Source of the DNA: an uncultured Saprospiraceae bacterium
GTDB lineage: Bacteria; Bacteroidota; Bacteroidia; Chitinophagales; Saprospiraceae
Direction: 5' to 3'
DNA: 55,641 bases
Assembly: GCA_937934275.1 (NCBI GenBank)
Contig: CALHAM010000029.1
Coordinates: 1 to 55,641, forward strand
Below are positions 1 to 55,641 of this stretch, in pieces. Made by a program: the position numbers and the translations under genes. Under the pieces are notes generated by a model. It was given only the letters and a program-made list of their open reading frames with translations, did not search any database and was not told the origin of the DNA. Every line of letters starts with the position of its first letter. The first letter of the stretch is position 1.

Positions 1-453
1 GTTCGTTCGCTCGACGGCCAACCGGTTCCGATGGAGCGCTTTCGGGGAAAGAAGATCGTCGTGCTCAATGTCGCCTCCAAGTGCGGCTATACGCCGCAGT
101 ATGCCGACTGGGAAAAATTTTACCGAGAGCATCAAGAGCGCGTAGTCGTGTTGGGCTTTCCCTGCAACGACTTCCTCGGCCAGGAGCCAGGCTCAGCAGA
201 AGAGATCGCCGAGTTTTGCCAGAAAAATTATGGCGTTACCTTTCCGATGTTTGAGAAAGTACACGTCAAGGGCGATGACAAGGCACCTATTTATCGGTGG
301 CTGACCGACCCACAACAGAACGGCTGGAACAGTCAGGAGCCGACGTGGAACTTTTGCAAATATTTGCTCAATGAGAAAGGAGAATTAACACACTTTTTCG
401 GCTCTAAGGTGAAGCCAGACAGCCCAGAATTTATGAGCGCATTAGGGCTTTAA
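1..453 (+). CDS. Glutathione peroxidase, 5'-truncated by the window edge
   Basis: Thiol peroxidase of the glutathione peroxidase family, reducing H2O2 and lipid hydroperoxides. The frame is open from base 1 and encodes family-like residues (VRSLDGQPVP) before the ATG at 31, so that ATG is internal and the true start lies outside the window. Numbering from that Met: peroxidatic Cys18 in NVASKCGYT, Gln51 in FLGQEPG and Trp106-Asn107 in WNFCK complete the catalytic set. It is a Cys, not a selenocysteine, enzyme. Bacterial members usually use thioredoxin rather than glutathione; that is family knowledge. The stop overlaps the stop of the convergent next gene by four bases. Confidence 0.93.
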   Translation, partial: VRSLDGQPVPMERFRGKKIVVLNVASKCGYTPQYADWEKFYREHQERVVVLGFPCNDFLGQEPGSAEEIAEFCQKNYGVTFPMFEKVHVKGDDKAPIYRWLTDPQQNGWNSQEPTWNFCKYLLNEKGELTHFFGSKVKPDSPEFMSALGL

Positions 454-1391
454 GAGCGGCCCGGTGAAGTAGGCATTTGCTGCGGTATTCGATTCGGGTA
501 GTCGGTGATGATGCCGTCTACACCGATACTTATGAGGCGAAGCATAGCGTCGGTATCGTTCACCGTCCAGGGGATGAGTTTCATGCCCTTCTGGCGGCAG
601 AAGCGCAGGGTAGAGGGTTTCACAAGGGCATAGTAAGGGCTGTAAATGGCGGGTGTAAAGCCTAATAGCTCGATATTTCTAGCGGGTGAGAGGAGGTTTT
701 CCACCAGAAGAGCGAGGGTTAGTTCGGAGTTAAGGACCCGCACGGCGCGCAGAGCGCGCGGGTCAAAGGATTGCACCGTGCAAGTACCCTGCAAACCAAG
801 GGCTTCTATCTCCTCGACCACTAAACGAGCGAAAGTATCTACCGGCGGAGTGCGGATACCGTCCCATTCGGGGCGGCTTTTAATCTCGATGTTCCAGCGC
901 ACAGTTCGGGTTGGGTAGGCCGCGCGCACGGCCTCGACCACTTCGCGCAAAGTGGGCTTGTACGTCGGCTGAGGGGTTTGTTCGGGAAAGCGCGGGTGCT
1001 GCAAGCTACCGCAATCGTAGGCGCGTATCTCAGCAGCCGTTAATCGGTACAGCAGCAGCCCTTCCGCCTCACCAGATGGTATGCGGTTGCCGTCGGGCTG
1101 CAGGCAAATGTTGGGGTTAAACCACGGCTCGTGGCTCACGATAAGTTGGCCATCTTTCGATACAGCCAAGTCAAGCTCCAACGTAGTTATCTGTGGAAAC
1201 TCCAGCGCGCGCAAAAAACCCGGCACGCTGTTTTCGGGAGCTAAACCGCGCGCTCCGCGGTGGCCTTGCCAATCAAAAGAAGGAGGTATCACCGAAGACT
1301 TTTTCTCGAAAGATTTGCAAGAAAAAAGCAAGAGAGCTGCCCACAAAAAGGGCCCAATTTTAAAAAGCACGTTTAGCAAACTCATAGACAA
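450..1391 (-). CDS. Glycerophosphodiester phosphodiesterase, lipoprotein
   Basis: GDPD-family enzyme, predicted to hydrolyse glycerophosphodiesters to glycerol-3-phosphate and an alcohol. The N-terminus is a lipoprotein signal with lipobox LFSC (Cys25), so it should be anchored in the envelope facing the periplasm. Catalytic and metal residues are visible: HRGARGLAPENS (His44, Arg45), ELDL (Glu72, Asp74) and SHEPW (His87). The C-terminal WTVN and DGIITDYP segments are typical of the TIM barrel's end. Length (313 aa) is normal. It converges on the peroxidase gene with overlapping stop codons. Physiological substrate unknown. Confidence 0.93.
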   Translation of the reverse strand: MSMSLLNVLFKIGPFLWAALLLFSCKSFEKKSSVIPPSFDWQGHRGARGLAPENSVPGFLRALEFPQITTLELDLAVSKDGQLIVSHEPWFNPNICLQPDGNRIPSGEAEGLLLYRLTAAEIRAYDCGSLQHPRFPEQTPQPTYKPTLREVVEAVRAAYPTRTVRWNIEIKSRPEWDGIRTPPVDTFARLVVEEIEALGLQGTCTVQSFDPRALRAVRVLNSELTLALLVENLLSPARNIELLGFTPAIYSPYYALVKPSTLRFCRQKGMKLIPWTVNDTDAMLRLISIGVDGIITDYPNRIPQQMPTSPGRS

Positions 1392-1504
1392 TACCGTTTC
1401 TTTGAGCGCCTCTTGGCGCCCTTCAAAGGTAGGGGCAACAACCGCCCGACACAGATTAAATATTCGTAACTGCTAAGTTCATTTGGCTTAATAACACATT
1501 TTTT

Positions 1505-1819
1505 ATGCTCGACGTTAGACAATTCCTTCTTGACCTACCCAACCGCGTTAATTCGGAGGACATCCGAAACGACCAGGCTACGTTCCACTTCGACATCGCC
1601 GATGCCGGCCAGTTTACCATCCGCCTGCAGAACGGTCAGATCAGCGTCAGTGAGGGCCTCTTAGGCGAGGCCAACTCGTCGGTAAAAACCTCTGCTGAGG
1701 CTTTTGCTAAGATTTTAGCGGGCGATCTAAATCCCATGATGGCCATGATGAGCGGCAAACTCTCCGTGCGCAACCCCGGCGAATTGCTCAAATACGCCAA
1801 GATGTTCGGCCTGATGTAG
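1505..1819 (+). CDS. SCP2 sterol-binding domain protein
   Basis: Small (104 aa) single-domain protein resembling the SCP-2 sterol transfer family: an N-terminal helix, a strand pair (ATFHFDIADAGQFTIRLQNGQISV) written here only for its alternating pattern, and the family-typical stretch AEAFAKILAGDLNPMMAMMSGKL followed by a C-terminal amphipathic helix. No signal peptide, so cytoplasmic. Such stand-alone SCP2 proteins are thought to bind lipids or fatty acyl-CoA; no ligand can be deduced. It is transcribed alone, converging on the S4-domain gene downstream. Confidence 0.8.
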   Translation: MLDVRQFLLDLPNRVNSEDIRNDQATFHFDIADAGQFTIRLQNGQISVSEGLLGEANSSVKTSAEAFAKILAGDLNPMMAMMSGKLSVRNPGELLKYAKMFGLM

Positions 1820-1847
1820 GCAATCGTTCGAAGCACTCGTTCGGCCA

Positions 1848-2258
1848 TTAGTCGTATTCGTCGTTCCAGTAGACGGTGCTTTCTTTGAATTCATCGAGCT
1901 CGCGGCGCTCTTTTTTAGTAGGTCGCCCAGCTCCCTTTTCGCGTTTTTCGGCGCTGCCAGAGGTATTTAAAAACCAAGCTTGATACTTGTTTTTTTCCTC
2001 TGCTGGGGTGATGTCTTCGTAACACGTAACAGCGATGGGCGCACCTACGCGCTTTTCGATAAGCTGCAGTACGCGGTATTGAAAGTGGAAACCCTCCTTG
2101 CGCACCGTGAGCACATCGCCCTCGCTAATAAGGTGTGAAGGCTTGAGCGGCTCGCCACCCAAGCGTACGCGCCCGCTCTTGCAGGCATCGATGGCCAGCG
2201 TGCGAGTTTTAAAAATGCGAACACTCCACAGCCATTTGTCCACACGGACTTTTGTCAT
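1848..2258 (-). CDS. hslR: S4-domain RNA-binding protein, Hsp15/HslR type
   Basis: Heat-shock protein 15-like protein. The S4 RNA-binding fold spans about residues 4-60 (VRVDKWLWSVRIFKTRT, then SGRVRLGG and SEGDVL), followed by a basic C-terminal tail (GRPTKKERRELDEF) characteristic of the family. In E. coli Hsp15 binds stalled 50S subunits carrying nascent chains and returns them to use. 136 aa matches the family. A TATTTTTG promoter element lies 30-37 bases upstream of the ATG. Cytoplasmic; monocistronic. Confidence 0.88.
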   Translation of the reverse strand: MTKVRVDKWLWSVRIFKTRTLAIDACKSGRVRLGGEPLKPSHLISEGDVLTVRKEGFHFQYRVLQLIEKRVGAPIAVTCYEDITPAEEKNKYQAWFLNTSGSAEKREKGAGRPTKKERRELDEFKESTVYWNDEYD

Positions 2259-2287
2259 AAAGCATTGGAATTGGCCTTTTAAGTCGG

Positions 2288-2295
2288 CAAAAATA
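2288..2295 (-). promoter_or_regulatory. Bacteroidota-type -7 element TATTTTTG for the S4-domain gene
   Basis: Matches TAnnTTTG, the -7 box used by the Bacteroidota primary sigma factor, 30-37 bases before the ATG. No clear -33 TTTG partner is seen, so the call rests on motif, position and orientation. Confidence 0.4.
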
Positions 2296-2398
2296 CGCGC
2301 GAGATGGACGCTTTTCCACGCCCTAAGTTCGCTTTTTCCTCATTTAAGGGTGGATAACTTAACGCAGGGCAAGCGAGAGCGATTGCTGTGCGGCGACC

Positions 2399-2406
2399 TA
2401 TCTTTG
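2399..2406 (+). promoter_or_regulatory. -7 element TATCTTTG for the metal-dependent hydrolase gene
   Basis: TAnnTTTG match ending 26 bases before the chosen ATG at 2433. Its position supports that ATG over the upstream in-frame GTG at 2388, which would lie upstream of the promoter box. No -33 element recognised. Confidence 0.45.
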
Positions 2407-2432
2407 CTAAGTTTTTGAAAAAAGGTTTTTCC

Positions 2433-3119
2433 ATGAAAGTCACCTATCTTGGACATTCGTGCTTTGTCGTGGAGGCTGGCGGCAAGCGCCTATTGTTCGA
2501 CCCCTTCGTATCGGGCAACCCGCTGGCGGCAAACATCCGCGTACAAGATATTCGCTGCGACTATGTATTGCTTACCCACGCACACAGCGACCACGTGGCA
2601 GATGTAGAGGCAGTCATGGCGCACAACCCTAAAGCTGTTATTGTGGGCATTTGGGAAATTTATGCCCACTACAGTGCTAAAGGCTACTCGGCGCACCCTA
2701 TGAATAAGGGAGGGTGGTGGTCGTTCGATTTTGGGCGTTTGAAAATGGTTAACGCCGTACACAGCAGCAGTTTCTCCGATGGCACTTACGGCGGCGAACC
2801 TGTGGGTTTTGTGCTGGATACCCTTGACGGCGTTCTTTACGTGGCGGGGGATACGGCACTGACGATGGATATGCAACTCATCCCGCGCACTTGTCCACCG
2901 CTGACAGCGGCTATTTTGCCCATTGGCTCCAATTTCACGATGGATTACCAGGACGCTATATTGGCCAGCGACTTTATCTCGTGCAATCACATCATCGGCT
3001 GTCACTTTGACACCTTCGGCTTCATCAAAATTGACCACGAAAAGGCCAAAGCAGCCTTCGCCGAAAGGGGCAAACAACTGCATTTGCTTGCTATTGGCGA
3101 AACCCTTCATATCTCTTGA
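2433..3119 (+). CDS. Metallo-beta-lactamase-fold metal-dependent hydrolase (UPF0173)
   Basis: Cytoplasmic metallo-hydrolase of the UPF0173/YtkL group. The start at 2433 was chosen because the protein then opens with MKVTYLGHSC, the family N-terminus, after an A-rich ribosome-binding stretch and the putative promoter at 2399; an upstream GTG at 2388 is less likely. The HxHxDH zinc motif is at residues 49-54 (HAHSDH), with further ligands suggested by AGDTAL and GCHFDT. 228 aa equals the family length. Natural substrate unknown. No operon partner: parA begins about 140 bases downstream. Confidence 0.92.
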   Translation: MKVTYLGHSCFVVEAGGKRLLFDPFVSGNPLAANIRVQDIRCDYVLLTHAHSDHVADVEAVMAHNPKAVIVGIWEIYAHYSAKGYSAHPMNKGGWWSFDFGRLKMVNAVHSSSFSDGTYGGEPVGFVLDTLDGVLYVAGDTALTMDMQLIPRTCPPLTAAILPIGSNFTMDYQDAILASDFISCNHIIGCHFDTFGFIKIDHEKAKAAFAERGKQLHLLAIGETLHIS

Positions 3120-3257
3120 CGCAGCCCAGCGGGCCGAGCTTGCCATCCCTCCGAATGGGCTTGGCGGCTCTCATGGCTAATAGGGCCGCAATGGTGCAAA
3201 CCGCTTAAAAACTCTTTGCCCTTCAGCGCCTTTATGGCAGAAGAAAAACAGCTCACC

Positions 3258-4028
3258 ATGGGAAAAATCATCACGATAGCAAATCAGAAAGGTGGCGTAG
3301 GCAAAACGACTACTGCCATCAATTTGGCCGCTTCTTTGGCTATTTTGGAAAAGCGCGTGTTGCTCATTGACGCCGATCCTCAGGCCAATGCCTCCTCGGG
3401 GGTGGGTGTTATCACCGACGAAAACAGCGTCGGGCTGTATGACTGCATGGTCGGCGGCATTGACCCGCGCTCGGCCGTTGTCGCTACTGAAACGCCCAAC
3501 TTGTGGCTTTTACCCTCGAGCATCAACTTGGTGGGCGCCGATGTAGAACTGGTTAGCCGCCCCAAACGCGAGTACATTTTGCGCGACATCGTGCACCAAG
3601 TGCGCGACGAATACGACTTCATCTTCATTGACTGCTTGCCATCGTTGGGCCTCATCACCGTAAACGCGCTAGTGGCCGCCGATACGGTGCTCATCCCGGT
3701 ACAGTGCGAAATGTTTTCTTTTGAAGGCTTGGCCAAGCTAAAGAACACCATTGCCCTGGTAAAACAGGGCTACAACCCTAATTTGAAAGTGGAGGGGCTT
3801 CTCATCTCCATGTACGATAGCCGCCTGCGCTTGGCCAATGCGATTGTAGAGGAGGTGCGCAACAGCAGTACGGACTACGTCTTTGAAACCATCATCCACC
3901 GCAATGCCCGAGTGGCTGAGGCGCCCATGCAACACGTGCCTGTAGCGCTGTACGACATCAGTAGTAAGGGCGCGGTCAACTTTTTCAATTTAGCAAACGA
4001 ATTTTTGCGGCGCAATGCCGCTAACTAA
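3258..4028 (+). CDS. parA: Chromosome-partitioning ATPase ParA (Soj)
   Basis: Walker-type ATPase that, with ParB-parS, segregates replicated origins. The deviant Walker A motif KGGVGKTT is at residues 11-18 and the switch segment FIDCLPSLG follows. The C-terminus [13 protein letters not shown] is typical of chromosomal ParA. The open frame extends upstream to TTG 3216 and ATG 3234; ATG 3258 is chosen because [10 protein letters not shown] is the conserved N-terminus (256 aa). The stop codon shares one base with the parB start (TAATG), so the pair should be co-translated. Candidate parS sites lie about 33 kb away at 36.6 and 37.6 kb. Confidence 0.95.
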
Positions 4029-4948
4029 TGGCCACCATGTCGAAAAAATTGAGCAGGACAGACTTCGGCAAAGGCATTCGGGCTTTGTTGGCCAATCCAG
4101 CAGAATTGGAGCAAGCCGTTCAGGAAAATCCTCAAGCCGTCGTGCGCGAGTTAACGCACAGCGTAGCCTTGCTGCCCATTGAACAAATCGAGGCCAACCC
4201 TTTCCAGCCGCGAACGGAATTTGACCAGGAAGCCCTTCAAGAGCTGGCCGACAGTATTCGAGTCCACGGCCTCATCCAGCCCATTACCGTCCGCCGCCTA
4301 CACGACCGCGCTTACCAGCTCATCTCCGGCGAGCGCCGCTTCCGCGCGAGCCAAATGGCTGGCCTACGGGAAATACCCGCCTACGTCCGCATTGCCGACG
4401 ATCAGCAAATGCTCGAAATGGCGCTCATCGAAAACATTCAGCGCCAAGACCTGAATGCTATCGAAATCGCCATCTCTTACCAGCGCCTCAAAGAAGAGTG
4501 CAACCTCACCGACGAGCAGCTCTCCGAGCGCGTAGGCAAACAGCGCAGCACCATTACCAACTACTTGCGGTTGCTCAAACTGCCGGTAGACATCCAGCAA
4601 GCCATTAAAAACGGCTCTATTAGCATGGGCCATGCCCGAGCTTTGGCCGGAGTAAGCGATATTGCTTTTCAGCTCTCGCTTTTGCGTCAAATTTTGCAAG
4701 ACGATCTCTCTGTACGCGCCGTCGAAGACATCATTGCCCGCCACCAGGCCGAGCGCCTAGGCCCAAAAAAGCGCGCTGAAAAACGCCTGCCCGACGCGCT
4801 GCGCCATATCCAGGACCGCTTCAGTGCTTTCTTTGGCACTAAAGTAGACCTCAAACGCAATGAGCGAGGCAAGGGGCAAATTGTCATCAAATTTGATAAC
4901 GACGCTGAACTGAACCGCATCCTCGACATCCTTGACCAAAAAGACTAA
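4028..4948 (+). CDS. parB: Chromosome-partitioning CTPase ParB (Spo0J)
   Basis: DNA-binding CTP-dependent clamp that loads at parS and spreads along the origin region. The N-terminal CTP-binding domain carries GERRFRAS (101-108) and ENIQR (135-139). The helix-turn-helix region follows (LSERVGKQRSTITNYLRLL), then a C-terminal dimerisation domain ending IVIKFDNDAELNRIL. 306 aa is normal. The N-terminal 45 residues form the expected ParA-interacting extension (FGKGIRALL). ATG 4028 overlaps the parA stop by one base. No gene follows on this strand for 316 bases. Confidence 0.95.
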   Translation: MATMSKKLSRTDFGKGIRALLANPAELEQAVQENPQAVVRELTHSVALLPIEQIEANPFQPRTEFDQEALQELADSIRVHGLIQPITVRRLHDRAYQLISGERRFRASQMAGLREIPAYVRIADDQQMLEMALIENIQRQDLNAIEIAISYQRLKEECNLTDEQLSERVGKQRSTITNYLRLLKLPVDIQQAIKNGSISMGHARALAGVSDIAFQLSLLRQILQDDLSVRAVEDIIARHQAERLGPKKRAEKRLPDALRHIQDRFSAFFGTKVDLKRNERGKGQIVIKFDNDAELNRILDILDQKD

Positions 4949-5062
4949 AAACTGCATTTGTTAAACCTCTCCCTCCGAAAATCAAATCTTTTGCGCTCCA
5001 CAGGCATACCTCCCCGACACCCATGAGGAAGTTGGACGGTGGCTGATGCTATCCGAAACGAC

Positions 5063-5089
5063 TAGCAGCCCCCTCCTAGGGGGCTGCTA
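5063..5089 (+). terminator. GC-rich perfect hairpin downstream of parB
   Basis: Arms tagcagccccc (5063-5073) and gggggctgcta (5079-5089) pair over 11 bases around the loop TCCTA. It lies 115 bases after the parB stop and about 175 before the next start. No U-tract follows on either strand, so it may be a terminator without a tail, or part of the structured leader of the next operon. Confidence 0.45.
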
Positions 5090-5100
5090 TGGGCAAGCCA

Positions 5101-5166
5101 AAGAACGCAGGGCGCAAAACGAGTGAGCCATCAGCGCATCGAAGCTTTCTCTTTCGATGCGTTCTT
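5101..5166 (+). promoter_or_regulatory. Mutually exclusive stem-loops in the leader of the LVIVD/ECF operon
   Basis: Two pairings compete. cgcatcgaa (5135-5143) pairs with ttcgatgcg (5153-5161) around a 9-base loop. aagaacgc (5101-5108) pairs with gcgttctt (5159-5166). They share 5159-5161, so both cannot form fully together. The arrangement resembles a switchable leader or attenuator, about 100 bases before the ATG at 5265. Function is inference; no known riboswitch class was recognised. Confidence 0.35.
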
Positions 5167-5264
5167 CCAACCTTTCGATCCTGCGCAGCTGTCTAAGAGA
5201 GCAAAGACACTTTGCTACGGAGCCGCCTAAGGCCTTACGTTCACCTCTCTTCCCTCTCTTGCCC

Positions 5265-6521
5265 ATGCGACTTTCCTGCCTATTTCTCGTCTGCACCTTG
5301 CTCAGCAGCGGCGCTCTGCTGCTCAGCGGCTGCCTGCGCGACCAATGCCAAAGCACCCTCACTTATGTGCGCTTTGACCCCATCTACGCGATGCCCGAGG
5401 ATTTTCGAAACACGACCGTCAAGGCTGAGGCGCCACGCCCATTGCGAAAACCCGGTAAGATCTACTTCATGGGCAATTACTTGCTCATCAACGAGCGAAA
5501 CGAAGGCATCCACGTTTTTGACAACAGCGACCCTTACCGCCCAATACCCGTAGTGTTTTGGAAAATTCCGGGCAACGTAGACATGGCCATGCGCGGTCAC
5601 TATCTGTACGCCGACCAATACGTAGACCTACTGGCCTTAGACGTCAGCGACGTGCATCAGCCAAAAACCATTTGCCGAAGACAAGACGTTTTTTCGCTAC
5701 TGGGCTACAGGCCGGGCAAGGGGTATTTTGTTGGCTACCAGGAGACCCAAATCACCGAAACAATTGACTGCGAAAACCCCAACTATGGGAAAGAGTGGTA
5801 CTGGTGTGGCGACTACTCCGTCGCCATAAAAGAGACCTCCCTACCAGGAGCCATCGGCAATGGTTCTTTACCTACCGGAATTGCCGGCTCCTTCGCTCGA
5901 TTTGGCCAATGGGGTGACTACCTTTATTGCGTGGACAACCAGCGGTTGCACAGCTTCTCCACGGCTAACCCTGCTTGCCCCGCTCTGCTGCAAAGCCAAC
6001 ACGTTGGCTGGAACATCGAAACCATCTTCCCTTGGAAAAATCGCCTCTTCATTGGCTCCAACAATGCCGTACACATCTTTCAGCTGAGCAACCCCACCTT
6101 GCCGACGCGCGAAGCGACATTTTCGCACACTACCGGCTGCGACCCTGTGGTGTGCGACGAAGAAAACGCCTATGTAACCCTGCATGCGGGGACGAGCTGC
6201 AACGGCACGCTCAACCAACTGGATGTTTTGGATATTCGCTACCTCCCGCACGTATCGCTGGTGCGCACTTACCCGATGACAAAACCTCTGGGGCTGGCCG
6301 TAACGCCCCACCTGCTTTTCCTGTGCGACGACGGGCTGAAAATTTTTGACAAAACCAACCCCAAAGAACTAAAGCTGTTAAACCATGTGCGCGACCTCGA
6401 TACCTATGACGTTATTGCCCTGACACCGAAACATCTGCTGGTCATCGGGCGAGAGGGCTTTTTTCAGTACGACGTCAGCGATCCGCACCATCCGCGCCTC
6501 ATGAGCTGCATTCGGCGATAA
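5265..6521 (+). CDS. LVIVD-repeat beta-propeller lipoprotein
   Basis: Envelope lipoprotein of 418 aa. ATG 5265 is chosen over the open upstream frame (from 5157) because it starts a lipoprotein signal with lipobox LSGC (Cys23). The rest consists of repeated strands of LVIVD type, each with a LLIN/LYAD hydrophobic strand followed by a VFDNSDPYRP, ALDVSDVHQP, VLDIRYLPH or FDKTNPKEL turn, which predicts a beta-propeller. Many Cys residues lie in the central part (CENPNYG, WYWCGDY). Function of the family is unknown. It appears to head an operon: the next start is 15 bases downstream, then an ECF sigma factor. Confidence 0.85.
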   Translation: MRLSCLFLVCTLLSSGALLLSGCLRDQCQSTLTYVRFDPIYAMPEDFRNTTVKAEAPRPLRKPGKIYFMGNYLLINERNEGIHVFDNSDPYRPIPVVFWKIPGNVDMAMRGHYLYADQYVDLLALDVSDVHQPKTICRRQDVFSLLGYRPGKGYFVGYQETQITETIDCENPNYGKEWYWCGDYSVAIKETSLPGAIGNGSLPTGIAGSFARFGQWGDYLYCVDNQRLHSFSTANPACPALLQSQHVGWNIETIFPWKNRLFIGSNNAVHIFQLSNPTLPTREATFSHTTGCDPVVCDEENAYVTLHAGTSCNGTLNQLDVLDIRYLPHVSLVRTYPMTKPLGLAVTPHLLFLCDDGLKIFDKTNPKELKLLNHVRDLDTYDVIALTPKHLLVIGREGFFQYDVSDPHHPRLMSCIRR

Positions 6522-6536
6522 ATAAGTGCTCCAAAC

Positions 6537-7305
6537 ATGAGGAACAAAAAAAAAGTACTGCTCACTTCTTATCCTCACCCTACTGGCTTCGTCGCTGTGG
6601 AGCCAGGGAACCTCACCGTCGAGATGTGACGCCGTACGGCTACGCGATGGTATCGTGCTGCGCGGCCAGCTCGTGGCCACCAAGGCCAGCGGAGAGGTAT
6701 TGGTCTTACGCACCGATGCTGGCCAGGAGCTGGACATCGCCCTCAGCCAGGTGAAGCGCATTCACCAGTACTGCGCTGGGCCGCTCCCTTACGAATTTAA
6801 GGAACGCGGTTGGTATCACCACTCGCGGCTGGGCTTTTTGCCCGGTCAGCTCTACACTGGCCAAATGACTCTCGGCCTTCAGGTGCAGCACAGCAGCGGC
6901 TGGATGTTTCATCGCCTATTGGGTGTAGGCGTCGGCATAGGGGTTGATTTCTTCGATTTTTACAACCATCAGCCGCCGGTACTTCCGCTTTTTGCCGAAG
7001 TGCGCAGCTACTTGCTGCCGCATCGTCTTTCACCTTTTGTGGTTGTAGGGTCAGGCATAAGTTTTTGCGTCAATCAGAAACGAGGAGACCAAAGCGGATG
7101 GGAACTTGGGCATTGCCGCGGCGGACCCATGGCTCAGTTGTTGGTTGGTTATCGTTTGGGCAATCGCCTCACCCTAAACACCGGCGTGCGCTGGCAGCGC
7201 TTGAGCAGCGGGAGGCCGTCTTGGGTCGGCTGGGGAGCTAACGGCCAACAGCATTGGCAAATCACGAACTGGCGCTTCGTGCTTAACGCAGGTCTGTTAC
7301 TTTAG
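6537..7305 (+). pseudogene. Outer-membrane beta-barrel protein with frameshift in an A9 tract
   Basis: The ATG at 6537 opens MRNKKK, then a run of nine A (6546-6554) leads into a frame that stops at 6627-6629. The frame ending at 7305 has no start codon before GTG 6655, yet upstream of it encodes a good signal peptide (KKKYCSLLILTLLASSLWSQ). Removing one A joins the two into a continuous protein of about 255 aa. The mature part has a small strand-rich domain (LRDGIVLRGQLVATKASG) and then alternating strands like a small outer-membrane barrel. It may be phase-variable, a recent pseudogene or a homopolymer read error. It sits between the LVIVD lipoprotein and the ECF sigma factor (27-base gap). 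Confidence 0.7.
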
Positions 7306-7332
7306 CAAGCTCATTTACAGGCAAAAGAGCGG

Positions 7333-7890
7333 ATGATTTTTCGCAAAAAGAAGCACTACACCGATGCTGAACTGGTAGAGGGTTGCGCGCGCAACGACCG
7401 GCGTGCTCAGGAAGCCTTTTATCGGCGATTTTCTCCGGCAATGATCCGCCTTTGCCTGCGCTACACCAGTGACCAGGAAACAGCTCTCGCCATCGTTAAC
7501 CAGGGTTTTTTGCGGGCGTTTCAAAAAATCCACACCTATGCCTTCCGAGGTAGCCTCGAAGGATGGGTACGCCGACTGGTATACTGCGCCATGGCCGACC
7601 ACTTCCGTCGCTCAGCTCGCTACAGTCATTTTTTAGTGTTAGAGGACCAAGAAGACCTCGAAACCCTATCTCCAGACGCTCCCTTTGACGAAGCACATTT
7701 GCTCAAGCTCATCGAAGCCTTGCCTGAAAACGCCCAAACCGTTTTTCGCCTTTATACCATAGAGGGCTACAGCCATGCTGAAATTGCTGAAAAGTTGTGC
7801 ATCAGCGAAGGCACTTCGAAGTGGTACCTCTCCATTGCCCGCCAGCGCTTGCGCGAATGGCTAGCTGCTGAACAGCGCGTACGCAGCTGA
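7333..7890 (+). CDS. ECF-family RNA polymerase sigma factor
   Basis: Alternative sigma factor of the extracytoplasmic-function type, 185 aa. Region 2 covers about residues 25-95 (AQEAFYRRFSPAMIRLCLRY, FRGSLEGWVRRLV), with the linker rich in acidic residues. Region 4 is about 125-178 (ALPENAQTVFRLYTIEGYS, HAEIAEKLCISEGTSKWYL), a helix-turn-helix for -35 recognition. It follows the barrel gene by 27 bases and precedes a membrane-anchored barrel-like protein by 41 bases. That neighbour is the likely regulator, since no classical FecR-type anti-sigma factor is present. Target promoters are not known. Confidence 0.92.
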   Translation: MIFRKKKHYTDAELVEGCARNDRRAQEAFYRRFSPAMIRLCLRYTSDQETALAIVNQGFLRAFQKIHTYAFRGSLEGWVRRLVYCAMADHFRRSARYSHFLVLEDQEDLETLSPDAPFDEAHLLKLIEALPENAQTVFRLYTIEGYSHAEIAEKLCISEGTSKWYLSIARQRLREWLAAEQRVRS

Positions 7891-7931
7891 ATGAAAGCTG
7901 TTGATGCGCTGCCCCATTCACTTAACTGCGC

Positions 7932-9203
7932 ATGTGGAACATGAACGACAAACGCTTGATAGACAAAGGTTGGCGCGCCATGGAGGCGCTCTTAGATGAG
8001 CACATGCCCACTTCGCGCCGTCGTCGCAGAATAGCGCTGTGGTGGCTTTGGCTGGTGATGGTGGGCGTGGGCGGTGCTCTGTGGCAGTATTATCGCACTG
8101 AGCTGCAGCAACAACCCACGATACCGCCTTTGCCCGAAAGGCCTGTGGCCAGTGAGGAGGTGTCTCCTATCGGGCCTTTTTTGCCGAAGCCGCGCGCAGC
8201 CTTTACGGCGCCGCCTTCGGAACTGCTCAAGCAAGAGCTAACACCTCCACCTGCTGGCCTCTACGCCCAGTCTTCAGCACCCGCCGTGCTAACAGCAGCA
8301 GCCCGGCGGGTGTTGAGGACCGATGTGGTGAATTTACCTCCCCCACCCGACGCTGAGAACGCCCCACCTATGCCGTTGGAAGCCTCTGATCCCGACATTT
8401 CTTCCGAGAGCGAAACCACTCAAAGCCTCGCACCGTTGACTAGCTCTGAAACCATCGTCCAACAGACAACTCAGCGGCCATTGCTGCCTTTAGGTTGTCG
8501 GATCCAGGTCCTCGAACCACCAAAGTCCAGTGCTAAGCGCTTGTCCTTAGGCTTCAGTGCCGGCAGTTTTGCACAGATCAACACCGAGGGGTATGGCTTG
8601 GCGATCGGCCCTACCCTCGACTGGCGCACTAACAAACGCTGGGGCTTGCGCATAGGCCTGACCTATCGGTATACGCATTTACCCGGCACTCGACTAACGG
8701 CCAACACCACGGCCTACCTGGAATACGCCGATATAGAGCAGCTAGCGCCCAATTTGCCTTCGCTAAAAGCCGATGGCGCATGGGTTCGCCTTTCACACAC
8801 TCACCGGCTGGAAGTCCCTCTATTGATTTATGGTCAGATTGCCCCGCGCCTGCGCGGGTATGCCGGTAGCTTGGGCGGCGCCCTCTTGGGCGCCCGCGTG
8901 CGAAGTGTACACTCCTCTTCTGGACAATACCAAGCCCTCAACGCCGACGAAACACGCCAAATGAACAGCGCTGTTTCTGCGCGCCTGTTCCGCTGGGAGG
9001 GCAGCGCAGTGGCTGGTGTAGGCTACGCCCTAAATCACCGCGTCGAACTTTGCACCCAAGTGCAGTGGCAATACTTCGACTCTTACAGGCGCCAACTCCC
9101 TCCAGGAGGAGTGTCTGTACTCTCTCCTAATCTCGACGGGCTAATGGATGCTGCAAACCATCGGCTATTGCTGCAAATTTCTGTTTTCGGAAAAATATAC
9201 TGA
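7932..9203 (+). CDS. Inner-membrane-anchored protein with Pro-rich linker and barrel-like C-terminal domain; putative ECF sigma regulator
   Basis: 423 aa (ATG 7941 is an alternative start). Residues 1-33 are a short basic cytoplasmic segment ending in RRRRR. Residues 35-54 form one transmembrane helix (ALWWLWLVMVGVGGAL). Residues 57-190 are Pro/Thr/Glu-rich and low-complexity (PTIPPLPERP, NLPPPPDAENAPPMP). From about 202 on, alternating strands resemble PF13568-type outer-membrane barrels, ending in QISVFGKIY with a terminal aromatic residue. Its place after the sigma gene suggests it senses envelope state and controls the sigma factor; this is inference. Whether the C-terminus inserts into the outer membrane is unknown. 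Confidence 0.8.
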   Translation: MWNMNDKRLIDKGWRAMEALLDEHMPTSRRRRRIALWWLWLVMVGVGGALWQYYRTELQQQPTIPPLPERPVASEEVSPIGPFLPKPRAAFTAPPSELLKQELTPPPAGLYAQSSAPAVLTAAARRVLRTDVVNLPPPPDAENAPPMPLEASDPDISSESETTQSLAPLTSSETIVQQTTQRPLLPLGCRIQVLEPPKSSAKRLSLGFSAGSFAQINTEGYGLAIGPTLDWRTNKRWGLRIGLTYRYTHLPGTRLTANTTAYLEYADIEQLAPNLPSLKADGAWVRLSHTHRLEVPLLIYGQIAPRLRGYAGSLGGALLGARVRSVHSSSGQYQALNADETRQMNSAVSARLFRWEGSAVAGVGYALNHRVELCTQVQWQYFDSYRRQLPPGGVSVLSPNLDGLMDAANHRLLLQISVFGKIY

Positions 9204-9235
9204 AGCAAAAGGTCTATACCCTGCGCCAAATCCCT

Positions 9236-10615
9236 CTACTCAACCATCATGCGAATGCGCCGTTCGGGCGGCAGGTAATTGTTCCAACGATTGGGTAGTA
9301 TTTTTAACCAACCCAGCGGCAGTCCATCGTACCGACCCACTACCCAACCGCGCCCTTCTGAGCCTCCATCGTTAAGTGGAAATTGCTCTTTTTTCAAAAA
9401 AAGCAGCGCCTGCTCGCGGTCAAACTCCACCGTCGGTACTCGAGGCGAAAGAGCCGTGAGTAAAGCCAGCGCATGGTCGGGGATAAAATCGCTTCCTTTG
9501 AATTGACCTACACGGATGCCCAACCATTTGTTCGTCAGAGCATGATCCAATAGGTGCATATCGGATAGGCCTTCGGCAGGGAAGGCGAAAACGGCACCTT
9601 GAGGCGCTTTATAAAACACCCATTCGCACGCTTCGTCGAGCCAAGGGCGTACGGTGGCCCATTTAGCGCGCTCTAGTGGTTGCAAGTGTCGAAAGGTAGC
9701 TGGCGAACGCGGCGGCAACAACTGAGGAGCCTCTTCTTTTTTGTGAAAGACGGCCAGGAAAAAACCCTCTCCTTTCAGCTTGTGGGGAAAGAAGCGATAA
9801 GCCCCCGGTGCGCTTTGGCAAATTCCCCACTCTTGGGGCAATTCGAACAATAGAGGTTCTAAATCAAAGGTTTCTGCCAGCCAAGTGGCGTTATCCTCAT
9901 TTTCTCTTCGATTGAAAGTACAAGTCGAATAAATGAGCACCCCGCCGGGCTTAAGTGTCCTGACGGCCGAAGTCAGAATAGCGCGCTGGCGAAAGGAGCA
10001 GGCTTCTACGTGAGAAGGCGACCACTCGAGCATAGCCTGGGGCATTTTCCGGAACAGGCCTTCGCCGCTGCACGGTGCATCCACCACAACGATATCGAAC
10101 CACGTCCCCAAGACCTCCAACTCATCGCCCGAGGCCGAAGTCATCGCCGCACGCAGGTAGCCCCACTTCTCTATGTTTTCACGCAAGGCACTCAGGCGCG
10201 AGCGAACTACCTCATTGGCCACTACTAAGCTGTCGGCAGGTAGAGCGGCCTGCAGCAGCGTTGTTTTTCCGCCCGGTGCCGCACAGACGTCTAAAACGCG
10301 CAAGGGCTGGTTCGTCGCCACGCAGCGGCGTAAAACCTCGGATAGGAACATGGAGGAGGCCTCCTGCACGTAGTAAGCACCGGCGTGGAAGCGCGGATCG
10401 AGGGTAAAGCTGGGGCGCTCCGTTAGGTATCGCCCTTCTGCACACCAAGGCACGGGCACTGCACCAGCCAAAATGTCGGCACATCCGCTCAGCTGTTTTC
10501 GCGGGTTTAGGCGAACACTGACAGGCGGTTCCTCAGCCAGGGCAACGCAGAAATGCTCGTATTCCTCACCTAAAAGGGCGCGCATTTGGCGGACAAAGGG
10601 CAGCGGCATCTCCAT
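9236..10615 (-). CDS. rsmF: rRNA (cytosine-C5)-methyltransferase, RsmF-like
   Basis: SAM-dependent m5C methyltransferase of the NOL1/NOP2/Sun family. Motif I CAAPGGKT is at 111-118, DAPCSGEG at 179-186 (Cys182) and STCTFN at 230-235 (catalytic Cys232). The tail from about 300 on (FPAEGLSDMHLLDHAL, IRVGQFKGSDFIPDHALAL) resembles the RsmF C-terminal PUA-like domain, so 16S rRNA is the likely substrate. 459 aa is close to E. coli RsmF. It starts 28 bases after the SpoIIM-like gene's stop on the same strand, suggesting co-transcription, and converges on the ECF operon. Confidence 0.9.
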   Translation of the reverse strand: MEMPLPFVRQMRALLGEEYEHFCVALAEEPPVSVRLNPRKQLSGCADILAGAVPVPWCAEGRYLTERPSFTLDPRFHAGAYYVQEASSMFLSEVLRRCVATNQPLRVLDVCAAPGGKTTLLQAALPADSLVVANEVVRSRLSALRENIEKWGYLRAAMTSASGDELEVLGTWFDIVVVDAPCSGEGLFRKMPQAMLEWSPSHVEACSFRQRAILTSAVRTLKPGGVLIYSTCTFNRRENEDNATWLAETFDLEPLLFELPQEWGICQSAPGAYRFFPHKLKGEGFFLAVFHKKEEAPQLLPPRSPATFRHLQPLERAKWATVRPWLDEACEWVFYKAPQGAVFAFPAEGLSDMHLLDHALTNKWLGIRVGQFKGSDFIPDHALALLTALSPRVPTVEFDREQALLFLKKEQFPLNDGGSEGRGWVVGRYDGLPLGWLKILPNRWNNYLPPERRIRMMVE

Positions 10616-10643
10616 AATTCACGGGCATTAAACAAGCAAAAAC

Positions 10644-12494
10644 TTACTCGCGCGTTAGGCCGCGAATGCGCGGGCGAGTGCCGATGCGCTCAATGCTTTG
10701 GCGAAGATGCAGGGCCTCTTCCGCCTCCACGTCGGAAAAGTGGCGAAATGCTCCGACCAAAACAGCCAAGCTCCAGTAGGCGTGCAACGCAAAGCTACTC
10801 AACAGCGCTTGCACGCTTTGATAATATACCTCTAACGACTCCTCGTTTGCCGGCACCAACCAACTGAAGAACTCAATTCCATTAGCCATCAAGGAAGAGT
10901 CGAAAAACAAGACCAAGAGTGTATAAAGCACGGCTAAAACAGCACCTATTAAGCCCGAGCGAACTAAAGACCGAAGGGCCAAGGTGCGCAGCAAACTGCC
11001 CACGTGCTTTCCTCCAAAATACAACCGAGTCAACCAAAATCCAACGAGTGCCGGTAGCGGAAACAACAAGAAACGCAGTTGCCCCAGCGCGTCGCTCAAC
11101 CATAAGACCATCGCACAAATCCCCAAAAGCCCCATGGCAAAAGGCAAGCTCCAGCGCCCGCAATGCACAGGAAAGGGTGACAGAAGCATCTCGCGCCGAA
11201 GCGCCATCAGTACTGCTAACGTCAAGAGCACAAGCATCGCGGCTTCGACACTAAAAATCAACGGCGCTTTAGCGAAACTCAATCCGTCGAGCCAGGATGA
11301 TACCTTCACCTCGGCATAGCCCTCTTCATAGCCGAGCCGAAAGCCGCTACCATCTGCATTCGCTATCCAATAGGCAACTACTACCACCCCAGAAGTTAAT
11401 AATCCAAACGCAAGAATATACTTTGGATGCCGGAGCATCATCCGAAATGCGTCAACCAAGATTGCAGCGTTATTTTTAATGGTGGTAAATGCGATCGGCG
11501 CTGCCGCTACTGGGAGCGGCTCGCGAAGGTCGGATGACTCAAAATGCCCTCGCCGCGCCTTCCACCACGGCAACAATACAAAGTAACCGATCGCCAACGC
11601 CAACGATAGCAGAATGAAAGCCAGACGCAGCTCATCGGACACTTCCGTATGCCGCGTCAGATAGCCTTCAAAAAAAGCGGCCAGCAAAAACACGGGAATC
11701 AGGCCGAGGAAAATGAGAAATCCTCTGCGTGCCGAGCGCTGAAATGCTTGCCGACGCGTATAGGTGCCCGGAAATAACCACCCCGAGCCAACCACCAAGC
11801 CTGCAGCACCCGCTACAATAAGGGCGCTGATCTCCAGCGTACCGTGTATCCAAATAGTCAGAAACGAAGGCCAGAATAAATCGAACTCGACAAAAAAATA
11901 CTGAAAAGCTCCCACCATAACGCCGTTTCGAATCAAGATGAACACCGTACCGATGGAAGTGAGTACTCCAGAAAGCACCATCATAAGCGCTACCACTATA
12001 TTGTTGGCTGCAATCCCTGCCGACATAATTAGTGGAGGAGAGGCCTTATAAACGGCCATGGGATCACCTTCCTCGATGTTTTGCACAGTCATTCGCACGT
12101 ATTCCTCTCCCAAGATAGCATGAGCAAAGCTAGGGTCTATGCGGCTGGATACAACACCTATGGCAAACGACAAAACAAAGACGCCGAAAGACAGCCATAG
12201 CGCCCGGCGCGTTTCCCACAGAATGCGCGGAACGTCCTCCGTCCACAGAGTCAATACCTGCCCAAAAGATTGGCGATATCCTCGGCGCAGACGGCTAAAA
12301 ATACGTTGAGCTAATCCGTTGAGGTAAAAATGTACCGAGCGGTTGCGGTAAAAGGTGCGTGCGTAGGCCAAATCATCCGTGATGTGGACAAACATTTGCC
12401 GCAAGTGGTCAGGGTCTATTTGGGCTTGGTTCAAGTACGCCTCGTACTCTGCCCACTTTTGTTCATTTTGCCGTATAAAAACCGTTTCGCGCAT
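10644..12494 (-). CDS. SpoIIM (DUF95)-type membrane protein with additional C-terminal membrane half
   Basis: 616 aa. Residues 1 to about 330 match the stage II sporulation protein M family: cytoplasmic N-terminus (MRETVFIRQNEQKWAEYEAYL), a first helix near 100-115 and the family core MSAGIAANNIVVALMMVLSG, then IWIHGTLEISALIVAGAAG. After LLPWWKARRG (around 315) comes a second unit, about 290 aa, with several more hydrophobic helices, beginning AFTTIKNNAAILVDAF. Stand-alone family members in this phylum are about 320 aa, so this looks like a fusion. In Bacteroidota SpoIIM genes often neighbour RDD and MoxR/DUF58 genes; none is here. Role unknown. Confidence 0.85.
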   Translation of the reverse strand: MRETVFIRQNEQKWAEYEAYLNQAQIDPDHLRQMFVHITDDLAYARTFYRNRSVHFYLNGLAQRIFSRLRRGYRQSFGQVLTLWTEDVPRILWETRRALWLSFGVFVLSFAIGVVSSRIDPSFAHAILGEEYVRMTVQNIEEGDPMAVYKASPPLIMSAGIAANNIVVALMMVLSGVLTSIGTVFILIRNGVMVGAFQYFFVEFDLFWPSFLTIWIHGTLEISALIVAGAAGLVVGSGWLFPGTYTRRQAFQRSARRGFLIFLGLIPVFLLAAFFEGYLTRHTEVSDELRLAFILLSLALAIGYFVLLPWWKARRGHFESSDLREPLPVAAAPIAFTTIKNNAAILVDAFRMMLRHPKYILAFGLLTSGVVVVAYWIANADGSGFRLGYEEGYAEVKVSSWLDGLSFAKAPLIFSVEAAMLVLLTLAVLMALRREMLLSPFPVHCGRWSLPFAMGLLGICAMVLWLSDALGQLRFLLFPLPALVGFWLTRLYFGGKHVGSLLRTLALRSLVRSGLIGAVLAVLYTLLVLFFDSSLMANGIEFFSWLVPANEESLEVYYQSVQALLSSFALHAYWSLAVLVGAFRHFSDVEAEEALHLRQSIERIGTRPRIRGLTRE

Positions 12495-12720
12495 GAAATA
12501 TGGCCGTCGCGTAGCGCTTTCTTGAAGTGCCTTTCAGAGGCAAATATCCTCAGAATTCCTCGGCTTTTAAGAACGGTTTGGATAGTAGGAAAATGTGCGG
12601 CGCGCTCGGGGTTCCTCTTTTTTTGTCGCTTGTTTGTTTCCTCCTTTTCGACGCTTAAAGTAGCATCCCTATGGCTAGAGGAGGAGGTAACGACATCTAA
12701 CGATGAACCCTTTCTTTCCC

Positions 12721-14403
12721 TTAGTGTCTCCAAAGCCCTTCGATGACCTTACCCGTGCTACCGTTAGGGCGCATAATGCGCAACAAAGCCGCTAACGTAG
12801 GCGCCACATCGGTGATGCTTACCGCTTCAAGCGTCTGGCCCGGTTTTATTTTCCAGCCGTACCACACCAACGGCACGTGTGTGTCGTAGGGATAAGGCGA
12901 ACCATGCGTCGTTCCGCCTCTGCCGAAGTATTCATCGTCGGCATGCCAGCCCGGTTCCAACAAGAACACGACATCGCCTGAGCGCCGAGGGTGTAGGCCT
13001 CGCCGAGTTTCGGCGATGAATGGATATTCTGTTGGCAGGTGCATGACCTCTTCTATCGTTAGCACATCGTAAACACCCGCTTGCTGGCGCAAGTATGCTT
13101 TGGTCAGGGCTATGGCAACGGGCAAATCGCGTTCACCAAGTTGCCCGTGATCAAACCAGATTTGCTGATTGGCAACGTGCAACACATACTTTTTAGGGGG
13201 GGTGGGGTTCCCAAAATGCCTGTGCAATAAAGCGTTCAGCGTATCCTTGAGTTTGCCTTCCGGAAAAACACCTGCCGGCGCGTTTAAGTCCTTGAGATGA
13301 GCGGGGGTCTCTGCTGCGCCGTGGTCAGCGGTGAGGAAGATTAGCACATTGTCTTTGCCTACCTGCTCATCTAAAAACCTGAGCAGGCGAGCAATTTCCA
13401 GGTCGAGGCGCAAATACAGGTCCTGCACTTCTTCGGCGTGAATACCGAACTGATGGCCGCAATAGTCGGGCGTAGAGAAGCTTAAGCACAGCATATCGGG
13501 GTATTCATCGCGACCTAACTCCATTTTTTCAATGGCCTCTATAGCGAAGTCTACTGTGATGGTGTTGCCCTCAGGGACGAAACGCAGCAGGCCGTAGCCG
13601 TATTTTTGATACAGACTATCGCGCCAGGAGCGCAATTCGTAAGGGAAGCTGCGCGGCCACACGAGGGACATGGGTTTGTAATTGCCGTCGGTGTATTTGC
13701 GCCAATTGTCGTAGCTCTCGCGATAGGGGCGTTGGTGTAATTTGTCCCACACGCCTTCCAGATAGTGACGAGCCTTTTGCTGTTGGTTAAAATTCACGAC
13801 CCATTCGGGCAATTGCTGAGTGTAATAGGTAGACGTAATCCAGTTGCCTGTAGCGTCATCAAACCAATAGCAAGCATTAGGGAAATGCCCTGCAGGTAGG
13901 ATACTGCCGCGATCTTTGAGGCAAATACCAACAACCTGAGACTTCATAGCGAAAGCTAGGCGAAGTTCGTCGGAGATGGTCGTGCTCAATAGGACGCGCG
14001 GCGAGTGGCGACCGCTTCGGTCGCTAGGCTTGAGGGTGCCCACAGCACTTTCAAGAGTATCTGTGGTTACGTAGCGAAGTCGCCCCCATTGGCGGTCGTA
14101 CCAATCGTTGGCGACGATGCCGTTGATGCTCGGGGTCGTGCCGGTGTAAATGGCCGCATGTCCAGGGCCGGTATAGGTGGGCCAATAATTATACAGTGTG
14201 TTCTCGCAAGAAAAGCCGTCGCGCAACAGGCGCCGAAAGCCATCGGGGCTGTAGCTGTCGTAGTAACGATAGAGGTAGTCGTAGCGCATTTGATCCACCA
14301 CGATGCCCACTACCAGGCGCGGGCGGTCGAGTTTTTCCTGTGCTCTAAGCGGCGCTATAGCCAACAGGCAGCAAGTTACTGCCCATTTCCAGCGTAGTTG
14401 CAT
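12721..14403 (-). CDS. pafA: Alkaline phosphatase PafA, phosphate-irrepressible type
   Basis: Periplasmic phosphomonoesterase of the alkaline phosphatase superfamily, with an N-terminal signal peptide (CCLLAIAPLRAQ). Metal ligand Asp37 lies in GIVVDQMRYDY and the Thr nucleophile Thr78 in PTYTGPGHA; later metal residues are in LTADHGAAETP, SFSTPDYCGHQFG and TTHGSPYPYDTHVPL. 560 aa agrees with Elizabethkingia-type PafA, which is expressed regardless of phosphate level. A TACTTTTG promoter element lies 26-33 bases before the ATG. No pho regulon gene is adjacent. Confidence 0.93.
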   Translation of the reverse strand: MQLRWKWAVTCCLLAIAPLRAQEKLDRPRLVVGIVVDQMRYDYLYRYYDSYSPDGFRRLLRDGFSCENTLYNYWPTYTGPGHAAIYTGTTPSINGIVANDWYDRQWGRLRYVTTDTLESAVGTLKPSDRSGRHSPRVLLSTTISDELRLAFAMKSQVVGICLKDRGSILPAGHFPNACYWFDDATGNWITSTYYTQQLPEWVVNFNQQQKARHYLEGVWDKLHQRPYRESYDNWRKYTDGNYKPMSLVWPRSFPYELRSWRDSLYQKYGYGLLRFVPEGNTITVDFAIEAIEKMELGRDEYPDMLCLSFSTPDYCGHQFGIHAEEVQDLYLRLDLEIARLLRFLDEQVGKDNVLIFLTADHGAAETPAHLKDLNAPAGVFPEGKLKDTLNALLHRHFGNPTPPKKYVLHVANQQIWFDHGQLGERDLPVAIALTKAYLRQQAGVYDVLTIEEVMHLPTEYPFIAETRRGLHPRRSGDVVFLLEPGWHADDEYFGRGGTTHGSPYPYDTHVPLVWYGWKIKPGQTLEAVSITDVAPTLAALLRIMRPNGSTGKVIEGLWRH

Positions 14404-14428
14404 GGTTGTTTTTAATTTGATTGCTGGG

Positions 14429-14436
14429 CAAAAGTA
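14429..14436 (-). promoter_or_regulatory. -7 element TACTTTTG for pafA
   Basis: TAnnTTTG match in the correct orientation, 26-33 bases before the pafA ATG. No -33 TTTG at the usual spacing. Confidence 0.4.
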
Positions 14437-14553
14437 CGCGGGAAGGCAGGCGACGAGTATTAATTCTGTGCCAACGAAGATGCTGCTTGTGCAATCCTTC
14501 TGTTTTCGCCCCTACCTCCAAGACTTTGGCTTGGTTAGTTAGGCTTTGCTTCC

Positions 14554-15156
14554 TCAAAGCCTCGACAGGAGCGTACCCTCTATTTCCCGCGCTTCGCCCA
14601 GTTGCAGATGGCGCAGCGGCCCTTCGCCTAAGCGCAAAGGTCCGATCTGTACGCGCACCAAACGCAGTACAGGATATCCTACAGCGGCGCACATGCGGCG
14701 CACTTGGCGGTTTTTACCTTCTGTAATGGCGATTTCTATCCATTGGTCGGGCACGCTTTTTCGAAAGCGGATGGGCGGTTGGCGAGGCGGCAGCATGGGC
14801 GGCGTCTCCAACAAGTGTGCCCGAGCTGGACGAGTATGGTAAGGCTTTCCGTTCAGTCGAATGACAACGCCTTGGCGCAGGGTTTCTAAAGCTTCTTTGG
14901 TCGGAATGCCTTCCACCTGTGCCCAGTAAATGCGCTCATGGGCGCTTAGAGGGTTGAGTAAACGGGCATTCAGCCGCGGGTCGTTGCTCAGCAACAGCAG
15001 ACCTTCGCTGTCGGCATCTAAACGCCCAATGGGGTAGACGTCTCTGGGCAGATCCGCCTTTAAGTCGGCTAACGTGCGCTGTCCAGGCTGGTCAGGGGTA
15101 AACTGGCTAAGCACACCATAGGGTTTGTAGACAACAAAGTATCGATAGCGTTGCAT
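14554..15156 (-). CDS. rluE: 23S rRNA pseudouridine synthase, RluE-like
   Basis: Pseudouridine synthase of the RsuA/RluB/RluE group. The start at 15156 (MQRYRYFVVYKPYG) is chosen because it gives the family N-terminus; the frame is open upstream to 15252 but that part overlaps the end of the neighbouring receptor gene. The catalytic Asp47 is in GRLDADSEGLLLL. Downstream motifs NRQVRRMCAAVGYPVLRLVR are typical of the family. At 200 aa it lacks an N-terminal S4 domain, as in RluE, which modifies U2457 of 23S rRNA. Exact target position is family inference. Confidence 0.9.
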   Translation of the reverse strand: MQRYRYFVVYKPYGVLSQFTPDQPGQRTLADLKADLPRDVYPIGRLDADSEGLLLLSNDPRLNARLLNPLSAHERIYWAQVEGIPTKEALETLRQGVVIRLNGKPYHTRPARAHLLETPPMLPPRQPPIRFRKSVPDQWIEIAITEGKNRQVRRMCAAVGYPVLRLVRVQIGPLRLGEGPLRHLQLGEAREIEGTLLSRL

Positions 15157-15233
15157 GGCTATATTGTGCGAAGATGGACCGCCCCAACCCAGCCTTCGCT
15201 TGGCATCCCCAGTATCCCTTATCTCTGCTGGTT

Positions 15234-18104
15234 TCACATCCGCGGCACCCAAGGCTCCATTGTGTTTGGCCTTTCGGGCGCAGGAGAGGCTCTTTTGGTG
15301 CGAAAATGTCGCAAGTTATAGGTGAACGAAAGCATGGCGAAGCGCTGCAGCGCGTTGGTTTGCAGGTCCTCCACGTAAGTTTCCGTAACGCTTCGGCTAA
15401 TGCTGCGGTTTTGACCCAACACGTCGTTGATCGCCAATGCAATTTCTCCGCGCTCATTTTTGAAGACTTTCTTGCCCAGAGCCAAATGCCAGAGCCAAAA
15501 GTTTTGGTCGAAGCCCTCGCTAAGGCCTGCATTGAGGTAGTGCGTCAGGTCGGAGCGCAGCACGATGCCTTTCCAAACCATCCAATTGAGGCGAAAGCGC
15601 GAGGTTTGGCTCAAATAGCGCGTATTATTGAGCGTTTGGAAGGTATTTTTGGCTATGTTGTAGCTGGGTCGTAGGGCCAGGGTGAAGTCGAGGCGCTCGC
15701 TGATGTTGCTAGCGAAAGTAAGACCAGCCGAAAGGATGTGGTTATTGGCCAAGTTTAGGGCATCGTTGATGAGGCCCGGCGTACGCACATAGTTGTAGAA
15801 GGCGTCTACATTCATATTGGTTTTCAGGCCTTTAATAGGCATGCCATAAGAGCCAAACAGCCGAATGGAGTAAAAGCCATCGACATTGACCGGGCGCGAT
15901 AGGCGAGCACCCCGCGGTACTTGATATTGCTGGAGGATGGGGTGGTCGCTATTGGCTAGATACGTGGCTGTAGCGATGTAGTCTTGGGTGAATGTAAAAC
16001 CTCCGCCAAAGAAGAGGGTATTCCCCTTCTCAAGGTTAGAGGCTTGAAGGCGACCGAAGACGCTCTGCTGGAACGTTTGGCGCAGGCTGGGATTACCTAC
16101 CGTGAGTTGTACGGGGTTGCTGTTGTTCAGGACGTCTTGCAGTTGTTCCACTGTGGGCAGTTGGGTGCTGCTTCGATAAAAGATGCGGAGATTGCGCGTT
16201 CGGTTAAGGTCGTAGCGCAGCATAGCTGAGGGCAACACGTTGAAAAACGTCTGTTGGAGGTTTGCCTCCTGCGGAAAAGTGCGCTGGTTGATTAGCGTCG
16301 CCCATTGGGCATTGATGCGCGCGTTAAAGTTGAGGTCGCGACCTTGGTTATAGTTGTAGCCCGCGCCGGTCTGATGGGTAGTGTAGTCGTTAGAGAAGAT
16401 ATTAGACAGCTGCTCGTTGAGGAGCGTATAATCGTTGGCTTGTTCGCTCCAATCATAGGCGAGGCGTTCGGAGGCCTCTTGTTGGTAGCTGTAGCGGTAG
16501 TTGAGCAGCAGTTGAGCTTTTTCGCTGATCGGTTCGGTGTATTCAGCGTTGGCGGAGGCATTCCAGCTACCAATAGTTATAGAGGTGCGCTGATCGAGAG
16601 AGGTAACCGCACCCGGTTGAACAAACACATTTTCGGAGTTAAGCCAGGAAGTGCCGCGCTTAGGGGCGTAGCCGCCGTTGAAGTTGATGGAAAAGGTACG
16701 ACCTTTTTTGGCCATACGGTGTCGCCACAGGAGGTTGCCGTTGAGGTTTAGCCCCTCCAAGTCGGAGCGGTACCGGTTGTCTGTTTGGCTAAGAAGGAGG
16801 CTGTCTAACAGCGTTTGGCCCAGCGCAGCTGAAGTTCCATCGTTGAGTTGGGCGGTGAGTCGCGGCTGAAACACGAAGGAGTTCATGCTGTCCAGCTTGT
16901 ATTCGATGCGCGCATTGAAGCGGTGGTTGAGGTTGGCAGTACGGCTTTCACTGTTTTCGCGGTACCATTCGGCCATGTCGCTTTGGCTATTGACAAACTG
17001 CCGAAGGGTGTTGTTCAGGGCTAATGTGTTGGATTGATTGAAAAAATAGCTGGCGGTAACGTCTGTTTTTTGCCCCCATTTATCAGAGTAGTTAAGGCCG
17101 ACGGCTGTAGTAGTAGCGACACCTCCCTGGGGCCGCACGAGAAAATCGCCCAATCCGCCACCACCGCCAAAGGAGCTGCCGCCCATATTGCGCCCACCGC
17201 CCATCATCATAAGCATGCGCGCTCCCGCACCCATGCCTCGCCCGCCGCCGCCCATGACTCCTAAGAGGTCATCTACAGAAAAATTTTGCACATTGATGTT
17301 GTTGGCCATCCCGATAAGGGCAAGGCGCCGCTGACCGTCAAAGAAGTTGAGGTTCCCCCCGGCTTGATAGCGGTCTTCGTATCCGTAACCAGCGTAGACT
17401 TTGCCAAATTGCCCTTGGCGCATGTCGCTCTTAGTTACGATATTGATGGTTTTGATGGTGTTGCCGTCCTGAAAGCCGGTGAATTGTGCTTGCTCGCTCT
17501 GCTGGTCGAAGATCTGTATTTTGTCAATGACCTCAGCGGGCAGATTGCGCAATGCAGCCATAGGGTCGTTGCCAAAAAATGGTTTACCGTCTACGAGCAC
17601 TTGTCCGACGTTTTCGCCTTGCGCTTTGACGGCTCCGCTCTCAACACTGACTGACGGCAGCTTTTCAATCAGGTCGGCTGCATCAGCGTCTTTCATCACC
17701 TTCACAGCATTGGCATTGAACTCCGTAGTATCGCCCCTTTGTTGTGCAATGGGCACAGTGCTTTTCACCTCTACGCCCTGAAGCACCACTTGATCAGCCT
17801 CTAACTGGAGAACACCCAGCTGCACATCGCCCTGGGCAAGCGTAGTTTCGCGGCGCAAAGGTTTAAAACCCAAAGCGCTGATCACAATGCGGTAGCCTCC
17901 TCGCTCCACCTGAGTGAACGTAAAAACACCTTCCTCATTGGAGGCCGTGTTCTTGACCACTTCGCCCCAGGGGTGTTGCAGGCTAACTGTAGCCCCTGGA
18001 AAAGGATGCCCTTGGTCATCGAGTACTTTCCCTCGAATGGTGAACGTTTGAGCAAAAAGAGCGGATGCGAGCAGCCAAACTGCTGCCACGAGTAGGTGTT
18101 TCAT
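15234..18104 (-). CDS. Outer-membrane receptor with CarboxypepD_reg-like domain (OMP_b-brl_3 type)
   Basis: Large outer-membrane protein, 956 aa. ATG 18104 is chosen because it begins a clear signal peptide (MKHLLVAAVWLLASALFAQ); the frame is open to 18257. A CarboxypepD_reg-like domain follows (FTIRGKVLDDQGHPFPGATV), then a plug-like domain (VLVDGKPFFGNDPMAALRNL) and a long barrel. Between plug and barrel, about residues 275-330, is a Gly/Met-rich stretch with clusters such as GGGGRGMGAG and MLMMMGGG. Whether it uses TonB is not evident from a TonB box. It lies 165 bases downstream of a Spy-like gene on the same strand. Ligand unknown; metal or a hydrophobic compound is possible. Confidence 0.88.
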   Translation of the reverse strand: MKHLLVAAVWLLASALFAQTFTIRGKVLDDQGHPFPGATVSLQHPWGEVVKNTASNEEGVFTFTQVERGGYRIVISALGFKPLRRETTLAQGDVQLGVLQLEADQVVLQGVEVKSTVPIAQQRGDTTEFNANAVKVMKDADAADLIEKLPSVSVESGAVKAQGENVGQVLVDGKPFFGNDPMAALRNLPAEVIDKIQIFDQQSEQAQFTGFQDGNTIKTINIVTKSDMRQGQFGKVYAGYGYEDRYQAGGNLNFFDGQRRLALIGMANNINVQNFSVDDLLGVMGGGGRGMGAGARMLMMMGGGRNMGGSSFGGGGGLGDFLVRPQGGVATTTAVGLNYSDKWGQKTDVTASYFFNQSNTLALNNTLRQFVNSQSDMAEWYRENSESRTANLNHRFNARIEYKLDSMNSFVFQPRLTAQLNDGTSAALGQTLLDSLLLSQTDNRYRSDLEGLNLNGNLLWRHRMAKKGRTFSINFNGGYAPKRGTSWLNSENVFVQPGAVTSLDQRTSITIGSWNASANAEYTEPISEKAQLLLNYRYSYQQEASERLAYDWSEQANDYTLLNEQLSNIFSNDYTTHQTGAGYNYNQGRDLNFNARINAQWATLINQRTFPQEANLQQTFFNVLPSAMLRYDLNRTRNLRIFYRSSTQLPTVEQLQDVLNNSNPVQLTVGNPSLRQTFQQSVFGRLQASNLEKGNTLFFGGGFTFTQDYIATATYLANSDHPILQQYQVPRGARLSRPVNVDGFYSIRLFGSYGMPIKGLKTNMNVDAFYNYVRTPGLINDALNLANNHILSAGLTFASNISERLDFTLALRPSYNIAKNTFQTLNNTRYLSQTSRFRLNWMVWKGIVLRSDLTHYLNAGLSEGFDQNFWLWHLALGKKVFKNERGEIALAINDVLGQNRSISRSVTETYVEDLQTNALQRFAMLSFTYNLRHFRTKRASPAPERPNTMEPWVPRM

Positions 18105-18269
18105 AGAACCCAAACAATTTGAAGGAGGAACGGGCCAGCGGGTGGCTGATGTAGGCAAGGCGTTGAGAGCGGCGAATAGCCCCAAAGAAAAAAAGATGCA
18201 GGGGTTGGTACCTTTAAAGCGACCGCCGAACCGAGGGCCGCTCCAGAGGGTATTCACGCGTTGATGTGT

Positions 18270-18752
18270 CTACTGGTTGCCGTTTGGGTTAGTGCCCCGG
18301 CTGCGGTTTTTCTTGTCTTTTCGGTTTTTTCCTTTCGGGTCGGGCATGGGCCTATCCTGAGTTGATGGTGCATTTGGCGCCCAATTGCCGCGGCGCTCGC
18401 GCATTTCTTCGCGAGCGGCCAACCACTGTTGCCACTGCTCTTGGGTTAATACGGTTTGCAGTTCCTCGTCCTGCGCTTGGCGGATGCGCGTCATTTGGGT
18501 GCGCATAGCCTCCCAATCGCCCTCGTTCTTCTGGCGCGCGTCCTGCAGCTGACGCGCGTATTTAACATTAATCTCTTGCACCTTAGCCGTTTGGGCTTCC
18601 GAAAGAGTCAGGCGCTCCTTCATCAAGGCTGTTTGCTGCTCAGCACGCTGTTCGGGGTTCATCCACCGACCCTCGCCTCCCGGTTGAGCTGAAAGCCCAC
18701 CCATTACCCCTATGAGAACAACTAAAGCCCCCACAAAACTCTTATACCTCAT
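18270..18752 (-). CDS. Spy/CpxP-like periplasmic protein (DUF4890-like)
   Basis: 160-aa secreted protein. ATG 18752 is chosen because it opens a signal peptide (MRYKSFVGALVVLIGVMGGLSAQ). The mature part is charged and helical, with the repeated pattern LTLSEAQTAKVQEINVKYA and LTQEQWQQWLAAREEM seen in Spy/CpxP-type proteins, and a very basic tail (KGKNRKDKKNRSRG). Such proteins act as periplasmic chaperones or metal-responsive factors. It precedes the outer-membrane receptor gene and probably shares its transcript. A LytS/LytTR pair is divergently transcribed upstream. Confidence 0.8.
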   Translation of the reverse strand: MRYKSFVGALVVLIGVMGGLSAQPGGEGRWMNPEQRAEQQTALMKERLTLSEAQTAKVQEINVKYARQLQDARQKNEGDWEAMRTQMTRIRQAQDEELQTVLTQEQWQQWLAAREEMRERRGNWAPNAPSTQDRPMPDPKGKNRKDKKNRSRGTNPNGNQ

Positions 18753-19202
18753 TGTTTTTATTTTTTCAACGGTACAAAAGTGCCGTTCTAGCCGAAGCCC
18801 TAAAAGAAATTTCAATCAAAGGAAGCGTTTATCCAGCAAACGCCTTATTTCTCTCATCAAGACCTTTTGAGAAGATCTCTTCTTCCTTGTCCGCATTTGT
18901 TGGCATGTTTGACATACTATGCGAAGCAAAGCGTCGAAGTTGTCAAAATCGCGTGTTAATTAGGTAGGCATAGCAGCTCTCCTCACCACTATGACAGATG
19001 GAATATCGACATCAAATAAAATAATTGGCTCGCCTATGAAGTACCTTTTTACCAACGCTTCGAGTAGCCGGATAGGCGACATAAATGCCGTCGTTGTAAG
19101 GAGCGCTGTGTTGAGACAAAAGCGAAGACGAGCGCCAGAGAAAGGCGTTTTATGGATTTAATTTGACAGGATCGAAGCTTTGTAAACACTTTTGCTTCGA
19201 GA
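18753..19202. other. 450-bp divergent intergenic region between the Spy-like and LytS genes
   Basis: Contains the promoters of two divergent transcripts. The only structure noted is a 6-bp inverted repeat, GCGTTT (18825-18830) with AAACGC (18838-18843). No TAnnTTTG box is clear on either side, no RNA gene is recognised, and short frames here lack support. Confidence 0.6.
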
Positions 19203-20276
19203 ATGAGATATTGGCCGAATCGACTCACATGGTTACAGATCCTGTTTTGGGGGTCGTTCTGGGTGCTGGTACCGGTGGTGCTTTTAGGCAACTGGGAGAA
19301 CCCCGAACGGGTGTTAGTCCGGAGCGCTGTGGTTCTCACGGGCATCTTGCTCACCATTTGGCTCAACGTAGAGGTACTGTTGCCCCAGCTGTACTTCAGT
19401 AAAAAGCAGGCACTATATGTGTTGGTCAGCGTGATGCTGTTGGTGGGCATCGTATTGTTGGTCAGTTGGGACGGTGCTCCTTGGGCAGAACATTTCAAAC
19501 GCCCGCGAGGTGGCGCCTCTTCATCGGGAGTTAAGCCTAACTTGGCCTTTAGGTATATTGGCATGGCCATGCCCTATTTTACGGCGCTTATTGGCAGTGC
19601 TTTATTCGAGGTAGCGCGCTACGCCAACCGCAAAGAGCGCGAGGCAGCAGAGCTGCGCGGCGAAAAACTGGAAGCAGAACTTAAGTTTCTGCGTTCGCAA
19701 ATCAACCCTCACTTCCTGTTTAATGCTTTAAACAACATCTACGCTTTAACCATAACAAAGTCGGAGCGTGCCCCTGAGATGCTCCTCAAACTGTCGAGGA
19801 TGCTCCGCTACATGCTCCACGATTGCAAGGCCGATTACGTACCGCTGGGCAAAGAAATCGAATACTTACACCATTTTATTGACTTGTATCGCCTCAAAGA
19901 CAGCCGAGGTCTCAATATAGAAGTCCATTTAGATGCCTCGCGGCCCCACTTGCTTATCGCCCCCCTACTGCTTGTGCCGTTTATCGAAAACGCCTTTAAG
20001 CATAGTAAGGTGGAAGACCGCGAAAAAGGCTGGATAAGTATACGCCTAAGCACCAGCGAGGACTCCATCGTCTTTGATGTTGAAAATAGCGTACCTGATG
20101 GGGCTTGCACCAAAGATGACGTTGGCGGCATAGGGCTACACAACGTGCGTCGCCAATTGGAGCTGCTCTACCCCAACCGACATGTGCTCGATATTCAACC
20201 TCAAGCCGACCGCTTTCGGGTTCATCTCTACCTCAATCTTCATGTTCCAGCATCTACAAACCCAACTAAAACATGA
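19203..20276 (+). CDS. LytS/YpdA-type sensor histidine kinase
   Basis: Membrane sensor kinase, 357 aa. Four hydrophobic helices are predicted around residues 8-28, 38-58, 69-88 and 119-138, with no large periplasmic domain. The His_kinase domain begins at LKFLRSQINPHFLFNALNN, with phospho-acceptor His170, and the ATPase part carries FIENAFKHS (N box) and GGIGLHNVRRQLELLY (G box). The stop overlaps the response regulator start by four bases (ATGA), so they form a translationally coupled pair. Divergent orientation to the Spy-like/receptor genes suggests these as possible targets. Confidence 0.92.
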   Translation: MRYWPNRLTWLQILFWGSFWVLVPVVLLGNWENPERVLVRSAVVLTGILLTIWLNVEVLLPQLYFSKKQALYVLVSVMLLVGIVLLVSWDGAPWAEHFKRPRGGASSSGVKPNLAFRYIGMAMPYFTALIGSALFEVARYANRKEREAAELRGEKLEAELKFLRSQINPHFLFNALNNIYALTITKSERAPEMLLKLSRMLRYMLHDCKADYVPLGKEIEYLHHFIDLYRLKDSRGLNIEVHLDASRPHLLIAPLLLVPFIENAFKHSKVEDREKGWISIRLSTSEDSIVFDVENSVPDGACTKDDVGGIGLHNVRRQLELLYPNRHVLDIQPQADRFRVHLYLNLHVPASTNPTKT

Positions 20277-21022
20277 GCAAGCTCATTCGCTGCTTAGTTG
20301 TGGACGACGAAGAACTCGCCCGCACCCTGCTGCAACACTATATTGAGCAAACGCCCAACCTCAGCCTGGTGGGCAGCTGCGCCAATGCTATGGAAGCCGT
20401 AAGCACCCTTCATCAGCAGTCTGTGGACCTGCTCTTCTTGGACATTCAAATGCCCGACCTTACAGGCATTGACTTGGTAAAAGCGCTCGTCTATAAGCCT
20501 ATTGTCATCTTTACTACTGCTTACGAGCAATACGCCGTAGAAGGCTACGAACTGGATGCCGCCGACTATTTGCTCAAGCCTTTCTCTTACGAGCGCTTCG
20601 CTCAGGCTGTGGCCAGAGCCGTCGCCCACCTTAAAACGCGTCAGGCCCAGCTCAACGCCACGAGCACCAAAACCACTGAAGGGGCCAACACCGCAAAGGA
20701 CCACTTACTCGTCAAGGCAGAACACCGCACCCACCGCATTCGCCTCGACGACATCCTATTCGTTCAGGGCATGCGCGAATACGTGTTATTCCACTTAACA
20801 AACGGAAGCCTCATCGCCCTGCAGTCACTCAAAAACTTAGAGGAGATACTTCCACCTGAGCGCTTCGCCCGCGTCCACAAGTCCTACATCGTTTCGTTCC
20901 AGCACCTCAGGGCCGTAGACGAAGCATACCTCTACATCGATAACCAAAAAATACCCATCGGGCCTAGCTACGCTGAGGTACTAAAAAAACGATTGCTCGG
21001 AGAAACTCCAAACAACTCCTGA
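20273..21022 (+). CDS. LytTR-family response regulator
   Basis: Two-domain transcription regulator, 249 aa. The receiver domain holds the acidic pocket DDEE (11-14) and phospho-acceptor Asp57 in LLFLDIQMPDLTG; FTTAYEQYAVEGYELDAADYLLKPF supplies the conserved Thr and Lys in pieces FTTAY and LLKPF. The C-terminal LytTR DNA-binding domain spans about 150-245 (HRIRLDDILFVQGMREYVLF, PERFARVHKSYIVSF). It overlaps the kinase gene by four bases and converges on the next gene with 16 bases between stops. Confidence 0.93.
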   Translation: MSKLIRCLVVDDEELARTLLQHYIEQTPNLSLVGSCANAMEAVSTLHQQSVDLLFLDIQMPDLTGIDLVKALVYKPIVIFTTAYEQYAVEGYELDAADYLLKPFSYERFAQAVARAVAHLKTRQAQLNATSTKTTEGANTAKDHLLVKAEHRTHRIRLDDILFVQGMREYVLFHLTNGSLIALQSLKNLEEILPPERFARVHKSYIVSFQHLRAVDEAYLYIDNQKIPIGPSYAEVLKKRLLGETPNNS

Positions 21023-21038
21023 GGCTTAGGCGCTAATG

Positions 21039-22061
21039 CTATCTCAGCCACCTCGATGCTGCAAGAGCCAGCGCGCCTTCCAACAACAATAGGTCATTGA
21101 TGGGCAATGCCTGAAGAGACCACACCATCAGCGTTACCCCAATACAGCACCCTATTAACAACGCCGCTGCCCGCACATGGGTAAAACCTCTCTTCAACAA
21201 TTGATGATGCACATGCATACGGTCGGCGCGGAAAGGCGAACGCCTATGCCATAAACGCACTAAAAACACCCGCACTTCATCGAATAAAGGCACGAACAAC
21301 ACCGAAATGGCCAAGGCTGGCCCTGCCGCCATGCGCCAGACATGCCCGTTGGGCAACTCCCGATTAAACTCTACAAATTTTAATGCTAACACGGCCGCTG
21401 ACGCACCGATAAACATTGAACCAGCATCCCCCATAAACACTCGCGCCGACGATAGCACATTGAAGTACAGAAATGCACATATCCCTCCAGCTAGCGCCGC
21501 GGCAAAAAGCGCATAGGGCACCTGATTGACTCCGTACATCCAAATGCCGAAAGCAGCACACACCCAAAGCCCCAATCCACCCGCTAAGCCATCAATGCCG
21601 TCCATAAAATTAAACGCGTTGATGATGCCTACCACGCCCAGCAACGATACGGCAACAGCCATCGGCTGAGGCAAAGGCCCTACTCCGAAAACGCCTTCAA
21701 AATGATTGAGGCGTACTTCGGCCCAACCGACCAAAAGAACAGCTACCACCACCTGGCCCAACAACTTGCGCTCGGGTGACAACCGAAACCAGTCGTCTAA
21801 ACAGCCCAATACGGCAATAAAGACCAGCGACACCAATACTGGCGATAAGACCCGAGCGCTTTCCATCGCCCAAAGCATCAGGCTGAGCAAAGTGCCTACA
21901 GCAAAGGCCAACCCGCCCACCAAAGGCGCCGGATAGCGGTGTGCGCTCCGCTCGTTAGGCACATCGTAAAAACCCAGGCGCCTCGCCACACGAAGCAGGG
22001 CCAATGTGGCAAATACCGTTGCGCCCAGCGCCGTAACAAATATCCATCCTAAAGGCGGCAT
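21039..22061 (-). CDS. Undecaprenyl-phosphate N-acetylglucosaminyl 1-phosphate transferase family protein (WecA/MraY-like)
   Basis: Polytopic inner-membrane enzyme of glycosyltransferase family 4, 340 aa with about ten hydrophobic helices. Hallmarks: GCLDDWFRLSP (Asp pair after helix 3), INAFNFMDGIDGLAGG, VFMGDAGSMFIG and RMHVHHQLLKRG. It should transfer a HexNAc-1-phosphate to undecaprenyl phosphate and start synthesis of O-antigen or another surface glycan. No other glycan genes are next to it. The His-rich loop favours WecA/TagO-like over MraY. Confidence 0.9.
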   Translation of the reverse strand: MPPLGWIFVTALGATVFATLALLRVARRLGFYDVPNERSAHRYPAPLVGGLAFAVGTLLSLMLWAMESARVLSPVLVSLVFIAVLGCLDDWFRLSPERKLLGQVVVAVLLVGWAEVRLNHFEGVFGVGPLPQPMAVAVSLLGVVGIINAFNFMDGIDGLAGGLGLWVCAAFGIWMYGVNQVPYALFAAALAGGICAFLYFNVLSSARVFMGDAGSMFIGASAAVLALKFVEFNRELPNGHVWRMAAGPALAISVLFVPLFDEVRVFLVRLWHRRSPFRADRMHVHHQLLKRGFTHVRAAALLIGCCIGVTLMVWSLQALPINDLLLLEGALALAASRWLR

Positions 22062-22303
22062 ATTCTCTAATGGCTATTTGCGTCCTGCATACGAGAATTC
22101 CCTCGCCGCAACAAGGCCTCCCTCTCAACCAGACTTCATCTGTGAGGCAGCACTCCCGTTATTGCGAGCGTAAAAGTAAATGCTTATCCTCCTTAGCCTA
22201 TTCAAAAGAGGCTTTGCCAGGCAGCCTAAACTTTTGGGCGCTGCCTCTACCTCCTCCACCTCAAAAGAAAAAACCTTACTTGTTGACCGTAAAAACCGCG
22301 CGC

Positions 22304-23785
22304 TCAACTCAGGGCCGTCCTCAAAAAAACTACCGTTTGCTCCATATCAGTGCTCAAGATGCGGTCTTGTGCTAGATGCGGCACAACCTCGCGGTAGCGC
22401 GCGCGAAGCGCCTCGATGCGCTCCGACGAGCGGAGAGGCAAGCGAAAATCGAGCGCCTGCATGGCAACCATAAACTCGATAGCCAGTAGCCGCTCAGTGT
22501 TTTGCACCACTTGCAGGGCCTTTACGCCAGCATTGGCAGCCATGCTGACGTGGTCTTCTTGACCATTGCTACTCACAATGCTGTCTGCCGACGCAGGCAT
22601 ACATAACACCTTGCTCTGGCTAGCAATAGCAGCGGCTGTGTATTGAGCAATCATCATTCCCGAATGCAAACCTGGCTTTGGCGCCAGAAAAGGGGGCAGG
22701 CCGCGCTGGCCACTTAAGAGCTGAAAGATGCGCCGTTCAGCAATGCTACCCACCTCCGATAAGGCTAACGCCAAAAAATCCAACGCCAGAGCAATGGGCT
22801 GCGCATGGAAGTTACCCCCGGAAAGGATGGCATCGCTGTCGGGAAACACGTTGGGATTATCGGTAACGCTGTTAATCTCCGTCAAGACGACCTGCTCTAC
22901 ATGTTGAAGAGCATCGCGACTGGCTCCATGCACTTGCGGCACGCAACGGAAGGAGTACGGATCTTGCACGTGCTCTTTGGGCACCTCATCTAAAGCGCTA
23001 CCCTCTAGCCAACGGCGGATGTTCTGAGCCACCTTTATCTGGCCTGCATGAGGACGGATGCGGTGAAGGCGCTCGTCTAAGGGCGCGCGATGACACAGGA
23101 AAGCCTCATAGCCCAAAGCCGCATTCAGGTCGGCAACTTCGAGCAAGCGACGCCCTTCTAACAGGCACCACACGGCATAAGCCGTTGAAAACTGCGTGCC
23201 GTTGAGCAAAGCAAGAGCTTCTTTGGCCTCAAAAGACAGGGGCTGCCAGCCCTTGCGCGCCAACACAGCGCTTGCAGGCAGGCGTTCGCCTTGCCATTCT
23301 ACTTCTCCCAAACCGGCTAAAGGCAAACTTAGGTGGGCCAATGGTGCCAAGTCGCCTGAAGCCCCCAAGGAGCCTTGTTCGGGCACAACGGGCAGAATCT
23401 CCTCGTTAAAAAAGGCCAATAGCCGCTCCACCACCTCGAGGCGAACGGCAGAATGGCCGTAGCTGAGGCTCTTGACTTTAAGTAGCAGCATCAGCCGCGC
23501 GATTTCGGGCGGCACTGCCCTACCCATACCCGCCGCGTGCGAAAGCAGGAGGTTCATCTGTAACTGGGCAATGTCGCTGCCGGTGATGCGCACATTGCAC
23601 AAGGCTCCAAAACCCGTATTGACGCCGTAATAAAGGGCAATTCCATCGGCTATTTTACTTCTTAGGTACTCACAGCTGGCCCTGAGGCGCTGGCGCGCCG
23701 CTTCCGAAAGCACCAGCGGGCGACGATGTCGGACAATGTCTTCTATCGCATTTAAGACTAAAGGCTCCGGACCAATGGTGTACAT
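22304..23785 (-). CDS. hutH: Histidine ammonia-lyase
   Basis: Converts L-histidine to urocanate and ammonia, first step of histidine degradation. The MIO-forming triad Ala142-Ser143-Gly144 is in GSLGASGDLAPLAHL; YYGVNTGFG (52-60) and QDPYSFRCVPQVHGA are also family signatures. 493 aa is normal. Cytoplasmic. No hutU, hutI or hutF is adjacent, so the pathway genes must be elsewhere if present. An aromatic amino acid lyase cannot be excluded from these motifs alone, but the overall similarity favours HutH. A TACTTTTG promoter element lies 37-44 bases upstream. Confidence 0.9.
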   Translation of the reverse strand: MYTIGPEPLVLNAIEDIVRHRRPLVLSEAARQRLRASCEYLRSKIADGIALYYGVNTGFGALCNVRITGSDIAQLQMNLLLSHAAGMGRAVPPEIARLMLLLKVKSLSYGHSAVRLEVVERLLAFFNEEILPVVPEQGSLGASGDLAPLAHLSLPLAGLGEVEWQGERLPASAVLARKGWQPLSFEAKEALALLNGTQFSTAYAVWCLLEGRRLLEVADLNAALGYEAFLCHRAPLDERLHRIRPHAGQIKVAQNIRRWLEGSALDEVPKEHVQDPYSFRCVPQVHGASRDALQHVEQVVLTEINSVTDNPNVFPDSDAILSGGNFHAQPIALALDFLALALSEVGSIAERRIFQLLSGQRGLPPFLAPKPGLHSGMMIAQYTAAAIASQSKVLCMPASADSIVSSNGQEDHVSMAANAGVKALQVVQNTERLLAIEFMVAMQALDFRLPLRSSERIEALRARYREVVPHLAQDRILSTDMEQTVVFLRTALS

Positions 23786-23821
23786 GTCAAGTGTTCTATT
23801 TTAGTGGGTTAATGGCCACAG

Positions 23822-23829
23822 CAAAAGTA
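23822..23829 (-). promoter_or_regulatory. -7 element TACTTTTG for hutH
   Basis: Same octamer as the box before pafA, 37-44 bases before the hutH ATG. No matching -33 motif found. Confidence 0.4.
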
Positions 23830-24136
23830 CGGCTACTCGAACTGCTCCACTTTTTGGGAATAACCTCTGACTGAAATGCCGCTTCACTGCCTAAAAAGCA
23901 ACGGCCTGCCCAAAACCCTCGCCCTCTGAAAGGCACGTGTGTGCTGTCAAGGCCTTAAAAGCCCTTAAACGCACGTTAACAGGAGGTTAAACTCACCCAC
24001 TTTTTTTCTTGAGAGTCCTTATAAACCCAAGAAAATCAGCACCTGTGTAGGCCTCTTGCCCAAAATTCTTAACACCTTGCTCGCAACCTTTGGCTCTCTT
24101 CGGCGTATGAACTCAAGCCTAACGACCCGGATATCC

Positions 24137-24144
24137 TACCTTTG
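24137..24144 (+). promoter_or_regulatory. -7 element TACCTTTG for the first ompH gene
   Basis: TAnnTTTG match 35 bases before the ATG at 24180. No -33 partner at standard spacing. Confidence 0.42.
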
Positions 24145-24179
24145 TCCCACACAATGTTTGACTAAAAAAGTACCGTTTT

Positions 24180-24695
24180 ATGTTTCAAAAATGCTTTTTC
24201 ACAGCCCTTTTATCCCTGAGTTTCACTGCTGCTGGTCTAGCCCAGCGCATCGCCTACGTAGATATAAACGCCATTTTGGAAAGCATACCCGAATATCAAC
24301 GCGCTCAGGAGCAATTGGATAAATTGGCCACCCAATGGCGCCAAGAGATTGCCCAGGAGCAAGATGTCATCAAAGGCATGTACAGCAAGTACCAAGCCGA
24401 ACAAGTGCTGCTGAGCGACGAACAAAAGCGCCGCCGTGAAGAGGAAATCGTCAACAAAGAGAAAGAAGTGCGCGAACTACAGCGCCGCCGTTTTGGCCCC
24501 GAAGGCGAGCTGTTTAAAAAACGCGAGGAACTCGTCCGGCCCATTCAGGAGCGCGTCTATGCCGCCATTGAGAAATACGCTTCCGACAAGGGTTTCGAAT
24601 ACATCTTTGAGAAAGGCAGCGCCTCCGGTATGTTGTATGCCGATAAGAAATATGACAAAACCGAAGACATCAAGGCCATGCTGCGGCGCAATTGA
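24180..24695 (+). CDS. OmpH/Skp-family periplasmic chaperone, copy 1
   Basis: 171-aa secreted protein: signal peptide (FTALLSLSFTAAGLAQ), then RIAYVDINAILESIPEYQRAQ, the typical OmpH start, a long charged coiled coil (about 45-115) and a C-terminal strand region (FEYIFEKGSASGMLYADKKY). Skp family members chaperone unfolded outer-membrane proteins through the periplasm. A paralogue follows after 118 bases and then murI; in this phylum such ompH pairs are common, often downstream of bamA, which is not in this window. Confidence 0.9.
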   Translation: MFQKCFFTALLSLSFTAAGLAQRIAYVDINAILESIPEYQRAQEQLDKLATQWRQEIAQEQDVIKGMYSKYQAEQVLLSDEQKRRREEEIVNKEKEVRELQRRRFGPEGELFKKREELVRPIQERVYAAIEKYASDKGFEYIFEKGSASGMLYADKKYDKTEDIKAMLRRN

Positions 24696-24702
24696 AGCGC
24701 CT

Positions 24703-24710
24703 TACCTTTG
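24703..24710 (+). promoter_or_regulatory. -7 element TACCTTTG between the two ompH genes
   Basis: Identical octamer to the box before the first ompH gene, just after that gene's stop and 103 bases before the ATG at 24814. It may give the second ompH and murI their own promoter. No -33 element seen. Confidence 0.33.
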
Positions 24711-24813
24711 CGGTGCTCTTTTGCCGATGGTGAAGACGACAAAATACTGGTAAAAGGCCCGTCGCTCACGCACACTGTTTAAAAAAGCCCATCCGCTGTT
24801 GAAATACCTGACT

Positions 24814-25320
24814 ATGAACAGAATGCTTTTTGCAGTCTTGCTGCTGCTCCTGGGCAAGGCTGATGGTTTTTCCCAAAAATTCGGCTATTTAAACTCTTCT
24901 GCTCTACTGGCCGAAGTGCCCGAAGTAAAGCAGGCAGATGCTAACTTGAGGGCCTTCCAAACGCAATTGATGAAAAGGGGTGAAGAGATGGCCAAAGAGC
25001 TTCAGGAAAAAGCAGCTCAATTGGAACGCAAAAAAGAGCAAGGGACTATCTCACCTCGCGACTACCAAGCGCAAATGTCCAAACTGGAAGAGGAGCAAGC
25101 AGCCATTGGCAAGTACGAGCAAGAAGTGTATGCTCGCTTAGCCAAAAAGCGCGAGGAGGAATACCGCCCCATTCTGGAGCGCGTCAATAAGGCCATGGAG
25201 GAAGTGGCTCGTGAGCACGGTTTTTGGCTGGTGTTCGACAGCAGCACCCAAGCCGTAGTCTATGCAGAAGAGGCGCTCGACCTAATGCCTCTGGTTAAGG
25301 CCAAACTCGGTCTCAAGTAA
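24814..25320 (+). CDS. OmpH/Skp-family periplasmic chaperone, copy 2
   Basis: 168-aa paralogue of the preceding gene. ATG 24814 (MNRMLFAVLLLLLG) is chosen over the upstream TTG at 24799, giving a normal signal peptide. The mature start KFGYLNSSALLAEVPEVKQA matches the family, followed by a charged coiled coil (about 45-115) and FWLVFDSSTQAVVYAEEALD. Likely a trimeric periplasmic chaperone like Skp. The stop shares one base with the murI start (TAATG), so the two are translationally coupled. Confidence 0.9.
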   Translation: MNRMLFAVLLLLLGKADGFSQKFGYLNSSALLAEVPEVKQADANLRAFQTQLMKRGEEMAKELQEKAAQLERKKEQGTISPRDYQAQMSKLEEEQAAIGKYEQEVYARLAKKREEEYRPILERVNKAMEEVAREHGFWLVFDSSTQAVVYAEEALDLMPLVKAKLGLK

Positions 25321-26138
25321 TGGCTGGGCCTATCGGCATTTTTGACTCTGGCTACGGAGGGCTGACGGTTTTCCGGCAAATAGAAGCCCTATTGCCGCAG
25401 TACGACTATGTGTATTTTGGAGACAACGCGCGCGCACCTTACGGCGGCCGCTCTTTTCAGACTGTGTACAAGTTCACGCTTGAATGCGTGAAACACCTCT
25501 TTGAGGTGGGCTGTCGACTGGTAATTTTAGCGTGCAATACAGCCTCTGCCAAGGCGCTGCGGAATATCCAACAGCTCGACTTGCCCCATTATGGGCCAGA
25601 CCATCGCGTGCTGGGAGTTATCCGCCCCACTACAGAAAGAGTGGGCCATCTCACGCGCAGCGGATGCGTGGGTATCTTAGCTACACCGGGCACGGTCAAG
25701 TCCGAGTCCTACGTCATCGAAATTGGCCACTTCTTTCCTCAGGTGCGCGTTTACCAACAGGCCTGTCCCATGTGGGCGCCGCTTATCGAAAACAACGAGC
25801 ACACCGGTCCTGGAGCCGACTACTTTGTGGAGCGAGACATCCGCGCCTTATTGGCCAAAGCGGAATGCATCGATACGGTTGTGCTGGGGTGTACGCACTA
25901 CCCGCTCTTATTAGACAAAATTCGGCGCTATCTGCCCGCCGACATCACCTTGATTACTCAAGGTCGCCTGGTGGCTGAGCGCTTAGCTGATTATTTGCAT
26001 CGACACGCGGAAATAGATGCCCATTGTAGTAAAAACGGTTGGCGCGTATTTTATACTACCGAAACGCCCGAAGTTTTTGATGAAAAAGCTAGCCTGTTTT
26101 ACGGAAAGCCTGTGCAGGCCTTGCATTTCGAGCTGTAA
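25320..26138 (+). CDS. murI: Glutamate racemase
   Basis: Cofactor-independent enzyme that makes D-glutamate for peptidoglycan. The two catalytic cysteines are visible: Cys72 in ILACNTASAKAL and the second in VVLGCTHYPLLL (about residue 192). The substrate-binding Asp9-Ser10 is in GIFDSGYGGL, with FGDNARAPYGGRS next. 272 aa is typical. Cytoplasmic. The start codon overlaps the stop of the second ompH gene, an arrangement that links periplasmic chaperone and wall synthesis genes. Confidence 0.95.
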   Translation: MAGPIGIFDSGYGGLTVFRQIEALLPQYDYVYFGDNARAPYGGRSFQTVYKFTLECVKHLFEVGCRLVILACNTASAKALRNIQQLDLPHYGPDHRVLGVIRPTTERVGHLTRSGCVGILATPGTVKSESYVIEIGHFFPQVRVYQQACPMWAPLIENNEHTGPGADYFVERDIRALLAKAECIDTVVLGCTHYPLLLDKIRRYLPADITLITQGRLVAERLADYLHRHAEIDAHCSKNGWRVFYTTETPEVFDEKASLFYGKPVQALHFEL

Positions 26139-26210
26139 GCCAACGGTCGACCGCGAAGTGTCGAGGGTTGCTACAGAAAATTTAACATTACTTAAAACCG
26201 GCTAGCGCCT

Positions 26211-26218
26211 TAATTTTG
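26211..26218 (+). promoter_or_regulatory. -7 element TAATTTTG for tRNA-Arg
   Basis: TAnnTTTG match 22 bases before the first base of the mature tRNA, a fitting distance for transcription starting just upstream of it. The -33 region is A/T-rich without a clean TTTG. Confidence 0.42.
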
Positions 26219-26240
26219 TTCCAAGAAGTGGCCTCTGTTT

Positions 26241-26313
26241 GGTCCCGTAGCTCAAGGGATAGAGCAACTGCCTTCTAAGCAGTCGGTTACAGGTTCGAAT
26301 CCTGTCGGGATCA
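26241..26313 (+). tRNA. tRNA-Arg (anticodon UCU)
   Basis: A 73-base cloverleaf folds fully. The acceptor stem pairs GGTCCCG with CGGGATC (one G-U), with discriminator A. The D arm is GCTC/GAGC, the anticodon stem ACTGC/GCAGT around loop CTTCTAA (anticodon TCT, reading AGA and AGG), and the T arm ACAGG/CCTGT around TTCGAAT. CCA is not encoded (the next bases are CCC). A -7-like element lies just upstream. Confidence 0.97.
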
Positions 26314-26476
26314 CCCGGTTTATCCGATGCCTTTTCAGTTAAAAAAGCACGACAAGTTATTAGACCGAACCCACGAGCCGCTTTGGGTATTTCCTGGTGC
26401 GGCTCGTGTTCTTTGTATGTGATGCCCTATTCAAAATTCGCTCCTTTACCCTAGGGTCAAAACCTCTCCTGCTGTC

Positions 26477-27529
26477 ATGTACAAGATCGACATGCATACG
26501 CACATATTGCCCGAAAAGCTGCCCGATTTTGCCCAAAAGTACGGTTATGGGGACTTCATCCACCTGGAGCACCACCGCCCAGGTTTTGCTCGCATGATGA
26601 AGGGGAGCACCTTCTTTCGCGAAATCGAAAGCAACTGCTGGGACCCCCAGGTGCGTATCGAAGAGTACTTGCGCTTCAACACACGGGTGCAAGTAGTCTG
26701 CACTGTGCCGGTTATGTTTTCTTATTGGGCTAAGCCAGCAGACTGCTTGGATCTGTCCCGCTTCCTCAACGACCATTTGGCCGCCCTTGCCGCAGAATAT
26801 CCAGAGCATTATATCCCGCTAGGCACCCTTCCGATGCAGGATGCCGACATCGCCATTCAAGAACTCCAGCGCCTAAAAGCCATGGGCTTTCCCGGCATCC
26901 AGATCGGTTCCAACATCAATCAGCGCAATCTCAGCGAGCCAGAGTTCTTCCCTATCTTCGAAGCTTGCGAAGCCCTTAACATGGCTATCCTCGTACACCC
27001 GTGGGAAATGATGGGGCAAGAGTATATGACCAAATATTGGCTGCCCTGGCTCGTAGGAATGCCTGCCGAAACCTGTCGCGCCATTTGCTCGCTCATTTTT
27101 GGCGGCGTCATGGAGCGCCTACCCAACCTGCGCTTTTGCTTTGCTCATGCGGGTGGCTCATTTATTCCAACCATTGGGCGCATTCAACATGGTTTTGAGT
27201 GCCGACCCGATTTGGTGGCCGTAGACAACCCAAAGCCGCCGCGCCATTACCTGGGCAAATTCTGGGTGGACTCGGCCACCCACGATGCTCAGCTGCTGCG
27301 CTACGTGCTCGAGGTGATCGGAGAGGATAAGGTGTGCTTAGGCACCGACTACCCCTTTCCCCTTGGAGACTTAGAAATCGGCGCCTTCATTGAAGGCATG
27401 GAACTACCGCCGCAAACCCTGGAAAAAATCTTTTATCGAAACACCCTGCAGTGGTTATACGGAGACGACCGCACCCATCCTGGTGCCCTTAGCACTGAGG
27501 CAGACTCAAAACTTCGCGCAAGGCCTTGA
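26477..27529 (+). CDS. ACMSD-like amidohydrolase (2-amino-3-carboxymuconate-6-semialdehyde decarboxylase)
   Basis: Metal-dependent TIM-barrel enzyme of the amidohydrolase_2 family, 350 aa. Visible ligands: His7 and His9 in DMHTHILPE, a His in ILVHPWEMMG, a His in FAHAGGSFIP and an Asp in LGTDYPFPLG. The WEMMG segment and length fit ACMSD of the kynurenine route, which diverts the intermediate away from quinolinate/NAD synthesis. No other kynurenine genes (kynU, kmo, haao) are adjacent. Other decarboxylases of the same family (such as gamma-resorcylate decarboxylase) remain possible. Confidence 0.87.
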   Translation: MYKIDMHTHILPEKLPDFAQKYGYGDFIHLEHHRPGFARMMKGSTFFREIESNCWDPQVRIEEYLRFNTRVQVVCTVPVMFSYWAKPADCLDLSRFLNDHLAALAAEYPEHYIPLGTLPMQDADIAIQELQRLKAMGFPGIQIGSNINQRNLSEPEFFPIFEACEALNMAILVHPWEMMGQEYMTKYWLPWLVGMPAETCRAICSLIFGGVMERLPNLRFCFAHAGGSFIPTIGRIQHGFECRPDLVAVDNPKPPRHYLGKFWVDSATHDAQLLRYVLEVIGEDKVCLGTDYPFPLGDLEIGAFIEGMELPPQTLEKIFYRNTLQWLYGDDRTHPGALSTEADSKLRARP

Positions 27530-27688
27530 GGCTCGGGCGATGCCCAAAAAGCATCCTTGGTCGACCTTCTTTACAAGACAGCACTTCTGCAGAATGTTTC
27601 CTCATAAGAAAGAGAATGCAGCCCGTTTTTTGACAAAAAGTCTGCCTTTTTAAGGCGTATTTGTACTCCTTTTTTCGAACTTCGCCTC

Positions 27689-29251
27689 ATGCTTGTCAAA
27701 ACCTTTGCAGCGGCAGTTCGTGGAGTGGATGCGCAGACCATTACCATTGAGGTAAACACTGGCGGTGCGTTAGGCACTACCGCCGACAAGCCGGGCTATT
27801 TCATCGTGGGTTTACCCGACAATGCCGTGCGGGAGGGTCAGCAACGCATGGAGGCGGCTCTGAAAAACTCTGGGCTGCGGCTGCCGCGCTATAAGACCAT
27901 CATCAACTTAGCGCCGGCCGACGTGCGCAAGGAGGGGTCTGCCTTCGACTTACCCATTACCATTGGAATGTTGGCAGCGAGCGGGGTCATTCCGCCAGAC
28001 CATTTAGAGCAGTTTTTCATTATGGGAGAGCTTTCGTTAGATGGCTCTCTACGCCCGATTAAAGGCGCACTGCCCATCGCTATTCAGGCATATCGAGAGA
28101 AGTTTCGGGGGTTTATCCTGCCCAAAGTAAACGCACGCGAGGCCGCTATCGTGGCCGACTTAGAGGTGTATGGTGTAGAAACGCTCAACCAAGCCATCGA
28201 TGTGCTCTCAGGTGCTGGGCAGGAGCATTTGGTCAAAGTCAATGCTCGCCAGGAGTTTTCCGCCAACTTGAACAACTATGACGTGGATTTTTCCGATGTA
28301 CGCGGACAGGAGAACATCAAGCGCGCTTTAGAACTGGCGGCAGCGGGTGGGCATAATGTCATTCTCATCGGACCACCCGGAGCAGGCAAAACGATGCTGG
28401 CGCGCCGCCTGCCTACCATTCTTCCGCCGCTAACGCTGCACGAAGCCCTGGAAACAACCAAAATCCACTCTGTAGCCGGTATCCTTTCGGGCCATTCGGC
28501 CCTCGTAACCACACGCCCCTTTCGCGCCCCTCACCACACCATTAGCGATGTGGCACTGGTGGGCGGAGGCTCCGACCCAATGCCAGGAGAAATCAGTATT
28601 GCTCACAATGGCGTACTCTTCTTAGATGAACTGCCCGAGTTTAAACGCACCGTACTAGAGGTGCTGCGCCAACCCATGGAGGAACGGCGGGTAACCATTA
28701 GCCGAGCCAAAGTATCGGTGGACTATCCAGCCAGTTTTATCTTAGTAGCCAGCATGAACCCTTGCCCATGCGGCTACTACAATCACCCAGAAAAAGAGTG
28801 CGTGTGTGCACCGGGAGTCGTCAAGCGATATGTATCTAAAATTTCGGGTCCATTGCTGGATCGCATCGATTTACACGTGGAAGTAACTCCTGTATCGTAC
28901 GACGAACTGACGTCGGCAGAGCGACCGCGCATCAGCAGTGCCGATATCCGCGAGCGAGTGCTCCGAGCGCGCGTCATTCAGGCCGAGCGCTTCAAGAACA
29001 CACCCAACATTTATTGCAATGCCCAAATGCCGAGTCGCATGGTCCGCGAAGTGTGTGCCCTCGATACGGAAGGCATTCAACTGCTCAAAACAGCTATGGA
29101 ACGCCTGCAATTGAGCGCCCGCGCTTACGACCGTATCCTAAAAGTGGCACGTACTGCCGCTGACTTGAGCGGCAGCCCAACGATTCGCTTGGAAGATCTC
29201 TCCGAAGCCATCCACTATCGCAGCCTCGACCGCGAAGGTTGGGCCGGCTGA
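27689..29251 (+). CDS. comM: YifB/ComM-family Mg-chelatase-like AAA+ ATPase
   Basis: 520-aa AAA+ protein. The N-terminal ChlI-like domain (residues 1-about 190) is followed by the ATPase core with Walker A GPPGAGKT (about 228-235), Walker B VLFLDELPEF and arginine-finger region LDRIDLHVEV. A Cys cluster (NPCPCGYYNHPEKECVC) and a C-terminal lid domain (LSARAYDRILKVARTAADL) complete the ComM plan. ComM is a hexameric helicase promoting branch migration of integrated donor DNA in natural transformation; in non-competent bacteria the role is open. No other competence gene is nearby. Confidence 0.93.
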   Translation: MLVKTFAAAVRGVDAQTITIEVNTGGALGTTADKPGYFIVGLPDNAVREGQQRMEAALKNSGLRLPRYKTIINLAPADVRKEGSAFDLPITIGMLAASGVIPPDHLEQFFIMGELSLDGSLRPIKGALPIAIQAYREKFRGFILPKVNAREAAIVADLEVYGVETLNQAIDVLSGAGQEHLVKVNARQEFSANLNNYDVDFSDVRGQENIKRALELAAAGGHNVILIGPPGAGKTMLARRLPTILPPLTLHEALETTKIHSVAGILSGHSALVTTRPFRAPHHTISDVALVGGGSDPMPGEISIAHNGVLFLDELPEFKRTVLEVLRQPMEERRVTISRAKVSVDYPASFILVASMNPCPCGYYNHPEKECVCAPGVVKRYVSKISGPLLDRIDLHVEVTPVSYDELTSAERPRISSADIRERVLRARVIQAERFKNTPNIYCNAQMPSRMVREVCALDTEGIQLLKTAMERLQLSARAYDRILKVARTAADLSGSPTIRLEDLSEAIHYRSLDREGWAG

Positions 29252-29276
29252 ACAACGCAACTTCCTTTTCTTATTC

Positions 29277-30230
29277 TTATTTCTTCAGACCGATTTCGCG
29301 CAAGCGCTCGTCCAGGTACTCTCCAGCCGTGATGGGCGCATAGTGAAGCGGATTTTCGGGAGTTACGCATGAGGGTAGGCAATCGAGCCGCATCGAACCG
29401 ATGGGATGCAGGAAAAATGGGATGCTTAAACGCGGCAGATGCCACTCCTCTCGCGGCGGATTGACGACGCGGTGAGTGGTGCTCCTTAGGCAATTGTTCG
29501 TGAGGCGTTGAAGCATGTCGCCGACGTTGATGACGATCTCGTCGTCTTCGGGCAAAATAGGCACCCACTCGCCGCGAGAGTTGAGCAATTGCAACCCTCC
29601 TGCACTCGCCCCTACCAGTAAAGTGATGAGGTTGATGTCTTCGTGTTGCTCCGCACGAATGGAATTGGCCGGCTCCTGAGTAATGGGCGGATAGTGGATG
29701 GCGCGCAAAATGGAATTGCCGTGAGTGATGTACGGTTCAAAGTATTTTTCAGATAGGTTGAGGTGGATAGCTATGGCTTCCAACAGCTTAGCGCCCACCT
29801 CTTCGAATGCCCGGTAAAGCTCGCGGCCCAATTGATGGAATTCGGGCACTTCAGCTACTTCTACATTAGGAGGATATTCTGCTCGCAAAGGGTGCCCTTC
29901 CGGAACTTCCTGTCCAATCTGGAAGAACTCCTTCAGGTCGGGGGCCTTTGAATGCTTAGCGTGTTCCTTTCCAAAAGACGTGTAGCCGCGCTGTCCGGCC
30001 AAACCGGGTATCTCGTACTTGCGCTTTACTGCTTCAGGCAAAGCGAAAAATGCTTTTGAAGCCGCATAAAAGTCATCTACTAGCGATTTGGGTATGCCGT
30101 GATTGACCACAGCAACAAAGCCCACCTCGCGAAAGGCATCGCCTAATGCCGCTACAAATGCTTGGCGCTCAGCGCTTGTACCGCGCACGTAGGCGGATAG
30201 GTCTACTGTAGGAATACCTTTTTCGCTCAT
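29277..30230 (-). CDS. Fe(II)/2-oxoglutarate-dependent oxygenase, isopenicillin N synthase family
   Basis: 317-aa cytoplasmic oxygenase. The N-terminal DIOX_N part (IPTVDLSAYVRG, FREVGFVAVVNHGIP) is followed by the jelly-roll core with Fe ligands His-x-Asp in EQHEDINLITLL (around residue 195) and a distal His in STTHRVVNPP (around 252). The Arg-x-Ser oxoglutarate-binding motif is RLSIPFF. The family includes plant-hormone, flavonoid and antibiotic enzymes; the bacterial substrate cannot be named. It converges on comM with 25 bases between stops. Confidence 0.9.
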   Translation of the reverse strand: MSEKGIPTVDLSAYVRGTSAERQAFVAALGDAFREVGFVAVVNHGIPKSLVDDFYAASKAFFALPEAVKRKYEIPGLAGQRGYTSFGKEHAKHSKAPDLKEFFQIGQEVPEGHPLRAEYPPNVEVAEVPEFHQLGRELYRAFEEVGAKLLEAIAIHLNLSEKYFEPYITHGNSILRAIHYPPITQEPANSIRAEQHEDINLITLLVGASAGGLQLLNSRGEWVPILPEDDEIVINVGDMLQRLTNNCLRSTTHRVVNPPREEWHLPRLSIPFFLHPIGSMRLDCLPSCVTPENPLHYAPITAGEYLDERLREIGLKK

Positions 30231-30239
30231 GGTTTTATT

Positions 30240-30293
30240 TAAAAAAATAAGAGCCTAGCGAGTTCCTTTCTCTAAGTTGCCTCGCAAGGCTCT
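30240..30293 (-). terminator. Rho-independent terminator of the lipoprotein gene
   Basis: On the minus strand a 12-bp stem with one mismatch, made of complements of 30251-30262 and 30281-30292 (plus strand: gagcctagcgag and ctcgcaaggctc), has an 18-base loop. A U-rich tract follows, from the A-run at 30241-30247. It sits directly after the stop at 30303 and before the oxygenase gene. Confidence 0.65.
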
Positions 30294-30302
30294 CTTCGTC
30301 CG

Positions 30303-31073
30303 TTACTTCAATTTAATAACCGTCGCCACAGAGGGCTTTTTCTTTTGCTGCTCCTCATCTAAGGGCTTGAGTAAAATAGTAACGCTCTGCCCGTCACTGG
30401 ACAATTCAGAGAGAGGGTTAGACGATTTTTTTATTCGAGCGTCCGGGAAGCGATAGACTTGCTTATACGTCATGCTAGAGAAGAAGGCCTTGACCATATC
30501 CGCGTTACCTTCTTCGTCTTCCTCTTCGACTTCGGTAAGGGTCTTTTTAAATTGCTCGCCGATATCGGCCGCATTCAAACGCTCAAAATTTCCGCTTTTG
30601 AAGCGAAATGCCTCTTCCACTTTGCTGTCGTACTTTTCACGATTGATAATCCGAATGGCTTTGTTGAGCACCTCTATGTTGGCGAAATCGAACGAATAGC
30701 CAAACAGATAAGTCGAGGTATCGTTAATTTCCCGAACGTTAGATAATCCCGCAATGCCGCGCAGCGAATTGGCAACGGAGCTGAGTTCTGTTCCCATCTG
30801 AAGCATTGAATTGTCTTCGGTAGTCTCTTGCGCGTCTTCTTCATTGGCTTCTTCGGGTTGATCGCTAGACTTTTCTTCGTCGGTTTGTTCACCCATACTT
30901 TTTAGGGCATCCATCATCGATTTCACTTCGCTCATGTCTATGGTCATCGTGTATGATCCAGAGCCATCTTTTTTAACCGTTATCTCTTCCACGATGTGCA
31001 GGCAGCTGGTAAACAGCAGGGAGACTACTCCGAGGGTCAACCACCCGAGCAGTCGTTTGGTTAGCTTCTTCAT
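30303..31073 (-). CDS. Uncharacterised lipoprotein
   Basis: 256 aa. A lipoprotein signal ends in the lipobox FTSC (Cys24). The mature part starts with a strand-like segment (HIVEEITVKKDGSGSYTMTI), then a strongly acidic low-complexity stretch (about residues 62-90, rich in Glu/Asp/Gln), then an alpha/beta region and a C-terminal tail QQKKKPSVATVIKLK. The opening resembles Bacteroidota lipoproteins with a DGSG strand-turn motif of unknown function; I do not recognise a named family. Followed by a good terminator; the sortilin-like gene ends 46 bases upstream on the same strand. Confidence 0.82.
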   Translation of the reverse strand: MKKLTKRLLGWLTLGVVSLLFTSCLHIVEEITVKKDGSGSYTMTIDMSEVKSMMDALKSMGEQTDEEKSSDQPEEANEEDAQETTEDNSMLQMGTELSSVANSLRGIAGLSNVREINDTSTYLFGYSFDFANIEVLNKAIRIINREKYDSKVEEAFRFKSGNFERLNAADIGEQFKKTLTEVEEEDEEGNADMVKAFFSSMTYKQVYRFPDARIKKSSNPLSELSSDGQSVTILLKPLDEEQQKKKPSVATVIKLK

Positions 31074-31119
31074 TGTAATAAGAATGATTTTTGAATGTTG
31101 AATGTTAGCCTAACTTTTT

Positions 31120-34008
31120 TCACTCGACAACAAAGGTAGTGGTTGTCGATTTTCCTTCCTTTTGCATTTCCAATAAGTAACTACCTTTTTGCAAATAAAA
31201 CTTTCCCGTGTCGGCCTTGACCAGCTCGAGCGTCTTTTTAGGGTCTTTTTGAGCGTCTTGCAGGGCTTTTTGATAGCGTTTTACAGCAGTTTCTTGAACG
31301 TCTAAGGTATAGGAAAAGGTATTTAGCCCTGTTTTACAATCGATCTGCCCGCTGTTGAGCAAAATACCGTCTTTGGTTTTGACGCTCCACGAGGCTTTCC
31401 CCGGAGCAGAAGCGAAGAAGGAAACGCTCAGCTGAGGGTCTTTAAGCTCGCTCCAAGGTTGTTTTTTGCCCCAGTTTTCGCTGTATTTGACTTTGGGCGG
31501 TTCGAAGACGTAAATGGGAGACACCAATACTTGAGGGGTAAGCTGTTGAATAGGCGCAATATTAACGCGGTAAAGCGAACGACCGTGTGTACCGAGGATG
31601 AGTTCGCGAGCGTGCTTTTGAATAGCCATATCGTGCACAGGTACTGTAGGAAAGTCTTGACAGAGCACATGGAAAGTTTTACCCTTATCTAACGATACAT
31701 AAGCGCCTGCATCGGTGCCGACATAAATAACGTTGGGATTTTCGGGGTCTTCTCGAACAACGTTGATGGGCTCGAGCGGTAAATCTGTGCCGATACGCTC
31801 CCAAGTGGCGCCATAGTCTTCCGAAGCATAGAGGTAGGGGGTGAAGTCGTCCCATCGGTAACCGTTGAGGCTGGCATAAACACGGCTTTTTTGATGCGCT
31901 GAGGCAATGACGCGCGATACCCACAGGAGAGGGGGTAGGGAGTCTGAAATGCGCGTCCAGGTTTCACCGCCATCGCGGGTAACGTGGATCAAGCCGTCGT
32001 CGGAGCCGGTGTAGAGGAGGCCGAATTTGAGCGGGCTTTCGCTAACGGTGGTGATCGTTCCGTAGGGCACATTGCCTGAGCGACCGCCTAAGGTTAGATC
32101 ATCGGAAATGGCTTCCCAATCGTCGCCGCGGTTGAAAGACCGATACAGCCGGTGGGCGCCCAGATAGAGGACATCGGGTAAATGGGAGCTTAGGTGAATG
32201 GGCGTTTGCCAGTTGAAACGCAGCGGACGCTCGCCTAATTCGTGCCTAGGCGTGATGGCCTTGCGCTTGTTACTCTTTTGTTCGATGCGGAAGTAGTTGC
32301 CAAACTGAAAACCGGCGTAAACGATGTCGTTGGTGCGAGGGTCAACCGCTACCTGCATGCCGTCGCCACCCAACAGGCTTTGGTAGGGATACTGGCCAGT
32401 CTGATGCCAGCTGCTGGAAGCTTGATAAGTGGAAGGACCTACCCACACGCCGTTATCTTGCGTGCCGCCATAAACGCGATAAGGCTGGGCATCGTCAACC
32501 GCTACGGCGTAGAACTGCCCCACTGGGGGTTGGTTGCACTTAACCCAAGAGTCGCCGTCGTCCCAGGAAATGTTTAGACCGCCATCATTGCCATTGACTA
32601 AATGCCCTGGCCGATTAGGGTTGACCCAAAGCGCATGGTGGTCCACGTGGACATTGTCGCCGTTGATGCTGCTCCAGGTCTGGCCACCGTCGCGGCTGCG
32701 AACGATATAGAACCCCAGCAAGTAGACTTTGTCGGCATCGTTAGGTTGGCAACGAATGTTGGAAAAATAGTAGCCGTAGGTGAAGTTCATCTGCTCCAAC
32801 GGCTCTGAATGGGTTCGACTCCAAGTTCGACCGCCGTCGTCGCTCCGATAGACCTCAGCTCCGATATAGTCCACTTCGAAGAGTTGAGCATTGGCGTCTT
32901 CTACATACTCGACAAGGGTTTGCGGAGTAATCTTACCACTCTGAATTAAATCCTTGATATTCTTTGGATTGTACTTTTCCGGGAAGCGGTTTGCCTTTAG
33001 GAAGTTCTCGATTTGCTCCTCTGGGAGTTTGAGAAAAGCTGCGGCCTTCATAGTGCGCAGGGCGTCTTTAGTTAGGGCGTCAGAGGCAGGCTTATCCTTT
33101 TTGGGCTTTGGATTTTGGTTGTCTACACAGGCATAGAGCACGGTTTTTCCGTCTTTGATGCCGGCATCTAAGCCGATACGCCCTATGTTTGGGCCAGTGG
33201 GAAAGCCGCTGTTTGGGGTGGTCAGTCGGCCCCAGGTAGCGCCGCCATCGGAACTTTTCCAGATGGCCGAGCCTTCGCCGGCACCGCTAAAGTTCCAGGC
33301 TCGTCGTTCGCGTTGCCAAGTAGCGGCATAAACGACGTTCGGATTCTGAGGGTCTAGGCACAGGTCTATCGCTCCGGTATTTTCATCAACAAAGAGCGTT
33401 CTCTGCCAGGTTTGACCGCCGTCGGTGCTGCGGTAAACGCCGCGTTCCGGATTGGGCGAGTACAAATGCCCCAGCACAGCTACCCAAATAACTTGTGGAT
33501 CTCTAGGATGTAGCACAATGCGCCCGATATGGTGGCTTTCGGGCAAGCCGCGCCATTCCCAGGTCTTGCCGTTATCGGCACTGCGGTAAATGCCCGTACC
33601 TGCATAGGAGGAGCGGCTGCTGTTGTTTTCTCCAGTACCGACCCAGATAACTCGGCGCTTCCAATCCACCGCAATATCACCGATGGTCATGGCGGCTTCC
33701 TGGTCGAAGATGGGCCTAAAAGTCGTACCGTTGTTGGTAGAGTGCCAAAGGCCGCCTGAGGCATAGGCGACGTATAGCTCTGTGGGATCGTCGGGATTGA
33801 CCTCCACATCGGTTACGCGGCAAGAAAACACTGATGGGCCTATGCTAATGGCTTTCACGCTGCTTAGGAGCGTGTTCTCCTTCATGGAGCGATGCCGTTC
33901 AAAGCCTCGCAGTCGCTCTTCTGCAGGGGTTGGCGTTTGAGCTAAGAGTGGTGTGATGAAGACAAAAAGCGCAACACGAACCGAGAACTGCGTCCAAGCT
34001 TTTCTCAT
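31120..34008 (-). CDS. Sortilin/VPS10-type BNR-repeat beta-propeller protein, secreted
   Basis: 962 aa from ATG 34008, chosen because it opens a signal peptide (VRVALFVFITPLLAQTP); two further in-frame ATG lie just upstream (34047, 34032). At least eight BNR/Asp-box turns (SADNGKTW, STDGGQTW, SSDGGATW, SDDGGRTW, SRDGGQTW, TRDGGETW, SEDYGATW, SLDKGKTF) mark one or two propellers, as in the VPS10/sortilin and xyloglucanase-like families. A helical insert (around 290-380, with ALRTMKAAAFLKLPEEQI) interrupts the first propeller. The C-terminal 150 residues look strand-rich and end TTTTFVVE; no typical T9SS tail is evident. Substrate unknown. Confidence 0.85.
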   Translation of the reverse strand: MRKAWTQFSVRVALFVFITPLLAQTPTPAEERLRGFERHRSMKENTLLSSVKAISIGPSVFSCRVTDVEVNPDDPTELYVAYASGGLWHSTNNGTTFRPIFDQEAAMTIGDIAVDWKRRVIWVGTGENNSSRSSYAGTGIYRSADNGKTWEWRGLPESHHIGRIVLHPRDPQVIWVAVLGHLYSPNPERGVYRSTDGGQTWQRTLFVDENTGAIDLCLDPQNPNVVYAATWQRERRAWNFSGAGEGSAIWKSSDGGATWGRLTTPNSGFPTGPNIGRIGLDAGIKDGKTVLYACVDNQNPKPKKDKPASDALTKDALRTMKAAAFLKLPEEQIENFLKANRFPEKYNPKNIKDLIQSGKITPQTLVEYVEDANAQLFEVDYIGAEVYRSDDGGRTWSRTHSEPLEQMNFTYGYYFSNIRCQPNDADKVYLLGFYIVRSRDGGQTWSSINGDNVHVDHHALWVNPNRPGHLVNGNDGGLNISWDDGDSWVKCNQPPVGQFYAVAVDDAQPYRVYGGTQDNGVWVGPSTYQASSSWHQTGQYPYQSLLGGDGMQVAVDPRTNDIVYAGFQFGNYFRIEQKSNKRKAITPRHELGERPLRFNWQTPIHLSSHLPDVLYLGAHRLYRSFNRGDDWEAISDDLTLGGRSGNVPYGTITTVSESPLKFGLLYTGSDDGLIHVTRDGGETWTRISDSLPPLLWVSRVIASAHQKSRVYASLNGYRWDDFTPYLYASEDYGATWERIGTDLPLEPINVVREDPENPNVIYVGTDAGAYVSLDKGKTFHVLCQDFPTVPVHDMAIQKHARELILGTHGRSLYRVNIAPIQQLTPQVLVSPIYVFEPPKVKYSENWGKKQPWSELKDPQLSVSFFASAPGKASWSVKTKDGILLNSGQIDCKTGLNTFSYTLDVQETAVKRYQKALQDAQKDPKKTLELVKADTGKFYLQKGSYLLEMQKEGKSTTTTFVVE

Positions 34009-34117
34009 CGTTGTTGTAGTTGATGCTTGCATGGTATTTTTTGGCAAACTAAATTATTCGGCGAAGATAAAGCAAGGAAGACCAGTGCCTAAGCGTCGTT
34101 TTTCGCATGCTCTCCCT

Positions 34118-34753
34118 TCAGAAATTTAGAAAGGCGCGCATCAATTGCGCCGTATCTACGTGCGGAGGTTTTACAATACCGCGAATGCCGAGAGCCTCTG
34201 CTGCACGTACGTTGACCTCTAAGTCGTCGATGAAAACCGTTTCCTGGGGCAAAAGGCCGGCGTGGTGCAGCACGTATGTGTAAATACGGGTATCGGGTTT
34301 GCGCAAGCCCACTTCGTGAGAATAGTAAACGGCATCGAAATAGCGCTGGCGAAAATCGCTTCGCTGATGTTTTTCTGCCATATATTGGTCGATCCAACGT
34401 GCATGGAGTTCATTGATGTTGCTGAGTAAAAAGAGGCGATAGCGTTCGCGAAGGCGCTCTAGCAAATCGAAATACTCTGCCGGCATTTCGATGAAGATAG
34501 CATTCCAAGCTTCGAGTACCTCTGCTTCGGTGAGCATAGGCTCAGCAGATCGTCGAAGGGCATCTACAAAAAGTTCCGTACTCAAAGCTCCTGTTTCATA
34601 GCGATTGAAGACATCGGCTGCCTGTAATTTGGCTCGGGCAGCCTCGAACTGCCCATCGCCCAGCAATTGGCGAAGGCGCCGCTCTGTAGCGCCCAAGTCC
34701 AGGTGAAAGAGTACATTGCCGAAGTCGAAGATGATGTTGCGAAAATCAGACAT
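34118..34753 (-). CDS. HAD-superfamily phosphatase, YihX/epoxide-hydrolase-N type
   Basis: 211-aa hydrolase. ATG 34753 gives the conserved start MSDFRNIIFDFGNVLF. Motif I is FDFGNV (nucleophile Asp), motif II LLSNINELH, motif III the Lys of GLRKPDTRIY and motif IV FIDDLEVNV, as in HAD-IA variant 3 enzymes such as YihX (glucose-1-phosphate phosphatase). Cytoplasmic. Substrate not deducible. The upstream frame to 34801 shares no family features. Confidence 0.9.
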   Translation of the reverse strand: MSDFRNIIFDFGNVLFHLDLGATERRLRQLLGDGQFEAARAKLQAADVFNRYETGALSTELFVDALRRSAEPMLTEAEVLEAWNAIFIEMPAEYFDLLERLRERYRLFLLSNINELHARWIDQYMAEKHQRSDFRQRYFDAVYYSHEVGLRKPDTRIYTYVLHHAGLLPQETVFIDDLEVNVRAAEALGIRGIVKPPHVDTAQLMRAFLNF

Positions 34754-34904
34754 ATGTTTTGGTTGTTTTTTGGGCAAATATCTACCGTCTGCAAAGGGCA
34801 ATAGGTTAAGGTTTTGTGAGGGGGGCAGAGCTTAGCCAAACGGCAGGTTTAATGTAGGGTTTGTCAACGCCTTGGTTACACCTGCAGCACTCACACGCGA
34901 TCCC

Positions 34905-34912
34905 TATTTTTG
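34905..34912 (+). promoter_or_regulatory. -7 element TATTTTTG for the OmpA-family gene
   Basis: TAnnTTTG match 52 bases before ATG 34965; it supports that ATG, since the longer frame from 34872 would begin upstream of it. No -33 partner seen. Confidence 0.38.
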
Positions 34913-34964
34913 CCACAGCAAATACCCGCTGGGCCAAGGCAATCTACAGAAGATCGATTTTACC

Positions 34965-36593
34965 ATGAGACAGGGCTTCGTTGCAGTAATGTTGTTGTGG
35001 GCTTTCGCTCCTCGGCTTTGCTGTGCGCAAAGCCAAGAGTACGTTTTGGAAAAACTTCCGGAATTTATTAACTCTCCCTACAACGAGATAACGCCAGTTA
35101 TCAGTCGCGATGGAAAGACCCTATTCTTCACTCGGGTGGCTTATCCGGAATTTTGTCGTTATCTCTTTTTAGACAGCATTGACCTACACGAAAAGCTGTC
35201 ACCCGAGCACTACGAGCGCATTCTTCGCAATATTTATACGGAATTAGAGCGAAGGCCCGTCAACCATCCGGCGACTTCGAGTTTTAACCAAGACGTCTGG
35301 ATAGCAGAGGCCGACTCGGTATTTACTTTTTATTTTTTACAGCACCCAGGCCCGCCGCTCAACAGCGCACTCCCCAACAGCATCACGTGCATTACACCCG
35401 ACCCTAACGCCTTTTACTGCATCAATCAATTTTCACCTAAAGGCGACATGACGCGCGGTTTTTCTATTATTCGACGTACCGACAGCATTTGGCATTTTCC
35501 AGAACCTATTGAGATTGCGGAATACTACACCATAACCTCAGAGGTTAACTTGACTATGAGTTTTGACGGCAAGGTCCTTATCCTTTCGGCTACTCGACAC
35601 GACTCGCGCGATATGGATCTGTACGTTTGTTTTAAAGAAGGAGAACACCGATGGAGTGCTCCCAAAAACTTAGGCCCTGTAATAAACACGCGCTATCGGG
35701 AAACAACGCCCTTTCTTTCGGAGGACAATCAAACCCTCTTTTTCTCCTCAAATCGGTGGGAAAGCATGGGCGGCAACGATATCTTTATGAGTAAACGCTT
35801 AGACGACACTTGGCAAAATTGGTCGGAGCCTCAGCGAATTACGCCCCCCATCAACTCGCCCGCTGACGATAGCCAGCCCTATTTCAATATGAGCTCCGGC
35901 TACCTGTATTTCACCTCTACGCGCGACGGCAACAGCGACATTTTTCGCGTTCGCATTGCTCCACCACAACCTACCGAGCGCATCATACACGGCCGCATCC
36001 TACACCGAAAGACGTATCGGCCAGTAACGGGTGCAAGCATTCGATACGGAGCCGAGGGAAGCCCTACTAACACACTATCGGCTACTAATGGTTTCTTTTC
36101 CCTCAAAATCCCACGAGGGGTTGCCTTCACTCTTACCCCTGAAAAAATCGGTTTAAGCGGCACACCAACGACCATTCTCTTTCCCTGGAACCATTACTAT
36201 TTTCAGGAATTCCATTGGCTTGACCTCTGGATGGACTCCCTGGAGGTGGGCAGTAAAATTGAACTTGCTCCCATTTATTTTAAGCAATCGCTCCCCGTTC
36301 TCTTGGAAACTTCTTATGGCGAACTGGAGCGATTGGCTGACTTGCTCAAAAACAACCCCAACATGAATATCCGCATTGAAGGCCACACCGACAATGTAGG
36401 GCGCCCAGAAGACCTTCAGCGCCTATCGGAGCAGCGCGCTCAGGCCATCCGCGATTTCCTCGTATCGCGCAGCATCGCACCCGAGCGCATCGAAAGCATC
36501 GGCTTCGGCGCCTCGCGCCCCGTCAACGACAACAGTACAGAGGAGCTCCGCGCTCAAAACAGACGCGTAGAAATTCGAGTGACGCGCCTATGA
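34965..36593 (+). CDS. OmpA-family protein with PD40 repeats
   Basis: 542 aa. ATG 34965 opens a signal peptide (FVAVMLLWAFAPRLCCAQ). WD40-like PD40 repeats follow (ITPVISRDGKTLFFTR, TPFLSEDNQTLFFSSNR, YLYFTSTRDGNSDIF), then a CarboxypepD_reg-like domain (IHGRILHRKTYRPVTGASI). A C-terminal OmpA peptidoglycan-binding domain (IRIEGHTDNVGRPEDLQRLS, GFGASRP, RAQNRRVEIRV) is the end. It should sit in the periplasm bound to peptidoglycan. The same layout is seen in PorE-like T9SS components and in many paralogues, so a role in the T9SS is possible but not shown. A parS-like site lies four bases after the stop. Confidence 0.88.
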   Translation: MRQGFVAVMLLWAFAPRLCCAQSQEYVLEKLPEFINSPYNEITPVISRDGKTLFFTRVAYPEFCRYLFLDSIDLHEKLSPEHYERILRNIYTELERRPVNHPATSSFNQDVWIAEADSVFTFYFLQHPGPPLNSALPNSITCITPDPNAFYCINQFSPKGDMTRGFSIIRRTDSIWHFPEPIEIAEYYTITSEVNLTMSFDGKVLILSATRHDSRDMDLYVCFKEGEHRWSAPKNLGPVINTRYRETTPFLSEDNQTLFFSSNRWESMGGNDIFMSKRLDDTWQNWSEPQRITPPINSPADDSQPYFNMSSGYLYFTSTRDGNSDIFRVRIAPPQPTERIIHGRILHRKTYRPVTGASIRYGAEGSPTNTLSATNGFFSLKIPRGVAFTLTPEKIGLSGTPTTILFPWNHYYFQEFHWLDLWMDSLEVGSKIELAPIYFKQSLPVLLETSYGELERLADLLKNNPNMNIRIEGHTDNVGRPEDLQRLSEQRAQAIRDFLVSRSIAPERIESIGFGASRPVNDNSTEELRAQNRRVEIRVTRL

Positions 36594-36597
36594 TTTA

Positions 36598-36613
36598 GGT
36601 TTCACGTGGAACA
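36598..36613. promoter_or_regulatory. parS: Candidate parS site 1 (ParB-binding)
   Basis: The 16-mer ggtttcacgtggaaca matches the near-universal parS consensus TGTTYCACGTGRAACA at 15 of 16 positions, failing only at the first base. It lies between the OmpA gene stop and the thrC start. The window encodes its own parA-parB. The call is from motif; binding is not shown. Confidence 0.75.
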
Positions 36614-36652
36614 TTGACGCTTTTTCGATCCATTGACTTTTTGTTTTTGTTC

Positions 36653-37960
36653 ATGCAACTATATAGCACCAACAACCCCAGCTTACGCGCTACCTTCCAG
36701 GAAGCTCTTTTTCAAGGTTTACCGCCCGATAATGGCCTTTACATGCCTGTGCGCATTCCTCGCATGCATGAAAGCTTCCTCCGAGAATTGCCTAAATTAT
36801 CTTTTAGCGAAATCGCCTACCTCCTCGCTGAAGCATTGATGGGCGACGAGATTGCTCCCGACACTCTACGCAAAATCATCCATCGGACCATTACCTTTCC
36901 GGCTCCAGTAGTCGCTTTAGACGAACAAACGGGCATTTTAGAACTCTTCCACGGCCCCTCTCTAGCGTTTAAAGACTTTGGCGCTCGCTTTATGGCGCAG
37001 ATTATGGCGCATTTCAACGACGATCCGTCCCGCGATTTAATCATCTTAGTAGCTACCTCAGGCGATACTGGTGGCGCCGTAGCGGCCGGCTTTTATAAAA
37101 CTCCCGGTATCCGAGTCGTTATCCTCTATCCTTCTGGAAAAGTTAGCCCGTTACAAGAAAAACAACTCACTACCCTCGGGCACAACATCACAGCCATAGA
37201 AGTAAAGGGTTCCTTTGACGATTGCCAAGATTTAATCAAAAAAGCCTTTCTAGACGAAAACCTTCGCCAAAGGCTGCGCCTGAGCTCTGCCAATAGCATA
37301 AACATTGCTCGACTGTTGCCGCAGATTTTTTACTATTGGGAAGCCTACAAACAAGTGCAACACCTCGGCCTACCCATCGTCTTCTCTGTGCCCTCCGGCA
37401 ACTTTGGCAACCTAACGGCCGGCCTCTTAGCCCAACAAATGGGTCTGCCCGCCCAACATTTTCTCGCCGCCACAAACGTCAACGATACCGTTCCGAGGTA
37501 CCTGAAGTATGGTCACTTCGAACCCAAACCCTCCGTACGCACCCTCTCCAATGCCATGGACGTTGGCAGCCCTTCCAACTTCGCCCGAATATTGCAACTG
37601 TATAGTTCCACGTGGAACATTGTGCGCGCGCACATCTCCGGTTTTGCCTTCGACGACGAACAAACCCAAGCCGCCATGCGGGCCGTATATGCCGACCACC
37701 AATATGTACTCGACCCACATACGGCCGTCGGATATTTAGCCTGGAAAGCCTACCAAAGCCAACAGCCTATCCGCGCTTTCGGTATCATCTTAGGCACAGC
37801 ACATCCTGCTAAATTCCAAGAAGATGTGAGTAAAATACTGAGGACAGACCTACCTCTCCCTCAACCCCTTGAACAATTGCTCAAACAACCTAAAAGCGCT
37901 ACCCCTATGCCAGTAGACTACGCTCTCTTCCGAAAGTGGCTTTCCAATACTTTTGGATAA
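36653..37960 (+). CDS. thrC: Threonine synthase
   Basis: PLP enzyme converting O-phospho-L-homoserine to L-threonine. ATG 36653 (MQLYSTNNPSLRATF) is the family start; an upstream TTG at 36614 overlaps the parS region and is less likely. The PLP-binding Lys107 lies in HGPSLAFKDFGARF, and the phosphate loop in SGDTGGAVAAGF; SVPSGNFGNLTAGLLA is also conserved. 435 aa fits the type 1 enzyme. Cytoplasmic. The coding sequence contains a second parS-like site at 37604, read as S-S-T-W-N. It converges on the hydrolase gene with eight bases between stops. Confidence 0.93.
   Translation: MQLYSTNNPSLRATFQEALFQGLPPDNGLYMPVRIPRMHESFLRELPKLSFSEIAYLLAEALMGDEIAPDTLRKIIHRTITFPAPVVALDEQTGILELFHGPSLAFKDFGARFMAQIMAHFNDDPSRDLIILVATSGDTGGAVAAGFYKTPGIRVVILYPSGKVSPLQEKQLTTLGHNITAIEVKGSFDDCQDLIKKAFLDENLRQRLRLSSANSINIARLLPQIFYYWEAYKQVQHLGLPIVFSVPSGNFGNLTAGLLAQQMGLPAQHFLAATNVNDTVPRYLKYGHFEPKPSVRTLSNAMDVGSPSNFARILQLYSSTWNIVRAHISGFAFDDEQTQAAMRAVYADHQYVLDPHTAVGYLAWKAYQSQQPIRAFGIILGTAHPAKFQEDVSKILRTDLPLPQPLEQLLKQPKSATPMPVDYALFRKWLSNTFG
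37604..37619. promoter_or_regulatory. parS: Candidate parS site 2 inside thrC
   Basis: The 16-mer agttccacgtggaaca matches TGTTCCACGTGGAACA at 15 of 16 positions, failing only at the first base. It is 1,006 bases from site 1 and embedded in thrC codons. Two such matches 1 kb apart, and no others of this quality seen in 55 kb, argue against chance. Confidence 0.8.
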
Positions 37961-37968
37961 GAGGGGCA

Positions 37969-38763
37969 TCAAGCTTTAATCGCCAAATGCCTATCCGAGG
38001 TAACTGGAATCTCTTTCAGAAAAGTGGCTAATATCTCATTAAACTCCTCCGGGCGCTCCATCATAGGAGCATGGCCACATTGATCTAAGAAATACAACTT
38101 CGAGTTCTTGATCAACTCATGAAATTTCTCTGCCACGAAAGGTGGAGTTACTGCATCCTGCTTCCCCCATACCAATAGGGTAGGTGCCTCAATCTTATGT
38201 ATCTTATCGGCTAAATTGTGCCGAACGGCAGACTTAGCCGTCATCACCACGCGCAACCCTTTCGAGCGATCGTTAACGATATTGAACACTTCATCGACCA
38301 ATTCTTTCGTCGCCACTTTCGGGTCATAGAAGGTGTCGGCGGTTTTTTTCTTGATGTAATCGTAATCGCCTCGCTTAGGAAATGCACTGCCAAAAGCGCT
38401 CTCAAAGAGGCCCGAACTGCCCGTAAGGGTTATCGAGGCAATGCGTTCTGGATGAGCTAAAGCATACAGCAATGCAATGTGACCTCCCAGCGAGTTCCCT
38501 AATAAGTGTACTTTTTCGAAACCCTTATGCTCCACAAATCGCGTAACAAAATCCACTAACCCCGATACGGATACCTCTAAAATGGGCATCTCGTATATAG
38601 GAAGCATTGGAATGACGACATTATACTCTTTTGAGAAGCGCTTGTACAGCGCTTCAAAATTGCTTAAGGCGCCAAAAAGCCCGTGTAATAACAGCAAAAC
38701 TTCGCCATCGACGCCAGACTCAATGTACTTAAAACCGCTTTCTTCTTTAACAGAAACCGTCAT
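37969..38763 (-). CDS. Alpha/beta-fold hydrolase
   Basis: 264-aa serine hydrolase. The oxyanion strand is LLLLHGLFGALSNF (from residue 23), the nucleophile Ser91 is in LLGNSLGGHIALL, the acid is likely the Asp of WGKQDAVTPP and the base the His of CGHAPMMERPEEF. No signal peptide: cytoplasmic. The closest look is to MhpC/BioH-like esterases and C-C hydrolases, but the substrate cannot be named. A TATTTTTG promoter element lies 30-37 bases before the ATG. Confidence 0.9.
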   Translation of the reverse strand: MTVSVKEESGFKYIESGVDGEVLLLLHGLFGALSNFEALYKRFSKEYNVVIPMLPIYEMPILEVSVSGLVDFVTRFVEHKGFEKVHLLGNSLGGHIALLYALAHPERIASITLTGSSGLFESAFGSAFPKRGDYDYIKKKTADTFYDPKVATKELVDEVFNIVNDRSKGLRVVMTAKSAVRHNLADKIHKIEAPTLLVWGKQDAVTPPFVAEKFHELIKNSKLYFLDQCGHAPMMERPEEFNEILATFLKEIPVTSDRHLAIKA

Positions 38764-38792
38764 CGTATTAAAAAAACGCTAAAGCCTACCGG

Positions 38793-38800
38793 CAAAAATA
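38793..38800 (-). promoter_or_regulatory. -7 element TATTTTTG for the alpha/beta hydrolase gene
   Basis: TAnnTTTG match 30-37 bases before the ATG, same octamer as before the S4-domain gene. No -33 element at normal spacing. Confidence 0.4.
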
Positions 38801-38868
38801 GAGCTTATATTCAACTCATAAACATACTCGCCCTTAAGGGCTTATTCCGCTTTCCTAATTCTTAGGCT

Positions 38869-39987
38869 TTAAGCAAGTCGTTTTGCAGAATTTCTAAAGT
38901 CTAACTTTTCCATTTCCGAGGAGTTCCGGAACATCATGTGCATGACCCAAACGACAAGACCGAGTAGGATGACCGCACCCATTTGGTGTAAGACGCCCAA
39001 CAAGACAGGAATGCTTCCTTGACAATTTAGAAGGGTAACAATACCCAACAACACTTGTAAAAGCAGCATTCCTGCAAAGGCCACACTGCTCCGACGCAAA
39101 AGTGCAGTTTGAGCTTGCCGCCAAAATTGGATTGCTGCGTATAGCCCGATGAGCGTGAGCAAATACGCCGTATTCCGGTGCAAAAATTGAATCAGCGCTG
39201 GCATAAAGGGATTAGAGTCGTAATGGGTGAAACTGTCCCAGTTCCAATACGACGCCTCTCGTAAAACAGCCGGCAAATACACTCCATGCATATCGGGCCA
39301 AGTCGGAAAAAATAGCCCAGCTTTCGCTCCCGACATCATGGCGCCCAAAGCAATCTGAAAAAACGATATGCCCAACAAGGCATAGCTCATCGTTTTCCAG
39401 GTACTCGTGTAGCCCTTATCCCTCGGTATAGCATAGGTGGAGAACACCGTCCACAATAAGTAAGAAAAAATGAGCAAAGCCATACACAAGTGTAGGGTGA
39501 GGTTGTAGGCATTTACCCAAGGCCTATGGATAAGCCCACTGGCTACCATAATCCATCCGAAAAAGCCCTCTAAACCCGCTAACAAGACAACAAACGTTAG
39601 TTGCCTGAGCAACCGCTTAGAAAGCATACCTTTCTTCCAGAAGATCCCGAAGGGGATGATGAAAACGAAAAACATCAACCGCGCCCAAAGGCGGTGGAAA
39701 TACTCCCAAAAGTAGATAAACTTGAACTCCGCCATGCTCATCCCCTGGTTGATTTGGGCATATTGCGGCGTTGCTTTGTACAGGTCGAAAGCCTCTTCCC
39801 AGGCCTGCTCACTAAATGGAGGAAGAGTGCCCGTAACGACCTCCCAGCGTGTGATGCTCAGCCCACTACCGGTTAGGCGCGTTACTCCTCCAATAATTAC
39901 TTGCAGAAAAACCATGGCAACGCCAATCCATAGCCAAATGCGCACAGCACGCGCCACTTGAGTGTTGTCTTTTACGCTTTCCAACAT
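38869..39987 (-). CDS. ctaA: Heme A synthase (COX15/CtaA family)
   Basis: Inner-membrane enzyme that oxidises heme O to heme A for aa3-type cytochrome oxidase. 372 aa with about eight hydrophobic helices. Family marks: IIGGVTRLTGSGLSITRWEVVTG in pieces (GGVTRLTGSGLSI), FIYFWEYFHRLWARL with conserved His, VASGLIHRPWVNAYNLTLHL with a further His, and FLHRNTAYLL near the C-terminus with the last His ligand. No ctaB or cox genes are adjacent. It faces away from the candidate origin gap. Confidence 0.93.
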   Translation of the reverse strand: MLESVKDNTQVARAVRIWLWIGVAMVFLQVIIGGVTRLTGSGLSITRWEVVTGTLPPFSEQAWEEAFDLYKATPQYAQINQGMSMAEFKFIYFWEYFHRLWARLMFFVFIIPFGIFWKKGMLSKRLLRQLTFVVLLAGLEGFFGWIMVASGLIHRPWVNAYNLTLHLCMALLIFSYLLWTVFSTYAIPRDKGYTSTWKTMSYALLGISFFQIALGAMMSGAKAGLFFPTWPDMHGVYLPAVLREASYWNWDSFTHYDSNPFMPALIQFLHRNTAYLLTLIGLYAAIQFWRQAQTALLRRSSVAFAGMLLLQVLLGIVTLLNCQGSIPVLLGVLHQMGAVILLGLVVWVMHMMFRNSSEMEKLDFRNSAKRLA

Positions 39988-40464
39988 GATGCGGTATTAA
40001 CCGTAGAGATGAAAAAATGACTGCCTTTAGAACACGCCTGTAAACACTCTAATCAGCCGTTTGGATGCAGCATTTTTTCCACACCGCTAATGGTTGCTGA
40101 AGGTGAAAATATTTTTTTATTCAAAAAAATTCATCGCGCATCATAGGGGCTGTGCATTTGTGGATTTTAACGCAATCGAAAAACTCGGCGGGCTTCTTCC
40201 ATAGCGCCAATAGAGTTTTTCACGTGCCTATGAGTTAACATTGGCTTAATAACCAGCAGGTTTTGTCGGTATCCACACCAATGTGCAAAAGCCACTGGCT
40301 TTATTCTGTGAGTCTTTTCTTCCGTCCATCCCGTGTGGGGATTGCTCAGTAGAAAGCGAGTTATCTTTAAGTAGCTGCGGAGAACACCTTCGGTGGAAGC
40401 AATGCCCATGCCTTGGTGTGGGAAACTATAGCCTTAGCTCATTCTCTTATTCACAGTAAAGTGT
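39988..40464. other. oriC: Candidate chromosome origin (oriC): gene-free gap with DnaA-box-like cluster and A/T run
   Basis: This 477-bp gap between ctaA and feoB holds DnaA-box-like 9-mers (consensus TTATNCACA): TTATTCACA at 40447 (9/9), and 8/9 matches TTTTCCACA at 40075, GTATCCACA at 40269 and TTTTGCACA (minus strand) at 40282-40290. Weaker ones are at 40151-40159, 40159-40167 and near 40416. By a simple uniform-base estimate about 0.4 matches with at most one mismatch are expected in this length; four are seen. A/T-rich bases 40106-40133 could be an unwinding element. The parS-like sites are 2.5-3.5 kb away. No dnaA is adjacent, which is normal in this phylum. Inference only. Confidence 0.42.
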
Positions 40465-42624
40465 TTAAACAAACAAGTTATAGACAACCCACGCACCTGC
40501 GTAAGCCATGAGGGTCATGAAGGCAAATTGGAGCAGTGGCCATTTCCACGAACCTGTTTCGCGGCGCACCACAGCCAAGGTACTCGCGCATTGCATAGCT
40601 AAGGCATAGAATACCAACAAAGAAAGGGCAGTGGCCAAAGTATACACGGGTTTTCCCGAGTCAGTAAACTTCTCTGCTTGCATGCGTTGGCGAAGCGTCG
40701 CCTTAGTTTCGTTTTCATCGGCGTCGGTGATGTCTTTTTCCGCATCTCCTAACTGATACAAAACGGCTAAGGTGCCGGCAAAGACTTCGCGAGCAGCAAA
40801 TGAAGTAAACAGAGCAATGCCAATTTTCCAATCGTATCCCAGCGGGCGAATGAGAGGCTCGAAGATTTTACCTATCCGACCTGCGTAGGAAGCTTCTAAT
40901 TGGTAGGCCGCTACTAAATTCTCGGTTTCTTCAGGGGAAAGTTGTCGGCTCAAAGCCTCTAAGCGCGCGTTGACCTCAGCGCTGGGCAAACTATCGCCCG
41001 GTCCGAAACTGGCCAACCCCCATAGCGTTATCGAAATGATTAAAATAATACGCCCAGCTCCGAAGATAAACGCCGAAACTTTTTCCCACACCGTCAGCCA
41101 CAGATTGGGCCAATGCGGCAATCGGTAAACAGGAAGCTCTAATGCTAAATAGGACAGTTCGCGAGTACGCATGATTTTCTTCAAAACATACCCTGTGCCC
41201 AAAGCTGCCACTATCCCAAGGACATACATCCCAGCGAAGATGAGACTCTGGAGCGAGAGGAAACCCAAGATCTTTTTAGAAGGGACAACCAACCCGATAA
41301 GAATGACGTATACCGGAATGCGTGCACTGCAGGTAATGAAGGGCGTCACCAAGATGGTAATGAGCCGCTCCTTCCAATTGCCGATCGTTCGGCTGCTCAT
41401 GATGGCTGGCACGGCGCAAGCCCCTCCACTAATGAGCGAGACCATGCTCCGGCCACCCATCCCAAATCGGCGCATGAATCGGTCGAACATGAAAACCACG
41501 CGGGCCATGTAGCCAACCTCTTCTAGCAGGGTGATGAGAAAGAAAAGAATGGCAATTTGGGGCACGAAGACAAGAATGCCGCTAAGACCGGTTACAATGC
41601 CATCGGTCAATAGCTGGGTCGTCCAGTGTTCGGGCAGGTTGGCTTTGAGGGCACTGCTCAACCAGCCAAATGACGACTCAATGAAGTCCATCGGAACAGA
41701 ACTCCAGTCGTAAATGGCCTGAAAGACCAGTAACATAATAAGGGCAAAGATCACTGGACCGAACCAACGATGCGTGAGTACGACGTCGATGCGGTCAGTA
41801 ATTGTACTCGGAAAACGCGGTGGAAATTGAACGGTTGCCTGCACGATAGGCGTAAATCGGTCGTATCGTTCCAAGGTTTCGTCCACCTGTCGTTTTAAGG
41901 AGTTAAACTGCTTGTCAAACACAATGGCGCCAATGGTCTGACGTATGGGCGCTGGCAACTTAGGCAACCACGAATAATGGTGAGCCAGCAACAGTGACCG
42001 ATAAGAATTGTCGGTTCCGGCGTTTATTCGAATGGCCTCTGAGACGTTTTTTTCCTGTTCGTTCAGCGAGTAAAAACCCTTGTGAGGAGGCCGGTTGCCT
42101 TCCAGCAACTTCTCTATTTCTGAAAGAAGCTTAGAGACATTCTCTCCGGTTCGGCTGCTGAGCAATACCACAGGAATGCCTAGTTTTTCTGCAAGTTTCA
42201 CCGTATTGACTTTCAGACCGATCGTTTCTGCCGCATCTGCCATGTTGAGTGCTAGCAAAATGGGAAGGTCTAAATCCAACAGCTGAGTGAGCAACAACAG
42301 ATGCTTTTCTAGGTGGGTAACGTCGGCCACGTACACTACGACATCGGGGTAGTTAGGGTCAGAGGGGTCGCTAAAAACTGACGCTACAATGCGCTCATCG
42401 GCAGACGTAGGATATAAACTGTAGGCACCGGGTAAATCGGTCAGCTCTACTTCTCTTCCACTAGGTAGCCGAAAACGCCCCTTTTTTATATCAACCGTGA
42501 CGCCGGGAAAATTGCCCGTCTTTTGCCTTAGACCCGTTAGCAGATTGAATAAAGTAGATTTGCCGCTATTCGGATTGCCCACCAGTGCAATATTAGGCAT
42601 CCGAGGCACCTGTATTGCATTCAT
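40465..42624 (-). CDS. feoB: Ferrous iron transporter FeoB
   Basis: Inner-membrane Fe(II) importer with an N-terminal G domain. G1 is GNPNSGKSTLFN, G2 FPGVTVDIKKG, G3 DLPGAYSL and G4 NMAD, followed by a GDI-like helical part. The membrane region starts near residue 290 and carries two inverted Gate motifs (FVPQIAILFFLITLLEEVGY; ITCSARIPVYVILIG). 719 aa is typical. The start overlaps the feoA stop by four bases (ATGA), giving a coupled feoAB operon. No Fur box was recognised. Its stop borders the candidate origin gap. Confidence 0.96.
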   Translation of the reverse strand: MNAIQVPRMPNIALVGNPNSGKSTLFNLLTGLRQKTGNFPGVTVDIKKGRFRLPSGREVELTDLPGAYSLYPTSADERIVASVFSDPSDPNYPDVVVYVADVTHLEKHLLLLTQLLDLDLPILLALNMADAAETIGLKVNTVKLAEKLGIPVVLLSSRTGENVSKLLSEIEKLLEGNRPPHKGFYSLNEQEKNVSEAIRINAGTDNSYRSLLLAHHYSWLPKLPAPIRQTIGAIVFDKQFNSLKRQVDETLERYDRFTPIVQATVQFPPRFPSTITDRIDVVLTHRWFGPVIFALIMLLVFQAIYDWSSVPMDFIESSFGWLSSALKANLPEHWTTQLLTDGIVTGLSGILVFVPQIAILFFLITLLEEVGYMARVVFMFDRFMRRFGMGGRSMVSLISGGACAVPAIMSSRTIGNWKERLITILVTPFITCSARIPVYVILIGLVVPSKKILGFLSLQSLIFAGMYVLGIVAALGTGYVLKKIMRTRELSYLALELPVYRLPHWPNLWLTVWEKVSAFIFGAGRIILIISITLWGLASFGPGDSLPSAEVNARLEALSRQLSPEETENLVAAYQLEASYAGRIGKIFEPLIRPLGYDWKIGIALFTSFAAREVFAGTLAVLYQLGDAEKDITDADENETKATLRQRMQAEKFTDSGKPVYTLATALSLLVFYALAMQCASTLAVVRRETGSWKWPLLQFAFMTLMAYAGAWVVYNLFV

Positions 42625-42854
42625 GCGTCTACCAATATGCTTTGGGCTTCCTCTTTGCGCAAGGCCAAACGGACGCCGTCTGCCTTAATATAGTAGGTGT
42701 GGCCGAAGGGCGCTCGCCGAATCATTTCTATGAGTGTGCCCGGCAGTAGACCCATTGCCGTTAAGCGGCTGGCTAAGAAAGGGTCCTCGATGCGCAGCGC
42801 TCGCGCACACTCGCGTACTTTTAAGTTTTCTACCGTTCTATACCTCCTAAGCAT
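42621..42854 (-). CDS. feoA: FeoA-domain protein
   Basis: 77-aa SH3-like cytoplasmic protein required for FeoB function. Conserved pattern: AL(R)IEDPFLASRLTAMGLLPGTLIEMIR, seen in pieces as RLTAMGLLPGTLIEMI, then PFGHTYYIKADGVRLALRKE. The four-base overlap with feoB implies translational coupling. A TACCTTTG promoter element lies 34-41 bases before the ATG. Confidence 0.94.
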   Translation of the reverse strand: MLRRYRTVENLKVRECARALRIEDPFLASRLTAMGLLPGTLIEMIRRAPFGHTYYIKADGVRLALRKEEAQSILVDA

Positions 42855-42887
42855 AAAGCGGAATATTTAGACAAAATCCAAACACCA

Positions 42888-42895
42888 CAAAGGTA
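42888..42895 (-). promoter_or_regulatory. -7 element TACCTTTG for feoAB
   Basis: TAnnTTTG match 34-41 bases before the feoA ATG, identical to the ompH boxes. The -33 motif is not obvious and no Fur operator is recognised. Confidence 0.42.
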
Positions 42896-43053
42896 GGCAT
42901 TGTTTGCTCTCCGTTAGAGTTCACCTTCGGTTATCCTTACCGAATTTTGACAATAAGCCCTTCCTCTCCTCTGGGGGCAAAGTAAGCGCACTGAGCCTTC
43001 CAGATTTTATCCTTTTTGTCAATGGCGAGGCTGACGTTCGTCAGGCTTGGGTA

Positions 43054-44103
43054 TTAAGTTTGGGGTAACAGAGGAACTTCCGAATTAGCGCGAAAGTGTG
43101 CGTTGGGAAACCGTTGGCCATTAAAAATGAGGTGGGAAGCCTTTTGCCGCTGTTCGGCAAGGGGCAGCTGTGCGAATTCGCGGCAGGTGTGCGAACAGCA
43201 GCCTTGGTATTTTTCTCGGCACTTGTTACACTGGATAAAGAGCAAGTGGCAGTAGTTGTTGGCGCAATTGGTATGCGTATCGCAGGGCGCTCCACATTGG
43301 TGACAGTGGGCGATGACTTCGCTGCTGATGCGCTCGCCGAGGCGTTCGTCGAAGACAAAGTTTTTACCTACGAATTTGTTGGGCAAGTTTTTGGCCCTGA
43401 CCTGTCGAGTGTATTCAATGATGCCGCCTTCGAGTTGGAAAACCTTTTTGAAACCCAAGTGCTTCAAGTAGGCGCTAGCTTTTTCGCAGCGAATACCGCC
43501 GGTGCAGTACATGACGATGTTACGGTCCTTTTTGTCGGCCAGCAACTCAGCCACGTAAGGCAGTTCCTCTCGAAACGTATCTACGGGAGGGAGGATGGCG
43601 CCCTGAAAATGCCCTACTTCGCTTTCGTAGTGGTTGCGCATGTCGACGACGATAGTTTCCGGGTCGTCGGTCAAAGCGTTAAAAGCTTCGGCGCTCAGAT
43701 GAATGCCAGCATTCGACGGGTCGAAGGTCGGATCGTCAATGCCGTCGGCCACAATCTTTGAGCGTACCTTGATGGTCAGGGCAAAGAAGGATTTTTGGCT
43801 GTCCTCTATGGCGATGTTGAGGCGTAGATTTTGCAAAAAGGAGATGCTCTCTAGGGCGGCCTTAAAATCTGCCATCCTGCGCGTAGGCACCGATATTTGA
43901 GCATTGATGCCCTCTTGGGCCACGTAGATGCGACCCAATACGCCGATTTCGCTAAAAAGCCCGTAGAGGTGGTTGCGAAAAAATGCAGGGTTGGCAATAG
44001 GGGTGTAGCGGTAAAAGGAGAGCGTCGTGCGGGCTTCAGCGCTGTACTTCAGCCTTTGGCGAAGTTCTCGGCGGTTGATGCGGTTATAGAGGAAAGTAGG
44101 CAT
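43054..44103 (-). CDS. trhO: tRNA uridine(34) hydroxylase TrhO (rhodanese-like)
   Basis: Hydroxylates U34 of certain tRNAs (first step to 5-methoxyuridine/cmo5U). 349 aa: N-terminal ferredoxin-like domain ([18 protein letters not shown]), a rhodanese domain with active-site Cys in [17 protein letters not shown] (about residue 200), and a C-terminal Cys-rich part ([32 protein letters not shown]) typical of the family. It starts 20 bases after the aminotransferase stop, so the two are likely one transcript. Confidence 0.93.
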
Positions 44104-44123
44104 AGATACGGAACAGTGTAGAG

Positions 44124-45266
44124 TTACACCTTTGCCAAACGCTCGCCGGCCTGTTCGAGCAGATCGTCTGTTTTAGCAAAGCAAAAACGGATGATTTTGT
44201 CGTTTGGCTTGTGAGAAAAGAAGGACGAAATGGGGATAGCGGCCACGCCGTAATCTACAGTGAGGCGTTTGCAAAAGTCTAAGTCCGGTTCATCACTAAC
44301 GGCGGAGTAGTCGTACAGTTGGAAGTAAGTGCCGTAGCAAGGGAGGGGTTTGAAGCGCGTGCCGGCCATAGCTTGTTGGAATTTATCCCGTTTTCGTTGG
44401 TAGAATTCAGATAGGCCCATGTATTCCGAAGGGTCGGCCATAAAGTCGGCGAAAGCGGCTTGCATGGGATGGTTAGCCGAAAACACGTTGAACTGATGCA
44501 CTTTCCGAAACTCGCGCGTCAGTTCGGGCGGGGCAATGCAGTAGCCTGTTTTCCAGCCCGTATTGTGGTAAGTTTTTCCGAAAGAATAAATGCACAAGCT
44601 GCGCTCGTAGAGGTCGGGATATCGCAAAGCTGAGGCGTGCTGTTCACCGTCGAAAAGGATGTGTTCGTAGACTTCATCACTCATGACCAGGACATCTGTG
44701 TTCTTCAGCATGCGGCTCAGGGCCAGCATATCTTCTTCGCGCAGCAGGGTACCTGTAGGGTTGTTGGGCGTATTGATGCAAATCATCCGGGTGCGCTGAG
44801 TAATGCGGCGCTTGAGAGCCTCCCAGTCGATGCGATAGTCGGGTGCGCTTAAGGCGAAAGGAATGGGTATTCCTCCTACGGTTTCTACCGAAGGGCGATA
44901 AGAATCGTAACCCGGCTCGATGAGAATGACTTCATCGCCCGGATGGACAAAAGCGGCAATCGCGCAAAAGATGGCCTGAGTGCCGCCAGCGGTAATGGTG
45001 ATTTCCGCATCTGGGTTGAGCGCTCGTCCGTAGAGGCGCTCCATTTTTTCGGCGATGCGCTCGCGCAGCGATAAAAGCCCCGGCATAGGCGAATACTGGT
45101 TAGCGCCGCGCTGCATATGCTCAAAGACCAATCGCTGCAGTCGCTCCGACGGATGGAAGTTCGGAAAACCCTGCGACAAGTTGATAGCACCGCACTCGTG
45201 TGCCAAGCTCGACATCACGGTGAAAATTGTAGTCCCTACGTGAGGCAATTTAGAATGGATGTGCAT
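44124..45266 (-). CDS. PLP-dependent aminotransferase class I/II, YbdL/methionine aminotransferase type
   Basis: 380-aa fold-type I aminotransferase. Start region [16 protein letters not shown] is typical of the kynurenine/methionine aminotransferase (YbdL) group. [12 protein letters not shown] and [11 protein letters not shown] form the cofactor and substrate loops, and the PLP Lys is in [15 protein letters not shown] (about residue 231). Likely transaminates methionine or aromatic amino acids with a 2-oxo acid. It is upstream of trhO, 20 bases apart. Cytoplasmic. Confidence 0.9.
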
Positions 45267-45580
45267 GGAGCTCTTCTTTAAGAGAAGTCAGTTGAAAGCG
45301 GTTCCACCTCGCTAGCCAAGGCCCTGAAAGGTGAGTAAGGGTGCGGACAAAACAAACGATGATTATTTTCTCCACAAAAATCATGGGCCTAAAATTAGGA
45401 TGGTCTCATCTTATGAGTGAAGTGTTGTGATCATCATAGGGTTGGCGAGTATGTGGCGATTTATTTTTGTAAAAATACGCTTTGCAACAGGTTGTTGGGA
45501 GGTGTACGAATAAACAGGACTAAATAATACGGTATTATTGGGAGAAACCTCGGATTTTTGAGCCAATAAAACCACAACAT
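45267..45580. other. 314-bp divergent intergenic region with operator-like palindrome
   Basis: Separates the aminotransferase from the lipoprotein operon. Apart from the 17-base palindrome listed next and an inverted pair ttattgg (45535-45541)/ccaataa (45563-45569), nothing is recognised: no RNA gene and no supported reading frame. Confidence 0.55.
45523..45539. promoter_or_regulatory. Perfect 17-base palindrome, operator-like
   Basis: AATAATACGGTATTATT: two 8-base arms mirror perfectly around a single G. It ends 41 bases before the ATG at 45581, where a repressor could block a promoter. No regulator gene is next to it and the binding protein is unknown. Confidence 0.45.
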
Positions 45581-45886
45581 ATGAAAGTACAGTCGCGCTG
45601 GGGAATAAAGGTAATGCGCTGGATCAGGCGAACCAAGAGTGTTGTTGGGGCAGGCTTTTTGGTCGGTGTGTTGGCGGCCTGCACCAACGCCAACGCACCC
45701 TTAGAACCCAAGGTGCGCTATCGAATAGACTCGATAGCTACGGTCCAAATGCAGCGGGCACAAGCAGAAATAGATAGCCTGTGCGCCTTAGAGCACCTTC
45801 GCCGATTACCCGTCCTTACGGACTCCATTCGACGCCAGCGCTTGCGGGAAATTGAGCGACAATTGCAGACCCTAACGCCGCAGTAA
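45581..45886 (+). CDS. Small uncharacterised lipoprotein
   Basis: 101 aa. The N-terminus has a basic stretch and hydrophobic core ending in the lipobox LAAC (Cys34); ATG 45614 (MRWIRRTKSV) is an alternative start giving a shorter signal. The mature 67 residues are mostly charged helix (VQMQRAQAEIDSLCALEHLR, RQRLREIERQLQTL), possibly coiled coil. No family recognised. It precedes the DUF962 gene by 35 bases. Confidence 0.65.
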   Translation: MKVQSRWGIKVMRWIRRTKSVVGAGFLVGVLAACTNANAPLEPKVRYRIDSIATVQMQRAQAEIDSLCALEHLRRLPVLTDSIRRQRLREIERQLQTLTPQ

Positions 45887-45921
45887 AAGTTTCTCTTTTC
45901 AATACTAAACCGCTCTGTGTT

Positions 45922-46386
45922 ATGAAAAGCATCAGCCAATGGTTATCTGAGTACGGCGAGAGCCATCAGCATCCGACCAACAAACTCGTGCACTGGATTT
46001 GTGTACCGACCATTTTTTTCAGCATTGTGGGGCTTTTCTACGGCATCAAGTTGGGTATTGAGCTCATGCCTGGGCTACCTCTCAACTTGGCCATGGTGCT
46101 ATTAGCCCTTACTGTCCTCTACTACGTCAGGCTATCGCCTTCGCTGGCTGTAGGCATGCTCCTCTTCTCTATCGTCTGCCTGTGGCTGGCCCAGCGCATC
46201 GAGGCCAGTGGATGGGTTTTGTGGCAAGTGTGCCTAACCCTGTTCGTACTGGCTTGGATAGGCCAGTTTTGGGGCCATAAAGTCGAAGGAAAAAAGCCAT
46301 CTTTTTTCAAAGACATTCAGTTTCTGCTTATCGGGCCGGCTTGGCTAATGAGTTTCATCTATCAACGCTTGGGGCTGCGCTACTAA
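45922..46386 (+). CDS. DUF962/Mpo1-like membrane protein
   Basis: 154-aa polytopic membrane protein with the family pattern YGESHQHPTNKLVHWICVP near the N-terminus (conserved His residues) and GQFWGHKVEGKKPSFFKD towards the C-terminus. Four or so hydrophobic helices lie between and after. In yeast, Mpo1 is an Fe(II)-dependent dioxygenase acting on 2-hydroxy fatty acids; the bacterial substrate is not known. Middle gene of a three-gene transcript with the lipoprotein and an enoyl-CoA hydratase, which would fit a lipid role. Confidence 0.88.
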   Translation: MKSISQWLSEYGESHQHPTNKLVHWICVPTIFFSIVGLFYGIKLGIELMPGLPLNLAMVLLALTVLYYVRLSPSLAVGMLLFSIVCLWLAQRIEASGWVLWQVCLTLFVLAWIGQFWGHKVEGKKPSFFKDIQFLLIGPAWLMSFIYQRLGLRY

Positions 46387-46428
46387 AGTCGTTCCTTTGC
46401 CAAGGGAAAACGACAGTAAGGCATCAGC

Positions 46429-47205
46429 ATGGAAGACATAATACATCAGGGCTACGTTCGCAGCGATATCCGCGACAACGGCATAGCCCATTTGGCCTTT
46501 TATCATCCCAATCACAACAGCTTGCCCAGTCATCTGCTCCAGGCTCTGGTAGATGCTTTGCGTACTTTAGGTGAAGATACCGGTGTGCGCGTCATTGTGC
46601 TGCGCAGCGACGAACACAAAACCTTTTGTGCCGGCGCTAGCTTCGACGAGTTGGTGGCTATACACGACGTTGAGACCTCCAATCGCTTCTTCTCTGGCTT
46701 TGGCAGAGTGCTCAATGCCATGCGGACTTGTCCGAAAATCATCGTCGGCCGCATTCACGGTAAAGCCGTCGGTGGGGGTGTAGGGCTGGCAGCGGGCACA
46801 GACTATTGCATGGCCTCCTGCTATGCTTCGGTGCGTCTGAGCGAGTTGGCGGTGGGCTTCGGGCCTTTTGTCATCGGCCCAGCTGTAGAGCGCAAGATAG
46901 GCAAGGCGGCTTTTTGCCAAATGGCCTTAAACCCCAGCGAATGGCAAACGGCCGCTTGGGCTAAGGAAAAAGGCCTCTTTCAAGAGGTCTTCGATACCGT
47001 AGAGCAACTCGACGCCTATATCGAGCACTTTACCCAGCAACTGTGCTCTTATCATCCGGATGCTTTGCGCGAACTGAAGCACATCTTCTGGCAGGGTACA
47101 GAGCACTGGGAGCAACTCCTCCCCGAGCGCGCAGCCATCAGCGGCCGTTTGGCCTTGTCCGACTTTTCGCGCCGGGCTATCGAGGCCTTTAAAAAGAAGG
47201 CATAA
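46429..47205 (+). CDS. Enoyl-CoA hydratase/isomerase family protein
   Basis: 258-aa crotonase-fold protein. The oxyanion-hole segments are FCAGASFDEL and GKAVGGGVGLAAGTDYCMAS; the following strand-helix (VRLSELAVGFGPFVIGPAVE) is typical. In the usual Glu catalytic positions the sequence has ELAVG and GPFVIG, so hydratase versus isomerase cannot be settled. Cytoplasmic. It begins 42 bases after the DUF962 gene and converges on the LOG-family gene. Confidence 0.9.
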   Translation: MEDIIHQGYVRSDIRDNGIAHLAFYHPNHNSLPSHLLQALVDALRTLGEDTGVRVIVLRSDEHKTFCAGASFDELVAIHDVETSNRFFSGFGRVLNAMRTCPKIIVGRIHGKAVGGGVGLAAGTDYCMASCYASVRLSELAVGFGPFVIGPAVERKIGKAAFCQMALNPSEWQTAAWAKEKGLFQEVFDTVEQLDAYIEHFTQQLCSYHPDALRELKHIFWQGTEHWEQLLPERAAISGRLALSDFSRRAIEAFKKKA

Positions 47206-47257
47206 GTATAATCAGGCATCCATTGAATCCGCTCCTGGAAAGGCGTTATTTTCCCCC

Positions 47258-48004
47258 TTACCGCTTTTCCAGCAACCACCACTTCGGCCGGCGCCTCACA
47301 ATGCGGTAGTTCTCCACCAAATGCTGCCGAAGGTGCGCAACTGCTTCCATCGGGTCGTCGGTAAACCTCAGCAAATCGAGGTCTTCCGGTGAAATCGTCC
47401 CTTCTTTCACCATAGCATTCAACATATCGCGCAGGTCGCGGAAGTAATCTGTACCCATGACCACAATCGGAAAGTTGGCGATTTTTCCCGTCTGAATGAG
47501 CGTCAGCGTTTCGAAAAGTTCGTCCATAGTGCCAAAGCCACCGGGAAAAATGATAAACCCGAAGGAATACTTCACCAAAAGAACCTTACGTACGAAAAAA
47601 TAACGCAATAGAACGAATTTATCCAAATACGGATTTTCCTTTTGCTCTTGGGGCAGTACGATATTGCATCCCACCGACCAACCTCCTGCCTCGCGCGCGC
47701 CGCGGTTAGCCGCTTCCATAATGCCCGGACCACCGCCTGTCATGACCACCAAGCCCAAGTCCTTGGCGATGAGCGAACCTACCCTTCGCGCCAATTCGTA
47801 ATAGCGGTGCCCCTCCTGAAAGCGCGCCGAACCAAACACGGTGATGGCCGGCCCCATAAAATGAAGCGCTCGCATGCCGCGAATAAACTCCCATAAGATG
47901 CGAAAGGCAAAAGCCAATTCGTAGCGTCGGTTGCCCGGCCCTTCTAACCATACCGACTCGTTGCGCGCAATCAGAGGGCGATGAGATGTGCTCATAACGT
48001 GCAT
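47258..48004 (-). CDS. LOG-family (TIGR00730) nucleotide 5'-monophosphate phosphoribohydrolase
   Basis: 248-aa Rossmann-fold protein. The signature PGGFGTMDELFE and upstream GGGPGIMEAANRGA mark the LOG/lysine-decarboxylase-like family. Members release the base from AMP or cytokinin nucleotides and are not lysine decarboxylases despite the old name. It starts (48004) 45 bases after a TATTTTTG promoter element. Cytoplasmic; monocistronic. Confidence 0.92.
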   Translation of the reverse strand: MHVMSTSHRPLIARNESVWLEGPGNRRYELAFAFRILWEFIRGMRALHFMGPAITVFGSARFQEGHRYYELARRVGSLIAKDLGLVVMTGGGPGIMEAANRGAREAGGWSVGCNIVLPQEQKENPYLDKFVLLRYFFVRKVLLVKYSFGFIIFPGGFGTMDELFETLTLIQTGKIANFPIVVMGTDYFRDLRDMLNAMVKEGTISPEDLDLLRFTDDPMEAVAHLRQHLVENYRIVRRRPKWWLLEKR

Positions 48005-48048
48005 ATTTGATGATCTGTCTTTTATAACATTTCACACACTCCCAAACA

Positions 48049-48056
48049 CAAAAATA
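48049..48056 (-). promoter_or_regulatory. -7 element TATTTTTG for the LOG-family gene
   Basis: TAnnTTTG match 45-52 bases before the ATG, with no -33 element at the standard spacing. Confidence 0.38.
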
Positions 48057-48281
48057 GAGAATAGTGCCAGTTTTTTGTTGACATTCATGTGTTCTACTTA
48101 CCCGACGGAAATAAACCTAAGCTCAAATTTGATCCCAAGTATTGGAGCATTCTCTCCCTGCTCCTCACTGAGATTTTCACTTATGATTTTCTATTTTTAA
48201 GCTGCAGAAGATGCGTCTTAGGTTTAGAGTTTTATTTTTAATAGGCCTAAATTCTATATGTCATTAAAAGAAGATTTGAAT

Positions 48282-49895
48282 ATGTTAAAAAAAAGCATTT
48301 TATTTGTTTTTATTCTTTTTTGGGCTTTCAATGGTCATGCTCAGATGTCTCCCTTCGACGTGCTCCTCGAGCCAATGCCTATAGTTGGCTTAAGGGGTAT
48401 ACAGTCTTACGCGTGGGGGCAACACGAGGGTAAGTGGTTAATTGTTGGCGGACGATTAGACGGTTTGCACCGCAGACAACCCTTTGCCGCTTTTGATGTG
48501 GCGGGCAGTAATAATCAATTGCTTGTCATTGACCCTGTCTCTCAGCAGAAATGGTCGGTTCCTTTAACCTCCTTACCCACGAGGTTGCAGGAGCAACTAA
48601 GCTCTACGAACATGGAGTTTTATCAAGAGGGCGATTATTTGTATTTGATTGGAGGATAAGGATACAGCAGCACAGCGAACGACCACATTACTTACCCTAA
48701 TCTTAGCGCCATAAAAGTTCCGGATGTGATAAACGCTATCATTTATGGGCTGCCCTTTAGTGCTTATTTTAGGCAAATAACAGATACCCTATTGGCTGTA
48801 GCAGGTGGGTATCTCAACAAAATTAATAATACTTTTTACTTAACGGGCGGAAACAAATTCATGGGCCGATACAACCCCATGGGACCTAACCACGGTCCCG
48901 GATTTGTACAGATATATACGAATTCTATAAGGAGATTTAATATCATAGATGATGGCACTACCCTTGTCGTACATCATTTTACCGAGATATACGACCCCAT
49001 CAATCTTCATAGGAGAGACTATAATGTTGTACCTCAGATTATGCCGAATGGAGAAGAGGGCTTAACGGCTTTTTCGGGTGTTTTTCAATTGGATGCCAAT
49101 CTGCCGTTTCTAAACTCTGTCAACATAGACAGCTCAGGATATTTCGTTAATAATGACTTTTCTCAGTATTACAACCATTATCATTGCGCTCACATTCCGT
49201 TGTACAGTGCAGCTCAGAAAGAGATGCACACGGTATTCTTTGGAGGGATAGCCCAGTATTATGACGATAAGGGTACCCTTGTCCAAGACAACAATGTTCC
49301 CTTCGTAAAAACCATAGCGCGAGTAACAAGGAATGCCAATGGTATGATGGCAGAATATAAGTTGCCTGTTGAAATGCCTGCTTTTCTTGGAGCGGGGTCA
49401 GAGTTTATTCCTATGGAGCATTTGCCTAAGTATCACAATGGAGTTTTAAAATTGGATGATTTCGAAAGGGATACCACCCTGGTTGGATACATTTATGGGG
49501 GCATTGCCAGTTCCGCTCCCAATATATTTTTCACCAATACCGGTGCCGAGAGCAGTGCAAGTAGTCAGATTTTTAAAGTTTATATCGTTAAAAACGCGAT
49601 ATCGAACACCCATGAATTAAACATCCAGAGTATCGGAACCTTGCAGCTGCAGGTTTACCCCAACCCCAGCAAGGATGGTTTTACGGTGAAATTTAACCTA
49701 AAAAGCCCTTCTACGGCGAAGTTAACTCTCTACGACTCCAATGGTAACTGGATAGAAAGCACCATACTCTCTAACTTAAAAGTTGGGGAAAACATTTATT
49801 CCAAGCAGATTGAAGGCATAAAGAAAAGGGGTATTTATTTCATATCGCTAGAAACGGAGAGTGAGAAGGCCTCCCAAAAGATAGTTATCCATTGA
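48282..49895 (+). pseudogene. T9SS-secreted Kelch-like protein gene with in-frame nonsense codon
   Basis: One continuous frame encodes a signal peptide (MLKKSILFVFILFWAFNGHAQ, ATG 48282; 48258 is an alternative) and a propeller-like body with Kelch-type strands (WLIVGGRLDG, YLYLIGG, FYLTGGNKF, VGYIYGGIA). It ends in a T9SS type A sorting domain (VYPNPSKDGFTVKF, LYDSNGNW, GIYFISLETES, ending KIVIH). The frame is broken by TAA at 48657-48659, between GG and GYSS, where a Tyr codon would be expected. Without it the product is about 537 aa. The next in-frame start (48726) lacks a signal peptide, so the second half would not be exported. A/T-rich compared with genes to its left. Confidence 0.82.
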
Positions 49896-50116
49896 AAATA
49901 CGGATTTTGCAATTTTTATGTTTTGATAGAGACGGTCGTGCAGGAAGTGTTTCTGCGATGCCATGGGTGCATGAGAGGTCTCAGTTTACTTGAGATTTTA
50001 TAGTGAGCTCAGGGTTGAATTGAAGCGTTGGCGGCAAGTATTTTTGCTTTGGCTATAGGGGCATATATCTGTTTTTAACGAATTTTATTCGGTTTAAAAA
50101 TAAAGGTTCATTTGTT

Positions 50117-51616
50117 ATGATAGCAATTCGCCTGTTTTTGCCCATTTTTTTCATTATTGTTAGCCCCTTCGTTTTAACGAAGGAGGTTAGAGGTCAGATG
50201 AATTTAGCGGAAGCCTATGCTTGGCATTTTCCGGCGCCTGATACTATTCGGGGGGCTAATGATTTGATCGCTATTTTACAGTGGGAAATTGAGCAGGTGC
50301 TGGATGCAGGTCATTTAGCGCCGATTCGGCTTGCTTTTGGAGACTTACCTTATGAACACTACTTTCTCTATCAGGAGCCGGGTCGTATTTTAACTACGCT
50401 GGCTTGGGCCTGGCCCTACTTGACGCCGACCCAACAGGCACGTGCATTGGCCTACGCCGAAGCAGAGCTCGAGCACCCTGCTTTTGCGCCTTGGGCGAAT
50501 GAATTTACGATGCCGAGGGATGTGGGCGCTCGACGAGAGTGGTACGTGTCTACCGATCTTTGGGGCTTAGATGCCACTTTTGGCGATTTCAGGCCGCGCC
50601 TGCACACGCTGTATGGTTTTTGGCTTTTTTGCTACCGCAGCGGACAAACCGAGTGGATGAAAAAGTACTACGCTCGGGCGCGCGACTTTTATTTTAACCA
50701 AAACCAACGAGCGCGGCTTTATGGCGATATGTGTGGCCACCTTGCCATGGCGCGTTTAGCGCACGTAAACGGCGATATTAGTGCGCGCAACTTTGCCCTG
50801 CAACGGCTCCAATCAGAGCTGGTGGATGGGCTTGACGTTCAGAACAAGCATGCGTTTGCGCGGGATGGTCTTTACGGCTGGGATGGTCCCTACGACCGCT
50901 TGCCCACCAACGACATGTATAGCCCCCGTAAGGATGGCTGGATTTATCGCGGTTTCATCTTCCTCAATATGGGGCCGGAAATTGCGCGCTTTCTTCGCGA
51001 CTCTTGTTTCGGTCAAGTGCAAACTATGCACGAGGAAGGCAAGCGTATATTGCCTTTGTGGTGGTTGATGCAAGCCACATATTTCCCGCGCTGGACGGGC
51101 GACGAGAGTGTGGGTGTGCCTTCTGAGGCCTTCGGCATGTATCATCCAGTGGAAACGTGGATACTTCAGACACCGGCCAGTCAGTTGCGCCGTTTCATGC
51201 GCAGTAGCCCTACGGGCCGCGGCGATTGCTATTGGATAGAGGCGTTGGTGCAAACCATAGAGGCGCACGCGACAAACACGCGCTGGCTCGACGTGCGCAC
51301 TACGCCCTTTCCTCCGATTTGGCTGGACGGTAGCGTAAATACTCGGCCGTTTGCCTATGCTCCTGCTTTGCGTTTGCGCTTACAGCCCAACCCTGCAGCG
51401 CATCAAGTGCAGCTGCAATTGGAGGAAGTAGCGCCCTTCCCACTCTATTGGCAGGCGCACGACACTCAAGGACGCCTTGTGGCTACCGGCCATTTCGCCC
51501 CTGGCCAAAGCAGTGTGTCTATTTCGATCAATCATTGGGCCAAGGGTGCCTATCGCATCTCTTTGCTCGATAACCATAGTTCCCTCATTCACACTCAAAC
51601 ACTGGTTATTCCATGA
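50117..51616 (+). CDS. T9SS-secreted protein of unknown function
   Basis: 499 aa. A signal peptide (LFLPIFFIIVSPFVLTKEVRGQ) precedes a Trp/Tyr/Arg-rich, largely helical domain to about 415 (for example WEIEQVLDAGHLAPIRLAF, GFWLFCYRSGQTEWMKKYYA). The C-terminus from about 425 is a T9SS sorting tail: LRLQPNPAAHQVQLQL, DTQGRLVATG, GAYRISLLDN. The helical body has the look of an alpha/alpha-barrel, as in some glycoside hydrolases and lyases, but no catalytic motif is identified. Four-base ATGA overlap with the next gene: translational coupling. Confidence 0.8.
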   Translation: MIAIRLFLPIFFIIVSPFVLTKEVRGQMNLAEAYAWHFPAPDTIRGANDLIAILQWEIEQVLDAGHLAPIRLAFGDLPYEHYFLYQEPGRILTTLAWAWPYLTPTQQARALAYAEAELEHPAFAPWANEFTMPRDVGARREWYVSTDLWGLDATFGDFRPRLHTLYGFWLFCYRSGQTEWMKKYYARARDFYFNQNQRARLYGDMCGHLAMARLAHVNGDISARNFALQRLQSELVDGLDVQNKHAFARDGLYGWDGPYDRLPTNDMYSPRKDGWIYRGFIFLNMGPEIARFLRDSCFGQVQTMHEEGKRILPLWWLMQATYFPRWTGDESVGVPSEAFGMYHPVETWILQTPASQLRRFMRSSPTGRGDCYWIEALVQTIEAHATNTRWLDVRTTPFPPIWLDGSVNTRPFAYAPALRLRLQPNPAAHQVQLQLEEVAPFPLYWQAHDTQGRLVATGHFAPGQSSVSISINHWAKGAYRISLLDNHSSLIHTQTLVIP

Positions 51617-53136
51617 AAATAGTCGCATGTTGGGCCTCCTTAGGCCTGATGGTATCTTCTGTGTGGGCGCAGCCTTTAGCGGATTGGCCTCAGTGGCAGC
51701 GCGACGCTGCGCGCACGGGTCGCACAGCCGCTTCTGTAGCGCCGCCCTTTCGAGCGCGTTGGTTTTGGCTCGGCCCTCAGTTGACGCTTCGCAACTACGC
51801 TTCCAACCCTGCTTGGCCCGATGACTTAGAAAGCCGCGAAGACTACTCCTTTCCCGTGCCCAGTCCTTACACCGTTACTATTGCCAAAGGAGTAGAGCCT
51901 GTAGTAGCCGGAGGGCGTGTGTTTGTGGGCACTCAGGAAGGCGGCGTTTATGGCATTGCTTTGGATGATGGCGCTACGCTGTGGGCATACGACATGGGCG
52001 ACCCGGTTATTGCTACTGCCTGCGCCGACGCAGGCCAAGTACTTTTTGCTGATGTATATGGAGATATTGCCGCCTTAGACGCTGCCACAGGACAGCTGCG
52101 TTGGTCGTACACGGCCGATCGCACTATTGTAACGGCTCCTTTATTGTTGAAAGACCAAGACCGCGTTTTCTTGGCGTCTCATGGCGGCACTGTTTATTGC
52201 TTTAAGTGGTCTACGGGCGAATTGCTCTGGAGGGTGCTCCTACCGACTCCCGTACAAGGACAGATGGCTGCTACCGAGTCTCGTCTTTTTGTTCCTGCTG
52301 AAAATCTCAAGGTGTATGCCCTAAGTACTCAAAGTGGAGATGTGTTGGCTGAAAAACAAGTCGTTGGTCAGAGTTTTCGCCTCACTCACCCTGTTGTCTT
52401 TGCCGGTAAGTTGTGGGTAACCACTTGCCAAATTCCGATGGTAGGCTCAGAGTTTGTCTTTGACGATGTACTGGCAGCTGCTCAAACGTTAGAGGAAGAA
52501 GAGAACCTTACGCGCGCCTTCCTGCGCGGGCAGGGAGGTTTTCTTTATGCTTCGCCCGATTGGCAACACCTCTTTGCCTTAGATACCGCTACTTTAGATA
52601 CTGCCTATTTAATTGCCAATGGGCCAATAGAGGGCGTAGGTTATCCCCTTGCTGGCGTGGGTATTACCCACAACGACTTAGTGGTTACCTGGTTTCGCAC
52701 GCGCTTTCCTACCTTAACTCACGACCGGCCAGCCTTTGGAACGGATTATTCGATTGATATAGCCGCTATAGATCCGCAGACGGGTCAGCGCATCCGCATA
52801 GATAATGGTGCCTTTTCAGACATGTTTCCTGGGCCAGAGACAGATAACCTGTATATTTTTACCTCTGGCGGCGAATACTTGTGGTTTCGCCAATATTTCC
52901 GCGGTACGCAAGTGATTCACCTCCCTACGAGTGAGCACACGCTCGCTATGGTTACTGTTCGAGAGCGCGATGGTGGCACCTTCTATGCTGACGTTGTTCC
53001 TTACGATAACGAAGCCGATGAGCCTTCGTACGCTCAAACACCCCTAGAAGGTAAAGCAGCAGCAGTTATCGTATCAAATATGGTATTGCTTTCGGAAGTG
53101 GGTGGCATTCTGGCTATCGAGCACCGCAACGATTAA
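51613..53136 (+). CDS. PQQ-like beta-propeller protein, exported
   Basis: 507 aa with a short signal peptide (ASLGLMVSSVWAQ). Repeats of PQQ-propeller type follow: GVYGIALDDGATLWAYDMGD, DIAALDAATGQLRWSYTAD, TVYCFKWSTGELLWRVLL, KVYALSTQSGDVLAEKQV. The last part is less regular. No T9SS tail at the C-terminus (ends GGILAIEHRND), so it is probably periplasmic. Start overlaps the T9SS gene's stop by four bases, so the two proteins may work together. Such propellers often bind proteins rather than PQQ. Confidence 0.85.
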   Translation: MKIVACWASLGLMVSSVWAQPLADWPQWQRDAARTGRTAASVAPPFRARWFWLGPQLTLRNYASNPAWPDDLESREDYSFPVPSPYTVTIAKGVEPVVAGGRVFVGTQEGGVYGIALDDGATLWAYDMGDPVIATACADAGQVLFADVYGDIAALDAATGQLRWSYTADRTIVTAPLLLKDQDRVFLASHGGTVYCFKWSTGELLWRVLLPTPVQGQMAATESRLFVPAENLKVYALSTQSGDVLAEKQVVGQSFRLTHPVVFAGKLWVTTCQIPMVGSEFVFDDVLAAAQTLEEEENLTRAFLRGQGGFLYASPDWQHLFALDTATLDTAYLIANGPIEGVGYPLAGVGITHNDLVVTWFRTRFPTLTHDRPAFGTDYSIDIAAIDPQTGQRIRIDNGAFSDMFPGPETDNLYIFTSGGEYLWFRQYFRGTQVIHLPTSEHTLAMVTVRERDGGTFYADVVPYDNEADEPSYAQTPLEGKAAAVIVSNMVLLSEVGGILAIEHRND

Positions 53137-53270
53137 GCGATAGTGTTCTGAAAAGTCATTTATTGTAGATGAGTATCTTCATAGAAGCGATCTATTCTTT
53201 GATAGGGCGAAGATTTTCCTGCAGGTGCGTATCTCATTTGTTTTAAACCGTACAGTCGAATAATAACAAC

Positions 53271-53306
53271 AAAAAAGCGTTTCCTCAAACGGAAGCTTTA
53301 TCTTTT
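53271..53306 (+). terminator. Rho-independent-like terminator after the PQQ-propeller gene
   Basis: An A-run (aaaaaa) leads into a stem (aaagc/gcttt plus ttcc/ggaa with a two-base bulge; an alternative inner stem is cgttt/aaacg). It is followed by atcttttt. It lies about 135 bases after the stop at 53136. Confidence 0.55.
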
Positions 53307-53315
53307 TCAGTAAAT

Positions 53316-53352
53316 CCTTAAGATAAGGCTTCACTTTATACTTATCTTAAGG
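53316..53352. promoter_or_regulatory. Perfect 12-bp inverted repeat just upstream of the glycoside-hydrolase-like gene
   Basis: ccttaagataag (53316-53327) and cttatcttaagg (53341-53352) are exact reverse complements with a 13-base spacer. The right arm ends nine bases before ATG 53362, so as RNA it would form a stem close to the start codon. As DNA it could be an operator. Role is inference. Confidence 0.5.
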
Positions 53353-53361
53353 CAAAACCCT

Positions 53362-54981
53362 ATGTACATTCGAAGAAAAGTATTTATCGTTTTTTTAGCG
53401 ACTACAGCTGCTAACCTCTTTTCACAAGGCATTCGGTTAGGGCTAAATTTTCCTTTTAGGGGCCCTGAATACGCCAGTATTGCTAATCACATAAGCCGCT
53501 TGGAAGGCTGCGGAGCACACATTTATCGGCAAATGACCTACGCTGACTTAATCTGGAAGCATGTTGAACCAACAGATAATAACTGGAATTTCAAGTATCC
53601 CGATAGTGTTTTTTTTCATTATTTAAATCATGAGTACGTAGCCAATTTATATGCTCTTACCGTTGCAAATACCAATAATGGCAATGTTGGCTATCAGGTA
53701 CCTTGGAGGGCTTGCACGAACTCTCCTCTTTGTGGTTGGAGGTATAACTTAGACAGCACTGCCACCATGGATTACCTCAGTACTTGTGTAAATAGGTATT
53801 CCAGCAAAGTCAGGTATTGGGAACTTGGGAATGAGTCTATAAATTCTAATTATCCGTTGGGCATGCCCATTTTGCCTTTTGTTGACTTTGTCAAACATAA
53901 TTACAGGTGGATAAAAGCGGTAAATCCACAAGTTAAAGTCTTATTGCCGGGAACGGTAGGTACTTATGGCTTTCCCATGCAAAAGACTTATCAAGACCTA
54001 CATGCCTTATTTTCTAATAATATAGGAAACTATTTCGATATTTTTAGCTTTCACGATTACAACGCTTGGTGGACAACCCCCCTTCACATCGACAGCATTT
54101 TAGCGATTCGAGACTTATATGGACTTCAAGATAAGGAGGTATGGATAACAGAAAGCTCGGTTTCCTCCCTCAACTTTTCAGCGATTACTCCGACTTACTC
54201 AAGTGTGGATGAACAAGCAGCAGATGTATGGAGGCGATCTACTATTGCGTGGGCTAAAGGCATCCATACGTTTTTCTGGCATAGTGGGTGGAGTAGTCCA
54301 CCTCCTAATGAATGGGCAGAATTTGGGCTTTTAGACCACACTGGAAAAAAGAAGAAATCTTATCACTCTTATCGGCTTTTAGCTGATAAGATAGCCAATT
54401 TCACTTCTGCGCAAATAAAGAGTATGGGTATTGTGGAGGATAATAATAACTCTACTATTGGAGGAAATGGAGTTTGGGTTATGAAATTTGTAGTAAACGG
54501 CGAAAGTAGATATGTCATGTGGAGCAGAGATGCGCAGACCTACTCATTGACATCAGCCAGTGATGTAAAATACATAGTTACAAGTGTTGTTCCCTCGGAC
54601 ATTTCCAATGATGGAGAGACCGCAGTCTTTTCCAAGGACTCAATATATCTGAGTGCGGGTGCTCAATATACGTTTCGCCTGTCATCATTGCCGATTTTAG
54701 TGGAGGAGGTAAAGACTACCTCTATTTCTATTCCGACGGAAAGGACTTTAATTGAGGTTTTCCCTAACCCTGCAAAGTCATATCTTGAGATTAAAAGTGC
54801 TCTAAGCGTTTCGTCCAGGATAGAATTACTCGACGCTTTAGGCAGGTTAGTCCTACAAACCGAACTTAAACCCCAGGAAAGCGAAATGCTCTATCTGAAC
54901 AAACTGAATAAGGGAATTTATTTTTATTCAATTAGCCGTGAGGGAATCATCTTACAGCAGGGTAAGATAGTCATTGAGTAA
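53362..54981 (+). CDS. Clan GH-A-like glycoside hydrolase with T9SS sorting tail
   Basis: 539 aa. A signal peptide (VFIVFLATTAANLFSQG) precedes a TIM-barrel-like domain. The acid/base candidate is Glu in YWELGNES (about residue 155), the classic Asn-Glu of clan GH-A, and the nucleophile candidate is Glu in KEVWITESSVS (about 268); FDIFSFHDYNAWW lies between. A strand-rich linker (about 350-450) and a T9SS type A tail (VFPNPAKSYLEIKS, LDALGRLVLQ, GIYFYSISREG) follow. Substrate, possibly a beta-linked polysaccharide, is not deducible. A/T-rich compared with the two genes upstream. Converges on the SulP fragment. Confidence 0.82.
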   Translation: MYIRRKVFIVFLATTAANLFSQGIRLGLNFPFRGPEYASIANHISRLEGCGAHIYRQMTYADLIWKHVEPTDNNWNFKYPDSVFFHYLNHEYVANLYALTVANTNNGNVGYQVPWRACTNSPLCGWRYNLDSTATMDYLSTCVNRYSSKVRYWELGNESINSNYPLGMPILPFVDFVKHNYRWIKAVNPQVKVLLPGTVGTYGFPMQKTYQDLHALFSNNIGNYFDIFSFHDYNAWWTTPLHIDSILAIRDLYGLQDKEVWITESSVSSLNFSAITPTYSSVDEQAADVWRRSTIAWAKGIHTFFWHSGWSSPPPNEWAEFGLLDHTGKKKKSYHSYRLLADKIANFTSAQIKSMGIVEDNNNSTIGGNGVWVMKFVVNGESRYVMWSRDAQTYSLTSASDVKYIVTSVVPSDISNDGETAVFSKDSIYLSAGAQYTFRLSSLPILVEEVKTTSISIPTERTLIEVFPNPAKSYLEIKSALSVSSRIELLDALGRLVLQTELKPQESEMLYLNKLNKGIYFYSISREGIILQQGKIVIE

Positions 54982-55073
54982 ATATTTTTTGTATTGGCTA
55001 CGTATCTTCTGTTTGCAAAAATGCATATCCGATAAAAATAGGTCTGTTATCTGTAGCGGTCTTCCAAGGGCAA

Positions 55074-55641
55074 TTACTCTTGACGAATTGCCTTTTTCAA
55101 ACAATAATTTAATGAGGGATGCAAGGTAGCTATGTCCGTGATAGTTGATTTTTTTAACTCTGAACACACCACTGCCGAATATCCAGTAATAAATATTTTA
55201 GTGCCCTCTTTACTAAACTGTTTGACCACATCACTGAGTTGGTACAATCCTGTAGCATCTATAAATAGCACATTTCTCAAATCTAAAATCAGCGTTTTGG
55301 GTTTTTGATTAGTGCGTCTCAGTACTTCGTGAAAGAGTTGTGCAGTACCAAAAAACAAAGTGCCGTTGATTTCATAAATCATTACGTCTTTAGGAATGTC
55401 GCTGTGCAAATGCTCTTTCGAGCCGGACTCTCCAATAATACTTATCTGGGTTGCGTCAGCCATGCGCTTAACAAATAAAAAGGCAGCTAGCACTACTCCA
55501 ATTTCAATGGCCAATACTAGATCAAACAGGACAGTAATTAAAAAGACAACTAATAAAATAGCTCTGTCGTAGAAATTACTTCTAAAAATCGAAGCGAAAT
55601 TGTGCCATTCGCCCATGTTATAGGCGACTACCTCCCAAGGC
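55074..55641 (-). CDS. SulP-family anion transporter, C-terminal part with STAS domain; 5' end outside the window
   Basis: The frame is open to base 55641 and encodes PWEVVAYN before the Met at 55616, so the gene continues beyond the window. What is present is the last membrane segment(s) (AILLVVFLITVLFDLVLAIE), then the cytoplasmic STAS domain (MIYEINGTLFFGTAQLFHEV, KTLILDLRNVLFIDATGLYQ). SulP transporters carry sulfate, bicarbonate or other anions; the substrate cannot be given from this part. The segment NMGEWHNFASIF before the helix is consistent with the family. Confidence 0.88.
   Translation of the reverse strand, partial: PWEVVAYNMGEWHNFASIFRSNFYDRAILLVVFLITVLFDLVLAIEIGVVLAAFLFVKRMADATQISIIGESGSKEHLHSDIPKDVMIYEINGTLFFGTAQLFHEVLRRTNQKPKTLILDLRNVLFIDATGLYQLSDVVKQFSKEGTKIFITGYSAVVCSELKKSTITDIATLHPSLNYCLKKAIRQE

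Follow-up and report, generated by a model that had tools for sequence, protein, structure and literature searches.

The usual neighbour of a DnaA-dependent oriC is dnaA, with gidA/mioC in one example given for Ori-Finder 2022 (PMC10225481). In the Flavobacteriaceae oriC has been predicted beside mnmG instead (PMC11278836, PMC12843772); the text of one of these reports (PMC11278836) places oriC at mnmG, and one of its figure legends labels mnmG as ter. The module at which DnaA unwinds the DNA has been formulated as the BUS rule, as published with a DnaA box of up to 2 mismatches, a spacer of up to 16 and three or more consecutive 3'-NAN-5' trios, spacers having their peak at 10-13 (PMC8287927). 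Among the matches listed from open-licence PMC articles, none has a title or abstract beginning that mentions an origin at ctaA or one in the Saprospiraceae; DoriC may hold a prediction for a complete Saprospiraceae genome.

The window analysed here is the whole of a 55,641-nucleotide contig (C29) from a 157-contig, 3.43-Mb assembly of an uncultured Saprospiraceae bacterium, which is 99.9% complete. Judging from its sequence, the 477-bp gene-free gap at 39988-40464 (GC 0.434; whole contig 0.512) is very probably the chromosomal oriC of this bacterium. The initial annotation had proposed this reading, and it is supported by the cluster of DnaA boxes, two parS sites nearby, the conservation of the boxes and a skew minimum in or near the gap. 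The flanking ORFs, ctaA and feoB, are as that annotation had them, both on the minus strand, and its observation that the flanking genes show no clear leading-strand switch was also borne out: feoB and the two genes that follow (43054-45266) all lie on the minus strand and run against the inferred rightward fork.

The predicted oriC is ordinary in kind, and its placement beside ctaA and its layout are common to many relatives. Like the DnaA-dependent origins predicted by Ori-Finder 2022, as described there (PMC10225481), it is intergenic, holds a box cluster and an A/T-rich run, lies near the skew minimum of its contig and has parS close by; it differs from them in its neighbour, ctaA. With the mnmG-side origins reported for the Flavobacteriaceae (PMC11278836, PMC12843772), which were located with Ori-Finder and checked by skew, it shares a position apart from dnaA in a Bacteroidota genome; unlike those, it has ctaA as neighbour, and mnmG is on another contig. 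The features referred to below are listed here; L033, L034 and L035 are the ctaA loci of three close relatives, L034 and L033 (87% and 81% identity in the ctaA protein) being the closest named loci, from Saprospiraceae metagenome genomes.

3216..4028, plus strand: ParA-type ATPase gene (AAA_31, 2.1e-64)
4028..4948, plus strand: ParB gene, the assembly's sole ParB_N match (E <= 0.001)
36598..36613, plus strand: parS site GGTTTCACGTGGAACA
37604..37619, plus strand: parS site AGTTCCACGTGGAACA, within the threonine synthase gene
38869..39987, minus strand: ctaA (heme A synthase), adjoining the predicted origin
39988..40464, no strand: candidate oriC, the gene-free gap between ctaA and feoB, with a DnaA-box cluster and conserved blocks; relatives have a skew minimum within or close to the corresponding gap
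40075..40095, plus strand: opposing module made up of box TTTTCCACA, a CCG spacer and CTAATGGTT (three trios), directed at the A/T-rich run from the side opposite to the core
40106..40133, no strand: A/T-rich run, presumed DNA unwinding element; the same place is A/T-rich in aligned relatives
40139..40144, minus strand: trio-like ATGATG, two trios; most anchored relatives (see below) have three or more
40146..40150, minus strand: GC cluster GCCCC
40151..40159, minus strand: core DnaA box 2, AAATGCACA, 3 mismatches to TTATCCACA, overlapping box 1 by one base
40159..40167, minus strand: core DnaA box 1, AAATCCACA, 2 mismatches to TTATCCACA
40235..40249, no strand: conserved TTAA-N7-TTAA element, in 4/4 aligned sequences (window and three relatives)
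40269..40290, both strands: inverted DnaA-box pair, 4 bp apart, GTATCCACA at 40269-40277 (+) and TTTTGCACA at 40282-40290 (-)
40447..40455, plus strand: exact DnaA box TTATTCACA; L033 has TGTGGAAAA and L034 has TGTGGATAA at the aligned position (ctaA strand), which is degenerate in L035
40465..42624, minus strand: feoB, the other neighbour of the gap

Rfam (at gathering scores) and a tRNA scan of the window gave nothing besides a tRNA-Arg at 26.2 kb. Two ORFs of the window, at 48726-49895 and 53362-54981, carry Por secretion C-terminal sorting domains.

Five DnaA boxes with up to one mismatch were found in the 477-bp gap, whereas dinucleotide shuffles gave a mean of 0.52 and none of 2000 reached five, indicating a cluster beyond chance; just one of the gap boxes is exact. 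When the contig was scanned in 10-bp steps, six such boxes per 477 bp were reached solely from starts 40010-40070, and the gap is the densest DnaA-box stretch of the contig. Boxes are not enriched across the whole window (41 with up to one mismatch against 35.7 expected, and one exact TTATNCACA against 1.37 expected) or the whole assembly (56 exact boxes against 65 for the reversed-pattern control). The signal is therefore one of clustering and not of number. The four 9-mers from which the initial annotation started (40447, 40075, 40269 and 40282-40290) were all confirmed, and what it had described as weaker matches at 40151-40167 proved to be two overlapping minus-strand boxes, AAATGCACA and AAATCCACA. 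Two additional matches had been missed, TTATTCAAA at 40117-40125 (+) and TTATAGACA at 40478-40486 (+), the latter just within feoB.

The three close relatives align with the window in most of its blocks, and the DNA between these is largely divergent. The box with up to one mismatch at 40075-40083 (+) is aligned in L033 and L034 and degenerate in L035. The inverted pair is present again in L033 and in weaker form in L034 and L035, and a similar pair was found in L037, L050 and L066.

A wider comparison was made with the best 80 of 198 ctaA loci, that is, 81 loci with the window, all of them picked by ctaA. Four of the 81, with less than 650 bp upstream, were left out of the counts that refer to 77 loci (window included). 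Over these 77 loci the 650 bp upstream of ctaA hold 108 perfect boxes in total, whereas 200 shuffles gave 3.4 on average and never more than 9. A perfect TTATNCACA is present upstream of ctaA in 58/77 loci, and 26/77 have two or more; 19/77 have no perfect box, and 38/77 have no parS within the DNA examined. Counted in 200-bp bins, 109 boxes fell in the 308 bins up to 800 bp upstream of ctaA and 74 in the 6571 bins elsewhere. In an unbiased search for 9-mers enriched upstream of ctaA, TTATCCACA ranked first and TTTTCCACA second. The boxes are thus conserved among relatives, both as an excess over the 77 loci and at aligned positions in the three closest ones, which was a check that the initial annotation had suggested. 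Since feoB is found upstream of ctaA in just 8/81 loci (some loci end short of the neighbour), the boxes go with ctaA, and adjacency of feoB was ruled out as a component of the system.

Read on the ctaA strand, the elements of the window are arranged in the order exact box (40455-40447), inverted pair (40290-40269), TTAA-N7-TTAA (40249-40235), core, A/T-rich run and opposing box (40083-40075). The core has the form AAATCCACAAATGCACA-GCCCC-T-ATGATG (40167-40139), and the run at 40106-40133, where unwinding is presumed to start, sits between the box modules. A core motif comprising tandem boxes, GC cluster, trio-like ATGA block and A/T-rich DNA was found in 31/77 upstream regions and at 2 places elsewhere in 1.31 Mb (both strands), with a pattern drawn up from the same loci in which the 31 were counted. 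The order of boxes, GC cluster, trio block and A/T-rich DNA is fixed across loci and their spacing is mostly constant. With a looser pattern 41 loci were anchored, including the window; L034 is absent from them because the pattern requires ATGA after the second box, and its core is still present in the alignment.

This arrangement resembles the BUS of Bacillus subtilis as reported (PMC8287927): the boxes are in tandem, the upstream one being nearer to the consensus, and are followed by a short GC spacer, a block of trinucleotides whose central A is conserved and then A/T-rich DNA. The spacer of 11 found in most anchored loci fits the 10-13 peak given in that report, and the rule as published there holds in 32/41 anchored loci (window among the 41), mostly with spacer 11. 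Unlike the BUS, the boxes of the ctaA loci overlap by one base and the second is usually degenerate, with a median of 5 mismatches. A further difference is that the trios of the ctaA loci are mostly 3'-GAN-TAC-TAC-5', the strand that carries the trios relative to the box being taken from general knowledge of the BUS. In the window the core box (2 mismatches) and the spacer (14) lie within the limits of the rule, but the core has two trios and not three. It is therefore called BUS-like here and not a strict BUS. The plus-strand module at 40075-40095 conforms to the box-spacer-trio part of the rule. In Ca. Parvibacillus calidus (L104, at about 3679600 of G155:C1) the tandem boxes read TTATCCACA-TATTCACA-GCC and are followed by CAACAACAAC and not by GATGATG.

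The TTAA-N7-TTAA element, which we take to resemble a response-regulator (CtrA-like) site, was found in 23/77 ctaA loci, whereas 200 shuffles gave 8.5 on average and at most 15. TTAA pairs at spacing 11 are raised too (19 against 8.6 in shuffles).

In 13/41 anchored loci (L038, L039, L041, L042, L045, L049, L052, L054, L057, L059, L061, L068 and L102) the trios of the core ATGATG are directly followed by a C-GNA-G mini-hairpin with a three-pair stem, a structure present in 0.5% of random 32-bp stretches. Its register is identical in 12 of the 13 and shifted by one base in the other. The stems are CCC/GGG (5), GCC/GGC (7) and TGC/GCA (1), with the loops GTA, GCA and GAA. This signal is suggestive, since the loci are related and the two main groups differ in just the outer pair of the stem. 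When three-pair triloop stems of any kind were counted, most of them A/T, 29/41 anchored loci had one, against 35% of random stretches. The window's own core has no C-GNA-G mini-hairpin. A search on mini-hairpins at origins gave, by title or abstract beginning, no paper on origins among the matches listed. These details may tentatively be put together as a lineage-specific Saprospiraceae origin, which we consider rather unlikely as a whole: it would lie at ctaA and not at mnmG, have tandem boxes overlapping by one base of which the second has drifted to ACTAACA, carry in part of the family a hairpin on the strand to which DnaA is not expected to bind, as a possible helicase-loading or priming signal, and use TTAA-N7-TTAA as the site of an initiation regulator.

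The pattern GTTNCACGTGNAAC, presumably the parS consensus, was used to search for parS. Two matches were obtained in the entire 3.43-Mb assembly, 2.4 and 3.4 kb from the ctaA start, and none with the reversed-pattern control, so that the assembly's sole two sites are close to the gap. Among 119 genomes of the same order at least one site was found in 88 and exactly two in 56; the reversed pattern was also present in some. Five genomes (G010, G018, G022, G029 and G035) have two sites each, 2.4-3.6 kb from the ctaA start and on the ctaA side, as in the window, and in G006 and G008 parS lies about 14 kb from ctaA on the other side. The window thus holds parS sites together with ParA and ParB genes, and binding of ParB to these sites is predicted. 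The presence of ParB on the same contig adds little to the case for the origin, because in G155 and G055 more than 700 kb separate ParB from the inferred origin.

Cumulative GC skew was calculated for six contigs with the ctaA-feoB gap, read whole or nearly whole. The initial annotation had called for a skew minimum of the full chromosome at this place. Among the contigs the lowest point is inside the gap in two, G010 (lowest of 147.6 kb at 103544, whole contig) and G018 (lowest of 55.7 kb at 47762, whole contig), and locally in G035, where the gap point at 68763 is the lowest within +-15 kb and the contig minimum is 30 kb away, at 99178. In four, G035 included, the lowest point is outside the gap: by 1.1 kb in the window contig (41523, at -852, with -827 in the gap, in a genome of 157 contigs), by 1.2 kb in G029 (17062) and by 3.6 kb in G022 (1757, 20.0 of 22.3 kb read). 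Ca. Parvibacillus calidus (G155), a member of the Saprospiraceae in the NCBI taxonomy, was sampled with 20 stretches of 20 kb. Its skew was positive in 10/10 samples from 0.09 to 1.85 Mb, negative in 8/9 from 2.04 to 3.61 Mb and positive at 3.81 Mb. Between 3.64 and 3.71 Mb the skew is lowest at 3679568, some 120 bp upstream of where the matched ctaA starts, and the 400-kb stretch is slightly lower still 97 kb further on, at 3776866 (-3555 against -3357). In G006 the 400-kb minimum is at 3029417 and a local dip, at 3214112, lies between ctaA and parS; this genome was not counted as support because 20 samples of 20 kb from one contig of its 9-contig assembly gave no clean two-arm skew.

Skew on the two sides of the gap was counted in the 49 loci with 7.5-kb flanks. 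It rises across the gap in 42 of them, the expected sign being present on both sides in just 25, and this rise partly reflects gene orientation. For the 29 of these long-flank loci that bear parS, the mean skew step peaks at zero shift among nine shifts and is positive in 25/29.

One important question is whether the gap might be an ordinary promoter or regulatory region of ctaA, where DnaA would be at most a transcription regulator and the true origin would lie a few kb to tens of kb off, near parS. The gene needs a promoter and the gap is its upstream space; the parS sites are 2.4-3.4 kb away, outside the gap, and the lowest skew is outside it in 4/6 contigs. We nevertheless consider this improbable, since G010 and G018 have their skew minimum inside the gap, as does G035 when +-15 kb is considered, the contig has no denser box cluster, and boxes, GC cluster, trios and A/T-rich DNA keep a fixed order with mostly the same spacing. 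Even less credit is given to a chance cluster of box-like 9-mers, which is practically negligible: the absence of box enrichment across window and assembly would fit it, but no shuffle out of 2000 reached five boxes, and both the enrichment over 77 ctaA loci and the conservation across relatives speak against it.

Origins beside dnaA or mnmG are known from other bacteria and other Bacteroidota, and so are datA-like box clusters that titrate DnaA. A true origin beside one of these genes, with the gap as a titrating cluster, would agree with G055, from another family of the order, in which the lowest skew of 400 kb (1345432) is beside parS (1347049 and 1347754) and mnmG (1347842) and ctaA is 50 kb away. 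On this ground we rejected the idea that ctaA neighbours the origin everywhere; in G055, too, the skew minimum is marked by parS, and the gene next to the origin differs between families. No perfect box was found in 15-16 kb around ctaA of G038, G043, G053 and G055. In the genome of the window, dnaA and mnmG are both on contig C46, so that neither adjoins the gap. Per 500 bp, near-boxes number no more than 2 in the 9.5 kb around dnaA and 1 in the 4.2 kb around mnmG, with no box cluster, no perfect box and no parS in either stretch, and neither parS nor a skew minimum is expected at a titration site. An origin at dnaA or mnmG is therefore very unlikely here, more so than the promoter explanation. 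Another site, C23:898 and C23:1133, is the sole pair among the 56 exact boxes of the assembly lying within 500 bp of each other; it has no parS, one of its boxes is within an acyl-carrier-protein-like ORF, judged from the translation, and it was rejected.

With the gap taken as oriC, we infer the following course of initiation from the layout of its elements. DnaA would bind the outer boxes (40447 and the inverted pair at 40269-40290) as well as the tandem, overlapping ones at 40151-40167. Starting from the latter, it would spread across the GC cluster and ATGATG and reach a single strand of the A/T-rich run at 40106-40133. This run would then open, with the second box-trio module (40075-40095) directed into it from the opposite side. 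Helicase would be loaded on the opened strands and forks would depart both ways, and ParB at the parS sites at 36.6 and 37.6 kb may aid the segregation of the new origins.

The oriC reading gives a predicted origin position for a large and mostly uncultured family of the Bacteroidota. A known origin position would serve to orient genomes and to estimate growth rates from metagenome read depth, and the aligned ctaA origins offer a natural test set for the parts that the DnaA unwinding module needs.
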